NCBI RefSeq assembly: GCF_026283925.1
Contig: NZ_JAPDPF010000002.1
Location: forward strand, 310,001 to 374,000
Reading direction: 5' to 3'
DNA: 64,000 nt
Source: Dyella halodurans
GTDB taxonomy: Bacteria > Pseudomonadota > Gammaproteobacteria > Xanthomonadales > Rhodanobacteraceae
In this document: positions 1 through 64,000 of the stretch, piece by piece
Layout: every line of letters begins with the position of its first letter
Numbering within the stretch: the first letter of the stretch is position 1
Program-made: the position numbers and the translations under genes
Notes under the pieces: generated by a model
Seen by the model: the letters and a program-made list of their open reading frames with translations, nothing else
The model's database searches: none
Told to the model about the DNA's origin: nothing

Positions 1-1
1 A

Positions 2-463
2 GCGATGGAGCGGCAGAAGCCGGGAACCTATAACGCCAGACGGGACAATCTTGATAAGGCCTGGGGAAAGCTGTTTGGTCACCGTCACGGCATCATGATC
101 GTGACCCGCTTCTACGAGAATGTGTCCCGCCACAAGATGGAGGGCAGGGAGCTGCGACCGGGCGAGCGGGAAGAAAACGTCGTGCTGGCGTTCGACCCGC
201 AGCCGCCGCAGGAAATGCTGGTGGCGTGCTTATGGAACCTGTCGCCGGGTGGCGACCATGGCACTGACCTGTTCTCGTTTGCTGCGATCACGGACGAACC
301 GCCACCCGAGATTTTGGCCGCCGGCCATGATCGGTGCATCGTGCCCATCAAATCGGAGCATGTAGACGCCTGGCTCAAGCCGGACCCGAACGATCTCGAG
401 GCGCTATACGCGATACTCGACGATCGTGCCCGGCCGTATTACGAGCACCGCCTGGCCGCGTAA
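2..463 (+). CDS. SRAP-domain (SOS response-associated peptidase, YedK/HMCES-like) protein, 5' truncated by the window edge
   Basis: The reading frame is open from the first bases, and the visible 153 residues match the middle and end of a SRAP domain: a TYNAR segment, a VTRFYENV segment in the place of the family's VPADGFYEW, and the DRCIVPI and AWLKP segments near the end. SRAP proteins form a protein-DNA crosslink with abasic sites through Cys2. That residue would lie upstream of this window, so catalysis cannot be judged, and the first visible ATG at 5 is internal to the domain. A decayed second copy of this gene lies at about 27.74-28.07 kb. The family assignment is by motif recognition only. 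Confidence 0.72.
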   Translation, partial: AMERQKPGTYNARRDNLDKAWGKLFGHRHGIMIVTRFYENVSRHKMEGRELRPGEREENVVLAFDPQPPQEMLVACLWNLSPGGDHGTDLFSFAAITDEPPPEILAAGHDRCIVPIKSEHVDAWLKPDPNDLEALYAILDDRARPYYEHRLAA

Positions 464-566
464 TCTTCGGCGCATCAGGCGATATGTTGGCGAAAGCGCT
501 GGGGAAATCCGCGCGCTTCGCGCCACCGCCTGAGGGCGACCCTGGTTTGGAATCTACGGCGCCGAC

Positions 567-1481
567 CTAGGACGTTTCCGGGCTTTCATACCCGAGACGC
601 TGCCGCAGCCGCGGCGTTGCAAAGTCCAGGAAAGCACGCAGCTTTAGCGGTACGTGGCGCTGCCGTGGATAGACCAGGCTGGCAGGCATGGGTGTCGGTT
701 CGAAAGCCTGCAGCAGCCGCACCAGCACCCCGGAACGCAAGGCATCGGCAACCTGGTCCGAGAGGACGCGGGCAATGCCGGCATCGGCGATAGCGGCAAC
801 GACCGCGGCCTCTGCTGCATTGACGATGAGGCGCGACGCTACCTGGACCACTTGCGCCGTTCGCTCGAAGCGAAACTCCCACCTGTCTGCGGCGGAGTAA
901 CCCTCGTAGGTGATGCACTCGTGTGCGACCAGATCGTTAGGCTCCTTGGGGTAGCCGCGCGATGCCAGGTAGGCGGGGCTGGCGCACAGCACGCGACTGA
1001 TCAGTGCAATGCGCGTGGCGATGATGTCGCTGTCCGGAAGCTCGCCCAGGCGCACCGCGACATCGACATGTTCCTCGAGCAGGTTGCTGACGCGATCACT
1101 CAACTGGATGCGGGCACGGATTTCCGGATACGCCTGCAGAAACTCGACCAGCACGGGGACGACATGGTGGCGGCCGATGACCAGCGGCGCGCTGATGACC
1201 AACTCCCCCTGAGGCGCGCGATACTCGCCGGATGCCGTGCGCTCGGCTTCCACGAGGTCTTCCAGGATGCGCCGGCACGAGGCGACATACTCGCGGCCCG
1301 CATCGGTCAAGGTGAGCCGTCGCGTCCCTCGCAGCAACAGGCGGATGCGGAGGTGTTCCTCCAGGTCCGATACGCGGCGACTCACCGTGGCCAACGGTAG
1401 ATGCAGTTGGCGACTGGCGGCGGAAAGGCTGCCAGTGTCCACCGCCGCCAGCAGGATTCTCATTGCTTCGAGTCGGTCCAT
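567..1481 (-). CDS. LysR-family transcriptional regulator
   Basis: A 304-residue protein of normal LysR length. An N-terminal winged helix-turn-helix (residues 1-60, with the typical SLSAASRQLHLPLATVSRR recognition region) is followed by a periplasmic-binding-protein-like effector domain from about residue 90. Its start, MDRLEAMRILLAAV, is standard for the family, which supports this ATG. It is divergent from the cellulose operon, separated by about 740 bp. LysR proteins often control the divergent gene, but that gap is long and I see no clear T-N11-A operator, so control of bcs is only a possibility. The effector is unknown. Confidence 0.9.
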   Translation of the reverse strand: MDRLEAMRILLAAVDTGSLSAASRQLHLPLATVSRRVSDLEEHLRIRLLLRGTRRLTLTDAGREYVASCRRILEDLVEAERTASGEYRAPQGELVISAPLVIGRHHVVPVLVEFLQAYPEIRARIQLSDRVSNLLEEHVDVAVRLGELPDSDIIATRIALISRVLCASPAYLASRGYPKEPNDLVAHECITYEGYSAADRWEFRFERTAQVVQVASRLIVNAAEAAVVAAIADAGIARVLSDQVADALRSGVLVRLLQAFEPTPMPASLVYPRQRHVPLKLRAFLDFATPRLRQRLGYESPETS

Positions 1482-2222
1482 GGCCTCTCACCTATGGAAG
1501 GGTTACGACCAAATTTAATCGTTAGTGAACTGACCTGGAAGGGTCTGGGCCCGCCACGTATCGTGCCAACCACGAAATAACCGAGGCCGGCCGGTGTCTT
1601 TGTCGAGCCGGGCAATGCAGGCTTCGTTGGGTGAGCGTGCTGACCCAGTCTCGCGGCCGTTTGCCCCAACCGAGTTCTCTTGGTCGGGTTCGGGAGCGCC
1701 ATGTATTGGCGGGACGTGCACGAACGCATCAGCGCCAATCGAATAAGTTTCTGCCGATTCGCTAACGCACGACAAGCACAACAAGGCGTTCACCGACGCA
1801 TCACAGCCTCGAGGATCCTGCTTGCCCGAATCGGCGGCCGGTTCTCATGCGCTGGTCTTGTTCGCCCCATCGTGTATGCACCAGATCGAGGCACATGCCG
1901 GGTGATTCACGTTTCCTTTATCGCCGTTTCATTATTCGTTTCAGACAAGTAACGATGTTCTTGCTCTTGGCCGCATGGATGCCCAGTGATCGTTGGCCGG
2001 CCTGAGTCGGGGACGGTAGTGACACTTGCAGAATCGGGGCGATGCACGCAGCGGGAGGCTTGGGGAACACGGTGTCGATGATGGGCTGCACCTAGGGTTG
2101 GGCCTGCAACCGAGCGTGCCCCGAGCAACCATTGATTGACAGGGTACGGGTTGGGGATGCTGAGCCCGCGGAGAGGCCCGTCGAGTCTGCGACGTTCCAT
2201 CAATCATCCAAGGCAACACGTC
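1482..2222. other. Long intergenic region upstream of the cellulose operon
   Basis: About 740 bp separate the divergent LysR gene from bcsB. It should contain the promoter of the nine-gene bcs operon and that of the LysR gene. I see no convincing gene: the open frames here (for example 1680-1952 on the plus strand) show no recognisable domain and no good ribosome site. AT-rich patches at about 1500-1530 and 1915-1955 are the likeliest promoter regions. No clear operator palindrome was found. Confidence 0.5.
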
Positions 2223-4535
2223 ATGTGGCTCTCTCATCGTGTTCGTCGACGCGTCTTGCTCCTGGGGTGTGCCTTGGCTTTGGCTGCCAATGCGTTGGCC
2301 AGCGCCAACCAGAACGGCGACAAGAGCGGCGCTGTGAGCAAGGCACCCGCGCCCGCGACTACGAGCGCTCCTGCGCAAGCCGGCAACGATCTCGTCGTGA
2401 CGCCTGGCGCTGCGCCTGGCGAAACCCGCGAGCTTTCCCTGAGTCAGATGGGTGCCTATGGCGTGATCAGGCTGCGCGGCACGGACTCGAACGCCGCGTT
2501 GAATGTGTCGGTTCGCAATGACGAGGTGGTGACGGCGGCCAAGCTCACCCTGGTCTATAGCTATTCGCCGGCGTTGATCTTCGAGCTTTCGCATCTGAAG
2601 GTTTCCATCAACGGCGAGACCATCACCACGCTGCCACTGGAAAAGGCCTTGGCCGGCCAGCCTGTGACCAAGGTGATTGATTTCGATCCTCGCTTGTTCA
2701 CGGACTTCAACCGCATCAGCGTGCAAATGATCGCGCACTACACGCTCGATCACTGCGAAGACCCGTATCACTCTTCGCTGTGGGCGGAAATCAGCCCCAA
2801 CACGGCGATGAGCCTCACTACGTCGCGCATCAGCCTGCCGAGCAACCTGGCCCTGCTGCCGGCACCGTTCTTCGATAGTCGCGACAATCGGCGGGTGACG
2901 GTGCCGTTTGTGCTGCCGGCGCATGCCGATCCGTCCACCTTGCGTGCGGCCGGTGTGGTTTCGTCGTGGCTCGGCGCGCTGGCGCAGTGGCGCGGCGCAC
3001 GCTTTCCGGTATCGCCGACGCCGCCAGCGGGTACTCATGCCATTGCCTTCGCGCTGCCGAACGCGCAGCCCGCAGGAGTCAACCTGGGCGAGATCAAGGG
3101 GCCGACCGTGATGGTGATGGCCAATCCCGCCAGTCCACCCGAGTCTGGTTTCAAGCTGCTGGTGATCGCGGGGCGCGATGCCAAGGAGTTGCAGCTGGCC
3201 GCCAACGCGCTGGTGCTCGGTCAGGCCGGCATGGCGGGCGACACAGCCATCGTGAAGACCGTGGACATGGGCCCGGAGCGTCAGCCATACGATGCACCCA
3301 ATTGGCAGCCAGTGAATCGCCCGCTGCTGTTCAAGGAGCTGGTTGCCGATCCGCAGCAGCTGCAGGTATCCGGCTTCAACCCGCTCCCGATCCGCGTTGA
3401 CATGCGCCTGCCGCCGGATCTGTTCGCCTGGGCACGGCATAGCGTGCCGCTGGATGTGCATTATCGTTACACGGCACCGTCAATCGTCAACGACTCGATT
3501 CTCAACGTGGGCATTAACAACCAGCTGTTGCGCTCGGTGCGCCTGCGGCCGGCGAATCCTTCGGGCGTGGAGCGGCAGTTCAACGTGCCGCTGCTGTCGG
3601 GCGCCGAAGCGCGTGGCGAGGAGGAGGTGCGCGTGCCGGCGCTGCAGATTGGCGGCAACAACCAGTTCCAGTTCGAATTCCATCTGGATTCGCAGAAGAC
3701 CGGTCTGTGCGTAGCCACCGCCAGTGACAGCGCGCGCGCCTCGATCGATCCTGAATCCAGCATCGACTTCAGCCAGTTCGTGCATTACACGGCGATGCCG
3801 AACCTGGCGTTCTTCGCCAACAGCGGCTTCCCGTTCACCCGCATGGCCGATCTGGCCGACACCGCCGTGGTGGTGCCCGATGCGCCCGATGCCAAGGAGC
3901 TGGAGGCGACGTTGACCATGCTGGGTCAGCTGGGGCGCTGGAGCGGCCTGCCTGCGTTGCGCGTCACCCTGGTGCCCGCCAGTGCGGTGGACACGGTGCA
4001 CGATCGCGACTTGTTGGTGATCGGCACAGGTTCATCAGGACAGCTGCTGACCACATGGGGGCAGGGCTTGCCGATGCTGATCGAGCGCAGCCGCAACGAG
4101 CTGGCCTTGCGCGATCAGGCCAGCGTAAGCAGCCGCGCGATGAACGCTCCCACGGGTCGCGCCGCGCTGATCGTCAATGGTCCTACGGCGGCGTTCGTGG
4201 GCTTTGAATCGCCACTCGCGCGCGGCAGGAGCGTGGTGGCGCTGGCTGCCAGCTCGTCGGACCAGCTTGATCGCCTGCTGGATGCCCTGGGTGACGACAC
4301 AAGGGTCAGTGAAATTCGTGGCGACCTCACCGTGGTGCGGGGAAAGATCGTCACCGGCTTGAGCGTGGGCGACACTTACTTCGTTGGCCATCTGCCGTGG
4401 TATGCGTGGCTGTGGATACATATCTCCCGCTATCCCGCGCTGATGGCGCTCTCCGGCGTGCTGGCAGGCCTGTTCGTCGCACTGACCGTGTTCTGGGCCT
4501 TGGGTCGTATCGCTGCACGTCGTCTCGACAGGTGA
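2223..4535 (+). CDS. bcsB: BcsB, periplasmic cyclic-di-GMP-associated subunit of cellulose synthase
   Basis: BcsB forms the inner-membrane cellulose synthase with BcsA and guides the glucan through the periplasm. The 770-residue product starts with a basic region and a hydrophobic signal (VLLLGCALALAANALA), followed by two repeats of carbohydrate-binding and flavodoxin-like domains, and ends in one membrane anchor at about residues 735-765, the segment that packs against BcsA. I chose the ATG at 2223 over an in-frame ATG at 2136 because the signal peptide begins there. It is the first gene of a nine-gene operon, with bcsZ starting 3 bp after its stop. Length and layout match the family. Confidence 0.95.
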   Translation: MWLSHRVRRRVLLLGCALALAANALASANQNGDKSGAVSKAPAPATTSAPAQAGNDLVVTPGAAPGETRELSLSQMGAYGVIRLRGTDSNAALNVSVRNDEVVTAAKLTLVYSYSPALIFELSHLKVSINGETITTLPLEKALAGQPVTKVIDFDPRLFTDFNRISVQMIAHYTLDHCEDPYHSSLWAEISPNTAMSLTTSRISLPSNLALLPAPFFDSRDNRRVTVPFVLPAHADPSTLRAAGVVSSWLGALAQWRGARFPVSPTPPAGTHAIAFALPNAQPAGVNLGEIKGPTVMVMANPASPPESGFKLLVIAGRDAKELQLAANALVLGQAGMAGDTAIVKTVDMGPERQPYDAPNWQPVNRPLLFKELVADPQQLQVSGFNPLPIRVDMRLPPDLFAWARHSVPLDVHYRYTAPSIVNDSILNVGINNQLLRSVRLRPANPSGVERQFNVPLLSGAEARGEEEVRVPALQIGGNNQFQFEFHLDSQKTGLCVATASDSARASIDPESSIDFSQFVHYTAMPNLAFFANSGFPFTRMADLADTAVVVPDAPDAKELEATLTMLGQLGRWSGLPALRVTLVPASAVDTVHDRDLLVIGTGSSGQLLTTWGQGLPMLIERSRNELALRDQASVSSRAMNAPTGRAALIVNGPTAAFVGFESPLARGRSVVALAASSSDQLDRLLDALGDDTRVSEIRGDLTVVRGKIVTGLSVGDTYFVGHLPWYAWLWIHISRYPALMALSGVLAGLFVALTVFWALGRIAARRLDR

Positions 4536-4538
4536 CGC

Positions 4539-5723
4539 ATGCGCGGCGTCCGGATTCCGCTGATGCGAGTGCTGCTGATGGCGGCAACGATGGCCGCATC
4601 CGGCGGCGCGATGGCGGGCAGTTGCGCCTGGCCTGACTGGGAAAGCTTCAAGCACACCACGATGAGCGATGACGGTCGCGTCATCGACAACAGCTCGCCA
4701 CAGCAGATCACCGTGTCCGAAGGCCAGTCCTACGCGCTGTTCTTCGCGCTGGTGGCGAATGATCGTGCCACCTTCGACCGCGTGCTCAACTGGACCCAGA
4801 ACAATCTGGCCCAGGGTGATCTGACCACCCATTTGCCGGCGTGGATCTGGGGGCGCCTGGAAGCGAAGGCCGGTGCAGGCGGCAACCAGGACAAGACTGC
4901 CGCGCCGGCGTGGGGCGTGATTGATGCGAATGCCGCTTCGGACGCGGACCTGTGGATCGCCTACGCGCTGCTGGAAGCCGGGCGGCTCTGGCATGAGCGT
5001 AGTTACACCGCGCTGGGCACGGTGCTTGCGCGCAACATCCTGGCCAAGGAAACGGCGGTGCTGCCCAGCCTGGGACGCACCTTGCTGCCTGGCCCGGTGG
5101 GGTTTCATCCGCAGGAGGACGTCTGGCGGCTCAACCCCAGTTACGTCCCGCTGCAGGTCGTGCGCCATATGGCGACAGCGCTGCCAGACCAGGCGGAATG
5201 GAAGGCCGTATTCGACAGTTCGGTGAAACTGGTGACGGAAACCGCACCGCACGGCTTTTCGCCCGACTGGGTGCTGTATCGCCGCGACCAGGGCTTTCTG
5301 CCAGACGAGGCCTCCAAGGCCGAGGGTGCCTACAACGCGATCCGCGTCTATTTGTGGGCGGGCATGCTCGCGCCTGATGCGCCATCGCGAGCCGCGGCCT
5401 TGGGTGCGTTTCATCCGCTGGCAGATTTCGTGGTGGCCCACGGTTTTCCGCCCGAGCGCGTGGATACCCGCACCGGCACGGCAGGCAGCAATGCCGGCAA
5501 CGAAGGCTTCTCCGCCGCGGTGGCGCCCTACCTGGCCGCGCTGGGCCGGAACGATCTGGCTGAGGCCCAGGTGCAGCGCGCTCGCTCGCACCAGGCGCCG
5601 TTGGGCTACTACAGCCAGGTGCTGTCGCTGTTTGGCCTTGGCTATCTCGATGGGCTTTATCGTTTCGATGCGGCGGGTTCGGTGACGCCTGCCTGGACGA
5701 CGACATGTCCCGCGGCGCACTAA
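4539..5723 (+). CDS. bcsZ: BcsZ, periplasmic endo-1,4-beta-glucanase (GH8)
   Basis: Glycoside hydrolase family 8 cellulase that trims or edits the nascent glucan in the periplasm and is needed for normal cellulose output in many bacteria. The 394-residue protein has a signal peptide (cleavage probably after AMA, residues 24-26). The general-acid Glu61 lies in the typical VSEGQSYALFFALVAND stretch, and an acidic motif DANAASDADLW follows at residues 129-138. A second in-frame ATG at 4563 would give a shorter signal peptide. The gene sits 3 bp after bcsB and overlaps bcsC by 19 bp, which indicates co-translation. Confidence 0.95.
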   Translation: MRGVRIPLMRVLLMAATMAASGGAMAGSCAWPDWESFKHTTMSDDGRVIDNSSPQQITVSEGQSYALFFALVANDRATFDRVLNWTQNNLAQGDLTTHLPAWIWGRLEAKAGAGGNQDKTAAPAWGVIDANAASDADLWIAYALLEAGRLWHERSYTALGTVLARNILAKETAVLPSLGRTLLPGPVGFHPQEDVWRLNPSYVPLQVVRHMATALPDQAEWKAVFDSSVKLVTETAPHGFSPDWVLYRRDQGFLPDEASKAEGAYNAIRVYLWAGMLAPDAPSRAAALGAFHPLADFVVAHGFPPERVDTRTGTAGSNAGNEGFSAAVAPYLAALGRNDLAEAQVQRARSHQAPLGYYSQVLSLFGLGYLDGLYRFDAAGSVTPAWTTTCPAAH

Positions 5724-8700
5724 GCGACCTGTGGCTGCCGGTGGCGGCGTTGGTGGCGGTCGCCAGCGCGCCGCTGTGCATGTGGGCACAGACGGCACCG
5801 AGTCCGCCGATGAAGCAACTGCTCGACTCGGCGCGCGTATGGCAGTCCAAGAACCGGCCCGACATGGCGCGTGGCATCGTTGCGAAGGCGCTGCTGATCG
5901 ACCCCACGCAACCGGACGCGCTGGCCCTGATGGGCGAGGTCGAGCTGTCGTCGAACCGACCCGCTGAAGCCGCCAAACTGTTGCAGAAGTTGCAGGCGCT
6001 TGCTCCAAACCATCCCGCCACGCTTGAGCTGGCCGACGCGTACCGCCTGGCCACCAGCGACAAGATGGCCCTGGCGCAGGCGCTCCTGCTGGCTCACTCG
6101 GGCAAGCCGGAAGAGGGCTGGCAGCAGATGCAGGCGTTGTTTCCCCACGGTGCGCCCCGTGGCGCCCTGGCTGACAGTTACTACCGCGTGATGGCGGGCG
6201 CGCCGGGCGGGCGCGACCGGGCCATTGCTGAACTGCGCACGCGCGTCGCCGAGGATCCTGACGACCTGGATCTGGCCCTGACCCTGGCCAACCTGCTGAC
6301 CGACCGACGCGACACCATGGTCGAAGGCCTGGACATCATCTATCGGGTCTATCAGCGCCAGGACAGCAACCGCGCGCGGGCGCTCGACTTGTGGCGACGC
6401 GCACTCAACAGTGCCGGCAGTGACGACCCGGCGTATTACGTCTGGTACCAGCGCTATCTCAAGGAAGTGCCCGACGACACCGGCGCGCAAGCCGCCCTGG
6501 CAGCCCTGGCCAAGAAGGGCGGCGCGACCTACGTGGGGCCACCCAGGGGCAGCGGGTCCACGGCCACGGGTGGGGCGGCGCCCAGCGTGCCGTCGGCCAC
6601 GGCGCGCGAGGGTGAGGCGGCGGGCAACCAGGGCCTGACCCTGATGCGCGAGGGTCGCCATGACGAGGCGCGCGCCCAGTTTGCCCGTGCGTTGCAGCTC
6701 GATCCGGACAACGCCGCCAAGTGGCGCAGCCTGATGGCGACCAGCACGTTCTGGGGCACGCTGGCGAAGGCGCGGGCGGCCAATGCCGAGGGCCATCCGG
6801 AACAGGGCGAAGCGCTGGCGCGCGAAGCGTTGCGCCAGCAGGCCGACCAGGCCGATGCGAAAGAGGTGCTGGCGACGTCGCTGATCGCGCAGGAGAAGTG
6901 GGCCCAGGCAGAGGCCGTGTTGCGCCCGATGGTGGACGCAGCACAACCCAACGTGGATGCGCTGGCCTTGCTGGCCAAGGTGCTGATCCAGACCCATCGC
7001 GCGGACGAAGTCACCCCACTGATCGAACGAGCCGAGCAGCGTTACTCGGGCTCAGGCGAGGCCATGCTCAAGCTTCGCGCGCATCTGTTGTCGATCCAGG
7101 CCGACCAGCTGATCGCCGAGGAAAAGCATGGCGCGGCCGTGCTGACGCTGGAGCGGGCCATACGCCTCACGCCGCAGGACGCCTGGCTGCGCTACACGCT
7201 GGCACGGCAGTACCGCGACCTCGCTTTGCCGGCCTTGGGGCGTTCGGTGATGGAAGACGGATTGGCGCTCGCGCCCACGCCGGACATGCGCTACGCCACG
7301 GCGCTCTATCTCAACTCCCTGGACGACATCGACGGCGCCAGCGCGGTGCTGGCGCAGGTGCCCACCGCGGATCGGTCGACCGGCATGCGCGAACTGGCCA
7401 GCAACCTGCAGGCCCAGCGCGAGCTGCGCGAGATTCGACAACTGGTGGCGAAAGGGCGTCGGCAAGAGGCGGGGCAACGGCTCGACCGCCTGGCCGCGCA
7501 GTCCAGGGATGATTCGCAAATGCTGGCCAGCGTGGCGCGCGAGTGGATTGCGCTGGGCGAGCCGGACAAGGGCCTCAAGCTGGTGCGCGATTGGTTGGAT
7601 GCCCATCCCAGCGACCCGGCCATCAGCGTGCGCTTGCGCTACGGCGAACTGCTGGCGGCAGCGAACCGCGACGACCAGCTGCCGGCCTGGATCGCCGATG
7701 CGCGCGCACGCCCTGGCGTCACCCAGGAACAGCAGGCGCAATTCGATGACCAGCTGCTGCGCTTGTCGCTGCGCACGGCCGGCCGACAGATCGATGCGGG
7801 TGAGCTGAAGCGGGCGGGACACACGCTGGATGCAGTGCCGGATGCGGGCAAGGCCGATCGGCGCTGGCTACTGGCCCAGGCGGAGCTGCTCGAAGCGAGG
7901 CGCGATTACCGTGGCGCCGAGGCCGCTGCCCGCCAGGTGCTGGTGAACCATCCCGGCGATGTCGATGCGCGCCTGACCATCGCCCGCATGCAGGCGCACA
8001 GGGGGCAACGCAGGGAAGCTGAAGAGACGGTGCGCGAGGTACTGGCCGATACGCCGGCCGATGACGTGGATACGCGCCTGGCCGTGGCGCGTCGTTTCTC
8101 GGCGCTGGGGCGACGCGCCGAGGCGCGTGCCGTGGTCGATCCCTTGCGACAGCAGTATCCCGATCGTTCCGACGTGACCTTGCAGGCCGGGCGAGTGGCG
8201 CAGGCCGAGGGTGACTTCAACGGCGCCGCCCGGCTTTACCGCACGGCGCTGGCGCAGGAACAGGGCGAGGGCGAAACGCCCAGCCCCGAAGACGGCCTGA
8301 CTTCGGCCGGACGTGCGCTGCAGGGGCTGGATGACCGACGCCAGGGCCAGCTGGCGATGGGGGTGATTCAGTCCAACCTCTCCGGCACCGATGGCATCTC
8401 GCGGCTCAATGCCACCGAGATACCGATTTACGCGCGCATTCCCGACGGCTATACCGGGCACTACTTCTTCCACGCCGATCCGGTATTGCTCGACACCGGG
8501 CGCTTGCGGGCCGACCAGTTCGACCCCGCCTACGAGTTCGGCCAGATCGCGGCGCTGGGCAACGCGGGCCTGGCGCCGGTGCGGGAGAACGACAAGGGCG
8601 TGGCCCTGGCCGCGGGCTACGAGTTCAATGGCGCCGACAACAGCTGGCGCGCCGATATCGGCAGCACGCCGCTCGGCTTCACCGTCACCAACGTGCTGGG

Positions 8701-9493
8701 TGGATTCCTGTACCGGCACGATTTCTACAGCTCGTCCTTGACCGTGGACGTGTCCCGCCGCCCAGTGACCAGTAGCCTCGTTTCCTATGCGGGAGCGAGG
8801 GATCCTGCTTCGGGCGAGACCTGGGGCGGCGTGGTGCACACAGGAATCAACGTTCGCGGCGCGCATGACGTGGGCATCACCACCTTGTTCGCCTCGGTGG
8901 GATACGGTGAGTTGACCGGTCACCATGTGGAGGACAACCACGACTTCAAGGTGCGCACGGGCATCGACTGGCCCGTGCTGGTCAGGCCCGATCAGCGCTT
9001 CAGCAGCGGCCTGGTGATCAATTACTGGCACTACGACAACAACCAGCATTTCTACACGTTTGGCAATGGTGGCTACTACAGTCCGCAGAAGTACGTGTCC
9101 GTCTCGATTCCGCTGGACTGGACAGGGCGCCGCGAACGCTGGTCGTGGGAGCTGGAGGCGTCGGTGGGCAAATCCTGGACGCGCGAGGACGAAGCGCCGT
9201 TCTTTCCCACCCGCCCCGACTTGCAGATGCAGGCGGTGGCGCGCATGGCGGCTGCTAGCCTGGGATCGCCGTACTTCGGCAACGGCACCGGCGGCGGCTT
9301 CAGCTACACGGTGGCGGCCGCGCTGGAGTATCGCATCGCGCCGCAGTGGGTCATCGGCACGCGCCTTAAGCTGGATCGTTCACACGATTACGCTCCCAAC
9401 CTTGGCACGATCTATCTGCGCTATTTCTTCGACAAGCAGCGCTTGCCGGTGCCGTTCCCTCCCGATCCCGTGAAACCGTATTCCTCGTATTGA
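5705..9493 (+). CDS. bcsC: BcsC, outer-membrane cellulose export porin with TPR periplasmic domain
   Basis: A 1262-residue exporter. It has an N-terminal signal peptide ending near AQT. A long alpha-helical TPR superhelix of many 34-residue repeats (about residues 40-860) can bind BcsZ and peptidoglycan. The C-terminal beta-barrel runs from about residue 900 and ends in a short PYSSY tail. The barrel region is rich in alternating aromatic and polar strands such as LGSPYFGNG and YTVAAALEYRI. Size and domain order agree with BcsC from other type II operons. It overlaps the end of bcsZ, and bcsE follows within 10-30 bp. Confidence 0.95.
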   Translation: MSRGALSDLWLPVAALVAVASAPLCMWAQTAPSPPMKQLLDSARVWQSKNRPDMARGIVAKALLIDPTQPDALALMGEVELSSNRPAEAAKLLQKLQALAPNHPATLELADAYRLATSDKMALAQALLLAHSGKPEEGWQQMQALFPHGAPRGALADSYYRVMAGAPGGRDRAIAELRTRVAEDPDDLDLALTLANLLTDRRDTMVEGLDIIYRVYQRQDSNRARALDLWRRALNSAGSDDPAYYVWYQRYLKEVPDDTGAQAALAALAKKGGATYVGPPRGSGSTATGGAAPSVPSATAREGEAAGNQGLTLMREGRHDEARAQFARALQLDPDNAAKWRSLMATSTFWGTLAKARAANAEGHPEQGEALAREALRQQADQADAKEVLATSLIAQEKWAQAEAVLRPMVDAAQPNVDALALLAKVLIQTHRADEVTPLIERAEQRYSGSGEAMLKLRAHLLSIQADQLIAEEKHGAAVLTLERAIRLTPQDAWLRYTLARQYRDLALPALGRSVMEDGLALAPTPDMRYATALYLNSLDDIDGASAVLAQVPTADRSTGMRELASNLQAQRELREIRQLVAKGRRQEAGQRLDRLAAQSRDDSQMLASVAREWIALGEPDKGLKLVRDWLDAHPSDPAISVRLRYGELLAAANRDDQLPAWIADARARPGVTQEQQAQFDDQLLRLSLRTAGRQIDAGELKRAGHTLDAVPDAGKADRRWLLAQAELLEARRDYRGAEAAARQVLVNHPGDVDARLTIARMQAHRGQRREAEETVREVLADTPADDVDTRLAVARRFSALGRRAEARAVVDPLRQQYPDRSDVTLQAGRVAQAEGDFNGAARLYRTALAQEQGEGETPSPEDGLTSAGRALQGLDDRRQGQLAMGVIQSNLSGTDGISRLNATEIPIYARIPDGYTGHYFFHADPVLLDTGRLRADQFDPAYEFGQIAALGNAGLAPVRENDKGVALAAGYEFNGADNSWRADIGSTPLGFTVTNVLGGFLYRHDFYSSSLTVDVSRRPVTSSLVSYAGARDPASGETWGGVVHTGINVRGAHDVGITTLFASVGYGELTGHHVEDNHDFKVRTGIDWPVLVRPDQRFSSGLVINYWHYDNNQHFYTFGNGGYYSPQKYVSVSIPLDWTGRRERWSWELEASVGKSWTREDEAPFFPTRPDLQMQAVARMAAASLGSPYFGNGTGGGFSYTVAAALEYRIAPQWVIGTRLKLDRSHDYAPNLGTIYLRYFFDKQRLPVPFPPDPVKPYSSY

Positions 9494-9502
9494 CCGGCAG
9501 TC

Positions 9503-11272
9503 TTGCCACATCGGACGACCATTGTGACGAAGGTTTCCCAACCAGGTACCGATACGAACCGGCCGCACCTCTCGCCAGCCATTCTGCGCCTGAACCAGTC
9601 GCTGGCCATCGATGGGTTGCCGCCGTCGCTGGCTGCGCTGGCCACGGGCTACGTTTATGCGGTGTACGCGAATCGTTCCGCCGCACGGGATACCTTGTTC
9701 TGGAAGACCGCGGTCAACTCCTTGCTCATTCCGGTGAATGTGCTGTCCACGCGCTCGGCGCAGGAGATCGCGCAGGCGCTCAAGCAGCACGGCATGGATA
9801 TCGACGAGCCAGGCAGGGTGCACCACCGCGCCAACGTGTGTGCCTTGCGCATGCCCGCCAACCGCGATGGCTGCGAGGTGCTGATCGAGGCGCTGCAGGC
9901 CATGTCCGAGCAATGTGCCGGGCCTGCCACGCAGTTCCTGATCGAGGGCGCAGCGGCCTGCTTCGCCTGGCAGGATCGCGCCACCCTGATCCGCCAGGGC
10001 GCCGCCCTGGCCAGCTGGTGCGCGCGTACCCGCCACAGCGTGCTCCTGGTCATGCTGCCGCCCATGGTGCAGGAAGGTGGTGGTTTCCTGCCGTTGGCCG
10101 ATTTCCAGATCCGTTTCGGTGGCGCGGCGCAGCTGCGCCAGGTGCAGGGCGAATATCGCTGGGAGGTGGCGTTCTGGCGCGACAACCGCGGTGCGCTGGC
10201 GGCCAACGAATCGATACCGCTGCGCTTTTCGCCCACCGATCATCGACTGGTGGCGGTCATCGATGAGACGCAGGAACGCGTCGGCCTGCTGGCGCCGGAC
10301 GAAAACGTGGTGATGGTGTCGCGTGACGCCGTCCTGCATGAGCGATCGGTGCCGCGGGACTGGAAGGTCCTGGCCGATAACGATGCCCTGGTGGTGGCGG
10401 CCACGCATGCGGTCGCCGCCACCGTGATCCTGCATTACGGCATCAAGGAGAACCTGGCCAAGCTGGCCAAGCACGTGAACTTCCTGCGCCGGGAATGCGG
10501 CAAGGCGCTGAAGATCCTCATCCGCGAAGACAACGTCAGCATCCGCTACGAGCTGGTGCTGTCCACCCTGGGTGCCAACGGCATCATTCCGCGCAGCACC
10601 TCGTTCGGGCAGATGGAGGTGATCGTGGAAGGGGTGCAGGGGCAGGTGTTCTCGCGTGCCGTGCCAGACGACTACCGCGCCGCGCTGTCCGCGGCGATGT
10701 CCGATTCCACCAGCGGCTATGTGCCCGCGCAGCGTTTCGTGGCGCTGGTGCGCGAGGCGATGGAGCGCAGCCGTCCCGTCCGCCTGCCGAACGTGTTGCT
10801 GCAATTGATGCTGGAGTCGGACGTGGCCGCCATCGACGCGATCAAAGCCTGCAGGATGCGTCGCGCCGGCGACCTGTGCACGGCCAGCGGCGACAGCGTG
10901 TATGTGTTCTTGTTCGCCTGTCACGTCGATGATGCCGGCAAGGCCGTCGCCAACGTGTTTGAGCGGCCGCTGCCGGAACTGTTCCGCGGTGAATTGCGCG
11001 CTGGCGATCGCGACTCGATTCTCAGCGAGCTGGATACGCTGGAGAACGATATCGCTGAACTGCCGCCACCGGATTATTCGAGCCTGCTGGAGCCGATGCC
11101 GACCAGTGCGGCGCCGGCGGGCGACGCCGCCACCCACGACGAGCCGCCGGCGCCGTCACCCGCAAGCCTGCCGCTGTGGAGCATGGCCGACATGGCCAGC
11201 AGGGAATCGGCCGGCGCCGTCGCCGTATCGCCACCGCGCGTCGCCGCGCTGCCGTTCAAGCTCCCGGGTTAG
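9503..11272 (+). CDS. bcsE: BcsE, cytosolic c-di-GMP-binding cellulose regulator (GIL domain)
   Basis: BcsE is a cytoplasmic c-di-GMP receptor that stimulates cellulose synthesis with BcsF and BcsG. The N-terminal half resembles an inactive ATPase or receiver-like region, and the C-terminal part contains the GIL domain with an RxGD I-site-like motif (R454-D457, counted from the TTG). The first in-frame start is TTG 9503. GTG 9524 is an alternative eight codons in, and neither has a strong Shine-Dalgarno. The last ~70 residues are a Pro/Ala-rich tail. The position between bcsC and bcsF supports the name. Confidence 0.88.
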   Translation: MPHRTTIVTKVSQPGTDTNRPHLSPAILRLNQSLAIDGLPPSLAALATGYVYAVYANRSAARDTLFWKTAVNSLLIPVNVLSTRSAQEIAQALKQHGMDIDEPGRVHHRANVCALRMPANRDGCEVLIEALQAMSEQCAGPATQFLIEGAAACFAWQDRATLIRQGAALASWCARTRHSVLLVMLPPMVQEGGGFLPLADFQIRFGGAAQLRQVQGEYRWEVAFWRDNRGALAANESIPLRFSPTDHRLVAVIDETQERVGLLAPDENVVMVSRDAVLHERSVPRDWKVLADNDALVVAATHAVAATVILHYGIKENLAKLAKHVNFLRRECGKALKILIREDNVSIRYELVLSTLGANGIIPRSTSFGQMEVIVEGVQGQVFSRAVPDDYRAALSAAMSDSTSGYVPAQRFVALVREAMERSRPVRLPNVLLQLMLESDVAAIDAIKACRMRRAGDLCTASGDSVYVFLFACHVDDAGKAVANVFERPLPELFRGELRAGDRDSILSELDTLENDIAELPPPDYSSLLEPMPTSAAPAGDAATHDEPPAPSPASLPLWSMADMASRESAGAVAVSPPRVAALPFKLPG

Positions 11273-11279
11273 CAGCGCC

Positions 11280-11483
11280 ATGAGCCTCTTTCTCGACTCT
11301 TTCGTGTGGGGACTGCTGCTGGCTGCGCCGCTGTGGTGGCTGGCTTGGCGGCTGCACCTGGCGTACTGGGTGCCGCGCCTGCTGTCCTTGCTGCGTCGTC
11401 GCTCGGTGCGTTTGCCGGCACAGTTGCAGCCGCTGGTTTTGCTGGGCAAGCGGCAGCAGGATCGCGAGGGAAGGCGCGCATGA
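11280..11483 (+). CDS. bcsF: BcsF, small membrane protein of the cellulose system
   Basis: A 67-residue protein with one hydrophobic segment at about residues 8-32 (FVWGLLLAAPLWWLAW) and a basic C-terminus. BcsF is a ~63-residue inner-membrane peptide that recruits BcsE to the membrane. Identification rests on size, topology and position directly after bcsE (7 bp gap). Its stop overlaps the bcsQ start as ATGA, which indicates translational coupling. The primary sequence alone would be too short for a firm call. Confidence 0.78.
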   Translation: MSLFLDSFVWGLLLAAPLWWLAWRLHLAYWVPRLLSLLRRRSVRLPAQLQPLVLLGKRQQDREGRRA

Positions 11484-12286
11484 AGACCATCGCGATCATT
11501 TCCTCGGTAGGCGGGGCGGGCCGCACCACGCTGACCGCCATGCTGGCCGGCCTGTTGAAGGCGCGCGAGCACGCCGTGCTCGCGGTGGAGTGCGATCCCG
11601 CCAACGTGTTGGCGACGTATTGCGGCTTGCATGAGCCGGCCCGGCACGGAGTGGCCTCGTATGCGTCGACAGCTGCCGACACCGTGGGCCAGGCTGCCCT
11701 GGAGGGCGATGACGGCGTGTTGTGGTTGCCCTGGGGCAGTGCAGGCGGCGATCACGGCGAACCCGACGTCGAGCGGGACCAGCACATGGCAACGGTCCTG
11801 CAGGCGCAACCTTCATGGTTGCGCGGCCTGCTTGGCCGTGTGGACCTGCCCACCTCCGGCGTGGCCCTGGTCGATGCTGCGACGTGGCCGTCCGTGCATG
11901 CCGCGCAGGCGATCGACGCCGCCGACCTGGTGCTGGTGGTGGTGCCCCCGCGACCACTGGCCTGCGCCACGCTGCCGCGCCTGCGTGCCGAGCTGAAGCG
12001 GCTGGGCAAGCCGGGCCTGTATGTCGCCAATGCGGTGTCGCCGGCAGCCCAGCTGCATATCGACATCCTGGCGATGTTGCGCCATGCGCTCGGGGCGGAG
12101 CTGTCTGCGTATCGCATCCATGCGGATGCCGGTATTCCCGAGGCGCTGGCACGCAACCAGAATTTTCATCTCAGCGCGCCGCATTCGCAGGCCGCGCACG
12201 ACCTGCAGGGCCTGGCGTCGTGGCTGTCGTCCTGGGCCAAGCGAGCGGCGAATTCACACGCTCATGCCTCTGGAGTAGCGCCATGA
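11480..12286 (+). CDS. bcsQ: BcsQ, MinD/ParA-like ATPase homologue of the cellulose complex
   Basis: SIMIBI-class protein of 268 residues. In E. coli BcsQ, with BcsR, is essential for assembly and polar placement of the synthase. The P-loop is SVGGAGRTT (residues 9-17). The usual Walker A lysine is Arg15 and the upstream signature lysine is missing. Several BcsQ proteins carry such a degenerate loop, so this is not a defect by itself. Further MinD-like strands include VLAVECDPAN and VLVVVPP. I chose ATG 11480 because it overlaps bcsF by 4 bp and starts the first beta-strand (MKTIAIIS). It also overlaps the bcsA start by 4 bp. Confidence 0.92.
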   Translation: MKTIAIISSVGGAGRTTLTAMLAGLLKAREHAVLAVECDPANVLATYCGLHEPARHGVASYASTAADTVGQAALEGDDGVLWLPWGSAGGDHGEPDVERDQHMATVLQAQPSWLRGLLGRVDLPTSGVALVDAATWPSVHAAQAIDAADLVLVVVPPRPLACATLPRLRAELKRLGKPGLYVANAVSPAAQLHIDILAMLRHALGAELSAYRIHADAGIPEALARNQNFHLSAPHSQAAHDLQGLASWLSSWAKRAANSHAHASGVAP

Positions 12287-14850
12287 GCGGCGCGGCATCC
12301 GTGTCTGCGATGGCGCGCATCAAGGCGACGCTGGCACACCAGCTCGGCGTCGACGCGGATGGCAGTCGTCGCCTGTGGCTGCTGCGGCTGTTGTTCAGGC
12401 CGCCGCGATCCGGTCAGCCGGACTGGGCCATGCAATGGAGCGACACGCTGGCGCAACACCTGCACGAGGAGTTGCACATCGGCGCAGGGGAGGGCGCCGG
12501 CGTGTGGATGAAGCGCCTGTTCTTTCGGCCGCTACGGCGTCGCGTGCACCTCGCCGCCAGCTTGCATCATGCACGCCATCATCGTGGCCAGCAGCGTCGG
12601 TCCATGTTGGCGGGGCGCATCAGCCGTTGGCTCGCCCCGGCCTATGGCGCCGTGGGTCGCGCAACGCACGCGGTGTCCGAGCGATTGCCCAGCGTGCCCT
12701 GGCAAAAAGTAAGCGAGCGTATCGACGAATGGTCGTTCAAGCTCGATCGTGTGCCGTATGTCAGGCCGGTGGTCCTACTGCTGGCGCTGGCCGCGGCGCT
12801 GGCGTTCTGGACCACGCCGGTACCGCTGGCCGCGCAGTTCCGGCTGTTCGTCCTGGTCTGCCTGGTGATGGTGGTGGTGCGGCATATACCGGGGCGCTGG
12901 CCGACCATGCTGATGGTGTCGCTGTCGATCCTGATGGCGGGGCGCTACATCTGGTGGCGAACCACCGAAACCCTGCGTTTTTCAAGCGCGGTTGAAACGG
13001 TGTTCGGCTATATCCTGTACTCGGCGGAATTCTATACCTGGATCGTGCTGTTCCTCGGCTATGCCCAGACGGCGTGGCCGCTGCATCGAAAACCCATGCC
13101 GCTGCCCGAGGACAGGGACAGCTGGCCGACGGTGGACGTCTATATTCCCACCTATAACGAGCCGCTGAGCGTGGTCAGTCCGGCCGTGCTGGCGGCCAAG
13201 AGCATGGACTGGCCACGGGAGAAGCTGCGCGTCTATGTGCTGGACGACGGCAGTCGCGAGGAATTCCAGCGCTTCGCGGCCGAGGTCGGCGTGGGTTACC
13301 TCACCCGCGAGGAGCACCACTTCGCCAAGGCCGGCAATATCAATCATGCGCTGGGGCTGACTAGTGGCGAGTACATCGCCATCTTCGACTGCGACCATAT
13401 CCCGACGCGCTCGTTCCTGCAGACCACCATGGGCGAGTTCCTGGCCGACCCGAAGTGCGCGCTGGTGCAGACCCCGCACCATTTCTTCTCGCCCGATCCG
13501 TTCGAGCGCAACTACGACACGTTCATGCGCGTGCCCAGCGAGGGCAGTCTGTTCTACGGGCTCATCCAGGACGGCAACGACTTCTGGAACGCCACCTTCT
13601 TCTGTGGCTCGTGCGCGGTGATCAAGCGCGCGCCGCTGCTGGAGGTGGGCGGCATTGCCGTGGAGACGGTGACCGAGGACGCGCACACGGCGCTGAAAAT
13701 GCATCGTCGCGGCTATCGCAGCGCCTACCTGCGCATCGTGCAGGCAGCGGGACTTGCGACGGAGAGCCTGTCGGGACTGGTCGGCCAGCGTATCCGCTGG
13801 GCCCGTGGCATGGCGCAGATCTTCCGGGTGGACAACCCGTGGATCGGCAAAGGGCTGAGCTTTTTCCAGCGTGTTTGCTACAGCAACGCCATGCTGCATT
13901 TCTTCTATGGTTTCCCGCGCCTGATCTTCCTGGTGATGCCGTGCGCGTACCTGTTCTTCGGCCTGCACGTGTTCAATGCGGACGCCGTATCGGTGATGGC
14001 GTATGTGTTGCCTTATCTGTATGTCGCGGGGCTGGCCAATTCGCGCATCCAGGGCCAGTACCGTCATTCGTTCTGGGCCGAGGTGTATGAGTCGGTGCTT
14101 GCCTGGTACACGGTGATGCCAACGACCGTTGCCTTCATCAATCCCAAGAAGGGCAAGTTCAACGTCACCGCCAAGGGCGGGCTGATCGAAGAGGCGTACC
14201 TCGATTGGAGTACCTCCAAGCCATACATGTGGTTGCTTGCGCTGAACCTGGCGGGCCTGGTCGCTGGCGTGGTGCGCATCTTTACCGTGCAGAGGGACGA
14301 GCCCGTCACGGTATTGATGAACATGGTGTGGGGCCTGTTCAACGTGGCCATGCTCGGCGCCGCCGTCGGCGTGGCCAAGGAGGCAAAGCAGGTTCGGGTC
14401 GCGCACCACGTGCCGCTGCGGGTGCCGGCCACCCTGATCCTGCCGGACGGCAAGACGATTGCCTGCCACACCGAGAATTACTCCACGGGCGGTCTGGGCA
14501 TCGTGCTACCCGAGCCGCTGGGACTGAAACGCGGCGAGACGCTCGGCGTGGCCTTGCAGAGAGGCTCCATGGAGTACTACTTCCGCGCCGTGGTGGCACG
14601 CAATACCGAAATGCATCTGGGCCTCAAGTTCGAGGACTGGTCGTACGAGAAGGAGCTGCAACTCGTGCAGTGCACGTTTGGCCGCGCCGATGCGTGGGTG
14701 CGCTGGGATGAGCAATTCGTACGGGATGCACCGCTGCACAGTTTTATCGAGGTAATCGAGATGGGTTACCAGGGTGTGCTGCGCCTGTTCGACGCCGCCC
14801 TGGATGCGATCGAGACCACCGTGTTGCGCCGCCCGCGCCAGCCAGGATGA
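12283..14850 (+). CDS. bcsA: BcsA, catalytic subunit of c-di-GMP-activated cellulose synthase
   Basis: Processive GT2 glucosyltransferase that polymerises UDP-glucose and translocates the chain across the inner membrane. The 855-residue protein has N-terminal basic and amphipathic helices, about eight membrane segments and a cytosolic GT domain. Catalytic signatures are DD 321-322, DCD 369-371, TED 464-466 and QRIRW 502-506, with a gating-loop FNVTAK after the later membrane segments. The C-terminal PilZ domain has N732-x-S-x-x-G, but the RxxxR motif reads R705-V-A-H-H709, so its second arginine is a histidine. The start at ATG 12283 overlaps bcsQ by 4 bp. Confidence 0.97.
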   Translation: MSGAASVSAMARIKATLAHQLGVDADGSRRLWLLRLLFRPPRSGQPDWAMQWSDTLAQHLHEELHIGAGEGAGVWMKRLFFRPLRRRVHLAASLHHARHHRGQQRRSMLAGRISRWLAPAYGAVGRATHAVSERLPSVPWQKVSERIDEWSFKLDRVPYVRPVVLLLALAAALAFWTTPVPLAAQFRLFVLVCLVMVVVRHIPGRWPTMLMVSLSILMAGRYIWWRTTETLRFSSAVETVFGYILYSAEFYTWIVLFLGYAQTAWPLHRKPMPLPEDRDSWPTVDVYIPTYNEPLSVVSPAVLAAKSMDWPREKLRVYVLDDGSREEFQRFAAEVGVGYLTREEHHFAKAGNINHALGLTSGEYIAIFDCDHIPTRSFLQTTMGEFLADPKCALVQTPHHFFSPDPFERNYDTFMRVPSEGSLFYGLIQDGNDFWNATFFCGSCAVIKRAPLLEVGGIAVETVTEDAHTALKMHRRGYRSAYLRIVQAAGLATESLSGLVGQRIRWARGMAQIFRVDNPWIGKGLSFFQRVCYSNAMLHFFYGFPRLIFLVMPCAYLFFGLHVFNADAVSVMAYVLPYLYVAGLANSRIQGQYRHSFWAEVYESVLAWYTVMPTTVAFINPKKGKFNVTAKGGLIEEAYLDWSTSKPYMWLLALNLAGLVAGVVRIFTVQRDEPVTVLMNMVWGLFNVAMLGAAVGVAKEAKQVRVAHHVPLRVPATLILPDGKTIACHTENYSTGGLGIVLPEPLGLKRGETLGVALQRGSMEYYFRAVVARNTEMHLGLKFEDWSYEKELQLVQCTFGRADAWVRWDEQFVRDAPLHSFIEVIEMGYQGVLRLFDAALDAIETTVLRRPRQPG

Positions 14851-14861
14851 CGGGATAGCCC

Positions 14862-16445
14862 ATGGAATTCTGGAATCTCTACTTCATCGCCAAGTTCTAC
14901 CTGGCATCGGTGGGCAAGCTCAGGCCGTTGTGGTGGCTCAACCTGCTGTTCGCACTCGCCTTGATCGTTCCGCTGCGGCAGCGCTGGCAGCGTGTACTGC
15001 GCCTGGTGCTCGCCCTGCTGGCAGGCGCGGCACTGGCGTACCGCGAGTCGGACCTGCCGCCGTTCGGGTATGTGTTGCGCCAGATACCCGCACTCGCAGC
15101 CTTTTCGCCAGCCTATATGATGGAGCTGGCACAACGCATCTTCACGCCGGCCATGGTCTATGTGCCGATTGCGGCGGTGGTGGCCTATGTCGTGATCAAC
15201 CGCTGGGTGCGGGTCACCACGTTCGTGCTGCTTGCCCTGGTCCTGTTTCCGCTGTTGGAAGGTGTCGGGGCGCTAGCCGCGAAGGTCGCTGCACCCTCCG
15301 GCTACACCAATGGCGCTGCTGCGAATACCCCGGCGGCCGAGGCCGGTGCCAATGCCACCACCGGCAGCTACGACGAGCAGCTCGCTGCGTTCCGCCGGGG
15401 TGAGGCAAATCGGCGCGTTTCGTTCTTTCCCATGAGCGCCGACCCGGCCGTGCAGTTCGACATCATCGTCATCCATATCTGTTCGCTGTCCTGGGATGAC
15501 CTGGACGCCGTCAACATGAGCGACAATCCGTTGCTCGGCCGTTTCGACTACCTCTTCAAGAACTTCAGCAGTGCGGCAAGCTACAGCGGCCCGGCCGCGA
15601 TCCGTGTGCTGCGCGCCTCCTGCGGACAGCAGGCCCATGCGGATCTGTACAGCCCGGCGCCCCAGGGTTGCCAGATCTTCGCCGACTTGGCGGCTGCCGG
15701 CTACGACGTCCAGTTCATGATGAATCACGATGGCCACTTCGACGATTTCCGCGGCACCGTCCAGCGCGAGATCGGGATCGCCGGCCTGCAGGCACAATCG
15801 ACCGCAGGCTTGCCGGTGGTGATGAAGGAGTTCGATGGCTCGCCGCTGGCGGGCGATTACGACGCCCTGGCCAGGTGGTACCAGGGCCGCGTCGACCGGG
15901 GTGGTGGTCCGGTGGCCTTGTACTACAACACAGTGACCTTGCATGACGGCAACCGCCTGCCCAACAGCAATCTGACCAGCCAGCAATCCTTCCCGATACG
16001 TCTGAAGAATCTGCTCGGTGATGTCGATCGACTGATCGATCTCATCGGCCGCTCCGGGCGCAAGGCCGTGCTGGTGTTCGTGCCCGAGCACGGCGCGGCC
16101 TTCCGCGGCGATGCCGGGCAGATCTCCGGATTGCGCGATATACCGACGCCACGCATCATCCATGTACCGGTTGGCGTCAAGTTGATCGGGTTGCCGACGG
16201 CCGCGCAGAAGCAGGGGCCTCCCGTGGTCATCGATACGCCTACCAGCTACCTCGCGCTGGCGCAGCTGATTTCCGGACTGGTGGCCAATAGTCCGTTCCG
16301 CGCGGGTGCGCCGCCCTTGCAGCAATACGCCACGGACTTGCCGCAGACGCGCATGGTGGGCGAGAACGAAAAGACGGTGACCTTGAGTACAGCCAATGGT
16401 TATGTGATCCACACGCCGGAGGGCGTCTGGATGGAGGGCAAGTGA
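14862..16445 (+). CDS. bcsG: BcsG, cellulose phosphoethanolamine transferase
   Basis: Inner-membrane enzyme that transfers phosphoethanolamine from phosphatidylethanolamine onto glucose units of the nascent glucan. The 527-residue protein has about five N-terminal membrane segments (residues 20-140) and a periplasmic alkaline-phosphatase-fold domain. The nucleophile Ser242 lies in SYSGPAAIR. Cys207 precedes it by 35 residues, the same spacing as Cys243 and Ser278 in E. coli BcsG. A TLHDGN and a PEHGAA segment supply the metal ligands. This predicts pEtN-modified cellulose. The bcsR start overlaps its stop codon. Confidence 0.94.
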   Translation: MEFWNLYFIAKFYLASVGKLRPLWWLNLLFALALIVPLRQRWQRVLRLVLALLAGAALAYRESDLPPFGYVLRQIPALAAFSPAYMMELAQRIFTPAMVYVPIAAVVAYVVINRWVRVTTFVLLALVLFPLLEGVGALAAKVAAPSGYTNGAAANTPAAEAGANATTGSYDEQLAAFRRGEANRRVSFFPMSADPAVQFDIIVIHICSLSWDDLDAVNMSDNPLLGRFDYLFKNFSSAASYSGPAAIRVLRASCGQQAHADLYSPAPQGCQIFADLAAAGYDVQFMMNHDGHFDDFRGTVQREIGIAGLQAQSTAGLPVVMKEFDGSPLAGDYDALARWYQGRVDRGGGPVALYYNTVTLHDGNRLPNSNLTSQQSFPIRLKNLLGDVDRLIDLIGRSGRKAVLVFVPEHGAAFRGDAGQISGLRDIPTPRIIHVPVGVKLIGLPTAAQKQGPPVVIDTPTSYLALAQLISGLVANSPFRAGAPPLQQYATDLPQTRMVGENEKTVTLSTANGYVIHTPEGVWMEGK

Positions 16446-16639
16446 TGGCCGATCCGCATGACGAACACCTGAAGCTGATCCCGGACGACATCGAAGCCTT
16501 TGCGGGCCATATCGAAGGCATCGATCCGTCGCGTTACTACGACAGTCAGGAGCAGGATGTCTGGCTCGCCGCCACGCGGCGCTGGCCCTTGCTGGCTGCG
16601 GTCTTCCAAGCCAATGGCGGTGGCGACGGGCATCGATGA
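16445..16639 (+). CDS. bcsR: BcsR (YhjR-like), small regulator of cellulose synthase assembly
   Basis: A 64-residue protein whose C-terminal half (YYDSQEQDVWLAATRRWPLL) fits the YhjR/BcsR pattern, including the conserved RWPLL. BcsR forms a complex with BcsQ and stabilises the synthase. The ATG at 16445 overlaps the bcsG stop (TGATG), and GTG 16442 is an in-frame alternative. In E. coli bcsR leads the operon next to bcsQ. Here it is the last gene, far from bcsQ. Confidence 0.85.
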   Translation: MADPHDEHLKLIPDDIEAFAGHIEGIDPSRYYDSQEQDVWLAATRRWPLLAAVFQANGGGDGHR

Positions 16640-16682
16640 GCAAGGCTCGTCTGCGAGGACCAGCCGCGGCCGTGATGGTGCA

Positions 16683-18440
16683 TCAGGTCTCGTCGTCGGC
16701 CTCGATGCGATCGCGACCATGCTCCTTGGCGCGGTAGAGCAGGGCGTCAGCTCGCCGGAGCAGCGCTTCAAGTTCAGGCGCATTGGCTCGCCGTTCGATC
16801 GCAATGCCAAAGCTGGCCGTCATGCCGAACTCGGCGCCATCGACAGCCGAGACGGTTTCCTGATGAAGTCGCCCTCGCAGCCGCTCGGCCAGTTCGCGGG
16901 CCTGGGCGGGGCTCTCGACGCCAAGCAGGATCGCAAATTCCTCGCCGCCGACGCGCGCCAGCAGGTCGTCTGCACGCAAGGTATCACGGCAGAGCGCGGA
17001 CAGCGTCACCAGGGCGCGGTCGCCGGTCTCATGGCCGTAGGTGTCATTGATCTGCTTGAAGTGGTCGATATCGAGCATCACCAGCGCCACGTACGGCGCG
17101 GCCTGCCGCTGGTCCTTCAACATGGCCGTAGCCTTGTCGCTGAAGGCCCGACGGTTGAGCAGGCCGGTCAGTGCGTCCGTCTCGGCCATGGTCCGAAGTT
17201 CACCGATCAGGCGCTTGCGCTCTCTTTCGAGGCGGAGCCGTTCGACGCTATTTTGTTTGAGGACGCCCACGGCACCAAACAAATCCTTCACCTCGCCCCG
17301 GTAGCCGGAGCGGGGAACGGATATGGCGAGGTCGCCGGAGGCGATGGCCAGCACCAGCCTTCTGGCTTCCACAAACGGCCGTACGATTTTCTCGCGGAAT
17401 CGCCAAGCCATTAGCAGGACGATGCCAGTGAGCGCTAAGGCGAGCAGGCCTGCGCCAGCCAGCAAGATGGCGTGCGTGTGCAAGCTAGTGCGAATGGTGG
17501 CTTCTGCCAGAGCCAGGGTGTCATCGCGGAAGCGGTCGATGGCGGTCAGCAGGGGTGTGTAGTAATCGCCAAATTGGATCACCGAAATGCCCGCCCCGCC
17601 AGGCGTGGCCATCGACAATCGCAAGCTGTCGATATAGGTGAGCCCGTTTTTGAAGTAACGTTGATTGATATTGGAATAGTCCGCCTGCAGCGAGCTCGGT
17701 AAGCCATGGATACTTGGGCCGATCAGTGCCCTTAGCTGATCGATCTTGCCGAGTGTCCATGCGATGTCGAGGGCCTCACGCTCGGTAAGGGGGCGGTGGG
17801 CCACCAGCGCCGGTATGAACCGCGATGCGACCAGCCCGGCATGTTCGCGCAGGAGTGCCGCCAACCGCACGGTCATCAAGTAGCTCTGTACATCCGCGTT
17901 CTCTCTGATAACGCCAGTCGCACTTTCGTCGGCGATGGAAGAAAGCATCGGTATTGCATCCACCAGGTGGCCGAACGCGAGCAGGATGTCGGTGACGTCG
18001 CCATGGCCGCGGTCGACCCGGAAGCTCGCGTCCAGCTCACGCCGTGCGTTGGTCAGGGTCGCGCGCACGCGGTCGTATTGCGCAAGCAAGGGTGCGCAGG
18101 TTCGGCACCTGGGGTTGCGCAGGGCGCGGCCCAGTTCATCCAGTTGCATGTCGGTGCCCTGGCGTGCGCGTTCCAGTGCTGCGATTTGCAAGTCGTCAGG
18201 CGGTGCGCCCCCTCCCAGAATCGCAAAGGTCGGCTGGCGTTCGGCGGAGAGCCTGGCCATGGTGCGCAGTGCTGCCTGCAGCACCGCAAACTCTCTTTTC
18301 GCCTCGGCAGCGTCTCGATAGCCCAGCCATTGCTCGACAAACAACATGAGCACCAGCGATACCACCACGGCATAGATGACAATGACGATGTGGCGAAATC
18401 GACGATTGACCGAATCGCTGGCTGGCGCCCTGTCAGGCAT
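16683..18440 (-). CDS. Membrane diguanylate cyclase (sensor-HAMP-like-GGDEF)
   Basis: A 585-residue protein with an N-terminal membrane segment (about 15-37), a helical periplasmic sensor region, a second membrane segment (about 315-340), a HAMP-like linker and a GGDEF domain. The active site is GGEEF at 498-502, with an intact inhibitory I-site R489-A-D-D492 at the standard spacing, so it should synthesise c-di-GMP and be product-inhibited. The periplasmic part holds a pair of cysteines (CRTC). It converges on the bcs operon with a 43-bp gap. That proximity makes it a candidate local c-di-GMP source for BcsA and BcsE (inference). Confidence 0.93.
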   Translation of the reverse strand: MPDRAPASDSVNRRFRHIVIVIYAVVVSLVLMLFVEQWLGYRDAAEAKREFAVLQAALRTMARLSAERQPTFAILGGGAPPDDLQIAALERARQGTDMQLDELGRALRNPRCRTCAPLLAQYDRVRATLTNARRELDASFRVDRGHGDVTDILLAFGHLVDAIPMLSSIADESATGVIRENADVQSYLMTVRLAALLREHAGLVASRFIPALVAHRPLTEREALDIAWTLGKIDQLRALIGPSIHGLPSSLQADYSNINQRYFKNGLTYIDSLRLSMATPGGAGISVIQFGDYYTPLLTAIDRFRDDTLALAEATIRTSLHTHAILLAGAGLLALALTGIVLLMAWRFREKIVRPFVEARRLVLAIASGDLAISVPRSGYRGEVKDLFGAVGVLKQNSVERLRLERERKRLIGELRTMAETDALTGLLNRRAFSDKATAMLKDQRQAAPYVALVMLDIDHFKQINDTYGHETGDRALVTLSALCRDTLRADDLLARVGGEEFAILLGVESPAQARELAERLRGRLHQETVSAVDGAEFGMTASFGIAIERRANAPELEALLRRADALLYRAKEHGRDRIEADDET

Positions 18441-18867
18441 GACGGCGGTGGCCCTCGCTAAGTCCTGCTTTTGGTGGCGCCGCTACCAGGGCTGACCAGG
18501 CAGCGGGATTGTTGAACAAGCGCGCACAAGCATCCTCACGATCCCCAGCGACTTTCCATGCCAACCTGGGGCGATGTAGTTCCGCCTCCGGTGCAACCCT
18601 AAATGTGAGGATGTGAAGCCGCCAAGAAGCGCCTCGGTGCCAGCGGCGCCGAATAGGGCCGGCCCCTCTGGGTCTGTAGATCTACCGCTGATCGCGGTCG
18701 TCGAGGGAACGCATCCCGACTAAGGACTTCCCCGCGTGGACAGGCCCTGGCTCAGGCCCAAGGTCGCCATCCGTCGTCGCAATGCTTTATGCCGTGATGG
18801 GGCGCCGGGCAATCCTTTCTGCCGCAGTCGGTCGGGGCGCGACCAAGTGGGGGCCGAGCAGATGCCC
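18441..18867. other. Intergenic region without a recognised gene
   Basis: About 430 bp between the promoter side of the diguanylate cyclase gene and the 3' end of the YcaC-like hydrolase gene. It should hold the cyclase promoter. I see no convincing gene, repeat or terminator in it. Confidence 0.4.
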
Positions 18868-19548
18868 TTATGTCTTCACAGGATTCGGGCCAATGCGCTT
18901 GCCGTGCTTGACGCGTTCCGGGCCCTTGTGGACATGGGTAACCGCGTAGTCCACGCCCATGCCGTAGGCGCCTGAATGCTCCTTGACGATCGCCATGACC
19001 TGGTCATAGGTTTCCTTTCTCGCCCAGTCTCGCTGCCACTCAAGCATCACGGGCTGCCACGTTATGGGAATGACACCCGCTTGCACCATCCGGTCCATTG
19101 CGTACTTGTGGGCATCCACCGAGGTGCCCCCCGACGCGTCAGCCACCATATAGATTTCGTAGTCCGTGTCTTTCATGGCGCTCAAGGCAAACGTTGCGTT
19201 GCAGACCTCGGTCCACAACCCCGAGACCACAATCTTCTTCCGCTTGTTGGCAGCCAACGCGTCGCGGACATTTTGATCGTCCCACGAGTTCATCGACGTG
19301 CGCTCCAGGATGTCTTTGTCTGGAAATACGGCCAGGAGTTCGGGGTAGGTGTTGCCCGAGAAACTTTCAGTTTCAACGGTCGTTATGGTCGTCGGAATAT
19401 TGAAGGCCTTGGCGGCCTTCGCTAGCGCAACCACGTTGTTCTTCAGGGTTTGACGATCGATGGACTGGACGCCGAACGCCATCTGAGGCTGCTGGTCAAT
19501 AAAGAGGACCTGGCTATTTTGCGGTGTCAAAACTTCACGGTTTGACAT
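18868..19548 (-). CDS. YcaC-like isochorismatase-superfamily hydrolase
   Basis: Cysteine hydrolase of the isochorismatase fold, 226 residues from the ATG at 19548. I preferred this ATG over an upstream in-frame ATG because MSNREVLTPQ starts the family core. Catalytic features seen: Asp18 in VLFIDQQ, Cys116 in SGLWTEVCNATFAL, and the NSWDDQNVRDAL and ADASGGTS segments typical of the YcaC branch. These enzymes are thought to hydrolyse small amides, but the substrate is unknown. The C-terminal ~30 residues, rich in His, Lys and Gly, extend beyond the fold. It stands alone. Confidence 0.85.
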   Translation of the reverse strand: MSNREVLTPQNSQVLFIDQQPQMAFGVQSIDRQTLKNNVVALAKAAKAFNIPTTITTVETESFSGNTYPELLAVFPDKDILERTSMNSWDDQNVRDALAANKRKKIVVSGLWTEVCNATFALSAMKDTDYEIYMVADASGGTSVDAHKYAMDRMVQAGVIPITWQPVMLEWQRDWARKETYDQVMAIVKEHSGAYGMGVDYAVTHVHKGPERVKHGKRIGPNPVKT

Positions 19549-20249
19549 GGTCGTATTCCTATGGTGATGGGTAGTAAGCAAGTGCACTCCACGCAACGCG
19601 TGCTTCGACCGGCATTTTTTGGCCCCAAGGCATCGCGGAATATCCCGGCACTACATCACAGTCGTTTCCTCCGTCGTCCGCGGTGCTTCGCATCTACGTC
19701 CGTGATGGATGCTGTGATATCAGGGCCTCCTGACGATTGGGGATATCGGCGCAACGGATCACCTGGTCGACCGACGTGCACGGGCTCAGGCGCGAAGGCG
19801 ACGAAGCGGGAATAGGCCAGTTACTGCGAGCGCTAGGTAGGCACCATTAGGTAGCGCCGAATTGGATGTTCCCGTTGAGTGCTCATGAGGTCGGCGATTC
19901 CGAGGATCAGAATCCAGCGAAAGCCCAAAGCGTGGCGTCCGTGTCGTGGCCGAATAGGTGTTGGCGGCCAGTGAGGCGAGATCCGAAATATTGACGCGCA
20001 ATGCGGCGTTGGCGCCCACGGTCACCACCGTCGGGAAAGTGTGCATCGGCTTGTGTGAAACGCGCGTAATACGCGACAAGGCTGGTCTTTTACTAGACCT
20101 GCCGCGCCACGGGAGGACGGCTCAAGGTGCATTGGTGGAACCGACAGCCCAGGGGGTCTTTGATGGCCCGTCTGCAGAATCCTGATAGCCGCCGACGCAG
20201 ACTCGCTGCGTTTAGGTGCTGAACGTGCCTCTATCCCAGGGGAGTTCAT
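19549..20249. other. Intergenic region, possibly degenerate
   Basis: About 700 bp between the YcaC-like gene and the Crp/Fnr remnant. A minus-strand frame (19786-20079) ends with a hydrophobic stretch and an RRLR tail that vaguely recalls a sorting signal, but it has no recognisable body or start. I therefore treat the whole segment as non-coding or decayed. It should contain the hydrolase promoter near 19550-19650. Confidence 0.4.
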
Positions 20250-20495
20250 TTATCCATCGATGACAATGGATGTGAGTAGGTGCTCATCCCGCACGACGAT
20301 CTTGGAAAAGGTCACTTGAATGGCCAGCTCCTTCTCCAATTGCTTCAGCTCACGATTGAGGAAAGGTCGCGAACAACCGACGAAATCCGCCAGTTGATCT
20401 TGCGCAGTCTTCAGGCCCAGATGAATTCCGTCATAGCGAAGCACGCCAAGTTTATCCAGGTACGTTGAAGCTAGCGCACGGTTACTGCCGACGTT
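20250..20495 (-). pseudogene. Remnant of a Crp/Fnr-family regulator (DNA-binding domain only)
   Basis: The last ~80 codons of the minus-strand frame 20250-20672 encode a Crp-type winged helix (segment AQDQLADFVGCSRPFLNRE). It aligns closely with residues 225-285 of the intact regulator at 20976 (SQEELADVVGCSRQKLN). Nothing upstream in the frame resembles the cyclic-nucleotide-binding beta-roll or the dimerisation helix, and the upstream part of the frame overlaps a duplicated non-coding segment. I read it as a truncated paralogue. A short independent DNA-binding protein starting further upstream cannot be excluded. Confidence 0.65.
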
Positions 20496-20612
20496 GGCTT
20501 GACTTCCGCGACGCTGACGGCACTTCCAAGCCGACCGCTTCATCCCCGACTGCAGCCGCGCATATCGCTTGGACACGATGTGCCCCTTGCGGCGAATTCG
20601 CGTGGGTTGGCT

Positions 20613-20735
20613 CGCCTCTGGATGCGGTACTCGGGCAAGGGGCAGGCAAGGGGGATTTGCAGAGTTTGTCACCTCAGAGACAGATTTGACGTCAACTGGC
20701 CATTAGCCTTCATTGGCGAAGGTCGCCCCTGCGCG
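20613..20735. repeat. Copy A of a ~120-bp duplicated segment
   Basis: This stretch aligns by eye with 27525-27645 at roughly 70-75% identity. The best-conserved parts are CTCTGGAT-CGGT-CTCGGG, the dyad at 20665-20684, and a CATTGGCGAAGGT block. Both copies carry the 20-bp dyad in the same relative place. No coding sense is shared convincingly, so it looks like a duplicated regulatory or element-end sequence. Confidence 0.6.
20665..20684. promoter_or_regulatory. 20-bp dyad, copy 1 (TYTGTCAC-N4-GAGACAGW)
   Basis: The sequence TTTGTCACCTCAGAGACAGA has arms TTTGTC and GACAGA (one mismatch) around an 8-bp core. Two more copies lie at 22087-22106 and 27580-27599. It lies 291 bp upstream of the Crp/Fnr gene at 20976 and just upstream of the Crp/Fnr remnant. 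The length and symmetry suit a Crp/Fnr-family dimer, but the half-site differs from TGTGA and TTGAT. Confidence 0.5.
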
Positions 20736-20975
20736 CTCCATGCGCCGCGGTCAAATCGATTCACGCGGCGCGCGGAAGACAAGCAATCACCGACGTTTCT
20801 TGAAGACGCGCCGCTACCCCACGTGGAAGGCGCCTTGTTCGGTCGCCGGAATCCCGTTGCGTCGCAGATTGTGCGGTCAGTTCGAGCCGGATAGGAGCGC
20901 TCGCTCATCAAGTTTTGTGGTGGGGCGTTACATGGAGCACCTCGATCCCCTCACCAACTTTTAACGAGGCCTCCC

Positions 20976-21842
20976 ATGGGTGATTCCGCCAAGGTCCTGC
21001 GACTACCGATTCCTTGCCCCGGACGCTCGTTGCGCGCGTTGGCTGGCTGCGCCGAGGATGCGACTGGCATGTGTACCTCTCCCATCGCCTGCCTCAATAA
21101 CAAGGCGGCGAGGAATGCCGCAAAAGGCGCAAAGGTCGAGCAACTTTTTGAAGTAGCGAATCTGCTTGAGACAGCGAGTTGGGCCCAACGCGTTCAGCGA
21201 TCGACGCTGGAGGCACTCTTGAGGAATGGAAGGCCGCGCAGAATGGTCCGTGGCGAAGTCATTGCGCGGAGTGGGGCGGCGGCGCGAAACCTGATTCTCG
21301 TCGTGTCGGGGGCCATCGAAGTAAGCATGATGAGCCCGGGCGCGCGTCGCCGCATTGCGGCATATCTCGGGCCTGGAGAGATCTTCAACATCGTACCGTT
21401 CATGGATTGGGATGGCTCACTTCATGACGCGATCGCGCAAAGCGACATGCTCGTTCTCATGCTGGATCGTGCTGTCGTTGAAGATGCCATGGCCAATGAT
21501 TCGATGCTGGGGCTCATACTCATGGAGATGGTCGCCAAACGGGCCCGACTGTTCTACCGCGTGCTAGCCGAGCATTCGCTGCTCTCTCCGCGTGATCGAT
21601 GCGTTCGAACATTGCTGCATCTCGCCGCGAAGTTTGGAGTGGTCATGCCCGATGGAAATGTGGACATCACCTTGAGGCTTTCTCAGGAAGAGCTGGCAGA
21701 CGTCGTGGGTTGTTCGCGGCAGAAGCTGAATGTTCAACTGAAACAACTTGAGAGAGATGGGTTTATTAGTCTTGCCTACGCGCAGGTTTCCATCTCCAAC
21801 GAGCCGGGCCTTCTGGCATTGGTCGTAGAGGGTCGGAAGTAG
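20976..21842 (+). CDS. Crp/Fnr-family transcriptional regulator
   Basis: A 288-residue protein with an unusual ~60-residue N-terminal extension containing three cysteines. A cyclic-nucleotide-binding beta-roll follows (about 70-190, segments GEVIARSGAAARNLILVVSGAIEV and YLGPGEIFN), then a long dimer helix and a Crp-type winged helix (about 225-270). In the recognition helix, the arginine of VGCSR is kept, but the Glu and second Arg of E. coli CRP are Gln and Val, which predicts a different operator. Start ATG 20976 has GAGGC upstream; ATG 21069 would remove most of the extension. Its neighbour is a c-di-GMP cyclase. Confidence 0.9.
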   Translation: MGDSAKVLRLPIPCPGRSLRALAGCAEDATGMCTSPIACLNNKAARNAAKGAKVEQLFEVANLLETASWAQRVQRSTLEALLRNGRPRRMVRGEVIARSGAAARNLILVVSGAIEVSMMSPGARRRIAAYLGPGEIFNIVPFMDWDGSLHDAIAQSDMLVLMLDRAVVEDAMANDSMLGLILMEMVAKRARLFYRVLAEHSLLSPRDRCVRTLLHLAAKFGVVMPDGNVDITLRLSQEELADVVGCSRQKLNVQLKQLERDGFISLAYAQVSISNEPGLLALVVEGRK

Positions 21843-22086
21843 CCAGGGCAAGGGTCCGTCAGATGCTGGTACTTCGCTTTCATGACCGCGCTTTATCGTA
21901 ACTCAAGGCGGACTCGACGCTCCGAGCATTAGAGTCCTCTCAAGCCTGAGTCTTCGGTCCGCTGCAGGCAAGGTTTCGGGGCCGTACCCATTGAAAGCAC
22001 CCGTAGCGTTTCCGCTCCCGGAGCGGGTGCTTGGATGACCGTACGTCTGATGAACAGATTCGAGCTCGGGACATTTCAGATCCTGA

Positions 22087-22106
22087 TCTGTCACCTTCGA
22101 GACAGT
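22087..22106. promoter_or_regulatory. 20-bp dyad, copy 3, just upstream of the MASE1-GGDEF gene
   Basis: The sequence TCTGTCACCTTCGAGACAGT shares the TCTGTCAC and GAGACAG arms with the copies at 20665 and 27580. It ends 21 bp before the ATG at 22128 (57 bp before ATG 22164), which is a typical place for a repressor or class II activator site. Lack of flanking similarity to the other two copies suggests that the dyad itself is the conserved element. Confidence 0.55.
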
Positions 22107-22127
22107 CTGTAGCGGCGGCCCATCGCT

Positions 22128-24395
22128 ATGCTCGTTCGCGAGTTGCGTAGAGAGTTTTCAGGCATGCTCGTTTCCACCTTTCCAACCAGCGCGGCGCCCA
22201 GGACGATCGCCACGCCAGAACAAGAACAGCCGCGCAGTGCCCGTCTACTCTTCTGGGGCGGTGCGGTTGCGCTGTTCGTCATGGTGCTGGTTTCGGACGC
22301 AGCCACGATGATGTTGCGTCGCCATGTAGGGACCATGGCCCCGATCTGGTCAGCCAACGGCTTTGTAGCCGGTGCGCTGGTGTGCATACCACGTCGATAT
22401 TGGCCGGCGATGGTCATGACGACTTTGGTAGCTCTTTTTCTCGGCCAATATCTGGCCTTCGGCACGCTGCAAGGTGATCACCTACTCGTGGCGTCCCTGC
22501 TGGCAACGGCGAACGTGCTGGAGATTCTGTTGGTCTCTTTCACCATTCGCCGCTATCTCCCGGTCGTCGCTGGAGAGGCCAGTGGCTACCTTCGTCTCGG
22601 TCGAGTACTGATCGGTGCATCGCTGGCAGGCTGTGTTGCATCCACCATGCTGGCCGTCGTCGCGCATGCGTTGGCCCCCGATAGCGCGCTCCTCGAAACG
22701 TCAGAGAACTGGTTCCCCGCGCATCTGCTTGGCATGGTGATCGTCGGCATGTTCACCCTGGTGGTGTTTCGCGAACGCGGCCGCGTATTTGGCACGCCAG
22801 GGACGCGGATGCGCATGTTGCGCGACGTGCTGCTGCTCACGGCCGTCACCATCGGCGTGTTCGCGCAGACGCGCTATCCGCTGCTATTCACGGTCTTTGC
22901 ACCGCTGCTGTTCCTTGTATTTCGCTACGGTTCCACCGGCCTGGTCGTAGGTGTGACCATCTTGACCCTGGTCACCAACATGGCCACGGCTTTCGATGTA
23001 GGACCATTCTCGCTCATTCCCCACACGACAGTCGAAGAGCGCACCTTGATCGCGCAGGTCTATCTGGGCGTGATATGCCTGGTAGCCGTGCCCGTGATGC
23101 TGGCACTCGGAGACAGGCAACGCCTCTCCGGGAAAGTCGCTGAAAGCGAACGCCTGTATAGGCTGCTGGCCGAGTACGCCAGCGACCTGGTCGTGCGCAT
23201 GGCCAGTGATGGTGCCCGACGCTACGTTTCGCCGTCGGTAAAGGAGCTGCTGGGCTGGACACCTGAGCAGTTCGCGGCCCAAGGGGTCGAAGCCATTCAC
23301 CCGGACGATCGGGAGCGCGTGGCCGCAGTCATTGGGCACTTGCGGCGTACCGGAGAGTCGAAGCTCGTGCGTTACCGGGTCCGCAATCGCGCGGGCGGCT
23401 ACCATTGGTTCGAGGGTCTAGGCAAGCTCGCGCCCAGTCCGGATCGTGCCGGTGAGATCGAGTTGGTCTATTCCGCCCGCGACATCACCGCGCGCGTGCT
23501 GACCGAAAGAGCGCTGGCCAACAGCGAGGGTCGCCTACGCGCAATCACGGACGCCATGCCAGCGATCATTGCGCATGTGGATGCCGAGCAGCGCTATACG
23601 TTTGTCAACGCATTTGCGGGCGAAGTGAACGGCGTCGAGGCTGCATCGATCATTGGGCATACGGTCATGGAGGTGCGTGGCCCTGACGTCTATGCCGTGC
23701 TCAAGCCACATATCGAGCTGGCCCTGCGTGGCACCACCACCACATTCGAGTACGACGTGAAGTTGGACGGTCAGACCCGGTACTTCCAGGCCAACTATTT
23801 GCCGGCACGCACCGGCGACGGAACGCCCAACGGCTTTTACGCGCTGAACACGGAAATCACGCGCATCAAGCTGGCCGAACAGCAATTGCACTTCCTGGCG
23901 CATCATGATGCACTCACCGGTATTCCCAACCGGCTGACGTTCCAGGAAAGCGTCCAGCTCGCGGTGCAGCGTTCCGCGATCACGCACGAACCGTTGCTGC
24001 TGATGATGATCGACGTCGATCACTTCAAGCAGATCAACGACACCTACGGCCATGCCGCTGGCGACACCGTCCTGAGCGAGGTGGCGACGCGGCTCAGTGC
24101 GACAGTCCGAAAAACCGATCTGCTTGCACGCCTCGGCGGCGATGAATTCGTGATCCTTTGCCCCAACATCGAGGACATCGACACCGCCCGGAACCTGGCG
24201 CAGAAGATCACCGATGCGATGCAACGACCAGCCTCGCTCGGCCACACCGAGATCAACGTCACCTTGAGCATCGGCGTGGCGCTATGCCGCGATACCACCT
24301 CGGCGGACGCCCTGGAGAAGCGCGCCGACGAGGCGCTCTACCAGGCCAAGGAAGCCGGGCGCGCGTGCTTCCGCATTGCCACGGATGGCGTCTGA
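22128..24395 (+). CDS. MASE1-PAS-PAS-GGDEF diguanylate cyclase
   Basis: A 755-residue membrane sensor. Residues ~40-330 form eight or more membrane helices of the MASE1 type, then come two PAS domains (about 345-470 and 475-600), a short coiled linker and a GGDEF domain. The active site GGDEF is at 670-674, with I-site R661-K-T-D664 at the correct spacing, so it is predicted to be active and feedback-inhibited. The first PAS carries a PAC tail (IELVYSARDIT). The start may be ATG 22128 or 22164. It converges on the EAL gene, and a dyad shared with the Crp/Fnr region lies just upstream. Confidence 0.93.
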   Translation: MLVRELRREFSGMLVSTFPTSAAPRTIATPEQEQPRSARLLFWGGAVALFVMVLVSDAATMMLRRHVGTMAPIWSANGFVAGALVCIPRRYWPAMVMTTLVALFLGQYLAFGTLQGDHLLVASLLATANVLEILLVSFTIRRYLPVVAGEASGYLRLGRVLIGASLAGCVASTMLAVVAHALAPDSALLETSENWFPAHLLGMVIVGMFTLVVFRERGRVFGTPGTRMRMLRDVLLLTAVTIGVFAQTRYPLLFTVFAPLLFLVFRYGSTGLVVGVTILTLVTNMATAFDVGPFSLIPHTTVEERTLIAQVYLGVICLVAVPVMLALGDRQRLSGKVAESERLYRLLAEYASDLVVRMASDGARRYVSPSVKELLGWTPEQFAAQGVEAIHPDDRERVAAVIGHLRRTGESKLVRYRVRNRAGGYHWFEGLGKLAPSPDRAGEIELVYSARDITARVLTERALANSEGRLRAITDAMPAIIAHVDAEQRYTFVNAFAGEVNGVEAASIIGHTVMEVRGPDVYAVLKPHIELALRGTTTTFEYDVKLDGQTRYFQANYLPARTGDGTPNGFYALNTEITRIKLAEQQLHFLAHHDALTGIPNRLTFQESVQLAVQRSAITHEPLLLMMIDVDHFKQINDTYGHAAGDTVLSEVATRLSATVRKTDLLARLGGDEFVILCPNIEDIDTARNLAQKITDAMQRPASLGHTEINVTLSIGVALCRDTTSADALEKRADEALYQAKEAGRACFRIATDGV

Positions 24396-24464
24396 CTTGA
24401 AGGGCCTGAGAGAGACGTATTCGTTGGGTTTCGACGCATAATGGGCCGTTTTCGATGCCGAGCG

Positions 24465-26129
24465 CTATGGTTGCCGTGAGGGGTTTGGGCCGCCTATGGA
24501 CTCCGCTGTCTGTCGGCCGAGCGAACTCAGTAGTTCGCGGCATGTCATCGGTTTGGCGAAGTGCCAGCCTTGGGCGTACTCCACGCCCCGGTCCCTGAGG
24601 TACGTGGCCTGTGCTGCATTCTCCACACCTTCTGCTATCAGCCGAAGTTGCAGATCCTTTGCCAGTGCAATGATGTGCAGGACGACATCATTCTTCACGG
24701 ACTCGGTGTCGATGGCATCGATAAACGATTTGTCGATCTTCAGATAGTCGGTGCTGAGCGTCTGCAGGTAGCAGAGACTAGAATAACCCGTCCCAAAGTC
24801 GTCGATCGCGACCGCGAAACCAAGTTTCCGTATTTCTTCCATAATGTTTCGCGCCTTTTCAGGATCGATGAGGCTGCGCTCCGTGGCTTCGATCACGAAG
24901 TTGCGCGCGTTCGCCCCTGTCACCCCTGCGCAGAATTTGGTCAGGCGCGACACAACATCAGGTGACTGTATTTCGATGGAAGACACATTGATGGCGACAT
25001 GGAAATGCGGGTGGCTCTCGAAGAAGCCCGCCATGTCAGCCGTCACCAGTTCGAACACATGATCCGTGATCTCTTCGATGACGCCCGATTCTTCTGCAAC
25101 CGAAATGAAGACGTCAGGCCGCACCTGTTCTCCAGTCGACCTTCGCCAGCGCAGCAACGCCTCGGCGCCAACCCATCGACCGGTCTTCAGTTCCACCACG
25201 GGCTGATAGACCAGATGAAATTCCCGTCTCCACAGCGCATCCCGAATGCTTTCGGAGAGCGGCACTCGACGAAGCGCCGATCGGGCGGCCGCGAGCAAAA
25301 GTACGGCCATCGCAAAGGCTGCACAGGACAGGATAAGCAAGCCGGCGTAGCGAATCCGGGCGCGCACCTCATCATCAGGGATCGCGGCGAATGCAAAGTA
25401 GTCGTATCTGGGCGAACGCCAGAGCGAAACGATCCGATGGTTCTGGACGAATTGCGTGTGCTTTGAGTCGCCCAGTCTGGTTCGCCAGGTTGGATCGACC
25501 CCACCCCGAGCCGCCTTGATCTCGTTCGAGCTATAGATGACCGTGCCGACCGCCATATCGCGGTCATTGATAAAGACATCGATAGGCAAGGTCGGCGAAA
25601 GAATGGCCGAGTACCCGTTTCCGGCGGCCGTGATGATCGTGACTGGCTGTGGCTCGATGCTGCTGGCGAGAGACAGGTTCACATCCCGTAGCATCATCAA
25701 GTTCCCTGAAGTGCCCTGATACCTCGGAGGCGGCAAAGGGATGCCCGCGCCATGGCTTCCATAGGAAGAGCACATGAGTCGACCGTTTGCGACGTATCCC
25801 ACACCCTGCAGTTGCCCGTATTTGAGGTTGGTCTGCGCCATCAGTGCCAGATTCTCTGGCGAGCAGGGGAGGGCGCCTTGAGTTTGCACATCGCGAATGG
25901 CCGCACGTATCTGATCACTCGAGCGCTCACTGCGCTCCAGGACCTCCACCCCGACAGCGTTCAGTTTGCCAAATGCCGCATTCCAGATCTGGTTACTGGC
26001 GTAATGAAACGCGACGCCCGCAAGCAGGGCGATAACCAGAGTTCCAATAAGCGCAGACGAAACAAAGGCCTTTATGCGGCCAATAGGACCTCTGTTGAAA
26101 GCACGGACGTAGTGTCCAAGCGGATGCAT
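24465..26129 (-). CDS. CSS-motif EAL phosphodiesterase (PdeC-like)
   Basis: A 554-residue c-di-GMP phosphodiesterase. Membrane segments at about 22-42 and 262-284 flank a periplasmic CSS domain with Cys89 and the Cys120-Ser-Ser motif. In the family these two cysteines form a Dsb-controlled disulfide that restrains activity. The cytosolic EAL domain starts near 290 with E323-A-L325, followed by intact INVSS, EATE, DDFGTGYSSL, KIDKSFI and EGVE signatures, so hydrolysis to pGpG is expected. It converges on the MASE1-GGDEF gene (69-bp gap), which makes a cyclase/phosphodiesterase pair. Confidence 0.94.
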   Translation of the reverse strand: MHPLGHYVRAFNRGPIGRIKAFVSSALIGTLVIALLAGVAFHYASNQIWNAAFGKLNAVGVEVLERSERSSDQIRAAIRDVQTQGALPCSPENLALMAQTNLKYGQLQGVGYVANGRLMCSSYGSHGAGIPLPPPRYQGTSGNLMMLRDVNLSLASSIEPQPVTIITAAGNGYSAILSPTLPIDVFINDRDMAVGTVIYSSNEIKAARGGVDPTWRTRLGDSKHTQFVQNHRIVSLWRSPRYDYFAFAAIPDDEVRARIRYAGLLILSCAAFAMAVLLLAAARSALRRVPLSESIRDALWRREFHLVYQPVVELKTGRWVGAEALLRWRRSTGEQVRPDVFISVAEESGVIEEITDHVFELVTADMAGFFESHPHFHVAINVSSIEIQSPDVVSRLTKFCAGVTGANARNFVIEATERSLIDPEKARNIMEEIRKLGFAVAIDDFGTGYSSLCYLQTLSTDYLKIDKSFIDAIDTESVKNDVVLHIIALAKDLQLRLIAEGVENAAQATYLRDRGVEYAQGWHFAKPMTCRELLSSLGRQTAESIGGPNPSRQP

Positions 26130-26483
26130 GCTTCATGCTCCAGAGGATTTGGGCCACGAACTCCGTGGCTTGCCCCGTATCCGGCAGCCAAGCCGAATAC
26201 CACTAAACCTGTACGATCACGCTGCGAAATATGCGGATGGCGCGTTGCAACGGCAGGGCGCCTGGACCGCCACTGTCCATAGCTATGACCTGAGGATGTC
26301 AGGCAACACTCTGCATCATTTGATCGTCAATTGATGTGAAAATGGCGATTCTTGCAGAGCCTTTTCCGCTCTTCCGCTCACGTCGAGGCTGGCGCTGGTC
26401 CGCTGCCGCCATTCGTTCTTGCCCCTGTTTTACGCAAGGACCAATGCTGCTATCGCGTTGGCCTGTTTCGAGCCCAGGTTGCC
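26130..26483. other. Intergenic region upstream of the EAL gene
   Basis: About 350 bp. It should hold the EAL gene promoter and the end of the fimbrin gene. No gene, hairpin or repeat stands out. Confidence 0.4.
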
Positions 26484-26843
26484 TCATTGGTACGTAAGGG
26501 TAAGAAGGAATACATCGACTGTTCGTGCCTGGCGTGATTGAGTCATGTAGTTGAAGTAATACGAAAGCACACGATCTGCGTTGTTTGCCGTTAATGGCGA
26601 TAATCGAGCGCGAACGGGCGGATGTTCGGAGTTCAGTGCATCCCTGGTGCTCTCATGGCAAAAGGGGTGAGGTGGTCCGCCCGGATTTAAGTTCGCAGAA
26701 AGTAGCTGAATTCGTTCTGCGGCTACGTCACATGTCGGCGCTACAACTTCCCCTTGAAAGGAAATCGTCCCCGCGCTAGCCGCAAAGGGAATCGTTAGCG
26801 TCAAATCGAGGCAGAGCGTAGCCATCAGGCTCGTCCACTTCAT
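26484..26843 (-). CDS. Short type 1 fimbrin-like exported protein
   Basis: The 119-residue product has a signal peptide ending FAASA, and then a mature N-terminus GTISFQGEVVAPTCDV that is typical of type 1 pilins, with a second cysteine 28 residues later (PFCHES) to close the usual disulfide. It is shorter than normal fimbrins (~160-180 residues), and its C-terminal donor-strand pattern is weak. No chaperone or usher gene is nearby, so it is an orphan. The start could be 26843 or, with eight more residues, 26867; neither has a strong ribosome site. Confidence 0.7.
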   Translation of the reverse strand: MKWTSLMATLCLDLTLTIPFAASAGTISFQGEVVAPTCDVAAERIQLLSANLNPGGPPHPFCHESTRDALNSEHPPVRARLSPLTANNADRVLSYYFNYMTQSRQARTVDVFLLTLTYQ

Positions 26844-26925
26844 GCTGAGAAGGATGCGTGGTGACATCCAGAATCAAATTGAAGATGTATCTTGGACAAC
26901 GTACGGCTGCCAAGTCCGCTTTCCA

Positions 26926-27294
26926 TTAGCACTTCGATGTCCAGAAGTTGCCCAGCCACCGCGACCGAAGCGCCTTGCCGTGAGTGGTGCCGATTTTCCG
27001 AATCGCTTCGCGGGCCTGATCGGGTATCGCCAGAACGTGTTTTCGCGACTGCGATTCAGGGAAATCGATCGCACAGATCGAGCTGTGCAGGGATAGCCCG
27101 TATAGCCACAAGATATCTTCGATCTCAATGCTGGATAAGCGAAATATGTCCCGGCAGACAACGCGCCTGGTTCTATTCAACAGCGAGTTGAGCTCGTCAA
27201 GATATTGGTAACGACCATCCTTTTTGAGGAGAGCGCTATCGACCATGCCATCAAGTGCCGACAAGAGTGGTGAATAGCAGTCGTTCGTCGCCAT
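26926..27294 (-). CDS. Hypothetical protein, weakly FlhD-like
   Basis: I do not recognise this 122-residue protein with confidence. It is mostly helical, with three cysteines and a segment CRDIFRLSSIEIEDILWLYG that slightly recalls the core helix of the flagellar regulator FlhD, although the following spacing does not fit. ATG 27294 has GGAAAG upstream and is preferred over 27306/27309. It lies next to the orphan fimbrin on the same strand, 82 bp upstream, so the two may be co-transcribed. Confidence 0.5.
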   Translation of the reverse strand: MATNDCYSPLLSALDGMVDSALLKKDGRYQYLDELNSLLNRTRRVVCRDIFRLSSIEIEDILWLYGLSLHSSICAIDFPESQSRKHVLAIPDQAREAIRKIGTTHGKALRSRWLGNFWTSKC

Positions 27295-27524
27295 TGGACT
27301 TTCCATCACGCAGGAATATTTTTAGCTGAGGGGTATCACCGTATGGCCCACGAAAGGGCAACGACGACCATGGCCCCAAAGATCGCTCCCAGCGCACCCG
27401 CCGTTAGCGCTGTTCTGTATAGAAGGCTTCGTGCCGACGTCGGCACTCTTGTAGTGCGACGATAAGCTGCACGGGATTGCCGCATCGTCATCGCTGCAAT
27501 TTTGCTGCTTCACAAGAGCGCATT

Positions 27525-27645
27525 CGTCTCTGGATTCGGTGCTCGGGAAGGGACAGGCTAGTGGGCGACCCTCTTGAAGTCTGTCACCCCAGAGACAGAT
27601 TCGAGGTCGGGTAGTCGCCAGCCTCTCATTGCGAAGGTGGCAAAT
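27525..27645. repeat. Copy B of the ~120-bp duplicated segment
   Basis: Partner of copy A at 20613-20735, in the same orientation, about 6.9 kb away. It carries the most symmetrical copy of the 20-bp dyad. It lies between the hypothetical gene at 26926 and the decayed SRAP gene, in a stretch with no intact gene. Confidence 0.6.
27580..27599. promoter_or_regulatory. 20-bp dyad, copy 2 (perfect 6-bp arms)
   Basis: The sequence TCTGTCACCCCAGAGACAGA has perfect TCTGTC/GACAGA arms. It lies 286 bp upstream of the minus-strand gene that starts at 27294. Confidence 0.5.
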
Positions 27646-27737
27646 AGAATGGCCTTTAGCCGGCGCTTGCCTGGCGCGCCACCAGAAGAATCGACTCGCG
27701 CGACTCGGCTCTAACGAGAGAGGGCGTTTCCAACGTG

Positions 27738-28065
27738 TCGCGTTCCAAATCAGAGGGCAGGGAGCTGCAACGCGGCGAGAAGGTAGGTAATGGCGTCCCC
27801 AAATCCGACCCGCAGCCGCCCAGGAGATGCAGATGGCCTGTGTCTGGAGCATCTCCCAAGCGGCAGACCAGGGGATCGACCTATTCCCTTTTGCGGCCAT
27901 CTCCGTCGAACGGCCTCGCGAAGTCTTGGCTGCTGGCCACAACACGCGATCATGGATGATCGGGCCCGGCCGCATGATCAGCCGCGGACCAGATGAAGTC
28001 CTGGCGACCCGCAGGAACCACCAGTCCAGTTGCACCAAAGACTGGCTCGTCGACCCAGCGAAGAA
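27738..28065 (+). pseudogene. Decayed copy of the SRAP-domain gene
   Basis: Translated pieces match the gene at the window start: EGRELQRGE with EGRELRPGE, SDPQPP with FDPQPP, then, after a one-base deletion near 27810, MACVWSIS with VACLWNLS, DLFPFAAI with DLFSFAAI and EVLAAGH with EILAAGH. After that the alignment is disturbed by an insertion or tandem duplication before a DWLVDP that matches AWLKPDP. No start, no N-terminal catalytic region and no single frame remain. It is clearly a pseudogene related to, but not recently copied from, the first gene (roughly two-thirds nucleotide identity by eye). Confidence 0.8.
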
Positions 28066-28630
28066 AGAGCTTGGCGTTCCGATGTGTCAGCCTGGGACCG
28101 TTTCGGCCACTGAGCGACGGGATGAGGAAATACCGACGCATCTTCCAGCCGCACCAGTCGCCTGCGAAGTCATGGCGGCAATCCGACGATCCGCGAGCAT
28201 CTGGGCGATCTCGCGGACGGTCATGGCCAACCTGGACGGTGCGCGCAAGGCCTGGGTACCGGCATCAAACGTCCAGTCAAATGACATGGGCTGCTTCCTG
28301 CGGGAACTGAGGTGTTCAAAAGGAAGCAAGGCGGCTACCAAGCCGCGTCAGGGAACGCCTAAAGCGGCGTGAGAGCCTACTGATGTAATTTTACAGAGTA
28401 GGTCGTTTCCGCTGCCGTTGCGATTTGACCTATCTTTAATCGACAGATATATCAATTACTTGACATGCCTTGGCGCCCGTTACACTGCGGCCGGGCCGTT
28501 GCGTACCATTTGCTGCTGGGTGTTGCACTCGCTCGAAAATTTTCAGTTGGCGAAAGTGACGGGGCATGCTCAAGGCTGCGCCCCGAGAGACAAGGGTGTT
28601 GATGACTGCCTGGCAGCGATCAACGCTTAC
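28066..28630. other. Intergenic region at the 3' end of the recombinase module
   Basis: About 565 bp. A 66-codon minus-strand frame (28087-28287, with AGGA upstream of its ATG) is the only gene candidate and has no recognised domain. The stretch 28380-28500 is AT-richer than its surroundings. As the left flank of the ginABCD-like operon, it is a place where one end of the island could lie, but I found no repeat matching the right flank. Confidence 0.4.
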
Positions 28631-29101
28631 TTAACGATCATCCCTGCCGGGCCCCAAGCCTAGGGATTCGACCTGAGCTTTTGGAAGAGCGCCCATCCCG
28701 TTCAACGATCGACGGACCTGATCCCACTGTGGGAAGAACTTCACCCAGGCGCGCATGCCCCCCACTTCACCCACGGCTAGAAGCATGGCCTTGTGGGACG
28801 CAATCAGAAGCTCACGCGATTGCTGGAGAGCTAGGCACGACTCCTCCAGTCGCGCGACCTTCAGCCGCAAGTTGGTGACGGACTCCTGGTCGACGTCCTC
28901 GGCAAGCTTCCTGATTGCCTGCTGGCGTCGCTGGAACTCTTCCAGAAGGGCGCGTCGTTGCGCATGCCGGGTGATATCGGATGCATTCTTGAACGGCGCC
29001 CCTGATTCCCGCGTGACCGCTCTTGCCGTGATCGTGACGTTGGACGAAAGCATCTGCTCGAGCGCGGCTTGTAGCTTGGCTATGTCATCCACGATGCTCA
29101 T
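28631..29101 (-). CDS. ginD: GinD/TnpC-like coiled-coil partner of the tyrosine recombinases
   Basis: A 156-residue, highly charged, helix-rich protein with a heptad-like region (about 45-105, EEFQRRQQAIRKLAEDVD). It has no catalytic motif. Small coiled-coil proteins of this kind follow the recombinases in Tn554 (TnpC) and in GInt islands (GinD), where they are required for recombination. The start ATG overlaps the stop of the upstream recombinase by 4 bp (ATGA), so it is the last gene of a coupled four-gene operon. The name rests on context and shape more than sequence identity. Confidence 0.75.
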   Translation of the reverse strand: MSIVDDIAKLQAALEQMLSSNVTITARAVTRESGAPFKNASDITRHAQRRALLEEFQRRQQAIRKLAEDVDQESVTNLRLKVARLEESCLALQQSRELLIASHKAMLLAVGEVGGMRAWVKFFPQWDQVRRSLNGMGALPKAQVESLGLGPGRDDR

Positions 29102-31464
29102 TGGTCACCATCCCTTCGTGGCTGAGCATCGAGAATGGAGCCTTGCGACACGGGCTCAACCGAAGTGAAGAGATCGCGACCTTCCGGGAAGGGCTTGCTG
29201 TCCGGCGCTGTATCCAGAACGATCTTAATGTTACCGACGCGAGTGGCGATGGATTGGAGCTGGTTTTCCCAGCCGACGTTACGGCTGGATTCCGGAACGG
29301 CCTTGATACTCGATTCGACGCGAATGGTCATATCAAGAAGTTTCTGCAGGTTTTCTCGCTCCGAGGTTACTTTCGTACGCGTCAGGTGCCTGCATCCGTT
29401 GAAGCACTCCAAGTGTTTAGGGCAGGGGTCGACAACGAAGCTGTTAACGCACAAGCCGTATGGCGTGACGTGCAGTCCGTCGGCCTCTGCCTCTAAATAT
29501 TCGAACGCCGCTTGGTCACCCTTGCTTGTCTGAATCTTCAGAAATTCATCAATGATGGGGCCACTGACTCTTCGGGCCACGATGAGCTTCGCGAGCTCCT
29601 TTGTCCGATCTCCAAGGGAGGCCGCCACCTCCGGGAGGTCAACGTGAGCCAAGTCTTCTGCAAGGCTCCGATGATCGTAGGCATGGCTTTGCGACACGTT
29701 TCGACGCCCGAATCGCTTGGTGATGATCGCGTCAGAGACGCCGACTCTAAAGAGCTCCGCATTTTGAAGGTGACGGATCGAATGAGTGACCATCTTCAGC
29801 CCGCGGGACTCCGGATCTCTGCAGTACCGTGCAAAAAGTCCGTTTTCGCCTCCTGCGAGCATCTTTTGTATATCTTGCGCCGATGCACGCCCCACAAAGG
29901 CATAGCGTTTCACATCAACGATACCGCCGTTCCTGCCGTCGATCAATGATCGGATCGGCGTGAGAAAGAGGATGCCTGCCGGGCTGATTGACCCATTTTT
30001 AAGCGGAAAGGGCGTCGTATCAGACAACTTGGTCGCCATGAATTTGTGGACCGCGACTTCCACCGCCTTCACGCTGACGAATGCCTCATGCCACGGCGTA
30101 TTTCCCCTGAAGGGCCGATTTCGCGCATCTACAATTTCGACACCCGTTGCCTTGCAGAACTTAGCCCAGTATTTGCCTATGTTGTCGCTCAGGCCATGGC
30201 GAAACCGACGCGACTCGTGCCACTCTCGAATTTCGTCGAGAACATTGCTGTCGTAAGAGGCTCGGTATTTTTCGACAAGATCTTCGGGCAACGGACGGGA
30301 GGTGATTTGAATGGCCCCGGAGAGTCGCGTGTACATCTCCCACGCTGGCACCAGATCGCCTTCGCCAAGCTCGGGAAATATCCGGCCTGTCGCAACCTGG
30401 TGCTGTAGACGAATGCGCATCGCCGCCGTTAGTGCTCTCGCCCTTTCTACCGCCTCTTGAGTCATGTCCGCCAGGAGTGCGGGAACGTGTTGGAGGGTTT
30501 CAAAGAGATACACACCGGAAGACTTCTCATCATCCGGCTGCTTCTCCGCAAAGTAGCGGAGCGATAGGGATCGACCTATGCCGCCAAGCGTTTCTGCGGG
30601 GCGGCCCATTGGATCGATATGCTGAGTCCACAGAAGGCAGTCATTTGGAAGGAGAGCTGTCTCGCCGATACGCATTCCTGTGGCAATCGCAAGCTTGAGG
30701 TGCTCAAATCGAAGTGCGTCCGCGAAGGTCTTTGGCCGCTCGGTGTAAATAATTCTCACCAACTCCCAAAAGGCCTTCTCATCAGGAAGCCTATCGGCGG
30801 CTTTTCGCTCACTCAGCTCTTTCCGCTGGCTGTCTGTGCGGCGGTAGCTATTGTCCCGCTTCTCGAGACTCTCCACAGCCGCATGTTGGGTGGCCGCCTC
30901 TGTTGTTGCATACGGCACGCAGTAGCGAAGTAGGGGTGAGTGGTTCGCAACATGCCGCACGTCAAGCTGGTTCCTGACAGCCATCTTAAGATTCGCCGCT
31001 ATCTTTCCGGATGCACCGAAACGCATGGCCACGTTGTATGCCAATTTTATTAGATCCGGCGTGACGTCCGTCGGGTCTGTGTCCTGCGCACAAAGTGCCA
31101 GGATGCGGAGCGGGCGCAGGACGTTAATCAGCGCGTGCTGCGGTTTATTTCTCTTGACAAGAATCTCGTCAAGAACCACCGACTTGCATAGGTCCGCCCA
31201 GCCCTTCGTCATGGTCGATCGCAACGGGGACTTCGGGTGATCGGGCGGCATGGTTTCTTGCAGTGCTACTAGCTCCGCCTCCGAAAACTCGAAGCCAGTG
31301 AGCCATAGAGTCGGAGGTGGAACTTGCCCCGCAAGGGTAGTCAGATTCCATCGCTCGCTCTTTGCAACCCTTCCGGTCGCGTTATCGCCGATGTCCCAGG
31401 AAAGCCCGTTTGCGGTGGCGAGTCGCTGGCCGGCCTCGACAAGCCTGGTCAGGAACTCATTCAT
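29098..31464 (-). CDS. ginC: Large tyrosine recombinase, GinC-like
   Basis: A 788-residue integrase with a long N-terminal region. The catalytic domain spans about residues 230-650: box I arginine in ATGMRIGE, THSIRH (HxxRH) and a nucleophile Tyr in SHAYDHRS. After it comes a Cys/His-rich segment (CVNSF...DPCPKHLECFNGCRH) that may bind zinc, and a C-terminal helical tail. ATG 31464 overlaps the previous stop by 8 bp and is preferred to the upstream in-frame ATG 31491. Its size is unusual for phage integrases but usual for the third recombinase of GInt modules. Confidence 0.85.
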   Translation of the reverse strand: MNEFLTRLVEAGQRLATANGLSWDIGDNATGRVAKSERWNLTTLAGQVPPPTLWLTGFEFSEAELVALQETMPPDHPKSPLRSTMTKGWADLCKSVVLDEILVKRNKPQHALINVLRPLRILALCAQDTDPTDVTPDLIKLAYNVAMRFGASGKIAANLKMAVRNQLDVRHVANHSPLLRYCVPYATTEAATQHAAVESLEKRDNSYRRTDSQRKELSERKAADRLPDEKAFWELVRIIYTERPKTFADALRFEHLKLAIATGMRIGETALLPNDCLLWTQHIDPMGRPAETLGGIGRSLSLRYFAEKQPDDEKSSGVYLFETLQHVPALLADMTQEAVERARALTAAMRIRLQHQVATGRIFPELGEGDLVPAWEMYTRLSGAIQITSRPLPEDLVEKYRASYDSNVLDEIREWHESRRFRHGLSDNIGKYWAKFCKATGVEIVDARNRPFRGNTPWHEAFVSVKAVEVAVHKFMATKLSDTTPFPLKNGSISPAGILFLTPIRSLIDGRNGGIVDVKRYAFVGRASAQDIQKMLAGGENGLFARYCRDPESRGLKMVTHSIRHLQNAELFRVGVSDAIITKRFGRRNVSQSHAYDHRSLAEDLAHVDLPEVAASLGDRTKELAKLIVARRVSGPIIDEFLKIQTSKGDQAAFEYLEAEADGLHVTPYGLCVNSFVVDPCPKHLECFNGCRHLTRTKVTSERENLQKLLDMTIRVESSIKAVPESSRNVGWENQLQSIATRVGNIKIVLDTAPDSKPFPEGRDLFTSVEPVSQGSILDAQPRRDGDQ

Positions 31465-32986
31465 TGGCTTCGCCCATGCTTTCAGCGGCATCGCTCGGTA
31501 TGCCGTGGATGACTTGCATGGCCGCGCGCAGTGTGCGCGTTAACTGGGCCTGTGAACCTGACCCAGTCTCATGAGAGGCATTCGCAAACATCCTGACTAC
31601 CGGTCGAAGGCTGTCGACGACGTTTTCGTGGACGCTACGATCAGCCACAGGAAGAAAACGCCTGCATGTGTAACAACTGAGAACGGGGTTCTTGGCGCAT
31701 AGGCTTTGCCCGATAGTGCAGCCACCAATTCCCGCGATCGGTATACCGTGTGGTACCGCGCCAATCTGCTGCGACGGCGGAAGGGCGCGAAGCTCCGTGC
31801 TCGTAATGGTTTTTGTTTTAGCTGTTTCGGCGATCGTCGTGTAGATGGGGGATAGGGACAAGGCTTGATTGACGCGCTCGGCCTGCGAAGGAGATGCGTC
31901 AAAGTAGACGTTCGCCGTTAGCGTGGACGCATGCCCTAAGAATTCACTCAGCGAGATGTGGGACGCACCGGCATCCGCCAGTCTCTGCGCGGCCGTGTGC
32001 CGAAGATCGGTGGGAGTCCATGCCTCCCCCAGTAGTTCAGAAGTCAAATCAATGATGACGTGACTGACACTGGCAGGCGACAGGTGAAAGAGACTGTCCG
32101 CTGGCGAAGTCGAGTCGGCATGCTTCGATCCTTGCCTCCTTAAGAATTCAACAAATAGCGCCGCCCATTCATGCTTGATGCGGCGAGTTACTCTGCGAAG
32201 GGCATCTCTATCCCGAAGCTTGATGAGAGGAACCGACACATGCACCGCGCCGCTTTCATGAAGCCTCACATCCTGGACCTTGATTCGCGCGATAGAGCCA
32301 GGGCGCAAGCCGTACTGGTGGGATAGCAGCAGAATGCACGCGTTCCGCAGCTCGAGGTCGCCAATGCTAGTGCTGCCGCGATCAATTGCCGCCTTTAGGT
32401 CGTCAAAGAATTCTATGATGAGGCTTTGTTGATCGAGCGGAACAAAGCACTCGCGATTTCGGACGGTTTTATAGATATCTGCGCGCGGCGCCCGTAATGC
32501 GCTTACAAGGTCATGCAGATCCATAGTCCATTGACCAATTGACAGTTCGCACATTGAGTGAATCGCAGATCGCAGTGCGCCGGCGACGCTAACGGTCTCC
32601 ACCGGTAGAACAAACTCATTCCAGTATTCGGACCATTCTGTCGGGCTTAATGTGGCAGCTCTTGCGAGGTGGCTTGGCCGAGTGAAGAGCAGGTTGGCGT
32701 AGGTGACTACGGTGCTCGGATCGCATCGATCGAACAGATCGGTCACGATGTGCTTAAAAAGCAATCGGTATCTCAGGGGGAACCTGAGAAAATTTAGGTT
32801 GTGCTTCGTTCCGTCAGCGTGCACGTACCAAATATCGGTCTCAGAAAGATGAGATATGGAACGAACCTTGTCGTGGAAGTCGTCGTAGTAGCGAATCAAC
32901 CGGGGCAGATTGTCTGGTACTTCAGGAGACGGGAGCTGCTCAAGGGAAAGGGCTTCGGGGGAGTTCATTTCAATTGACACCATCAA
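31457..32986 (-). CDS. ginB: Tyrosine recombinase, GinB-like
   Basis: A 509-residue integrase-family protein. Box I is QYGLRPGS, box II is TPTDLRHT, then FLGHAS and the nucleophile Tyr in NVYFDAS. The first His of the usual HxxRH is Thr here (TPTDLRH), while both arginines and the tyrosine are kept. A C-terminal cysteine cluster (C-x6-C, CYTC) may bind zinc. The start region (MMVSIEMNSPE) overlaps the ginA end by 17 bp, although an ATG a few codons later is also possible. It is the second gene of the four-gene operon. Confidence 0.85.
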   Translation of the reverse strand: MMVSIEMNSPEALSLEQLPSPEVPDNLPRLIRYYDDFHDKVRSISHLSETDIWYVHADGTKHNLNFLRFPLRYRLLFKHIVTDLFDRCDPSTVVTYANLLFTRPSHLARAATLSPTEWSEYWNEFVLPVETVSVAGALRSAIHSMCELSIGQWTMDLHDLVSALRAPRADIYKTVRNRECFVPLDQQSLIIEFFDDLKAAIDRGSTSIGDLELRNACILLLSHQYGLRPGSIARIKVQDVRLHESGAVHVSVPLIKLRDRDALRRVTRRIKHEWAALFVEFLRRQGSKHADSTSPADSLFHLSPASVSHVIIDLTSELLGEAWTPTDLRHTAAQRLADAGASHISLSEFLGHASTLTANVYFDASPSQAERVNQALSLSPIYTTIAETAKTKTITSTELRALPPSQQIGAVPHGIPIAGIGGCTIGQSLCAKNPVLSCYTCRRFLPVADRSVHENVVDSLRPVVRMFANASHETGSGSQAQLTRTLRAAMQVIHGIPSDAAESMGEANE

Positions 32987-34187
32987 ATCGTCGGAGCGAA
33001 TTTACGAGGCAGTCGTAGCTCTCATTCCAGTCTTCAGCCGCCGCCGCCTCAAAGTACGCCCTGCCATAGTGGCGCGGCATGGGTGATGAAGGAGACCAAC
33101 CGAAAAAGGCACGAAGTTTCTCGCAGGCGGTGTCGAGGTTGTCGCCATGGTCGACATATTTGCTGAGACGATAGACGGCGCAGGTATGTCTCAAGCTGTG
33201 AAGGGTTACGCTGTGCGTTCCGCGATCCTGAAGTGTTTTCACTGCGCTGACCGACAGGCTGCCAGTGGCGATTTCCATAATGCGCTGAAAGGATCTCAAA
33301 TTGAGCGGCTTGCCTTTTTGAGAGCCAAACAAGAAGGGATGGCTCGAACGCCTCTTTTTATATGTGCCGACCAGGTCCGAAATGACCGCCAATTCCTCCG
33401 AGACTGGAAGTTGCCTTGCCGAGTGCCTTGTCTTCAATGAGGGCTTGTCGCGCCTCGGATCCTCATTTGCATAGGGAGAGCGCCCCACGTTGATCCAATG
33501 ACGCTCCTTGTTGGCTTTAACATCGAAGGACGAACTGATGGCATCAACGGGCAACATCGCGAGCTCGCTTCGGCGGAGGCCTGTATGTAGCAGGAGGATG
33601 AAGATCAGGTAGTTTCGCCAGCGCTCCCTCTCGGAACGGAAGGGGTTGCGTACGTGCTTCGGGTCAAAGATTTCGCATAACTCGCGCACCACCAATGAAG
33701 GAAGGGCGCGTATTGGAAGAGGTGGCCGCGAAGGGGAGGGTGAAAGCTGGCCATAAAGCCGTCGTATGCGCCGCAGTCGAGTATTGAGGTCCTTTACTCG
33801 TGCCTCTGCGCTGGGGCCCAGATAGGTCAGCATGTCAGTTACAAAGCGGCTGGCAGACGTCCAAGCCAGATCACCCGACACGCCCTTGGCGGACGCCTCG
33901 TTGCGAACTTTGGTGTGGAAGGCAAGTAGAATTGCCTCAATCGCGTCAAAGTCCGCCGCCATGAGCACGCGATCGAGACTTTCGCCGCCCAACACTTCAG
34001 CAGCGCGGTAAAGTCGATCGACCGCATACAGGTGGCGAATCCTGGTGTTTGATGCGAGCCCAGCCAGAATCGCCTCAGACCAAATGGTTGCGCAGTACCG
34101 GGGGAGCCCGTGGGAGTCGATCAACACGGCGCCTGCCAGCCCTCTGGGCGCCGCATGTCCCGTAATAACTAGAGTCCCCATTGCCAT
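32970..34187 (-). CDS. ginA: Tyrosine recombinase, GinA-like
   Basis: A 405-residue site-specific recombinase. An N-terminal SAM-like core-binding region (about 40-170) precedes the catalytic domain, with box I TGLRRSEL, box II LHSLRHT, a FFGWSP segment and the nucleophile Tyr in PRHYGRAYF. All expected catalytic residues are present. It is the first gene of the operon, and its start (MAMGTLVITG) faces about 640 bp of hairpin-rich non-coding DNA where the promoter and possibly the recombination site lie. Confidence 0.87.
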   Translation of the reverse strand: MAMGTLVITGHAAPRGLAGAVLIDSHGLPRYCATIWSEAILAGLASNTRIRHLYAVDRLYRAAEVLGGESLDRVLMAADFDAIEAILLAFHTKVRNEASAKGVSGDLAWTSASRFVTDMLTYLGPSAEARVKDLNTRLRRIRRLYGQLSPSPSRPPLPIRALPSLVVRELCEIFDPKHVRNPFRSERERWRNYLIFILLLHTGLRRSELAMLPVDAISSSFDVKANKERHWINVGRSPYANEDPRRDKPSLKTRHSARQLPVSEELAVISDLVGTYKKRRSSHPFLFGSQKGKPLNLRSFQRIMEIATGSLSVSAVKTLQDRGTHSVTLHSLRHTCAVYRLSKYVDHGDNLDTACEKLRAFFGWSPSSPMPRHYGRAYFEAAAAEDWNESYDCLVNSLRRFDGVN

Positions 34188-34643
34188 GGACCGGCGCGCA
34201 GCGGCACGAAGGAAGGCGCCATGCTCCTTGAGTACCGCAATTGCAAGGAGTGCCAGGAAGCGCGATTGGAGTTAGGCCGCCCCATTACATACCCTTCGGA
34301 ATTCCAGGATGTCGTGTATTAACGCGTTCGACCGTGCAACCCATTACTTGAGGCTTGAAGCGAGCACCATTAAGCGATGGTTTATCGGCGCCTCGATCAC
34401 AGGCCGCTATCCATGGTGCGGATTACGGTGATGGCTGCGGATCCCGAGTGAAGGCCTGCATTGGCTGTTATCATCCACGCCATCACACCCGCCACGCCTC
34501 ACTACCACGGCTCATTTGCCTTGGCACGCGCAAATTGGCGGGTTTTTTTTGCCTGTTCCAAGGGCTAGGGACAGATGGTTTCACCTGCACCGCGCCAGGA
34601 GAATCCAGCCCGCGCGCAGTCAGACCCGTCATTTCACATCCAG

Positions 34644-34681
34644 CCGTCACCAGTGACGGCCCGCCGCCAGGGCGTCACTGG
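34644..34681. repeat. Overlapping inverted repeats CCGTCAC-CA-GTGACGG and CCAGTGACG...CGTCACTGG
   Basis: The palindrome CCGTCACCAGTGACGG (34644-34659, perfect 7-bp arms) overlaps a second pair, CCAGTGACG and CGTCACTGG, separated by 14 bp. The left arm is thus shared by two alternative hairpins. Such nested symmetry suits either a recombinase-binding core or an attenuator-like switch. Its function is not shown. Confidence 0.5.
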
Positions 34682-34738
34682 TAACTGTCCAGGCGGGCAT
34701 GCGCGATGCAGGGTTGTAGACATCGTTCAAGCCTCAAA

Positions 34739-34773
34739 CCAGCCAAATTTGCGACTGACGCAAAATTGGCTGG
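34739..34773. repeat. Long hairpin, 15-bp stem with 5-nt loop
   Basis: Arms CCAGCCAAATTTGCG and CGCAAAATTGGCTGG pair over 15 positions with one mismatch around the loop ACTGA. There is no T-run after it, so a simple intrinsic terminator is unlikely. It lies between the ginA promoter side and the small genes at 34.8 kb, and could be a bidirectional terminator or a recombination or replication signal. Confidence 0.5.
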
Positions 34774-34825
34774 GGTGACCTCGATTATCGAAGCGTCGTG
34801 CGATGAAACAGGCTACGCATCGTAA

Positions 34826-35020
34826 CTAGCGAGACTCTGGCTTTGTGACCGTTGTGATCGGCCCGGGCCTGTACCACGCTGCGTCTTCAGAGCACTCCGG
34901 AATATCGCTGCAGTCGATGTTCTCTTCCCGTATCGCCGCCAGGCGCGCGTGCGCCTCAGCGCTCAGAGCCGCCGGCTTGCCCGTGTCCAGCCTGAATTTT
35001 ATGACTTTCCCTTTCAGCAT
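34826..35020 (-). CDS. Small hypothetical protein, antitoxin-like
   Basis: A 64-residue protein. The middle reads LSAEAHARLAAIREENIDCSDIPECSEDAAW, which resembles the short ID-SDIPE-W pattern of many small antitoxin-like proteins. It is the last gene of a minus-strand trio with the VbhA-like gene (10-bp gap) and the Xre gene. I cannot name a partner toxin. Confidence 0.55.
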   Translation of the reverse strand: MLKGKVIKFRLDTGKPAALSAEAHARLAAIREENIDCSDIPECSEDAAWYRPGPITTVTKPESR

Positions 35021-35030
35021 GGCGGCGCCC

Positions 35031-35444
35031 TCATTCGGGTTTTAGAGCTACCAGCTCGGCCAATGTGATTTCTCCGGCCACATAGCGGCGGGTGCGCTCC
35101 TTGGTGGCATCGTCCGGGGTGAAGCCTTCCAGGGCAACGGTAGCCAGCGCGTAATTCACACATTCCTGACGGCGTTGCCGCGCAGCCTCGCCACCCTCGA
35201 TCACTTCCATCCCGCCGCCCGGTAGCATCCGGACTAGGTCGCCCTGATCGTCCAAACCGACGTAGCCTCCTTCAGCGCGCATCTTGGCGGCGAGGGCGTC
35301 GCTTTCTGGGTTTGGCGCCATGAGGTAGGCCGCAAACATGTCCATGAAAATGTCGGCTTCGTCTTCCGACAGGTCGTCGGCATCAAACTTGCCATGCAGA
35401 GCAGCATGAACGCGATCTAGCGTGTAACCGACCGTTTTGTTCAT
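35031..35444 (-). CDS. VbhA-like antitoxin-domain protein
   Basis: A 137-residue acidic protein. The C-terminal ~45 residues (CVNYALATVALEGFTPDD...YVAGEITLAELVAL) fit the VbhA antitoxin helix pattern, which in other systems inhibits a Fic-family AMP-transferase through an S/TxxxE(G/N) motif. Here the corresponding stretch is T-VALEG. The N-terminal part is unrecognised. No Fic toxin gene lies in the surrounding region. It follows the Xre gene on the same strand by 36 bp. Confidence 0.6.
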   Translation of the reverse strand: MNKTVGYTLDRVHAALHGKFDADDLSEDEADIFMDMFAAYLMAPNPESDALAAKMRAEGGYVGLDDQGDLVRMLPGGGMEVIEGGEAARQRRQECVNYALATVALEGFTPDDATKERTRRYVAGEITLAELVALKPE

Positions 35445-35480
35445 GGTGGGTCCCTGGTTGTCGGTCTAATTCACCTGTGT

Positions 35481-35807
35481 TCATCTACCTTTTCGACCGT
35501 CCAAGCTCTTCAGCAGTCGATCCTTGTCAGCTGATGTGAGCTTGTCAAATGCCAAGATCATGGCGGCCATCTTGTCGTCCGCCGCAAAAAGGTAGGGCAG
35601 GGGGACCTCAAGGGCCTTGGCCAGGCGCTGAACCGTGGCCATGTCTGGCTCATGGATGCCCTTCTCGTACCTATTGATGCGAGTACTGGCCACGAAGGGA
35701 TCAATCCCTGCCTCAATTCCAAGGCTCTTTTGAGAGAGGCCTCGATCTTCTCGAGCCTCCTTTAGCCGCCGCTGGAAGACCAGGCGGAGGTCAGCATCAC
35801 CGGGCAT
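35481..35807 (-). CDS. Xre-family HTH repressor
   Basis: A 108-residue protein with a Cro/C1-type helix-turn-helix at residues 10-70 (FQRRLKEAREDRGLSQKSLG, NRYEKG, LAKALEVPLPYLF) and a short C-terminal helical tail ending GRKGR. Two 15-bp palindromes lie directly upstream of its start, in the gap to the divergent genes, so it probably represses itself and both flanking transcripts. This layout is common in phage and island immunity or TA control. Confidence 0.88.
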   Translation of the reverse strand: MPGDADLRLVFQRRLKEAREDRGLSQKSLGIEAGIDPFVASTRINRYEKGIHEPDMATVQRLAKALEVPLPYLFAADDKMAAMILAFDKLTSADKDRLLKSLDGRKGR

Positions 35808-35831
35808 GCGTACGCGTCTCGTAGATTGATG

Positions 35832-35880
35832 CTACGAGATTCGTAGTTTTGCCTTGAGTTCGATACTACGAATTTCGTAG
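35832..35880. promoter_or_regulatory. Twin 15-bp palindromic operators (CTACGARWTTCGTAG)
   Basis: CTACGAGATTCGTAG at 35832-35846 and CTACGAATTTCGTAG at 35866-35880 have the same 6-bp arms, and the centres are 34 bp apart. A further half-site TCTCGTAG lies at about 35817. They occupy the intergenic space between the Xre gene and the divergent plus-strand genes, so they are most likely the Xre operators. Confidence 0.8.
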
Positions 35881-35924
35881 CATGCAGCGCAAGCCCCTAA
35901 TGGGCGGAAATTGGGCTCACGGTC

Positions 35925-36269
35925 ATGCGGCTGCTGCTCACCGACGAAGATGATCCGATCTCCATCCCGCTTGACGATGTCATCCGGGAGGCCTGGGCTC
36001 TCCAGTACGACAGGGCGCATCGAGGCGATAGCATGGATCGGCTCCGTGAACGAATCGCAATTTGCTTCGCTAACAGCCTAGCTGTGTGCCTCGACACCGA
36101 TCTACAGCCACCGACTGCCGCTCAGATGCAGTACGCCACATCGATTGCCAGGGAGCTTGGTGTTTCGTTGCCCTACGAGGCACTCCGTTTTCGCGGAACC
36201 ATGGCAGATTTCATCGACCGTTTCGCGGACGCTCTGCGTGCTAAACGCGAAACCTATCTCCGCAAATAG
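35925..36269 (+). CDS. Hypothetical protein of the island type
   Basis: A 114-residue protein divergent from the Xre gene. Its C-terminal half (TAAQMQYATSIARELGVSLP, then FIDRFADAL) resembles a short helical domain seen at the ends of some topoisomerase and conjugative-element proteins, which is a weak similarity. The next gene follows after 3 bp, so the two form a pair. Function unknown. Confidence 0.6.
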   Translation: MRLLLTDEDDPISIPLDDVIREAWALQYDRAHRGDSMDRLRERIAICFANSLAVCLDTDLQPPTAAQMQYATSIARELGVSLPYEALRFRGTMADFIDRFADALRAKRETYLRK

Positions 36270-36272
36270 GGG

Positions 36273-36590
36273 ATGCCCATGACAAGTGATGAAGATGATC
36301 GTTTTGGTATGCCACAGAGCGCCTTCGAAGCTGCGTCGGACAGCGACGGACGTGACAGTCCAGTTTTCCGCGTCGGAATGTATGTGCCTACGCGCAGAGA
36401 AGTAGCGAAGCTACGGGCGGACGACCTACGACCGATCCTCATTGACTGGATGTTGGAGAGTCCGAGCGAGCTGATTCCCAATAACGAGCAGATATCTGCC
36501 GTCCGAGTCATATTGGGCACTCGAACTGATGCTGGTGAGGCTGTGATTCAGCAACTGATTGGCGAATGCGACGCCTATCTTAGAGTTTAG
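36273..36590 (+). CDS. Hypothetical protein
   Basis: A 105-residue acidic protein that I do not recognise. The start is ATG 36273 or 36279, 3 bp after the preceding gene's stop. It is probably co-transcribed with that gene and controlled by the Xre operators upstream. Confidence 0.6.
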   Translation: MPMTSDEDDRFGMPQSAFEAASDSDGRDSPVFRVGMYVPTRREVAKLRADDLRPILIDWMLESPSELIPNNEQISAVRVILGTRTDAGEAVIQQLIGECDAYLRV

Positions 36591-37013
36591 GTGCTTGGCT
36601 CATTGGTGCCGAACTCCGGCGATGCCGTGGCGCAGTCTAGTCGCGCGCATCAATTAGGACGCGTTATTCGGAGGTAGGGGGGGGCGGGAGGCCCTAGGGA
36701 GCGGGGCGGCAGGGTCGGTATTGGCTCGCGCCCTGCATTTGCCGAGAGACATACCACTAGCAAAATCTTTCATTTGTAACTATCGGACGGGTCGCGGGGC
36801 GAGCGGCTCACCGCTCGAAGCAATTGGACTCCACCTCGCGAGGGCGCAAGCGCCTAAGGCGGAGCGTCGCGCGGTGCGGGAAAAGAAGGAAATAGCCGAC
36901 GAACTGGATCCTCACGAAGGTATCGGTGAGTCACACCCAGGATGTCTGTGCGTTCGATTTGCAAGCCGTTCACTTAGACTAGGAACAACGAGTCGAAGGA
37001 AATCGGGTCGCAC
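36591..37013. other. Intergenic region upstream of the sensor kinase
   Basis: About 420 bp. It has a G-rich run at 36676-36690 and no recognisable gene: the frame 36721-37017 has no family resemblance and runs into the kinase start. It could include the right border of the island and the kinase promoter. Confidence 0.4.
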
Positions 37014-40000
37014 ATGAATGAACGCGGGGTCGGCAGACGGATTTCCCAGCGCATTGGTCGGTCGGCTCGACCTGGCGTCATGGTGGAGGTGGTGGCTTCG
37101 GTGGCTGTGTTGGCCGGCCTTATGGGTCTCGCCAACGGGTGTTTCGCGCGCGAGGCCACACGTGAGTCTGCGTCAGCGGATCGAGACGCGAATTCAGCGC
37201 CTATCTACTCCCGTGCTACGGAGGCGTCAGTACAGGCAAGCGCGCCGTCCGAGACCCCCTCCCAGGCAACGACGGATCCGTGGGTGAGAGGCAAATTGCA
37301 GGTGCCTCTTACGGACCTCAACATCACCGTGTACGGTCACAAGGAGGGCGCGCCGACGCTAGTCGTCGCCATCGCTCAGACGCCCGATGGCTTTTTATGG
37401 TTGGGTACCCGTGCAGGCCTAGTGCGTTTTGATGGGGTTACATTCAAATCGATCGAAGAGGTAAAGGGATATATCCAAACCCTGTTCGTGGATGCGCGAG
37501 GTGACCTTTGGATAGGCTATCGCCTCGGGGGAGCCGTTAGGGCTCACGACGGCGTATACGACGACATCAGCGCCGGGCTTAACCCCAAGAGATCAGTTCT
37601 ACAGATTCTTGCTGACGCCCAGGGAACACTTTGGGCGGCGACAACGTACGGCCTCTATCACCTTTCACGCGATAGATGGATATCAGCCAGTGCGGCCGAA
37701 GGTTTCGATCATGCTCTAGGGCCGATCTCCCTTTGGAGTGCGCGAAGCCATGCATTGATCGCGATCGAAGAGGGTAAGACGGTCTGGGTACAAGACTCCG
37801 GCCAGGCGCATTTTCATCGAGCGAACATGGACGAGCTCGTGAACGCTGAGTTCGGCGTGTCGGCTCAGCACGTGTCAAAAGGCGCTATGAATGTCCTTAA
37901 GGCCAACTTTACCGATCAGTCATCTACCTTTCGCGCGGATCAAAATGGCGCGATTTGGACGTTTCGACCATCGTTTATGCGGCTCACTGACATGCCCAGC
38001 GCAGAAGGTCATACATGGACGACTGAACCCTGGCCCGATCCTGCCGCGGCCGCAGGTTCCGGGGGGTTTTTCAGCCGTGAGCAGACCGTGCCGCAGTCTG
38101 CTTTCATTGACAGGGAAGGAAATATTTGGGTCGGTACGATTGATGGCGTGGTTCGCTTTCGGGCGAACAAGATGCGCTCGGTGGCACCGGACTCGGTTGC
38201 CTTGGCCCCCGCCATGGATAGAGATGCGGACGGCAGTGTCTGGGTCGCCTCTTCACAGCACGGCCCCGTCTATCGCGTGACCCATGGCGTTGGCCAAACT
38301 TGGGACGCAGGCAAACGATGGGTTCAGGCAGTCCGTGTGGACCGTGAGGGGAATACGTGGTTTCTCAATAACAACTTGGACGTCCCATTTCGCGAAAACG
38401 CTATCGAGCGAGTGGGCGTTCGAGGCGGCACGACGAAAATTAGCTATTCGTTGGGTGTGAAGAATGCAGTCACCGCGTGGGCGGACGATCCCGATGGCGG
38501 CTATCTCTTGGCCAGCCCGAGCGGCATATTTCGATGGCTTGATGGCCGGTGGAGTGATGGGGCGGGGCGCCCCGAGCTTCCGGTCGACGGCCCCTTTCGA
38601 CTAACTCCCGATAAGCATGGCGGCGTGTGGCTCGCATATCCGGGAAACCGCATATCCCACCTCACGGCCCAAGGCGTTACCAACTACGCCGAAAAGAACG
38701 GGCTGGCCTTGGGAAATATCTTCGCCATAACCACCTTTGGGGACGATATTTGGGCGGCGGGCGACCGGGGCGTGGCCAAGCTAGACCATGGCCAATTCAT
38801 TCGACTCGGCGGCGACATTGGTAATCGCTTGACTGGCGCCACGGGAATCGTGGAGTCGAGCAATGGCGATCTTTGGGTCAACTGTGATGCCGGCCTATAT
38901 CACCTGGCTTCGCAAGATTGGGGCGCTACCCTTCGAGGAGACCGTCAAGTCCTTACGGCCGCCCACCTCTACGACGAGGAGGACGGGCTGCAAGGGGGCA
39001 ATATTGATGTCTTCCCCGGCCCCACCTTGGTTGAAGACGGTGACGGACGCATCTTTGCCGCGAGACTCGCGGGCGCAAGCTGGATAGATCCAAAGGAGAG
39101 CTCCAGCAACATGCAGCCTCCCAAGGTTTTCATCGAGACCATACAGGCCGACGGAGTTCGGTATCCGCTGGGTCAAGGTCCCCGGCTGCAAGCGCGAACG
39201 CATGCCATTCGGATCGACTACACAGCGACTGCGCTTTCGCGGCCCGAGCAGGTGACGTTCAAGTACAGGCTGGACGGCGTCGACAGCAGCTGGCAGGTCG
39301 CGGCAAGGCAACGCAGCGCGTACTACGCGGATCTCCCTCCCGGTGACTATACCTTCCATGTGATAGCCAGCAACGAAGATGGCATTTCCAGTATTCGCGA
39401 AGGCGTGGCCTATTTCAGCGTTGCCCCAGCGTTCTATCAGACATGGTGGTTTCGCGCCGGATATATAGGTGTTGCCGCGCTGCTGCTGTGGCTCATCTTC
39501 AGGCTAAGGGTGAGGCAACTTCAATCGCGCTTACGGCTTGAACTGCGGGCTAAGCACGAGGAGCGCGACCGAATCGCACGCGAGCTGCACGACACGTTGA
39601 TGCAAGGAATGCATGGCCTGGTGCTCAAGTTACAAGTTTGGTCGGACGATCCGTCGATAGACGCCAAACATCGCCGGTCCATGGAAGGGGCAGCGGACGC
39701 CACGCGGAATTTACTGACCGAGGGTCGTGACAAGATTGTCGCTCTGCGTTCGTCTTCCGATGAATCTTCCGACCTTTTGGAGCGATTTGAGCAAGTGGGG
39801 AACGAGTGCCTATCGTTGAAGCCGGGCGTCAACGTTTTGGTGCAGCAGGCCGGCCAGCGGCGCTCCTTGGCCCTCGATGCCGCGGAAGAGATTTTCCAGA
39901 TTGGTCGCGAGGCGTTGCGGAACGCTTTCATGCACGCCAGTGCCCAGACTGTGTCAGTGAACATTGACTATGGAGTGGCAGACCTAAGCCTTCGCATTAG

Positions 40001-40184
40001 CGACGACGGCGATGGTCTTCCCCCCGAGGTCTTGGGAAAGGGGGCACTCCCGGGTCACTGGGGTATGCTGGGCATGAAGGAGCGGGCCAAGAACTTGGGC
40101 GGGAAACTCGTCCTTTCCGGCGGTAAGTTGCAAGGAACGACCGTTCAGTTAACCGTTCCCGGAAAAACGGCGTACGCCAATTAG
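37014..40184 (+). CDS. Hybrid-propeller sensor histidine kinase (Reg_prop, Y_Y_Y, HisKA_3, HATPase)
   Basis: A 1056-residue membrane kinase. A signal or membrane segment near residues 25-45 is followed by a periplasmic two-bladed-propeller sensor made of Reg_prop repeats (GFLWLGTRAGL, GDLWIGYRLGG, GNIWVGTIDG, GDLWVNCDAGL). A Y_Y_Y domain (about 700-800) and a membrane helix (about 815-835) come next. The HisKA_3 dimerisation region has phospho-acceptor His859 in RELHDTLMQG. The ATPase has GREALRNAFMHA as N-box and DDGDGLP as G1 box. Such kinases signal to NarL-type regulators, but none is adjacent here; the nearest is at 55.5 kb. Confidence 0.92.
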   Translation: MNERGVGRRISQRIGRSARPGVMVEVVASVAVLAGLMGLANGCFAREATRESASADRDANSAPIYSRATEASVQASAPSETPSQATTDPWVRGKLQVPLTDLNITVYGHKEGAPTLVVAIAQTPDGFLWLGTRAGLVRFDGVTFKSIEEVKGYIQTLFVDARGDLWIGYRLGGAVRAHDGVYDDISAGLNPKRSVLQILADAQGTLWAATTYGLYHLSRDRWISASAAEGFDHALGPISLWSARSHALIAIEEGKTVWVQDSGQAHFHRANMDELVNAEFGVSAQHVSKGAMNVLKANFTDQSSTFRADQNGAIWTFRPSFMRLTDMPSAEGHTWTTEPWPDPAAAAGSGGFFSREQTVPQSAFIDREGNIWVGTIDGVVRFRANKMRSVAPDSVALAPAMDRDADGSVWVASSQHGPVYRVTHGVGQTWDAGKRWVQAVRVDREGNTWFLNNNLDVPFRENAIERVGVRGGTTKISYSLGVKNAVTAWADDPDGGYLLASPSGIFRWLDGRWSDGAGRPELPVDGPFRLTPDKHGGVWLAYPGNRISHLTAQGVTNYAEKNGLALGNIFAITTFGDDIWAAGDRGVAKLDHGQFIRLGGDIGNRLTGATGIVESSNGDLWVNCDAGLYHLASQDWGATLRGDRQVLTAAHLYDEEDGLQGGNIDVFPGPTLVEDGDGRIFAARLAGASWIDPKESSSNMQPPKVFIETIQADGVRYPLGQGPRLQARTHAIRIDYTATALSRPEQVTFKYRLDGVDSSWQVAARQRSAYYADLPPGDYTFHVIASNEDGISSIREGVAYFSVAPAFYQTWWFRAGYIGVAALLLWLIFRLRVRQLQSRLRLELRAKHEERDRIARELHDTLMQGMHGLVLKLQVWSDDPSIDAKHRRSMEGAADATRNLLTEGRDKIVALRSSSDESSDLLERFEQVGNECLSLKPGVNVLVQQAGQRRSLALDAAEEIFQIGREALRNAFMHASAQTVSVNIDYGVADLSLRISDDGDGLPPEVLGKGALPGHWGMLGMKERAKNLGGKLVLSGGKLQGTTVQLTVPGKTAYAN

Positions 40185-40243
40185 GGGCGGCCGACGGTGG
40201 TGCCTTTGAACTTACCGAGAAACTTTCTGGTGCGCGAATTCGC

Positions 40244-40876
40244 TTATGCCTTTGCACTCGGACGAGCGGACACATCGTCGTACCAACGCCGCAGTGCGTA
40301 TCGCTCTTCGGGAATTGGCATGCTGAAGCCGGTTGCGGCAAAGTCCACGGTGACGAGCAGCGTTATATCTGCGATAGAAAACCGGGCGCCAGCGACGAAT
40401 GGCACGTCCTCAAGCCGCGCATCGATGTCCGCATAGAAGTTCGTCAGTCGTAGCTTGCTTCGCCCGACCACTTCTAGGATCTGGTCGTAGTCATGAGGGC
40501 CCGACAGCGCGCGCCCCTTCAGCCCTATGTGTGCATTTCGAACGCCTTCCATGGTGGCAGCAAAACCATCAAGCTCAACACGTCGCTCCCACATCGAGAC
40601 GATGCCTTTGTCTGCGGCGTCCGTCCCTAGCAGCGGCGTTGAGGGGTGAATCTCCTCAAGGTAGCGCCAGATGGCCGGTACTTCTGCGATTACGCGACCG
40701 TCATCCAACTCTAGTGCCGGTACTTGCAGTCTCGGATTGATCGACCTGTATTGGTCCGACATCTGCTCATTTTCACCGAGATTGATCTCCCGAAACGGGA
40801 TACTCAGACCCTTTTCGGCCAGAAAAACCCTGACCCGTCGAGAGTTTGGCGAGGCAGGTGAGTGATAGAGTTCCAC
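40244..40876 (-). CDS. Glutathione S-transferase family protein
   Basis: A 210-residue GST. The thioredoxin-like N-terminal domain starts MELYHSPASPNSRRVRVFLAEKG, with a candidate catalytic Ser in SPNS, the cis-proline VPAL and a glutathione-binding EVPAI (normally ESxAI). The helical C-terminal domain holds the N-capping motif FSIADI. It probably acts in detoxification. It converges on the kinase gene (59 bp) and lies downstream of the ergothioneine gene on the same strand (68 bp gap). Confidence 0.9.
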   Translation of the reverse strand: MELYHSPASPNSRRVRVFLAEKGLSIPFREINLGENEQMSDQYRSINPRLQVPALELDDGRVIAEVPAIWRYLEEIHPSTPLLGTDAADKGIVSMWERRVELDGFAATMEGVRNAHIGLKGRALSGPHDYDQILEVVGRSKLRLTNFYADIDARLEDVPFVAGARFSIADITLLVTVDFAATGFSMPIPEERYALRRWYDDVSARPSAKA

Positions 40877-40944
40877 AGGACTTCTCCGGACATGCTGAAT
40901 CTAGGGCGGAAGACTTTGAGTCACGTCCTGCCATCAGGGCGACG

Positions 40945-43137
40945 TCAGTCGTCGGCGACGAGCCGAAACACTCCAAAGGGCTGAGCCTCGCTGACCCATG
41001 TTTGAGCGATTTTCCAACCCGTGCCTTGCACCAGCGAAGCAAACGAAGCTGGCGTGAACTTGTGGGAGTTTTCCGTGTGGATGGTTTCGCCCGCATCGAA
41101 CCGGAATTCCTTGCCCGCCACGGTCACACGCTGATCTACCTGGCTAACCAGATGCATCTCAATACGCTGCTTGTCTGGGTTCCACACGGACTGGTGTTCG
41201 AACAGATCCAGGTCAATATTGGCCCCTAGCTCGCGGTTGAACCGCACCAGAAGATTCTTGTTGAAGCGGGCGGTGACTCCGTCGGCGTCGTTGTACGCGG
41301 CAAGAAGCGTCTTTATGTCCTTGACCAGATCGACGCCTACAATCAACTGCGAAGCGTCGCCCAATTCCGCACGAAGCTTACGGAGAAGGTTCGTTGCGTC
41401 AGCGGGTTCAAAGTTGCCGATGGTGGATCCCGGAAAGAACCCTATCACTGCCGCCCGACGGAATTCGTCGGGCAGCAGCAAGGGCTGCGTAAAATCTGCG
41501 ACCAACGGGCGAATGGCAAGGTTCGGGTAAATCGCCTCCAGCCTCTTGCGAGCCTGCGCCAACGCGGCTCCGCTGATGTCGATGGGTACATACGACGACA
41601 GCTGCGGCGCTGCATCCAGCAGCAGCCGGGTCTTCTCGCTGGCACCACTACCCAGCTCAACCAAGGCGGCACCATCGGGCATGGCAGCCGCGAGGGCCGG
41701 TGCAATCGTGGCGAGCAGAGACAGTTCGGTGCGAGTGGGGTAGTACTCCGGCGTCGCGCAGATCTGCTCAAACAGTTCCGATCCAGCGGCGTCGTAAAAG
41801 TACTTCGGCGATAGAGTTTTCCGGGACCCACTCAGCCCTGCGACGGCATCCCGTGCGAACTCGTTATCGTCATTCTGGGTCTTGTCGCGGGTGACGACGT
41901 CGCGTGCCAGGCGAACACCCGAAAACATCCAGCGCTGATCCGGACGGTAGAAGTTCCGATAGGACGGGCGTACGTGGTCAGGCGGCGTTGCCAAGGACGC
42001 GCCGCGCAGGACCATCTGGCCGGACATGAATTTGCCGTTGTATTCGCCCAAGGCATCCGGCGCGGCCTCATAACCCGGATATGCATCGTAACTGCTGCGG
42101 GTCCACTGCCAGGCGACGTCGTAGATCTGCTCCAGCTTTCCCTCTCGCGCGGCATGTTCCCACTCAGCCTCGGTGGGCAGCCGCGCGCCTTTCCAGCGGG
42201 CAAACGCCGCTGCTTCGTAGTAGCTTACGTGTGTGACGGGCGCGGTCACATCCAGGGGGCGCATGCCTTGAAGCGTCATGTGGCGCCACTGCGCGCCGTC
42301 GTGTTCCCAATAGAGTGGGGCGCGCCATTGTTGCGCCTGAGCCAGGCTCCAGCCATCCGACAGCCACCATCGCGGTTGTTCGTAGCCGCCATCGTTCATG
42401 AAGTCCAGCCACTCGCCAACGGTAACCAATCGGTCGGCGATCTCGAAGGGCTCAAGCCACACGCGATGCGCGGGACCCTCGTTGTCGTAGAAGAACCCCG
42501 GTTCTTGCATGCCAATGGTCACGAGGCCGCCTTCCAGCGACTGGAAGTTGCTTTGGCGAATACTTTTGATCTTGAACCGGGCGCTGCGATCATAGGCCGG
42601 GCACAGAGGGGACTGGGCAAACAAGTGAAGAATATCCATGAGCAACAACTCCTGGTGTTGCTGCTCATGCGCCAGGCCCAGATCGATGATCGCCAACGCA
42701 GTCTTAGAGGGTCCGGACTGCAGGAATTCCAGCAGATGATCATCTACGTACTCGCGATAGGCGAAGACGTCATCGACGGTGGGCCGACTGATCAGCCCAC
42801 GTTGGGGGCGGGGGTGACGTGGGCCGGCCGCCTCGTAATAAGAGTTGAACAAATACGCGTAACTCGAATCGAAAACGCGGTACCCAGATTTGAACGCGGA
42901 GAGTACGAACGTCTCGAAAAACCAGGTGGTATGTGCCAGATGCCACTTGGCTGGACTGGCGTCAGGCATCGACTGAAGCACCATGTCCTCTGCGTCCAAC
43001 GGCTGAACGAGAATTTCCGTGTCGGCACGAATGGATTGATAGCGATCCACCAACTCGCTGGTCGTGCGATCCATCTTTCGTACAAGATGGTTGACGGCTG
43101 CCGATTCCATCTGAGCAGAAAGTTGTGCACGAAGCAT
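40945..43137 (-). CDS. egtBD: Fused EgtB-EgtD: ergothioneine sulfoxide synthase plus histidine trimethyltransferase
   Basis: A single 730-residue frame. Residues 1-~425 are EgtB: a DinB-like iron site (H66/H69, and H157-E-Q-Q-H161-Q-E163 as HxxxHxE) and an FGE-sulfatase domain with the RLPTEAEWEHAA signature. Residues ~430-730 are EgtD: start motif SPKYFYDAAGSELFEQI, SAM site VELGSGASEKTR and a final HTENSHKF segment. Together they would make hercynine from histidine and then the sulfur-bonded ergothioneine precursor. The start has AAGGAG 7 bp upstream. Separate proteins are usual in bacteria, and fungal Egt1 has the reverse domain order. Confidence 0.93.
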   Translation of the reverse strand: MLRAQLSAQMESAAVNHLVRKMDRTTSELVDRYQSIRADTEILVQPLDAEDMVLQSMPDASPAKWHLAHTTWFFETFVLSAFKSGYRVFDSSYAYLFNSYYEAAGPRHPRPQRGLISRPTVDDVFAYREYVDDHLLEFLQSGPSKTALAIIDLGLAHEQQHQELLLMDILHLFAQSPLCPAYDRSARFKIKSIRQSNFQSLEGGLVTIGMQEPGFFYDNEGPAHRVWLEPFEIADRLVTVGEWLDFMNDGGYEQPRWWLSDGWSLAQAQQWRAPLYWEHDGAQWRHMTLQGMRPLDVTAPVTHVSYYEAAAFARWKGARLPTEAEWEHAAREGKLEQIYDVAWQWTRSSYDAYPGYEAAPDALGEYNGKFMSGQMVLRGASLATPPDHVRPSYRNFYRPDQRWMFSGVRLARDVVTRDKTQNDDNEFARDAVAGLSGSRKTLSPKYFYDAAGSELFEQICATPEYYPTRTELSLLATIAPALAAAMPDGAALVELGSGASEKTRLLLDAAPQLSSYVPIDISGAALAQARKRLEAIYPNLAIRPLVADFTQPLLLPDEFRRAAVIGFFPGSTIGNFEPADATNLLRKLRAELGDASQLIVGVDLVKDIKTLLAAYNDADGVTARFNKNLLVRFNRELGANIDLDLFEHQSVWNPDKQRIEMHLVSQVDQRVTVAGKEFRFDAGETIHTENSHKFTPASFASLVQGTGWKIAQTWVSEAQPFGVFRLVADD

Positions 43138-43256
43138 GGCTGGACTCCTTAGGTTTCGCTGGCCATTTGGCCTGCGCGCTGTGTCGCAAAGAAACGGTGG
43201 CGCCTGATGACTCCTCGTAAGACGGGAAGTCGACGTACGCGCGAGGCGGTGGGCAC

Positions 43257-44003
43257 TTACAGCTTGGAACCGCCGTCGACGCGCAGGGTGTCGCCGGTGA
43301 TCCAGCGGGCATCGTCGGATGCGAGGAAGGTCACCGCACCAGCAATGTCCTCGGGCGTAGCCAATCGCTTGAGTGCCTGCATGGAGATAGCGCGATCACG
43401 GCCCGTTTCCGTCTTGGTGAAGTTGGACATGTCGGTATCCACGACACCGGGCGCGACGGCGTTGACGCGAATGCCTCGCTCGCCCAAGGCGGCCGCAAAG
43501 TGCTTCACCAGCGTGTCGATCGCACCCTTGGTGGCCGCGTACGCCGACAGCGTCCCCGCTACGGCTCGCGCGACGAGAGAGGAGGTGAAGATGACGGTGC
43601 TTCCCTTGCACATGGTGGGCAGAAGCTGCTGCACGAGGAAGTAAGGTGCGCGCACGTTGACGGCGAACAGCTGATCGAAGTCCTCGACGGTCAGCTCTTC
43701 AATGGGCACCGCCTTGGAGATGCCTGCGTTGGCGACCAGGATGTCCAGGCGATCCCCGATGATGCTACGCACCTGTTTTGCCAGCTCGTGCGCGCCGTTC
43801 GGTGTACTCAAGTCGGCGCTCACTTTCTGGGCGCGACCACCGTTGGCCACGATCTCCTTGACGACCGCGTTGGCTTCCTTCTGCGCGCTGCCGTAATGAA
43901 CGATGACCTGGGCGCCTTGCCTGGCCAGGGCGAGGGCGATGGCCCGGCCGATGCCGCGGGAGGCCCCGGTAACCAGGGCGGTCTTTCCAGCTAACGTAGT
44001 CAT
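43257..44003 (-). CDS. SDR-family oxidoreductase
   Basis: A 248-residue classical short-chain dehydrogenase: TGASRGIG nucleotide motif at 12-19, NAG, catalytic SS...Y-A-A-T-K (SAYAATKGA), and a C-terminal RWITGDTLRVDGG typical of FabG-like enzymes. ATG 44003 (MTTLAGKTALVTG) is the natural start; the frame is open further upstream, but that part has no family match. The substrate is unknown. It follows the DUF427 and hydrolase genes on the same strand, so it is probably one unit with them. Confidence 0.9.
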   Translation of the reverse strand: MTTLAGKTALVTGASRGIGRAIALALARQGAQVIVHYGSAQKEANAVVKEIVANGGRAQKVSADLSTPNGAHELAKQVRSIIGDRLDILVANAGISKAVPIEELTVEDFDQLFAVNVRAPYFLVQQLLPTMCKGSTVIFTSSLVARAVAGTLSAYAATKGAIDTLVKHFAAALGERGIRVNAVAPGVVDTDMSNFTKTETGRDRAISMQALKRLATPEDIAGAVTFLASDDARWITGDTLRVDGGSKL

Positions 44004-44034
44004 GGGGTGAGTACCTAGTTTGGCGACAGACGTT

Positions 44035-44430
44035 TCAAGCCATCTCGTCGATGGAGTCGACGCGATCGGAGTAGAACGCGAGGTGGTCCTTGATTTCCGC
44101 CACGGCGGGGAAGGGAGCTTCGTAAGTCCACACGGCATCCTTGCCCTGTTGGTCGCCGACAGATATGCCGAAATAGCTGCAGTCGCCCTTGTACGGGCAG
44201 TACGTGGAGTGCTCGGATCGCGCCAGTAGCGACATGTTCACGTCCCTGCGTGGGATGTAGTGCACGGGCGGGTAGCTGGCCTCGCGCAAGGTGAGTGCGT
44301 TCCTCGAATCGGCGATAATCTGACCGCCGAATGTCACAACGACGCGTTGTGGATTGGCTTCGATCTCGATCGGATGCTCGGGACTGGGTACTTTGACGGA
44401 CCGCACGGCCGGCTGTGCTTGCTGGTTCAC
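44035..44430 (-). CDS. DUF427 domain protein
   Basis: A 131-residue protein containing the DUF427 pattern: HYIPRRDVNMSLL, then STYCPYKGDCSYF, and WTYEAPFPAVAEIKDHLAFY near the end. The function of this family is unknown; the conserved CPYKG block suggests a binding or catalytic pocket. It sits between the alpha/beta hydrolase and SDR genes, with gaps of 61 and 31 bp. Confidence 0.88.
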   Translation of the reverse strand: MNQQAQPAVRSVKVPSPEHPIEIEANPQRVVVTFGGQIIADSRNALTLREASYPPVHYIPRRDVNMSLLARSEHSTYCPYKGDCSYFGISVGDQQGKDAVWTYEAPFPAVAEIKDHLAFYSDRVDSIDEMA

Positions 44431-44491
44431 TGGGGTGTCTCCGGAGGAGCGGGTTCGCCGCTCCTCGGTGGAAGGAATCGTCGGGTCGAAA

Positions 44492-45346
44492 TCAGACCTT
44501 TTCGTCGAGGAAGTGACCCACGTGGAGTGCGAAGCGCTCCGGGTACTGGTATTGCGCGCCGTGGTTGCCGTCCGGATAAAGAATCAGCTGGGCGTTCGGC
44601 AGGTTCTGAAACAGGATGTACGAGTTGATCGTGTATATGATCACGTCGTTATGGCCGTTGAGGATCAATGTCGGCTGCGTGATCGTCTTGAGATAGTCGT
44701 AGGCGTTCGGCTGCGGCGCGCCCCACTTGCCCAAGGCCTCAAGCTGCGCGGGAGCCACCTTCTCGTTGGACTCGGGATCACGATCCTGCGTACGTGCGCG
44801 GAAGCGCTTGAGGAAGGCGCGGCCGGCTCGCTGACTGGCTTCCGAGTCGGTAAAGAACACCTTCAACCAAAGATGGTCAGGTTCGTCATACGTGGCACCG
44901 AAGATCACCTGCGCTTCGGGCGTCAGTGAGTCCATGCCTTCGCCGCTGCGCGGGCCGGTACCTACCAGCACGAGCTTGCGCACCAGTTGGGGCTCGGCCT
45001 GGGTCAGCGCCTGCGCCACCAGGCCGCCGAGCGAGAAGCCCAGCACGTCGACCTGCGACAGGCCCAGCGCCTTCACGAAAGCGGCAGCGTTAGCGGCCAT
45101 GCCTTCGATGGAGGTGGGCACGTCGCCGGAGCTGCCACCAATGCCTGCGTTGTCGAACAAGATGACTTCGCGGCCGCTTGCCAGGCCGTCGGTTACGGCC
45201 GGGTCCCAGTGGTCAATGGTGCCGGTGAAGTGCATGTTGAAGAGCAGAGGCACGCCACCGGCCTTGCCAAAGCGGCGATAAGCGAAGCGAACGCCGTTGG
45301 CTTCGACGAACTGGGTGGGGGCGGTCTGATGGGTGTGGGTGGTCAT
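44492..45346 (-). CDS. Alpha/beta hydrolase
   Basis: A 284-residue hydrolase from ATG 45346. The nucleophile elbow is GFSLGG, an oxyanion-side segment is LLFNMHFTG, the acid is in NGHNDVI, and the catalytic His is in PDGNHGAQYQ. Haloperoxidase- and epoxide-hydrolase-like enzymes have this layout, but the substrate cannot be read from the sequence. It is the first gene of a minus-strand group with DUF427 and SDR, and divergent from a LysR gene 169 bp away, the usual arrangement for LysR control. Confidence 0.88.
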   Translation of the reverse strand: MTTHTHQTAPTQFVEANGVRFAYRRFGKAGGVPLLFNMHFTGTIDHWDPAVTDGLASGREVILFDNAGIGGSSGDVPTSIEGMAANAAAFVKALGLSQVDVLGFSLGGLVAQALTQAEPQLVRKLVLVGTGPRSGEGMDSLTPEAQVIFGATYDEPDHLWLKVFFTDSEASQRAGRAFLKRFRARTQDRDPESNEKVAPAQLEALGKWGAPQPNAYDYLKTITQPTLILNGHNDVIIYTINSYILFQNLPNAQLILYPDGNHGAQYQYPERFALHVGHFLDEKV

Positions 45347-45441
45347 GATTTCGGTCTCCCGGAGGGATGAGCTGGTTGATTTGGAAAGGCCTCGTAGGCA
45401 TCGCTCCAAGGCCATCGAACTTGCTACGGAGCGAAATCTAG

Positions 45442-45511
45442 GCTCCTATGGCGCTTTTGCAAAAGACTTTGTAGGCTTGGGGCCATGCCTGAAAGGCATG
45501 CCTATAGGAGC
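45442..45511. promoter_or_regulatory. Inverted repeats in the LysR leader covering its ribosome site
   Basis: GCTCCTAT (45442-45449) is the exact reverse complement of ATAGGAGC (45504-45511), which includes the TAGGAG ribosome site of the LysR gene. Between them lies a short hairpin ATGCCT-GAA-AGGCAT (45485-45499). If transcription starts upstream of 45442, the ribosome site could be masked in the mRNA. Confidence 0.4.
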
Positions 45512-45515
45512 GGTC

Positions 45516-46415
45516 GTGGAGCTTCGCCATCTCCGGTATTTCGTCGCCATCGCGGAAACCGGCAGCCTGACGGTGGCTGCGGAGCGCAGGCTCTATACCT
45601 CGCAACCGTCGCTCAGTCGCCAGATAAAGGACCTTGAGGATCAGGTCGGTACACCTTTGTTGAGCCGCAGCTCCCGAGGCGTGGTGCTGACGGAAGCCGG
45701 GAAGGCTTTTCTCGATCATGCCCGCCTGGCACTGCACCAGGTCGATGCCGCGGTCGAAGCGGCGCGCCGAGCGGCACAACCGGCGAAGCAGCGCTTTTCT
45801 TTGGGCTTCTTGACGGGGCAGGAGATGACATGGCTTCCGGAAGCCATGCGTGTCCTGCGAGCCGAACTGCCGAATATCGACGTGACGGTATCCAGCGACT
45901 ACTCGCCGGATCTTGCGGAAGCGCTCGCTCGCGGACGATTGGATGTCGCCTTCATGCGCGCCGAGCCCGACATGGACCTGGCCTATCGGCGCGTGTCGCG
46001 AGAACCAGTAATTGTCTTGATGCCGAGCGACCACCCTTTGGCTAGCCGCTCCAGCATCCACCCGAAAGACCTCGAGGGCCTGCCGTTTATCGCGATGGCC
46101 AACAAGGCGAAAGTGCTGCGCTCCGTTATCGATGAGTATCTTGCCAACGAGGGCGCCGCAGTGACGCCAGCCCAGTCCGTCGACAACCCTGCAATGGTCA
46201 TGTCGCTGGTGGCTTCCACTCGGGGCGTGGCGCTGATTCCGTCGTACATCGAACCGCTCATGCCCTGGTCCGTGGTCAGTCGGCCACTGGCCGGCGCCCC
46301 GCCCATGGTCGATCTCGTGGTGGGGTATAGCCCATCGAACCAGTCGCCCATTCTTCATCTATTTCTCTCGCACCTGGATGAGCTGGTTGCCCGGGTCGGA
46401 AAGACGGAGGTTTGA
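45516..46415 (+). CDS. LysR-family transcriptional regulator
   Basis: A 299-residue LysR protein. I chose GTG 45516 because VELRHLRYFVAIAETGSL is the standard family start and TAGGAG lies 5 bp upstream; ATG 45498 is six codons earlier. The HTH is at residues 1-60 (AAERRLYTSQPSLSRQI), and the effector domain is of the HcaR/BenM type with LMPSDHPLA. It is divergent from the hydrolase-DUF427-SDR group, its probable target. A 7-bp hairpin separates its end from the convergent AraC gene. Confidence 0.92.
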   Translation: MELRHLRYFVAIAETGSLTVAAERRLYTSQPSLSRQIKDLEDQVGTPLLSRSSRGVVLTEAGKAFLDHARLALHQVDAAVEAARRAAQPAKQRFSLGFLTGQEMTWLPEAMRVLRAELPNIDVTVSSDYSPDLAEALARGRLDVAFMRAEPDMDLAYRRVSREPVIVLMPSDHPLASRSSIHPKDLEGLPFIAMANKAKVLRSVIDEYLANEGAAVTPAQSVDNPAMVMSLVASTRGVALIPSYIEPLMPWSVVSRPLAGAPPMVDLVVGYSPSNQSPILHLFLSHLDELVARVGKTEV

Positions 46416-46512
46416 CCAGTCTCGTTTGGCGATGCTCGCCGCGTGGACGGTGGCGGGTCTTGCACGCGCTGGCTGCAGGAATCTCCAATCCATCGCGAGG
46501 GTTGCGCGCGTA

Positions 46513-46530
46513 CGCCGGCCGAAGCCGGCG
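46513..46530. terminator. Hairpin between convergent LysR and AraC genes
   Basis: CGCCGGC-CGAA-GCCGGCG forms a perfect 7-bp GC stem with a tetraloop. There is no T-run, but its place between two convergent genes suits a bidirectional terminator. Confidence 0.5.
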
Positions 46531-46555
46531 GGTCGGCGCGACGCAAGCAGGGGAA

Positions 46556-47467
46556 TCACGCCGCCTTGGTTGGCCAGGCGCGCCGATAGGCGCCGGGGCT
46601 GACCCCCATCTTCTGCGCAAACATGCGCGTGAAATGGCTTTGATCGGAAAAGCCACACGCAAGAGCAATGTCCACGAGAGATAGCGACGTCGACTGCATC
46701 AGCTCGATCGACCGTTCGATGCGTTGCGCGAGCAGCCACTGGTAGGGCGGAACACCTACGCTTTTCTTGAAGCCTTTGACAAACGCACTGGGTGAGAGGC
46801 GGCAAGCCTCGGCGACATCCTGGAGGCTGACGCCATCGGCCATGGATTCCCGTAGCAGCTCGCGCGCGCGGCGCTGCTGCCAAGGAGCGAGTCCGCCCGA
46901 TGCGTGGCGGCTGCGCGCAAGCTTCTTTGAGCCATAGCGTTCAGCGACGTGCCCGCAAAGGGCGTACAGCAAGTGATCGACCACGCGCGCGCTATCGCTG
47001 TCGCGGAGATAGGGAAGAAGCGCCTCACCGATGTAACGAATGGTTTCGTCGCGAAACGCCTCGCCTGGAGCAACATTGAGTTCGGAATCGCGTGGATCGA
47101 AGTGCTCACACACTTCGGCGATGGCTCGCTTGGGTGCATAGAACGTCAACTGATGCAGCGGCTCCTCGCAGTAGAAAACGGGATGCTGCGCGAGATCGAA
47201 GAAAGTCGTGGCCCCTTTGGCCCAGGCGCCGCTGCTGATGAGCCGCCCACCCAGCCACATTTCGTGATGGCTCACGTCTCGAAGTTGCAGGCCGATGAGG
47301 TACGCCTCTTCGCTGGCCATGGGAAGGGTAAAGCCCGGAGCGCGCTGCTCGAACTGGATCTCGGTCACGGCGACAGGCAGACCTCCAGGCGTCTGCCTGA
47401 CCAGGGTCGGAGGGCTTCCTAGACTAAAGGAGCGGCCCAACTGCTCACCAAACGCACCACGCAACAT
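46556..47467 (-). CDS. AraC-family transcriptional regulator
   Basis: A 303-residue regulator. An N-terminal effector or cupin-like region (about 25-170) precedes two AraC HTH motifs (about 205-295; SLQDVAEACRLSPSAFVKGFKKSVG and SLVDIALACGFSDQSHFTRMFAQKMG, then SPGAYRR). The C-terminal domain is complete. No obvious target is adjacent; the gene ahead of it is divergent, 369 bp away, and unrelated in type. Confidence 0.92.
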   Translation of the reverse strand: MLRGAFGEQLGRSFSLGSPPTLVRQTPGGLPVAVTEIQFEQRAPGFTLPMASEEAYLIGLQLRDVSHHEMWLGGRLISSGAWAKGATTFFDLAQHPVFYCEEPLHQLTFYAPKRAIAEVCEHFDPRDSELNVAPGEAFRDETIRYIGEALLPYLRDSDSARVVDHLLYALCGHVAERYGSKKLARSRHASGGLAPWQQRRARELLRESMADGVSLQDVAEACRLSPSAFVKGFKKSVGVPPYQWLLAQRIERSIELMQSTSLSLVDIALACGFSDQSHFTRMFAQKMGVSPGAYRRAWPTKAA

Positions 47468-47836
47468 GTCGGTACTCCCAAGATTATCGGACGACGCGAC
47501 CTGCTCAGCTCCCGGGTGGATAGTGCAACGGAACGGATGTGCTTCTAAACCACCCGAAAGTGAGTTTTTTTGCGTGAAAGCCCGGTCTCGCTACGGCGGT
47601 TCCCCCTGTGAATCATCCCGGGTGCAGTCGCGACGATGGGCAAGGTCGCCTGCAGACCTCAAGCAGAGGACAACACGATTCCTACCCGGTGGTGAGGTTT
47701 CGCATCGTTGACCCCAATCGATGCCTCGCTTCATCGGGAAGCGATTGAGGAAGAAATCTTCCAATTCAGCTCGTCCGTGCAATCGATTGAGTTGCGATGC
47801 CCAGACACTTTGCACGTCATCAAGGGAGCGCCGGCC
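47468..47836. other. Intergenic region between AraC and a small plus-strand gene
   Basis: About 370 bp. It should contain divergent promoters. A plus-strand frame begins at 47708, but I place the gene start at 47837. No clear operator was seen. Confidence 0.4.
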
Positions 47837-48151
47837 ATGAACTCACCGCATCGACGCATAGGCGGTTTTGCACCTATTGGTTTTCCCACGAGCAGGAAAG
47901 GCGAAATTCTGATCAAAGTGCGAAAGTCGGTGAGCGATGCGATTCCGGAGCAGCAGACGGATTCCATCTGGCGGATCGCGTTGGCTATCGCGAAGGAGAT
48001 AGAAGGCACTACGCAGGCGGGCGAGAACTGGATGCGTAACGAGGCCATCGCGGAATTCGGCGGGCTGACGGCGACCGACCTCATCGAGGTCGGCCAGGGC
48101 GGGCAGGTGATCGGCTTCCTGCTGGATGTACTGGTTGGCTGCAGGGGCTAG
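47837..48151 (+). CDS. Small protein with DUF2384-like (Xre/MbcA/ParS-type) C-terminus
   Basis: A 104-residue protein. The C-terminal half (GENWMRNEAIAEFGGLTATDLIEVG, then VIGFLLDVL) resembles the toxin-binding domain of Xre/MbcA/ParS antitoxins, in which a conserved Trp and a GG-T-DLL segment recur. No RES-domain toxin lies next to it. ATG 47837 has AGGGAG 8 bp upstream and is preferred to 47708. The tautomerase gene follows by 45 bp. Confidence 0.5.
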   Translation: MNSPHRRIGGFAPIGFPTSRKGEILIKVRKSVSDAIPEQQTDSIWRIALAIAKEIEGTTQAGENWMRNEAIAEFGGLTATDLIEVGQGGQVIGFLLDVLVGCRG

Positions 48152-48196
48152 GAGGAGACATCCCCTTCGCGAACATTCCCAAACGGAGATGAGGCA

Positions 48197-48607
48197 ATGC
48201 CACTCATTCGAATCGACGTACTTGAGGGTCGTTCGACCAGTGAACTTCAAGCCCTCTGCGATCAGATCCACCTGGCCATGGTTGAGGCTTTCGGGGTGCC
48301 GTTGCGCGACCGATATCAGCTCGTGCATCAACACCGGGCGGACACGATATACGTGGAGGACACGGGGCTGGGGTATGCGCGCTCCACCGCGGTCGTGGTG
48401 ATAAGTGTGACCAGCCGCCCCCGCCCAAGAGAAGCCAAGGTGCGGTTCTACCGGCTCGTATCAGATCGACTTCAGAGGTACTGCGGCGTCGCAGCTGAAG
48501 ATACGGTGATAAGCATCACGACCAACCAGGACGAGGACTGGAGCTTTGGCCTTGGGCGGGCGCAATTCCTGACCGGGGAGCTCAGCGTGGGGCACGCCGC
48601 GAGGTGA
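48197..48607 (+). CDS. Tautomerase-superfamily protein
   Basis: A 136-residue protein that starts Met-Pro-Leu-Ile-Arg-Ile, leaving the catalytic N-terminal proline after Met removal. Size and the late TNQDEDWSFG segment fit the malonate-semialdehyde-decarboxylase-like branch, with a probable hydrophobic pocket from IYVEDTGLGYAR. The substrate is unknown. It lies upstream of the RND efflux operon by 156 bp and is probably transcribed separately. Confidence 0.8.
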   Translation: MPLIRIDVLEGRSTSELQALCDQIHLAMVEAFGVPLRDRYQLVHQHRADTIYVEDTGLGYARSTAVVVISVTSRPRPREAKVRFYRLVSDRLQRYCGVAAEDTVISITTNQDEDWSFGLGRAQFLTGELSVGHAAR

Positions 48608-48763
48608 ATGCTCCGTCGCGCTGATGTCCGTGGATGGAATCAACAATTGCTCGCTTCTTGAACAAGAACCGGACCCAGCTTATCGACAAGATCCATCCAC
48701 ATCTCAGGTCGCCGGCATCTCCTCGGCAATGGGCCTCTAGCGCAGCACTAAGGTGGGTGGCAT

Positions 48764-49918
48764 ATGAAACGGAAGAACAAAACTCGTCTGATCATCGGCG
48801 TGGTGGTTGTTCTGGGTGGCGGCGGTCTTTTGTTGATGCACGTCAGCCGTACGCACGCGGCCGTGGCAGCGGTCGCGCCGCCGCCGGTGGAAGCGGACGT
48901 CGCGACCGTGCTGAATCGGAAGGTGACCGAATGGCAAAGTTACTCGGGTCGCCTGCAGGCCGTAGACCATGTCGAGATTCACGCACTGGTGCCCGGCACC
49001 ATTGAAGCCATCTACTTTCGCGATGGTCAGCAGGTCAAAAAGGGAGACCCGCTTTTCCTGATAGATCCGCGGCCTTACCAGGCCTCCCTGGACCAGGCCC
49101 TCGCGGACGTACAGTCCGCCAAGGCCTCGGAGAAATTCGCCCAGGATGACTTTGAGCGGGCCAAGAAGCTTATCGCCAACAATGCGATGTCGCGGCGTGA
49201 CTACGATGAGAAGGCGGACGATCTGGCGTCGGCGGCGGCCAAACGGAAGGCCGCTGAAGCGGCCGCAGAGCGCGCGCGTGTCAACCTGGAGTACACCCAC
49301 ATTACGGCGCCGGTCAGTGGTCGGATGTCCCGGACCGAGTTCACTGTCGGTAACATCGTCTCGGCAGGAACCAGCTCTCCGGCACTCACGAGCCTGGTGT
49401 CGATTTCGCCCATCTACGCCGAGTTCGACGTCGACGAGCAAACATACCTGGGCTTCATCGCGCACCGCGAAGGTCGTGACATTGAAGTGCGGCTCGGCCT
49501 TGCCAACGAGACCGGCTATTCCCGGCTTGGCAAGCTCTTCTTTGTCGACAACCAGCTGAGCGCGGCGTCGGGAACCATTCGGGTCCGCGCCATTTTCGAG
49601 AACCTCGACGGGGCCCTGGTCCCTGGCCTATTCGCGCGCGTGCAGGTCCAGGGCGGTTTGCCGCACCCGGCGGTCTTGATCGACGAAAAGTCGATTTCCA
49701 CCGACCAGGCCAGAAAATTCGTTTACGTGGTCGATGCGGGCAATCACGCGCAGTACCGGGCGATTGTACCGGGAGCCGAGAGTGCAGGCTTGAGGCAGGT
49801 GGTCTCTGGGCTCCAGCCGGGCGAGCGCATTGTCGTCAGTGGCTTCCAACGCATTCATCCCGGCGACGAGATTCGGCCGAAAGACGTTCCGATGGCTGGG
49901 GAAAGTTCCACCGATTAA
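48764..49918 (+). CDS. RND efflux periplasmic adaptor (MexE-like)
   Basis: A 384-residue membrane fusion protein. An N-terminal membrane anchor (residues 9-26, no lipobox Cys) is followed by a lipoyl half-motif (HALVPGTIEAIYFRDGQQVKKGD), a coiled-coil hairpin (about 100-165), the second lipoyl half (ITAPVSGRMSR), a beta-barrel and a membrane-proximal domain. The pattern is closest to MexE-type adaptors. It is the first gene of a three-gene tripartite pump, with the transporter 29 bp downstream. Confidence 0.93.
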   Translation: MKRKNKTRLIIGVVVVLGGGGLLLMHVSRTHAAVAAVAPPPVEADVATVLNRKVTEWQSYSGRLQAVDHVEIHALVPGTIEAIYFRDGQQVKKGDPLFLIDPRPYQASLDQALADVQSAKASEKFAQDDFERAKKLIANNAMSRRDYDEKADDLASAAAKRKAAEAAAERARVNLEYTHITAPVSGRMSRTEFTVGNIVSAGTSSPALTSLVSISPIYAEFDVDEQTYLGFIAHREGRDIEVRLGLANETGYSRLGKLFFVDNQLSAASGTIRVRAIFENLDGALVPGLFARVQVQGGLPHPAVLIDEKSISTDQARKFVYVVDAGNHAQYRAIVPGAESAGLRQVVSGLQPGERIVVSGFQRIHPGDEIRPKDVPMAGESSTD

Positions 49919-49947
49919 TGATGTACACCTGACCGGGACGCTTTGCG

Positions 49948-52900
49948 ATGGATATCTCCAAGTTCTTTATTGATCGGCCCATCTTTGCAGGGGTCCTGTC
50001 GACGCTTATCTTGCTGACAGGACTCATTGCTCTCTACATGCTTCCCGTCTCTGAGTATCCCGAGGTGATACCGCCGTCGGTGATCGTGCAGGCCAGCTAC
50101 CCTGGTGCGAATCCGAAGGTCATTGCCGATACGGTGGCTGCGCCGCTCGAGGAGCAGATCAATGGCGTCGAGGGCATGTTGTACATGCAATCGCAGGCCA
50201 GCAGCGACGGTAACCTGACGCTCACGGTGACTTTCCGTCTGGGTGTCGATCCCGACAAAGCCCAGCAACTCGTCCAGAACCGCGTCAACCAGGCGCTGCC
50301 GCGGCTCCCTCCCGATGTTCAGCAGCTTGGCGTTACCACACTCAAATCCTCGCCCACGCTTACGATGGTCGTGCACCTCATTTCTCCGGATGCGCGATAC
50401 GACCAGGCCTATTTGAGGAACTATGCACTGATCAACGTCAAGGAGCGGCTTGAACGCATCGAAGGCGTTGGCCAGGTGCAATTGCAAGGCTCAGGCGACT
50501 ACGCCATGCGCGTATGGATAGACCCCAACAAGCTCTCCGAGAAGTCGCTGACGGCCGCCGATGTGGTCACTGCCATCCGCGAACAAAACGTGCAGGTCGC
50601 GGCCGGATTGATTGGTCAATCGCCCATGGACGGCAAGGCCCCGCTGCAGTTGAGCATCAATACGCATGGTCGTCTCCAGTCGGAAGATGACTTTCGAAAC
50701 ATCATCCTCAAGACCAACGGCGGTGCCACGACTTATCTGAAGGACGTCGCACGGGTGGAGCTTGGCCAGGCCGAATTCGGGTCCAGGGCGCTGCTAAGCA
50801 ACAAGGAAGCGGTGGCCATATGGATATTTCAATTGCCAGGCGCCAACTCGCTCCAGATATCCGATGCCATTCGTGCCGAGATGGCCGAGCTAAAAAAGGA
50901 TATGCCGCCCGGCGTTGACTACACCATCATCTACGACCCAACGCGCTTCGTACGATCGAGCATTCACGCTGTCATACACACGCTACTGGAGGCCATTTCG
51001 CTGGTCGTGCTGGTTGTCATCGTGTTCCTGCAGACCTGGCGCGCCTCGCTCATCCCGCTCATCGCGGTTCCTGTTTCCATCGTCGGAACCTTCGCCCTGC
51101 TGCTACTGCTTGGCTATTCTGTCAACACCTTGTCGTTGTTCGGCATGGTGCTGGCCATCGGCATTGTGGTCGACGATGCCATCGTGGTCGTTGAGAACGT
51201 CGAGCGAAACATTCAGTCCGGCCTGCCGGCACGGGATGCCACCCATCAGGCGATGCGAGAGGTGAGTGGCCCCATCATCGCGATCGCCCTGACCCTGGTG
51301 GCGGTCTTCGTTCCACTGGCCTTTATGTCGGGCTTGACCGGCCAGTTTTACAAGCAATTCGCCATGACGATTGCCATATCCACGGTGATATCGGCGTTCA
51401 ATTCACTCACGTTGTCGCCAGCGCTCGCGGCACTACTCCTGAAAGGTCACAACGAGCCCAAGGACGCGCTGACTCGATGGATGGATCGTTGGCTGGGTCC
51501 ATTCTTCACACGTTTCAACCGGGTGTTCCATCGCAGCTCCGAATCGTACGGCCGCGGCGTGGAGCGCGTCATCGCCCACAAGGGACGCATGGTCGCGATC
51601 TACCTGGTATTGCTCGCCGGCGCTCTACTCATGGCCCGTATCGTGCCTGGTGGCTTCATTCCCGCGCAGGACAAGGAATATCTCATCTCCGTGGTGCAGC
51701 TACCAAACGGCTCGTCGCTCGATCGAACTGAGGAGATCGTGCGCGAAATGGGCGCCATAGCCATCAAGATGCCCGGCGTGGAAGGTGCCGTACAGCACCC
51801 GGGCATGTCCATCAACGGCTTCAACAACTCGTCGAGCGCCGCCGTTGTCTTTATCAAGTTGTTGCCGTTCGAGGAACGACACGGTGAGGCACAGACAGCC
51901 GCGGCGATCGCCAAGGCCCTCAATGAGAAGTACGCCGGCATCAAGGGAGCGTACGTAGCGGTATTCCCGCCACCTCCGATCCTCGGGCTTGGCAATCTTG
52001 GTGGCTTCAAGTTCCAGATCGAAGACCAGGCTGCCCAGGGCTATGCGGCGCTCAACGACGTCCTCCAGGCGTTTCTGAAGAAGGCGGCAGCGACGCCGGA
52101 GCTGGGACCCACGTTCTCCGCCTACCAGATCAACGTGCCGCAGCTCCAGGTCGACCTCGACCGGCTCCGGGCGAAGCAGCTTGGCGTTTCCGTCACCGAC
52201 GTCTTCAGTACCTTGCAGATCTATCTTGGATCTCAATACGTCAATGACTTCAACCGATTCGGCCGCGTCTACCAGGTTCGGGTGCAAGCGGACTCGGCCT
52301 ATCGCGCCAAGGCCGAGGATATCGGGCTGCTGAAAACGCGAAACGCCGCCGGAGAAATGATTCCGCTTTCTTCACTGGTCGACGTCTCGCAGACATACGG
52401 CCCTGAGACCGTGGTTCGGTATAACGGATTCACGGCGGCAGATGTCAGCGGCGGCCCGGCTCCAGGCTACTCCACAGGCCAGGCGCAAGCGGCGATTCAG
52501 CGCATCGCCGCGGAAACACTACCCCGGGGGTTCAAGCTCGAATGGACCGACCTGGCTTACCAGCAAATGCTGGTTGGCAACGCCTCACTGATCGTTTTTC
52601 CCATCAGCGTGCTGCTGGTCTTTCTGACCTTGGCCGCACTCTACGAGAGCCTGGTCTTACCGCTGGCCGTGATCCTGATCGTACCCATGAGCTTGTTGTG
52701 CGCGTTATTGGGTGTGTGGCTCACCCAAGGCGACAACAACATATTTACTCAGGTCGGCTTGATGATACTCGTCGGGTTGGCCTCGAAGAACGCCATTCTG
52801 ATCGTCGAGTTTGCCCGCGAGTTGGAAATCCAGGGCCGAAGCATTGTCGCCGCTGCAGTGGAGGCGAGTCGCTTGCGTCTTCGCCCGATCCTGATGACAT

Positions 52901-53136
52901 CGATCGCCTTTGTGATGGGTGTTTTGCCGCTCGTTCTTTCAAGCGGCGCGGGCGCAGAAACACGCCGCGCCATGGGCGTGGCGGTGTTCTTCGGCATGCT
53001 GGGCGTCACTCTGTTTGGCCTCATGCTCACGCCGGTGTTCTACGTACTGCTACGCACCCTGGCCGGCGGCAAGTTGATCGTGGACAAGCACGGGCATAAC
53101 CCGCGAGTCCTTGGCTTTGAAGAAGCGGGCCTATAA
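49948..53136 (+). CDS. RND multidrug efflux transporter, HAE1 family (MexF-like)
   Basis: A 1062-residue inner-membrane drug/proton antiporter with twelve membrane helices and two large periplasmic loops. It begins MDISKFFIDRPIFAGVLS, as is usual in MexF- and AcrB-type proteins. The proton-relay Asp pair lies in GIVVDDAIVVVENVERN, and a second typical segment is LVGLASKNAILIVEFA. Length and signatures are complete. The outer-membrane factor gene follows by 11 bp. Confidence 0.96.
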   Translation: MDISKFFIDRPIFAGVLSTLILLTGLIALYMLPVSEYPEVIPPSVIVQASYPGANPKVIADTVAAPLEEQINGVEGMLYMQSQASSDGNLTLTVTFRLGVDPDKAQQLVQNRVNQALPRLPPDVQQLGVTTLKSSPTLTMVVHLISPDARYDQAYLRNYALINVKERLERIEGVGQVQLQGSGDYAMRVWIDPNKLSEKSLTAADVVTAIREQNVQVAAGLIGQSPMDGKAPLQLSINTHGRLQSEDDFRNIILKTNGGATTYLKDVARVELGQAEFGSRALLSNKEAVAIWIFQLPGANSLQISDAIRAEMAELKKDMPPGVDYTIIYDPTRFVRSSIHAVIHTLLEAISLVVLVVIVFLQTWRASLIPLIAVPVSIVGTFALLLLLGYSVNTLSLFGMVLAIGIVVDDAIVVVENVERNIQSGLPARDATHQAMREVSGPIIAIALTLVAVFVPLAFMSGLTGQFYKQFAMTIAISTVISAFNSLTLSPALAALLLKGHNEPKDALTRWMDRWLGPFFTRFNRVFHRSSESYGRGVERVIAHKGRMVAIYLVLLAGALLMARIVPGGFIPAQDKEYLISVVQLPNGSSLDRTEEIVREMGAIAIKMPGVEGAVQHPGMSINGFNNSSSAAVVFIKLLPFEERHGEAQTAAAIAKALNEKYAGIKGAYVAVFPPPPILGLGNLGGFKFQIEDQAAQGYAALNDVLQAFLKKAAATPELGPTFSAYQINVPQLQVDLDRLRAKQLGVSVTDVFSTLQIYLGSQYVNDFNRFGRVYQVRVQADSAYRAKAEDIGLLKTRNAAGEMIPLSSLVDVSQTYGPETVVRYNGFTAADVSGGPAPGYSTGQAQAAIQRIAAETLPRGFKLEWTDLAYQQMLVGNASLIVFPISVLLVFLTLAALYESLVLPLAVILIVPMSLLCALLGVWLTQGDNNIFTQVGLMILVGLASKNAILIVEFARELEIQGRSIVAAAVEASRLRLRPILMTSIAFVMGVLPLVLSSGAGAETRRAMGVAVFFGMLGVTLFGLMLTPVFYVLLRTLAGGKLIVDKHGHNPRVLGFEEAGL

Positions 53137-53147
53137 GAGGTGCAATC

Positions 53148-54683
53148 ATGACGAGCCAAACTCTGCGCTATGCGCTTGCTGCTGCGGTGTGCGTTACAGG
53201 TGGCTGCAGCCTGGAGCCGTCCTATCACGTGCCAGAAAGCGCCTCCGCGGGCCCGTACAAGGAGTTGTCTGTCAGGACCCCCGAGGAAACGGGCAGTTGG
53301 CAGCCAGCGATTCCCGCCGAGAATCAAGCGCGCGGGCAATGGTGGCAGGTGTTTGGCGATGAACGATTGAACGCGCTCGAAACACAGGCCGCCAGCGCCA
53401 ACCAGGATGTGAAGGCGGCTGCCGCGCGGGTCAGTGAGGCCCGCGGTCTGCAGCGGGTTGCCCATTCGCAGTGGTTTCCCCAGCTGGGAGCGGGGTTTGG
53501 GCCTTCCCGGCAGCTTGAGGGCCCTGATTCCTTAGGTGTCACTCCTGGCTCCAATCCTTCGCCACAGACCGTGTGGCGTGCGCAAATCGCCGTGTCCTAC
53601 GAGCTGGACCTGTTTGGCCGAATCGCTTCCACGAACCATGCCGCGGCTGCTGATACCCAGCAAACTGAAGCGCTGCTGAGGTCGGCCCAACTGGCGCTGC
53701 AGGCCGATGTGGCCCAGACCTATTTCCTGCTGCGTGAACTGGATGCCGAGATTGCCGTAGTCGAGCGAACGGTAGATCTTCGGAAGGCACAATTGGACTT
53801 CGTACAGCATCGATATGATGCGGGCGATGTCAGCGAGCTGGATGTGGCACAGGCCAGGACGGAAGTGGAGACCGCCCGCTCGGACGCCATGACCTTGGCC
53901 CGTGAACGCGCCACCACCGAACATGCGCTCGCTGTATTGTTGGGCCAGGCACCGGCTCAGCTCACTATGTCTGCCGATCCGCTGGTACCCATCAGCGTTT
54001 CCATCCCTGCAGACATGCCATCGGCATTGCTGGAGCGACGACCGGATATCGCGGCTGCCGAGCGTGCCATGGCTGCCGCGAATGCTCGGATCGGCGTCGC
54101 GCGCTCGGCATTTTTTCCGTCGCTCACGCTGACAGGAACAGGTGGCTACGAGTCGAGCTCACTGAGCAACCTGTTCAACTGGTCCAACAGGACGTTCTTG
54201 TTAGGTCCACTTGTCGGCACCCCTCTGGTTGGGCCGCTCTTCGACGGCGGTCAGCGGCGGGGGAATCTTGTCCACGCGAAGGCCCAGTATGAGGAAGATG
54301 TTGCCATCTATCGTCAAACGGTGCTGGTCGCGTTTCGCGAAGTGGAGGACGGCCTGGCGAACGTTCGCATTCTCCACGACCAAACCCAGGTCGAGGAGGC
54401 GGCGGTGCAGGCGTCGTCTCGCGCAGCGCAGCTTTCACGAACGCAATATGACGATGGCCAGGTTAGCTATCTTGATGTGATCGAGACCGAGAGGACCCTG
54501 CTTGAAACCAGGCGGCGCGCGATCCAGCTGCAAGGGGAGCAAGCCACTTCCACGGTGCAACTGATCCGGGCGTTGGGAGGAGGGTGGGGCGTAACGAGTC
54601 AGGTCTCAACGATCCAGGACAAAGCGCACCCCGGTTCCGCCCAGATCAACGGACCGCTGTTCGTTGCGGCATCAAGCAACTAA
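53148..54683 (+). CDS. Outer-membrane efflux factor, NodT/OprN family lipoprotein
   Basis: A 511-residue TolC-like protein. A signal peptide with lipobox VTGGC (lipidated Cys20) precedes two OEP repeats (about 70-270 and 290-480), with the usual ANQDVKAAAARVSEAR and LGLLERRPDIAAAE-type segments (here ALLERRPDIAAAE). It completes the MexEF-OprN-type pump. No LysR-type MexT-like activator adjoins the operon. Confidence 0.95.
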   Translation: MTSQTLRYALAAAVCVTGGCSLEPSYHVPESASAGPYKELSVRTPEETGSWQPAIPAENQARGQWWQVFGDERLNALETQAASANQDVKAAAARVSEARGLQRVAHSQWFPQLGAGFGPSRQLEGPDSLGVTPGSNPSPQTVWRAQIAVSYELDLFGRIASTNHAAAADTQQTEALLRSAQLALQADVAQTYFLLRELDAEIAVVERTVDLRKAQLDFVQHRYDAGDVSELDVAQARTEVETARSDAMTLARERATTEHALAVLLGQAPAQLTMSADPLVPISVSIPADMPSALLERRPDIAAAERAMAAANARIGVARSAFFPSLTLTGTGGYESSSLSNLFNWSNRTFLLGPLVGTPLVGPLFDGGQRRGNLVHAKAQYEEDVAIYRQTVLVAFREVEDGLANVRILHDQTQVEEAAVQASSRAAQLSRTQYDDGQVSYLDVIETERTLLETRRRAIQLQGEQATSTVQLIRALGGGWGVTSQVSTIQDKAHPGSAQINGPLFVAASSN

Positions 54684-54707
54684 TCACCGAACGCGAGGAG
54701 AGGGCGC

Positions 54708-55121
54708 ATGAGTACTTCGCTGGGAGCGTTGTTAATCGCATTGCAGGCTCGACCTGCGTCGGCGGAAAGTGAGGAGCTTCACCGGCGTGCGCACGCAAAA
54801 GGGCCTTGTGCCGTGGAGGACCTCACGCTGATCGAGCTGTTTTTCCGCGACGCGGCGTTGTCGTTTGCCACGGCCATTCTGTCGGGTGTTCTGCCGCGTC
54901 CTATTTCTATCGGCCGTGGGTGCCACGAAAAGGTCGCCGCCACACTTCAGACTTTTCGCTGGAAGAGCGACTTTGATGTGCGTTCAGCCGAGCACCCTTA
55001 CCACCCCATCTGGCAAAACTTTGCCAGTTGGTGCCAAGCGTCTGGGCTTGAGCCCAAGTTGGATGGCACCCCGGGAGCGAAAGAGCCCGCGTATGTGCTC
55101 TTTGTCGAAGCCAATCGATGA
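54708..55121 (+). CDS. Hypothetical protein
   Basis: A 137-residue soluble protein that I do not recognise. It has three cysteines and a C-terminal segment (SEHPYHPIW-like, WCQASGLEPKLDGTPGAKEPAYVLFVEA) that looks like a compact beta/alpha domain. It starts 24 bp after the efflux operon with GAGGAGAG upstream of the ATG, so it may be read through from the pump. Confidence 0.6.
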   Translation: MSTSLGALLIALQARPASAESEELHRRAHAKGPCAVEDLTLIELFFRDAALSFATAILSGVLPRPISIGRGCHEKVAATLQTFRWKSDFDVRSAEHPYHPIWQNFASWCQASGLEPKLDGTPGAKEPAYVLFVEANR

Positions 55122-55165
55122 GTTACCACGCCAAGAAACGACTTGCACCTTCGGGAAGATAAAGC

Positions 55166-55468
55166 ATGAGGCCTAAAAGCAAAGCCTTTGAATTGGTTGT
55201 TCAAGATCTGGCCCGAATCGATGAGATGCGAAAAGTGGCCATGAAAGAGGCGTTCGCGGTGCTCGAGGAGCACGACCCTGAAGTCGCCGATATTCTCCTG
55301 GTGCAGTTCGGCGACCGGCGACGCGCCGCATGCTGGATGTGCGTCACGCACCGTTTTCTCGAGGGACGGACTGCTTATGAGGCCCTCGCACAGGGCGACG
55401 TGGATGTTCTATGGGATGTGCTCGCCAGCGCCGATCCGAATGGGGCGTTGTCCTGGGAAAGGGGTTAG
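55166..55468 (+). CDS. Small protein with DUF2384-like segment
   Basis: A 100-residue protein whose second half (FGDRRRAACWM, FLEGRTAYEALAQGDVDVLWDVL) resembles the toxin-binding domain of Xre/MbcA/ParS antitoxins and also the protein at 47837: both have a Trp-Met, a G-T and a final DVL. No partner toxin is visible. It may be co-transcribed with the preceding unknown gene (44-bp gap). Confidence 0.5.
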   Translation: MRPKSKAFELVVQDLARIDEMRKVAMKEAFAVLEEHDPEVADILLVQFGDRRRAACWMCVTHRFLEGRTAYEALAQGDVDVLWDVLASADPNGALSWERG

Positions 55469-55548
55469 CCCAGGTAGTTGGGACTGAGGCGCACTCCCAA
55501 TGGCATCACATCGCTCCTCCACACTCTCCGTGACACCAGCTCCTCAAC

Positions 55549-56286
55549 ATGGTGCAATATGAAACGGAGGGGGCAGCCGCGGCCGTGGCCGGCGGTATCC
55601 GTATTCGCCAAGCCCGCCGTGCAGTTCCTGGAGTGATTACTTTCGAGTGCGCCGCCTTGGTAAGCCAGACCCTGATTCAGGTGCTTGTGGTCGACGATCA
55701 TCCGATGATGCGGGATGGTTTGCGGGCGACCATCGAACTTGAGACCGACATGCAAGTCGCGGGCGAGGCTGTGGACGGTGCGCAGGCGATCGAATTGTTC
55801 GAAGCGCTGCGGCCCGACGTTACCTTGCTCGACCTGCAGATGCCGCACGTTGATGGGCTGCAGGCCTTGACCGCCATCCGAAAGTTGAAGCCCGACGCGT
55901 CCATCGTGGTCTTTACCATCTATCCGGGCGATGCGCGGGTCACGCAAGCCCTTACGCTGGGCGCGACGTCGTATCTTCTCAAGTCTGCCAGGAAAGACGA
56001 GATCGTCGCGGCGATCCGGGCGGCGGCGCATGGGCAGCAAGTGATCGCGGCGGAAATCAGTGATGAGTTGGCCGCGAACCAAGGCAGGGCGGTCCTTACG
56101 GTCCGAGAATTGAGCCTCCTCCGTCTCGTCAAGGAAGGCATGTCCAATCGCCTCATTGCCGAATCGCTGTTTCTCTCGGAAGACACAGTGAAGACGTATA
56201 TGAAGAACATCCTGCTCAAGTTGGGTGCTTCGGATCGCACGCATGCGGTCACCATTGCCCAGCGGCGCGGCTTTATCGACTCCTGA
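55549..56286 (+). CDS. NarL/FixJ-type response regulator
   Basis: Receiver domain with acidic pair VVDDHPMMRDG, phospho-acceptor Asp in TLLDLQMPHVDG and Lys in YLLKSA, followed by a LuxR-type HTH (LTVRELSLLRLVKEGMSNRLIAESLFLSEDTVKTYMKNIL). The longest frame gives 245 residues, but the first ~36 are not typical. A TTG at 55657 would give a 209-residue protein of standard size. No kinase is adjacent. The HisKA_3 kinase at 37 kb is of the class that uses NarL-type partners, but the link is only a guess. Confidence 0.9.
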   Translation: MVQYETEGAAAAVAGGIRIRQARRAVPGVITFECAALVSQTLIQVLVVDDHPMMRDGLRATIELETDMQVAGEAVDGAQAIELFEALRPDVTLLDLQMPHVDGLQALTAIRKLKPDASIVVFTIYPGDARVTQALTLGATSYLLKSARKDEIVAAIRAAAHGQQVIAAEISDELAANQGRAVLTVRELSLLRLVKEGMSNRLIAESLFLSEDTVKTYMKNILLKLGASDRTHAVTIAQRRGFIDS

Positions 56287-56426
56287 GTTGTGTGTCTTTG
56301 CGGGCACCTTCGTTGGCGGCCCTGCAAGTCAGCTTCCGGCTCCGTCTGTTAGCGCGACAACTCACTGGCCCGAACGATTCCATCGCCCATGACGTGCGAC
56401 GGGTCACTGATTGACCGGCCCACCTT

Positions 56427-56450
56427 GGGTGCCGAGGCTGCAAGGCACCC
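56427..56450. terminator. Hairpin between the response regulator and convergent SDR gene
   Basis: GGGTGCC and GGCACCC pair perfectly over 7 bp around a 10-nt loop. It lies between convergent genes and has no T-run, so it is a candidate terminator only. Confidence 0.4.
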
Positions 56451-56470
56451 ATACAGGAGAGTCAACGCAG

Positions 56471-57220
56471 TTAACCGGGATTGGCGAACAGATCGTTGAA
56501 CTGGTTGACCCAGGCATGTTCGTTAGGGCCCGGATTGGCTCGCATGTCGGGTGCCTGTCCAACCAGGACTTCATTGACGCCCGAACCCAGCTGTTCCATG
56601 GCGCCGGCAATGAATTCATCGAGCGGCATGGCTCGCTCTTCCTCGCTGCTGTTCATCAGCTCGGTTCGTACCCAGGGAGGCGCGATTTCGATAAGCGACA
56701 CGCCTGCGTGCTTCAGCAAATAGCGCTGTGACAGCGTGTAGGAGTGAAGCGCTGCCTTCGTCGCGCTGTAGACCGCGGCCAGTGCCAAGGGTACGAAGCC
56801 AAGCACCGATGTCACGTTGGCAATCACGGCCCCCTCTTTGGACTTCAGGTGCTCAATGAGTGCCGAGGTCATGCGCACCGGCCCGAGAAGGTTGGTGGTG
56901 ACGGTCGACGTCAGGATGGCATCATCAACGACGCCATCGGCGCCGTCCGGCAGCATGATGCCTGCATTGTTGATGAGGACATTGAGGTCGGGATGATCAG
57001 AGATCAGCTGACGGGCTACGGTTTCGATGCTTTGCGGACTTGAAATGTCCAATTCAACGGCCAGCATGCCTGGGTTGGCGCCCGTCGTTTCCCGCAGTCG
57101 ATCAAGCCGTCGGCCGGCGATGATCACCTTGTTGCCACGCTTGTGCAGTGCCTCAGCCAGGCCGCGCCCGATACCCGAGCCACCGCCGGTGATGAAAATG
57201 GTATTGCCAGTAAGTTTCAT
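56471..57220 (-). CDS. SDR-family oxidoreductase (DltE-like)
   Basis: A 249-residue short-chain dehydrogenase with TGGGSGIG at 11-18, NNAGI and active-site YSATKAALHS. The C-terminus (PPWVRTELMNSSEE) fits the DltE-type branch. The start ATG 57220 is followed by a direct beta-strand (NTIFITGG). It lies 15 bp downstream of the SnoaL-like gene on the same strand and belongs to the OYE/MDR minus-strand group. Substrate unknown. Confidence 0.9.
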   Translation of the reverse strand: MKLTGNTIFITGGGSGIGRGLAEALHKRGNKVIIAGRRLDRLRETTGANPGMLAVELDISSPQSIETVARQLISDHPDLNVLINNAGIMLPDGADGVVDDAILTSTVTTNLLGPVRMTSALIEHLKSKEGAVIANVTSVLGFVPLALAAVYSATKAALHSYTLSQRYLLKHAGVSLIEIAPPWVRTELMNSSEEERAMPLDEFIAGAMEQLGSGVNEVLVGQAPDMRANPGPNEHAWVNQFNDLFANPG

Positions 57221-57235
57221 GGTGTTCGCTCCAGA

Positions 57236-57637
57236 TTACGAGGGAAAGTGATCGCCAAACATGGGGCGACCGCTCTTGGATTCGGCTTGCGTGGCCTCGT
57301 CCTGCAATACGTCCCAGTGCTCGGCCAACAGGCCGTTCTCGATGCGCACAATGTCTGCGGCGATCCATGCGGCGGCGCGGCCATGGCCGGAGAATCGACC
57401 GTGCAGGATGACGTAGTCGTCCTGGGCCACGACCAGGCCTGGCTCGTAACGCAGTTCGCGGGGCAGGCTGCGGATCAGATTGAATAGCCCCTCGCGCCCT
57501 GGCTCGATGTGTGCGCTGTGCTGTATGTAACGGTCTGACCAGAACATGGAAGCCGTATCGTAGTCACGCCGGTTAAACAGCGTATCGAAGGCTTTGAGTA
57601 CGATCGTCTTGTTTTGTGCGGGGGTGGTCTTCGGCAT
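57236..57637 (-). CDS. SnoaL-like (NTF2-fold) protein
   Basis: A 133-residue NTF2-fold protein with the SnoaL pattern: VLKAFDTLFNRRDYD, YIQHSAHIEPG, VHGRFSGHG-like (ILHGRFSGHG) and IVRIENGLLAEHWDVLQ. Such proteins act as small polyketide cyclases, hydrolases or stress proteins; the role here is unknown. I chose ATG 57637 because AGGGAGAA lies just upstream. It sits between the OYE and SDR genes. Confidence 0.88.
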   Translation of the reverse strand: MPKTTPAQNKTIVLKAFDTLFNRRDYDTASMFWSDRYIQHSAHIEPGREGLFNLIRSLPRELRYEPGLVVAQDDYVILHGRFSGHGRAAAWIAADIVRIENGLLAEHWDVLQDEATQAESKSGRPMFGDHFPS

Positions 57638-57657
57638 GATTTTCTCCCTAGAAAGGG

Positions 57658-58776
57658 TCAAGCTGGCGCGCGTTCCAACGCGGGATAGTCGACGTAACCA
57701 TTCGGTCCGGAGGCATACACGGTGCTCCAGTCGACATCGTTCAGCGAAGCGTCTGCAGCAAGTCGCTCCACCAGGTCGGGGTTGGCGATATAAGGGCGGC
57801 CAAACGCGACCAGGTCGGCTAGGCCCGTGGCGATCAACCTTTCCGCGCGCCGCGCATCCATGTCGACATTGGCAATCAGGGTGCCCCGGTATAGCTTGCG
57901 AAAATGCTCAAACATGGCGACGCCGGCGAGATGCTCAATGGGGCTGCCCGTGACGTCCGTATTCGTACCCATGAGCAACAGGTGCGACAGGTCATAATCG
58001 TTCAGTCGGTTGATGACGTACTCAGCGGTGGGAAGTGTCTCTTCGTCGGCCGCGAGCGGACCGCTCAAATGCATCGGTCCGACCTTGATACCCACGCGCG
58101 TGGCGTCGACTTCGCGGAGGATGCTTTCCAGCGACTCAAACAGCAGTCGCGCGCGATTCTCGACGGAGCCACCGTATTCGTCGGTCCGCTTATTGGTACC
58201 GCGGGCGAGAAACTGCGCGATGAGATACAGGTAGTTGGCTTGCAGCTGGACACCGTCAAAGCCCGCTTCCATGGCATTGCGGGCAGCCCGACCGTAATCA
58301 CGCACGGTATCCCGGATGTCTTGCTTGCTCATGGGTCGTGGCGTCACCGTTGGCTTGTGGCCGAGTGGCGTCACGCTCTGCTGTTCGGGGTTGATGTCCG
58401 ACGCCGACATGGGTGGTACGCCGTTGAAAAAATCCGGGTGTGACATCGCGCCGGTATGCCAGAGTTGGGCAACGATGCGACCGCCGGCTTCGTGTACGGC
58501 GTCGGTAACCACGCGCCAGCCGCGCACCTGGTCGGCGCTCCACAGGCCCGGCGTGTCTGCCCATCCGAATCCATCGGGGCTGATGGCCGTGCACTCGCCG
58601 ATAATCAAGCCCGCTGAGGCACGTTGCGCGTAGTAGCGCGCCTGCAGCTTGGTGGGCACCTGGTTCGAACTCGTGGCGCGCATGCGGGTCAAAGGCGCCA
58701 TCACCACGCGATTGGGAAGGGGGAGCGCTCCCATGGTCGTGGGAGAAAGCAGGGACGGATAAGAATGCTTGTTCAT
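57658..58776 (-). CDS. Old Yellow Enzyme-family protein with altered active site
   Basis: A 372-residue TIM-barrel flavoprotein homologue (NemA branch), with PLTRMRA near the start, AQLWHTGAMSHPDF, RTDEYGGSVENRARL and FGRPYIANPDL. The substrate-binding His and Asn of OYEs, found in LHGANGYL of the sister gene at 61775, are replaced here (LQANYLYL), the FMN-phosphate AGG stretch is ANV, and the usual Arg in VGVR is Lys (VGIK). The fold looks intact and the frame is clean, so this is divergence rather than decay. Its chemistry may differ from enone reduction. Confidence 0.88.
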   Translation of the reverse strand: MNKHSYPSLLSPTTMGALPLPNRVVMAPLTRMRATSSNQVPTKLQARYYAQRASAGLIIGECTAISPDGFGWADTPGLWSADQVRGWRVVTDAVHEAGGRIVAQLWHTGAMSHPDFFNGVPPMSASDINPEQQSVTPLGHKPTVTPRPMSKQDIRDTVRDYGRAARNAMEAGFDGVQLQANYLYLIAQFLARGTNKRTDEYGGSVENRARLLFESLESILREVDATRVGIKVGPMHLSGPLAADEETLPTAEYVINRLNDYDLSHLLLMGTNTDVTGSPIEHLAGVAMFEHFRKLYRGTLIANVDMDARRAERLIATGLADLVAFGRPYIANPDLVERLAADASLNDVDWSTVYASGPNGYVDYPALERAPA

Positions 58777-58804
58777 TGAAGGAGTGGGCCCGGTCTGGAT
58801 GGGA

Positions 58805-59791
58805 TCAAACGGTGACGACGATCTTTCCCACGTGCTCACCTGCTTCCATATAGCGGTGAGCACCAACGATGTCGTCGAGCGTGAAGGTTTTGGCCAGCGT
58901 CGTCTTGAACAATCCGCGTTCGAACCCGCCGTCGACAAACGCTTTCAGTGCGGCCAGCTTGGTGTCGTCACGGGTTGTCTTTGTCAGCGAGAGCCCGCGA
59001 ATCGTCAGCTCTTCACTGAGCACGGCAAGCGGTGACAGCAGTGCCACTTGTTGGCTCAAGGCGCCGTAGAGGACGAGGGTGCCCTGCGGAGCAGCCAGCT
59101 CGCTCAAGATGGCGAACAGCGGGCCGCCGATGGCATCGAATACGAGGTCAACGCCTTTGTCCCTGGTGAATTTGAACACCGCGGCTTTTAGGCCGTGCGT
59201 CGATGTGACGACGACAGCGTCGGCGCCGTGCGCTTGCAGAGCCGCGGCCTTGGAAGGACTGCTCGTCGCCGCGATAACGCGTGCCCCCACCGATTTGGCG
59301 ATCTGCAGGGCCGCAAGTCCTACGCTGCTGGACGCGGCAGTAACCAGCACGGTTTGCCCTGCGCTGAGTCGACCGCGATCGATCAGGCCAGCCCACGCCG
59401 TGCCAAAGGCTACCCAGGTGGATGCGGCATCGACATCGGTCACGCCTTCGGGTATGCGCACCAGGGAACGCGCGGGTGCCAGTGACAGTTCACCGTACAA
59501 TCCGTACTGCGCGGCCGGGAAGGCGGGAATGACAGCGACGCGCTCGCCGATGGCGAAGCCGCTGACCTCGGGGCCCAGCGCGTCGATTTCGCCAACCGCT
59601 TCAAAACCGATCTTGGAGGGTAATGCCGGGCTGGTGGCCGCGCGGCCGGAACGCAAGGTGACTTCGGTGCGGTTGATTCCAATGGCGCGGACGCGAAGAC
59701 GCACTTCCGCGGGCCCGGGCTCTTCGGGCGGGTGCTCTTCGAGGCGTAGCACTTCGGGTCCACCCCAAGAACGAATTCGTACGGTACGCAT
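58805..59791 (-). CDS. MDR-family zinc-less NADPH:quinone reductase/alcohol dehydrogenase
   Basis: A 328-residue medium-chain reductase: GGPEVLRL near the start, GINRTEV, GFEAVGEIDALG, and a Rossmann motif ASSSVGLAALQIAK. There are no cysteine ligands for the structural zinc, which places it with the quinone or enone reductases. AGAGGAG lies 5 bp upstream of ATG 59791. It is the first gene of the minus-strand group MDR-OYE-SnoaL-SDR and is divergent from the TetR gene across two operators. Confidence 0.92.
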   Translation of the reverse strand: MRTVRIRSWGGPEVLRLEEHPPEEPGPAEVRLRVRAIGINRTEVTLRSGRAATSPALPSKIGFEAVGEIDALGPEVSGFAIGERVAVIPAFPAAQYGLYGELSLAPARSLVRIPEGVTDVDAASTWVAFGTAWAGLIDRGRLSAGQTVLVTAASSSVGLAALQIAKSVGARVIAATSSPSKAAALQAHGADAVVVTSTHGLKAAVFKFTRDKGVDLVFDAIGGPLFAILSELAAPQGTLVLYGALSQQVALLSPLAVLSEELTIRGLSLTKTTRDDTKLAALKAFVDGGFERGLFKTTLAKTFTLDDIVGAHRYMEAGEHVGKIVVTV

Positions 59792-59848
59792 CGCGGCTCC
59801 TCTAAGTACCGGCTGCACCCGAGCCGGACTTGCGCTAGACTGAAATGA

Positions 59849-59918
59849 CAATGGTGTTCACCATCGATTTAGTCAGCATGGAGGTGGCGCGAGCCAATGT
59901 CAATGGTAGTCACCATTG
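59849..59918. promoter_or_regulatory. Two matched palindromic operators (CAATGGTNNTCACCATYG)
   Basis: CAATGGTGTTCACCATCG at 59849-59866 and CAATGGTAGTCACCATTG at 59901-59918 are near-identical 18-bp palindromes. Their starts are 52 bp apart, close to five helical turns, so dimers bound to them would lie on one face. They occupy the space between the divergent MDR and TetR genes and are most likely TetR operators that control both directions. Confidence 0.85.
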
Positions 59919-59965
59919 TTTGTGCAAGGAACAGATGAAAGGTCGTTTCGGAAAGGAGTGATGGG

Positions 59966-60562
59966 ATGGGCGTGACTAAGCAGCAAGCCATTGAAAACAA
60001 AAGATCCATCGTGGCCGCTGCGGAAGGGCTTTTCCGCGCCCGGGGCGTGGACGCCGTGGGCTTGACCGAGCTGACGAAAGCGGCGGGATTCACTCAAGGC
60101 GGCTTCTATAACCACTTCAAATCCAAGGACGCGCTGGTCGCAGCGGTGATGGAAAAGGCGATTGAGCAGGGTGGTCAGGAGCTGGATGCCGCCATTTCCG
60201 CATCGCAAGCGGCTGCGGCCGATCCGATGGCAAGACAAGTCGAGTGGTACCTGTCTCCCGATCACCGAGCCAATATCGAAGCCGGCTGTCCCTTGACGGT
60301 ATTTGCGGGCGATGTGCGACGCATGGGCAAAGACGCCCGGGAGACCTACGCCAAGGGACTGGCGCATAACTTCGAGCAGCTCGCCGACATCGTTGATGGT
60401 GTCGACGCCAACGACAGACGCAAAAAGGCCGTTGCGGCGTTCAGCCAGATGGTAGGAGCCGTATTGCTATCGCGCGCGGTCGTCGATTCCGCCCCCGAAC
60501 TGGCCGACGAAATTCTCCGGGACGCGCGCGCGAACCTGCTCGCTGCAGTCAAGGGAAAGTAG
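59966..60562 (+). CDS. TetR-family regulator (NemR-like role proposed)
   Basis: A 198-residue TetR protein with the HTH at 32-53 (LTELTKAAGFTQGGFYNHF). The ligand domain has a single cysteine, Cys108, in EAGCPLTVFAGDV. E. coli NemR uses Cys106 at the start of a similar helix to sense electrophiles and controls the OYE gene nemA. The placement next to two OYE genes supports a similar role, by inference. GGAAAGGAG lies upstream of the ATG. It is divergent from the MDR gene over two operators. Confidence 0.9.
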   Translation: MGVTKQQAIENKRSIVAAAEGLFRARGVDAVGLTELTKAAGFTQGGFYNHFKSKDALVAAVMEKAIEQGGQELDAAISASQAAAADPMARQVEWYLSPDHRANIEAGCPLTVFAGDVRRMGKDARETYAKGLAHNFEQLADIVDGVDANDRRKKAVAAFSQMVGAVLLSRAVVDSAPELADEILRDARANLLAAVKGK

Positions 60563-61774
60563 GGCGGAAGGCTTCACCTGGGCTGACATACGCATCGGAT
60601 GCACAGTAACGCGGGGAAGGGCAACCGACGGAAGCGCGGGACACGCGTTGCCGACAGATCTCCACCACGTCATGACGGCTGGTCTGGTCTGATCCGATCC
60701 CAGCAATACCCCGTTCGCTCTCAGTCGCGCGGCAGCGCCATGCAAGTGGACTTCGCTCAAGAGGTCGGCTCCCGACCGTTCTGCACAACTTGAGCCATCC
60801 ATGCTTGCCTGAGGCGTGGGCCGCGTCGGCGCGGCTTCGCTTCTGAACGTCAGGCCGCAAGCCATGGCGAAAATCACCAGCATGAAGATCGCAAAACGCA
60901 GGTTTCCGGCACGTCGATCCCGGAAGTGGCGCCTTGACTCATGACAAGGGCGCTCCGACACGTCGTTGGGAGTGGTCGATCCAACTTTTGGCTTTGGCAT
61001 TTGGCGTTGCATGGGTGGGTCTCGCTTTGGCAGCCGATCGCAGTCGCATGGCATCGCTGTTGAGCGAAGGGCCTGTGCGGCAGCACGCTGACCGGTCTTG
61101 AAGGCGTGCGTGCAAGATCGCCGAGCCTTCAATGTGTTGATTGGCGCCGGCTAGCGAAGCGATCAGGGCGGCGATCTTGAGCGCCAATGACGACGGTTAG
61201 AAGGCGCATTCTGGGATGGTGGTTATTCCATTCAGGGATGATCGGGCAGGCAGCGTTGACAGGCGGGCCACGAAGACGCACTGCTCGCGCCACGTCACAA
61301 CATAACCATGTCCATCGCAGCGATGTCTTGTCGAATCCTGCCGCGTTACCACCTACGTTTCGCCATGGACACGCAAAGCGAGCGCCCGCTATCGGAGGCG
61401 CTACGCGTCAGTTCTTCTTGCGTCGGCATCTCGCGCTCCCGTACCACGCGAGCGTCGGTGGCTGCTGGGCCGCCGGCGCGCCGTGCATGGATGGTCGTCG
61501 CATCGGACCAGGCGAAAACCGAAATACACAAAAGCGCCTGTAATCCTTCAATCGCATTCGATGCCCGCCCTCTATCTTTACCGTGGCGACTCGTCCTTCG
61601 CTTGGTGCCGGCGCTCGCACCGCGCTGGCGGGACAGGTTGATTCATCCATTTTTGGAATGAGCGCCATCCAATTCAGCGTCTTCTGGAGTCGGATAAGAA
61701 TGGATAACTTCTTCCTCGAGACGTCCGCAGGGCGCCGATTTTTCGAAGCTCATTCCACATTCCGAGGAAAGATC
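60563..61774. other. Long region without a recognised gene between TetR and the second OYE gene
   Basis: About 1.2 kb. Open frames on both strands (for example 60467-61132 minus, with one hydrophobic stretch, and 61187-61543 plus) have no recognisable domain, and one runs antisense into the TetR gene. I see no copy of the TetR palindrome here. The final ~150 bp should hold the promoter of the OYE-MDR pair. The segment may be a decayed gene or a spacer. Confidence 0.45.
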
Positions 61775-62896
61775 ATGGCTAACTTGTTTACCCCCACCCA
61801 AGTCGGCGCCTATCCGCTCTCCCATCGCGTTGTGCTGGCCCCGATGACGCGTCTGCGCACGATTCAGCCCGGTGATATTCCGAGCCCGATGATGGCGGAC
61901 TTCTACGGTCAGCGTTCATCCGATGGCGGCCTCGTGATCATCGAAGGCACGAGCATTTCATTGACCGCGCGTTCGTACTTTGGCGCCGCCAGTTTCTACC
62001 ACGACGGTCAAATGGATGGCTGGAAGGCTGTTGCCGACGCGGTGCATGCGAAGGGCGGCCGAGCCTTCATGCAGCTTATCCACGGCGGCCGCCAGTCGCA
62101 TGTTGACATGACCGGTGGCGCCACGCCGCTGGCACCGTCGGTGGTGCCGTTCGAAGGCGTAGCACTCACGAAGGATGGCTGGGTGCCGGCGTCGCCGCAT
62201 CGAGCGCTCGAAATCGACGAAATCCCTGGAATCATCGAGGACTTCCGCATCGCCGCCCAGCGCGCCAAGGATGCTGGATTCGACGGCGTGGAATTGCACG
62301 GCGCCAACGGCTACCTGGTCGACCAGTTCATTCAGGACGGCACGAACACGCGTACGGACGCATACGGTGGTCCGATCGAAAGGCGCGTGCGCTTCCTTCG
62401 CGAGGCGACTGAGGCACTCATCTCGGTGTGGGGCGCGGACCGCGTGGGTGTGCGCGTATCACCGTCAGGCGAGTGGGGTGGCATCTCCGATAGCAATCCG
62501 GACGCGACGTTCAGTCACGTCGCCAAGGTGCTCGACAGCTACAAGGTTGCCTATCTGCACGTTATCGAGCCCCGCATCAAGGGCGACAGCACTCTGCATG
62601 AGGGCCACCCGCCGGTGGCATCCAAGTCCCTGCGACCGTTCTTTTCCGGCTCGATCATCGCCGCTGGTGGCTTTGACGGTGATAGTGCGAACGCCATCGT
62701 GGCGGCGGGTGATGCCGACCTGGTCGCCTTTGGTCGCCACTTTTCGTCGAACCCGGATCTCGCGTACCGCCTGCAGCACGGGCTGCCGCTGACTCCGTAC
62801 GTACGTGATGCGTTCTGGGGCGGCTCAGAAGAGAACTACTCCGACTTTCCGACCCACCAAGAGTCACAGGCCAAGAAAGACGCCGTGATCGCTTGA
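61775..62896 (+). CDS. Old Yellow Enzyme-family alkene reductase (NemA-like)
   Basis: A 373-residue FMN-dependent ene-reductase. It has APMTRLR, the Gln of MQLIHGGRQSH, the substrate pair His/Asn in VELHGANGYL, Arg in VGVRVSP, the FMN-phosphate AAGGFD segment and FGRHFSSNPDL. All key residues are present, so it should reduce activated C=C bonds or nitro-compounds using NAD(P)H. ATG 61775 has GAGGAAAG 4 bp upstream; the frame is open further upstream, but without family match. The MDR gene follows by 52 bp. Confidence 0.93.
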   Translation: MANLFTPTQVGAYPLSHRVVLAPMTRLRTIQPGDIPSPMMADFYGQRSSDGGLVIIEGTSISLTARSYFGAASFYHDGQMDGWKAVADAVHAKGGRAFMQLIHGGRQSHVDMTGGATPLAPSVVPFEGVALTKDGWVPASPHRALEIDEIPGIIEDFRIAAQRAKDAGFDGVELHGANGYLVDQFIQDGTNTRTDAYGGPIERRVRFLREATEALISVWGADRVGVRVSPSGEWGGISDSNPDATFSHVAKVLDSYKVAYLHVIEPRIKGDSTLHEGHPPVASKSLRPFFSGSIIAAGGFDGDSANAIVAAGDADLVAFGRHFSSNPDLAYRLQHGLPLTPYVRDAFWGGSEENYSDFPTHQESQAKKDAVIA

Positions 62897-62948
62897 TCGG
62901 CGTCGCAATTCGCATCATCAGACAAAGCACCCCTTAGGAGATCCTAAA

Positions 62949-63941
62949 ATGTCACGCACCTTCCAGTTCGCTCGGGCCGGTGGCCCCGAAGTACTTGAGA
63001 TCAGCGAAGCGCCTGTCGCCACCCCGGGCGCAAACGAAGTCAGAATCAAGGTCAAGGCGATCGGCCTCAACCGCGCCGAATCGATGTGGCGGCGCGACGA
63101 GTACATCGAGCCGGTGAAGTTTCCGGCAGGCCTCGGCTACGAAGCGTCCGGCATCGTGGACGCGGTCGGCCGCGAAGTGAAGGGCATTGCCGTTGGTGAC
63201 ACGGTCAGTGTGATGCCGTCGTTCTCGCAGAACGATTACCACACCTATGGCGATGAGATCCTGGTGCCCGATTACGCGGTGATCAAGCACCCGAAGACCC
63301 TGGGCTTCGCCGAGGCCGCTTCGGTCTGGATGATGTTCGTGACCGCTTACGGCGCGCTCATTGAAGACGCAAAGGTCGGGAAGGGCGACTTCGTGGTGAT
63401 TCCTGCCGCGTCGAGCAGCGTCGGCCTGGCGGCGATCCAGGTTGCCCGGCTCGCCGGAGCGTCTGTGATTGCGTTGACCCGCACCAATGCCAAGAAGAAG
63501 CAGCTGCTTGAAGTGGGCGCCACGCATGTCATTGTCACCGAGGAGCAGGACTTCGCCTCCGAGATTCTGAAGATCACCGAGGGTAACGGCCCGCGCGTCA
63601 TCTTCGATCCGGTGGGCGGCGCGAGCTTCAGCAAACTGGTGTCGTTGCTGCCGTTTCAGGGAATTGCCTTCATCTACGGCTTGTTGGACGAGAAGGAGCC
63701 CACGGCGCTTCCGGTGCTGGACATGATCGCCAAGAATCTTACGGTGAGGGCTCACAACATCTGGATCACCAGCGGCGATGCCGGCCGTCGTAACGCGGCT
63801 ATCGAGTTCGTGTCGAAGGGCCTGGCTAGCGGCGCGCTGACGCCTATCATCGACCGCCAGTTCAAGTTCGAAGACATGGTCGAGGCGCATCGCTACCTCG
63901 AGAAGAATGGCCAGTTCGGCAAGATTGTCGTGACCCTGTAA
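62949..63941 (+). CDS. MDR-family zinc-less NADPH:quinone reductase/alcohol dehydrogenase
   Basis: A 330-residue medium-chain reductase related to the gene at 58805: GGPEVLEI start, GLNRAESM, GYEASGIVDAVG and the Rossmann motif ASSSVGLAAIQVAR. There is no zinc-binding cysteine set. TTAGGAG lies upstream of ATG 62949. It forms a pair with the intact OYE gene and is followed by a strong hairpin. Confidence 0.92.
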   Translation: MSRTFQFARAGGPEVLEISEAPVATPGANEVRIKVKAIGLNRAESMWRRDEYIEPVKFPAGLGYEASGIVDAVGREVKGIAVGDTVSVMPSFSQNDYHTYGDEILVPDYAVIKHPKTLGFAEAASVWMMFVTAYGALIEDAKVGKGDFVVIPAASSSVGLAAIQVARLAGASVIALTRTNAKKKQLLEVGATHVIVTEEQDFASEILKITEGNGPRVIFDPVGGASFSKLVSLLPFQGIAFIYGLLDEKEPTALPVLDMIAKNLTVRAHNIWITSGDAGRRNAAIEFVSKGLASGALTPIIDRQFKFEDMVEAHRYLEKNGQFGKIVVTL

Positions 63942-63948
63942 GCACGAA

Positions 63949-63979
63949 GGAACCGCCCGGCGCTTTGCCGGGCGGTTCC
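63949..63979. terminator. Strong hairpin after the MDR gene
   Basis: GGAACCGCCCGGC and GCCGGGCGGTTCC pair perfectly over 13 bp around a GCTTT loop, 7 bp after the stop codon. There is no long T-run, but the stem is very stable, so it probably ends the OYE-MDR transcript. Confidence 0.85.
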
Positions 63980-64000
63980 GCATGGCTCAACCCTGTCTCG

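Follow-up and report, generated by a model that had tools for sequence, protein, structure and literature searches.

Gene content of the locus

Four genes lie on the minus strand at positions 28631–34187 of the window (the whole 64,000-nt stretch that was analysed), each overlapping its neighbour and with all frames intact in the ORF listing, which confirms the four overlapping one-strand genes described in an earlier note on this DNA. The first, ginA (32970–34187), encodes a tyrosine recombinase of 405 residues with Arg 205, Lys 252, His 330, Arg 333, Trp 364 and Tyr 374. The product of ginB (31457–32986, with a TTG start) is a 509-residue tyrosine recombinase carrying Arg 228, Lys 256, Arg 329, His 352 and Tyr 361, in which Thr 326 replaces the box II histidine and a cysteine cluster is found at the C-terminus. 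The ginC gene (29098–31491) encodes a divergent large recombinase-like protein of 797 residues with Arg 274, Lys 317, His 570, Arg 573, His 574 and Tyr 605, and with Arg 596 at the position where a box III His or Trp would be expected. Finally, ginD (28631–29101) encodes a small protein of 156 residues whose Pfam matches are all below threshold. The Pfam family Phage_integrase is matched above its cut-off by GinA (1.5e-10) and GinB (3.3e-11) and below it by GinC (5e-4). The sizes given earlier agree with the ORF listing for GinA, GinB and GinD, while the 788 residues given for GinC become 797. A start at an internal methionine, residue 10, which is used by several relatives, corresponds to a GinC of 788 residues.

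The region upstream of ginA (34188–36600) contains a 64-residue ORF, a VbhA-like protein and an HTH/p114/p105 cassette, which are the small unknown genes of the earlier description; the pseudogene mentioned there is a frame-broken gene at about 27950–28341. The same cassette adjoins ginD in two other GInts of the genus, those of genomes G004 and G019 (72–87% identity), whereas here it lies upstream of ginA. The rest of the island within the window (36601–64000) includes a sensor kinase, an EgtB/EgtD-like gene, an RND pump and other genes, and runs on to dif, the XerC/XerD chromosome-dimer-resolution site.

Conservation of the module and of the GinC catalytic residues

Relatives were collected by a contig scan with the GinC alignment, which returned 80 loci; a contig scan with GinB alone recovered no relative. 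Homologues of all four genes are present in 76 of 90 loci, a set that includes the window and counts genome G004 twice, and 75 of the 90 keep the order ginABCD on one strand; the remaining 14 loci are mostly cut contigs or broken genes. Because this order is kept in 75 of the 90 loci, the module is, as judged from sequence, real and not a product of chance, and ordinary phage integrases were ruled out since the four-gene order is fixed. Gene order, protein sizes, catalytic pattern and homologues give good support to the reading as ginABCD. Membership of the GInt group is assigned from features in the part of the GInt description used here (Bardaji et al. 2017, PMC5385486).

The catalytic residues of GinA are kept in 74 of 74 aligned rows, and the Arg, Lys, HxxR and Tyr of GinC in 72 of 72, with genome G004 included twice in each of the residue counts (74, 78 and 72 rows). 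The invariance of His 570, Arg 573 and His 574 is partly built in, as this box was present in one of the two scan patterns; that of Arg 274, Lys 317 and Tyr 605 is free of this bias, and all eight rows from outside the box-pattern scan agree on the GinC residues. A structure model of GinC has a mean pLDDT of 81.6, with residues 588–591 and 595–609, around Tyr 605, below 50, and for this reason the active site is without confirmation from the model. The top Foldseek matches of the model are recombinases but are weak (best E 0.15), with no match at 0.001. GinC has been described as a protein without catalytic residues and, in the passages of the GInt paper used here, specifically without the first Arg (PMC5385486), whereas Arg 274 is present in the window protein. 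The conserved residue pattern suggests that GinC is worth re-examining as an active enzyme.

A dif-like core at the left end of related islands

Of the 62 ginA loci whose upstream sequence is long enough, 48 have ginA just inside a dif-like site with a GTTGC arm after it, and 14 do not satisfy the strict core rule; the same combination of core and arm arose in none of 3100 shuffles. Between elements from different hosts, DNA identity begins at this core and stops there in the outward direction, and the conserved sequence of arms and ends reaches past the Xer site. In 25 of the 48 cores, at least 22 of 28 positions agree with a published dif site (15 were compared), a level reached by 13 of 960 anchored shuffles, and the outer halves of the cores match the dif of the respective taxon. 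All 20 genomes of the genus have one dif each, and in G004 this single site lies about 75 bp from ginA. The side from which dif is entered tracks the GinC tree, with the polarity of the window copy fitting its clade. Two Stenotrophomonas elements have a displaced dif half at the right end and are both flanked by short imperfect direct repeats, and stacked ends are seen in three loci (L024, L035 and L048).

The island in the window

No dif was found in the 64,000-nt window. The intact dif of this genome lies beyond it, at C18:387707 (equivalent to window position 77707), and is accompanied by a GInt left end, the only one found, 43.5 kb beyond ginA. The left-end model matches the flank of this dif, in genome G000, at 2.9e-8 and has no match in the 64-kb window; the right-end models have no match in the window up to an E of 20, right junction included. 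At the right junction, a displaced XerD-side dif half occupies 28385–28395 on the minus strand, with 28395 as its first base. The chromosomal side of the junction (28044–28395) has its homologue immediately next to dif in the congener G014 and contains a broken gene, perhaps a phage relic, and the right end of the island, from the junction to the ginD stop (28396–28630), carries a GTTGC arm recognized by eye (GCAAC on the minus strand). The gin operon is therefore at the right end of the island and not at the left, with ginD 235 bp from the junction, and the island spans approximately 49.3 kb from 28396 to the dif.

An empty site, which the earlier note had proposed to look for in related genomes, is present in G014, where both flanks meet at an uninterrupted dif (279 of 353 and 219 of 284 positions match on the two sides). 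The XerD-side flank is present twice in G014 and for this reason may be repeated or phage-derived sequence. The four flank proteins gave no usable synteny across the genus, so that the site could not be shown by gene order and was shown by dif instead. The left-end match, the right junction and this empty site bear out the proposal that the module is part of an island. The description of that island as live or recent is not borne out, as the window yielded no GInt left end, and the span originally considered covers only one end of the island and misses its target, dif.

Because the operon adjoins the right end, with 43.5 kb between ginA and the only left end found, the island is, on its sequence, rearranged or stacked, and the window copy may no longer be mobile. 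One history, to which we give somewhat less than an even chance, is that the window GInt was the first to insert at dif and lost its left end afterwards; the dif that it had rebuilt would then have received another element, perhaps one lacking gin genes of its own, from which the left end seen today derives. Genome G012 fits such a second element: its dif carries the same left end (90% over 51 bp), and the genome shares a homologous block of genes but gives no GinB match; the displaced HTH/p114/p105 cassette and the precedent of the three loci with stacked ends point in the same direction. The arm motifs of the two ends of the window island also differ by eye, unlike those of the relatives, and the would-be direct-repeat pair, TGTAAAAT at 28395 and TGTCAAAA at the dif-flanking left end, possibly comes from two elements. 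Against such a history, the right-end models gave no second right end, three exact patterns found no further dif half inside the island except one inside ginA, and no convincing remnant of a second gin operon was found. Repeats linking DNA inside dif with DNA upstream of ginA did not exceed shuffles. A stack would alter the history of the island and not its target.

Proposed mechanism

We consider that the four genes probably carry out the recombination of a GInt whose lineage inserts at dif. Weighing against this reading are the place of the operon at the right end, the lack of a left-end or right-end model match in the window, the unlike arm motifs, the second copy of the XerD-side flank in G014, the additional CATAA-N6-TTATG sites in 12 of 21 other records and the 14 loci that fail the strict core rule. 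The Gin proteins would bring the circular form of the element together with dif, with strand exchange about the six-base centre. The left end would bring a copy of one Xer half-site, so that the left junction becomes a complete dif again with the outer half of the host, and the displaced dif half would remain at the right junction. The rebuilt left dif is visible by sequence in relatives, and the displaced half in relatives and in the window. The GTTGC repeats that form the arms, a short way in from each end, would serve as binding sites for a Gin protein. Since dif survives, the host would keep dimer resolution and further elements could stack.

Insertion by the host XerC and XerD, with the Gin proteins in some other role, would follow the precedent of the IMEX, which use host Xer enzymes at dif (PMC5357621, PMC9765430), and the left end does hold a full Xer site. 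We regard it as unlikely, given that a published GInt required all four gin genes for both excision and integration (in the part of PMC5385486 used here), that the gin operon is conserved with its catalytic residues intact, and that conservation of arms and ends extends past the Xer site. It is less probable still, and very unlikely, that the core is an element's own terminal palindrome and merely resembles dif: further CATAA-N6-TTATG sites in 12 of 21 other GInt-bearing records (the ginA-adjacent core is the only such site in 9) and the 12 of 49 outer halves that could not be placed as XerC or XerD would suit it, but the single dif per genome, which in G004 is the one beside ginA, the taxon-specific outer halves, the end of identity at the core and the empty site of G014, which is dif, all argue against it.

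Comparison with known systems

The following comparisons draw on portions of the papers cited. The published GInts have the same ginABCD order, encoding three recombinase-like proteins and then a small protein, and insert site-specifically with short imperfect direct repeats, as in the two Stenotrophomonas relatives (PMC5385486). Their targets in that account are ssb and genes for an ABC transporter and a ribonucleotide reductase, whereas here the target is dif. They are also tripartite, with the operon beside the left end and cargo after ginD, whereas the window operon is beside the right end, and because this order is not found in the window its island is classed as a GInt variant and not as a typical GInt. 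What is new here is dif as the target; the ginABCD module itself is of the known GInt type.

The IMEX (CTX phage, GGI and LME-1; PMC5357621, PMC9765430) likewise enter dif by way of a dif-like attachment site, but are described as having no recombinase of their own, host Xer enzymes acting instead, whereas the window island encodes three recombinase-like proteins. The SE elements likewise have four core genes, for two recombinases, a large protein with a recombinase fold and a small helper, and a six-base spacer at their ends; their order is intA-tfp-intB-srap, with the large protein second, whereas it is third in the window, and the portion of that paper used here reports that blast detects no similarity between the genes of SEs and those of GInts (PMC10214605). 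Tn554 and RIT, as presented in the same source, also combine several tyrosine recombinases, Tn554 with a small third protein, and are set apart by gene content: Tn554 has three genes (tnpABC) and no GinC counterpart, and RIT consists of three ordinary-sized recombinases without a fourth gene, whereas the window has four genes, with recombinase-like proteins of 405, 509 and 797 residues, the last being the large GinC, and ginD.

Implications

The site dif is the place where bacteria undo dimeric chromosomes. On balance we favour a broader view in which a large GInt lineage, spread over the Alpha-, Beta- and Gammaproteobacteria, consists of self-sufficient dif islands that would have their own recombinase trio with a potentially catalytic GinC, enter from either the XerC or the XerD side, depending on the lineage, rebuild a working dif and let islands stack. 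In the IMEX literature, as far as the portions used here go, mobile elements that use dif borrow the Xer enzymes of the host (PMC5357621, PMC9765430); if the above is true, islands that rebuild dif and encode their own three recombinases would reach this site by a second route. With a defined target, ends and empty site, the division of labour among GinA, GinB, GinC and GinD becomes testable, and GInts entering dif would predict stacks of islands at replication termini.

The gin operon and its products

The genome of Dyella halodurans (G000; 4.69 Mb in 25 contigs) carries ginA, ginB, ginC and ginD as four overlapping ORFs on the minus strand, running from window position 34187 down to 28631 and encoding proteins of 405, 509, 797 and 156 aa, respectively. 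Pfam integrase domains are present in the first two proteins, and the third scores below threshold. Homologues of all four, in the same order, occur across several classes, both on plasmids and in genomes, with 34–47% identity in alignments. All four genes lie in order on one strand at 75 of the 90 loci examined, a count that takes genome G004 of the same genus twice, as L014 and L070, whose identity is 100% across 16,520 bases. Since GinB was matched at E 1e-10 in only 3 of the 61 genomes searched, its own included, the module is patchily distributed within the group.

In alignments of full-length homologues, each of which holds one genome twice, residues R205, K252, H330, R333, W364 and Y374 of GinA are kept in all 74 rows. 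The same is true of R228, K256, R329 and Y361 of GinB (78/78 rows; H352 in 72/78) and of R274, K317, H570, R573, H574 and Y605 of GinC (72/72). By our reading of the motifs, from which the recombinase boxes were assigned, GinB has Thr or other residues where the box II His would be, and GinC has Arg596 where the box III His/Trp would be. GinC is stated to miss its first Arg in the GInt paper (PMC5385486), and to be without the catalytic RHRY motif in a later one (PMC10214605); against both, the sequences say that GinC of this lineage has the residues called missing, although its structure model is poor right around Y605. Conserved C-terminal Cys residues of GinB (C423, C430, C438 and C441; 31457–32986) and GinC (C681, C690, C696 and C700; 29098–31491) form clusters that look like metal-binding sites.

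A probable dif site at the left end of related GInts

Upstream of ginA, relatives carry a core, CATAA-N6-TTATG with variants, followed after ~24 bases by an arm, GTTGC. Core (at most one mismatch) and arm were found at 48 of 62 ginA loci, as opposed to 0 of 3100 shuffled sequences; the 62 are the distinct loci, out of 73, with 300 nt or more ahead of the anchor residue, the other 11 being cut by a contig end. The 14 loci without this combination are the window, L013, L016, L028, L036, L037, L040, L055, L060, L075, L080, L086, L092 and L095, and a core with two mismatches is seen in L040, L055, L080 and L092. DNA identity between elements of different hosts starts at the core, as in the pair L063/L069, where it begins at 7118 and the core at 7119.

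Judged by its sequence, this core is dif, the site of chromosome dimer resolution by XerC and XerD. For 25 of the 48 left ends, 22 or more positions agree with one of the 15 published dif 28-mers taken from a table in PMC2731167, compared with 13 of 960 shuffles that kept the anchored letters. The site of X. arboricola and the dif of X. campestris agree at all but 2 of 28 positions, as do the Afipia site and Bradyrhizobium dif. The core is the only CATAA-N6-TTATG of its record in 9 of 21 other GInt-carrying records, with further ones in 12. Each of the 20 genomes of the window's genus has exactly one CATAATGTATATTATG, which in G004 precedes the ginA frame by ~75 bp. Two Stenotrophomonas elements have their right end 14–15 kb further on, and directly after it comes the displaced XerC-side remainder TGCGAAAT. 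In P. aeruginosa plasmid pBJ86 (L016) the left end upstream of ginA has a GTGTTGCG arm but, by eye, another palindromic core, GATTA-N6-TAATC; the core sequence may thus follow the choice of target.

No paper linking GInts to dif was found in the open-licence literature, although absence there is not proof. Word-starts 'dif' in the available text of PMC5385486, judged from 12 of 20 places, apparently belong to words such as 'different', and that of PMC10214605 contains no whole word 'dif'. The dif users described in the accessible parts of PMC9765430 and PMC5357621 are IMEX, which employ the host Xer enzymes.

Junctions of the island and its empty site

Up to E 10, the left-end model built from the 48 relatives matched nothing in the window. 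It does match DNA flanking dif in G000 (2.9e-8) and in two other genomes, G019 (4.7e-13) and G012 (1.2e-6); G004 supplied one of the 48 left ends, and its own match is not independent. The dif site of G000 is at C18:387707–387722, on the same contig as ginA and 43.5 kb from the ginA start, and the left end there is oriented towards ginA. Beyond the opposite end of the operon, a displaced XerD-side half of dif begins at window 28395. The earlier note had proposed that an empty site be sought in related genomes, and one was located in G014: DNA beside its dif matches the window from 28395 at 279 of 353 positions, and the other sides of dif in the two genomes match at 219 of 284. Because both flanks match the sides of dif in G014, we take this genome to represent the empty site and the island to span ~49.3 kb. 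Three exact half-site patterns, searched from window 24000 to C18:390900, returned only the displaced half, dif and a single match within ginA.

G014 has two copies of the XerD-side flank, the second near another dif-like half, and in G000 the gene adjoining dif is a weak match, just under the cut-off, to the phage family DUF3653; the flank may therefore descend from a dif-integrating phage, and dif in G000 may hold relics of such phages. This possible origin leaves unaffected the start of the flank at a dif half. The island at dif is flanked on either outer side by related genes (window 27950–28341 and L142:16811–17281), the right-hand one weakly DUF3653.

Polarity of entry into dif

At the left end, the outer half-site belongs to the XerD type at 25 loci and to the XerC type at 12 and is unclear at 12, one duplicate locus being counted within these. 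On the GinC tree (71 rows, of which 23 and 12 are labelled) the half-site labels need 2 changes, the minimum for three groups, and none of 200 shuffles gave a value as low. A set of 27 rows contains the window and all 12 XerC-outer rows with support of 100 by a quick method; the tree tool gave a warning that two long branches, the window and L021, meet. At the junctions of the window's island, a XerC half lies outside dif and a XerD half outside 28395, which is consistent with this XerC-outer clade.

Possible stack or single rearranged GInt

The published GInt has its operon beside the left end, with the cargo following ginD (PMC5385486), whereas in the window's island the operon is beside the right end. 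The island is either a single rearranged GInt or a stack whose left end was brought by a second element. A stack is favored by the arm motifs of the island's two ends, which differ by eye, by the occurrence of the same left end in G012 (90% over 51 bp) together with a homologous gene block yet no GinB match there, and by the HTH/p114/p105 cassette, which adjoins ginD in G004 and G019. Against it, no second right end was found, the three exact half-site patterns gave no inner dif half save the match inside ginA, and a G004-type GInt enters dif from the opposite side.

The gene block (window 40945–62896) has homologues of up to 84% aa identity at G012:C12:183000–202000, located on the element side of dif; their coordinate order is the same even though dif lies on the opposite side. 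The 64-aa ORF and VbhA-like gene at window 34826–35444 recur as a pair (51% and 67%) at L003:697–1280, beside a different integrase gene of G000 (contig C22). G019 presents a third arrangement, with 77.6 kb between ginA and the left end at dif; the intervening DNA has related inverted sequences at both ends (L144:18700–19180 and L013:11490–11900) and TTACTTG repeats, seen by eye, as if another, transposon-like element had jumped into the GInt left end.

Stacked ends and putative cargo-free GInts

Three loci, L024, L035 and L048, have another left end immediately after a right end; these cases were noticed in passing rather than by systematic search. In L048 (Paraburkholderia diazotrophica; 13602–13845) a right end and a left end are followed by the next right end ~200 bp on, so that this locus holds a miniature, gene-free GInt beside a full one. 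Burkholderiaceae (Burkholderiales) contigs of ~6.5 kb (L046, L050, L052, L057 and L071) contain little beyond ginABCD and the end regions, as would be expected if a cargo-free GInt were repeated at the dif of several replicons.
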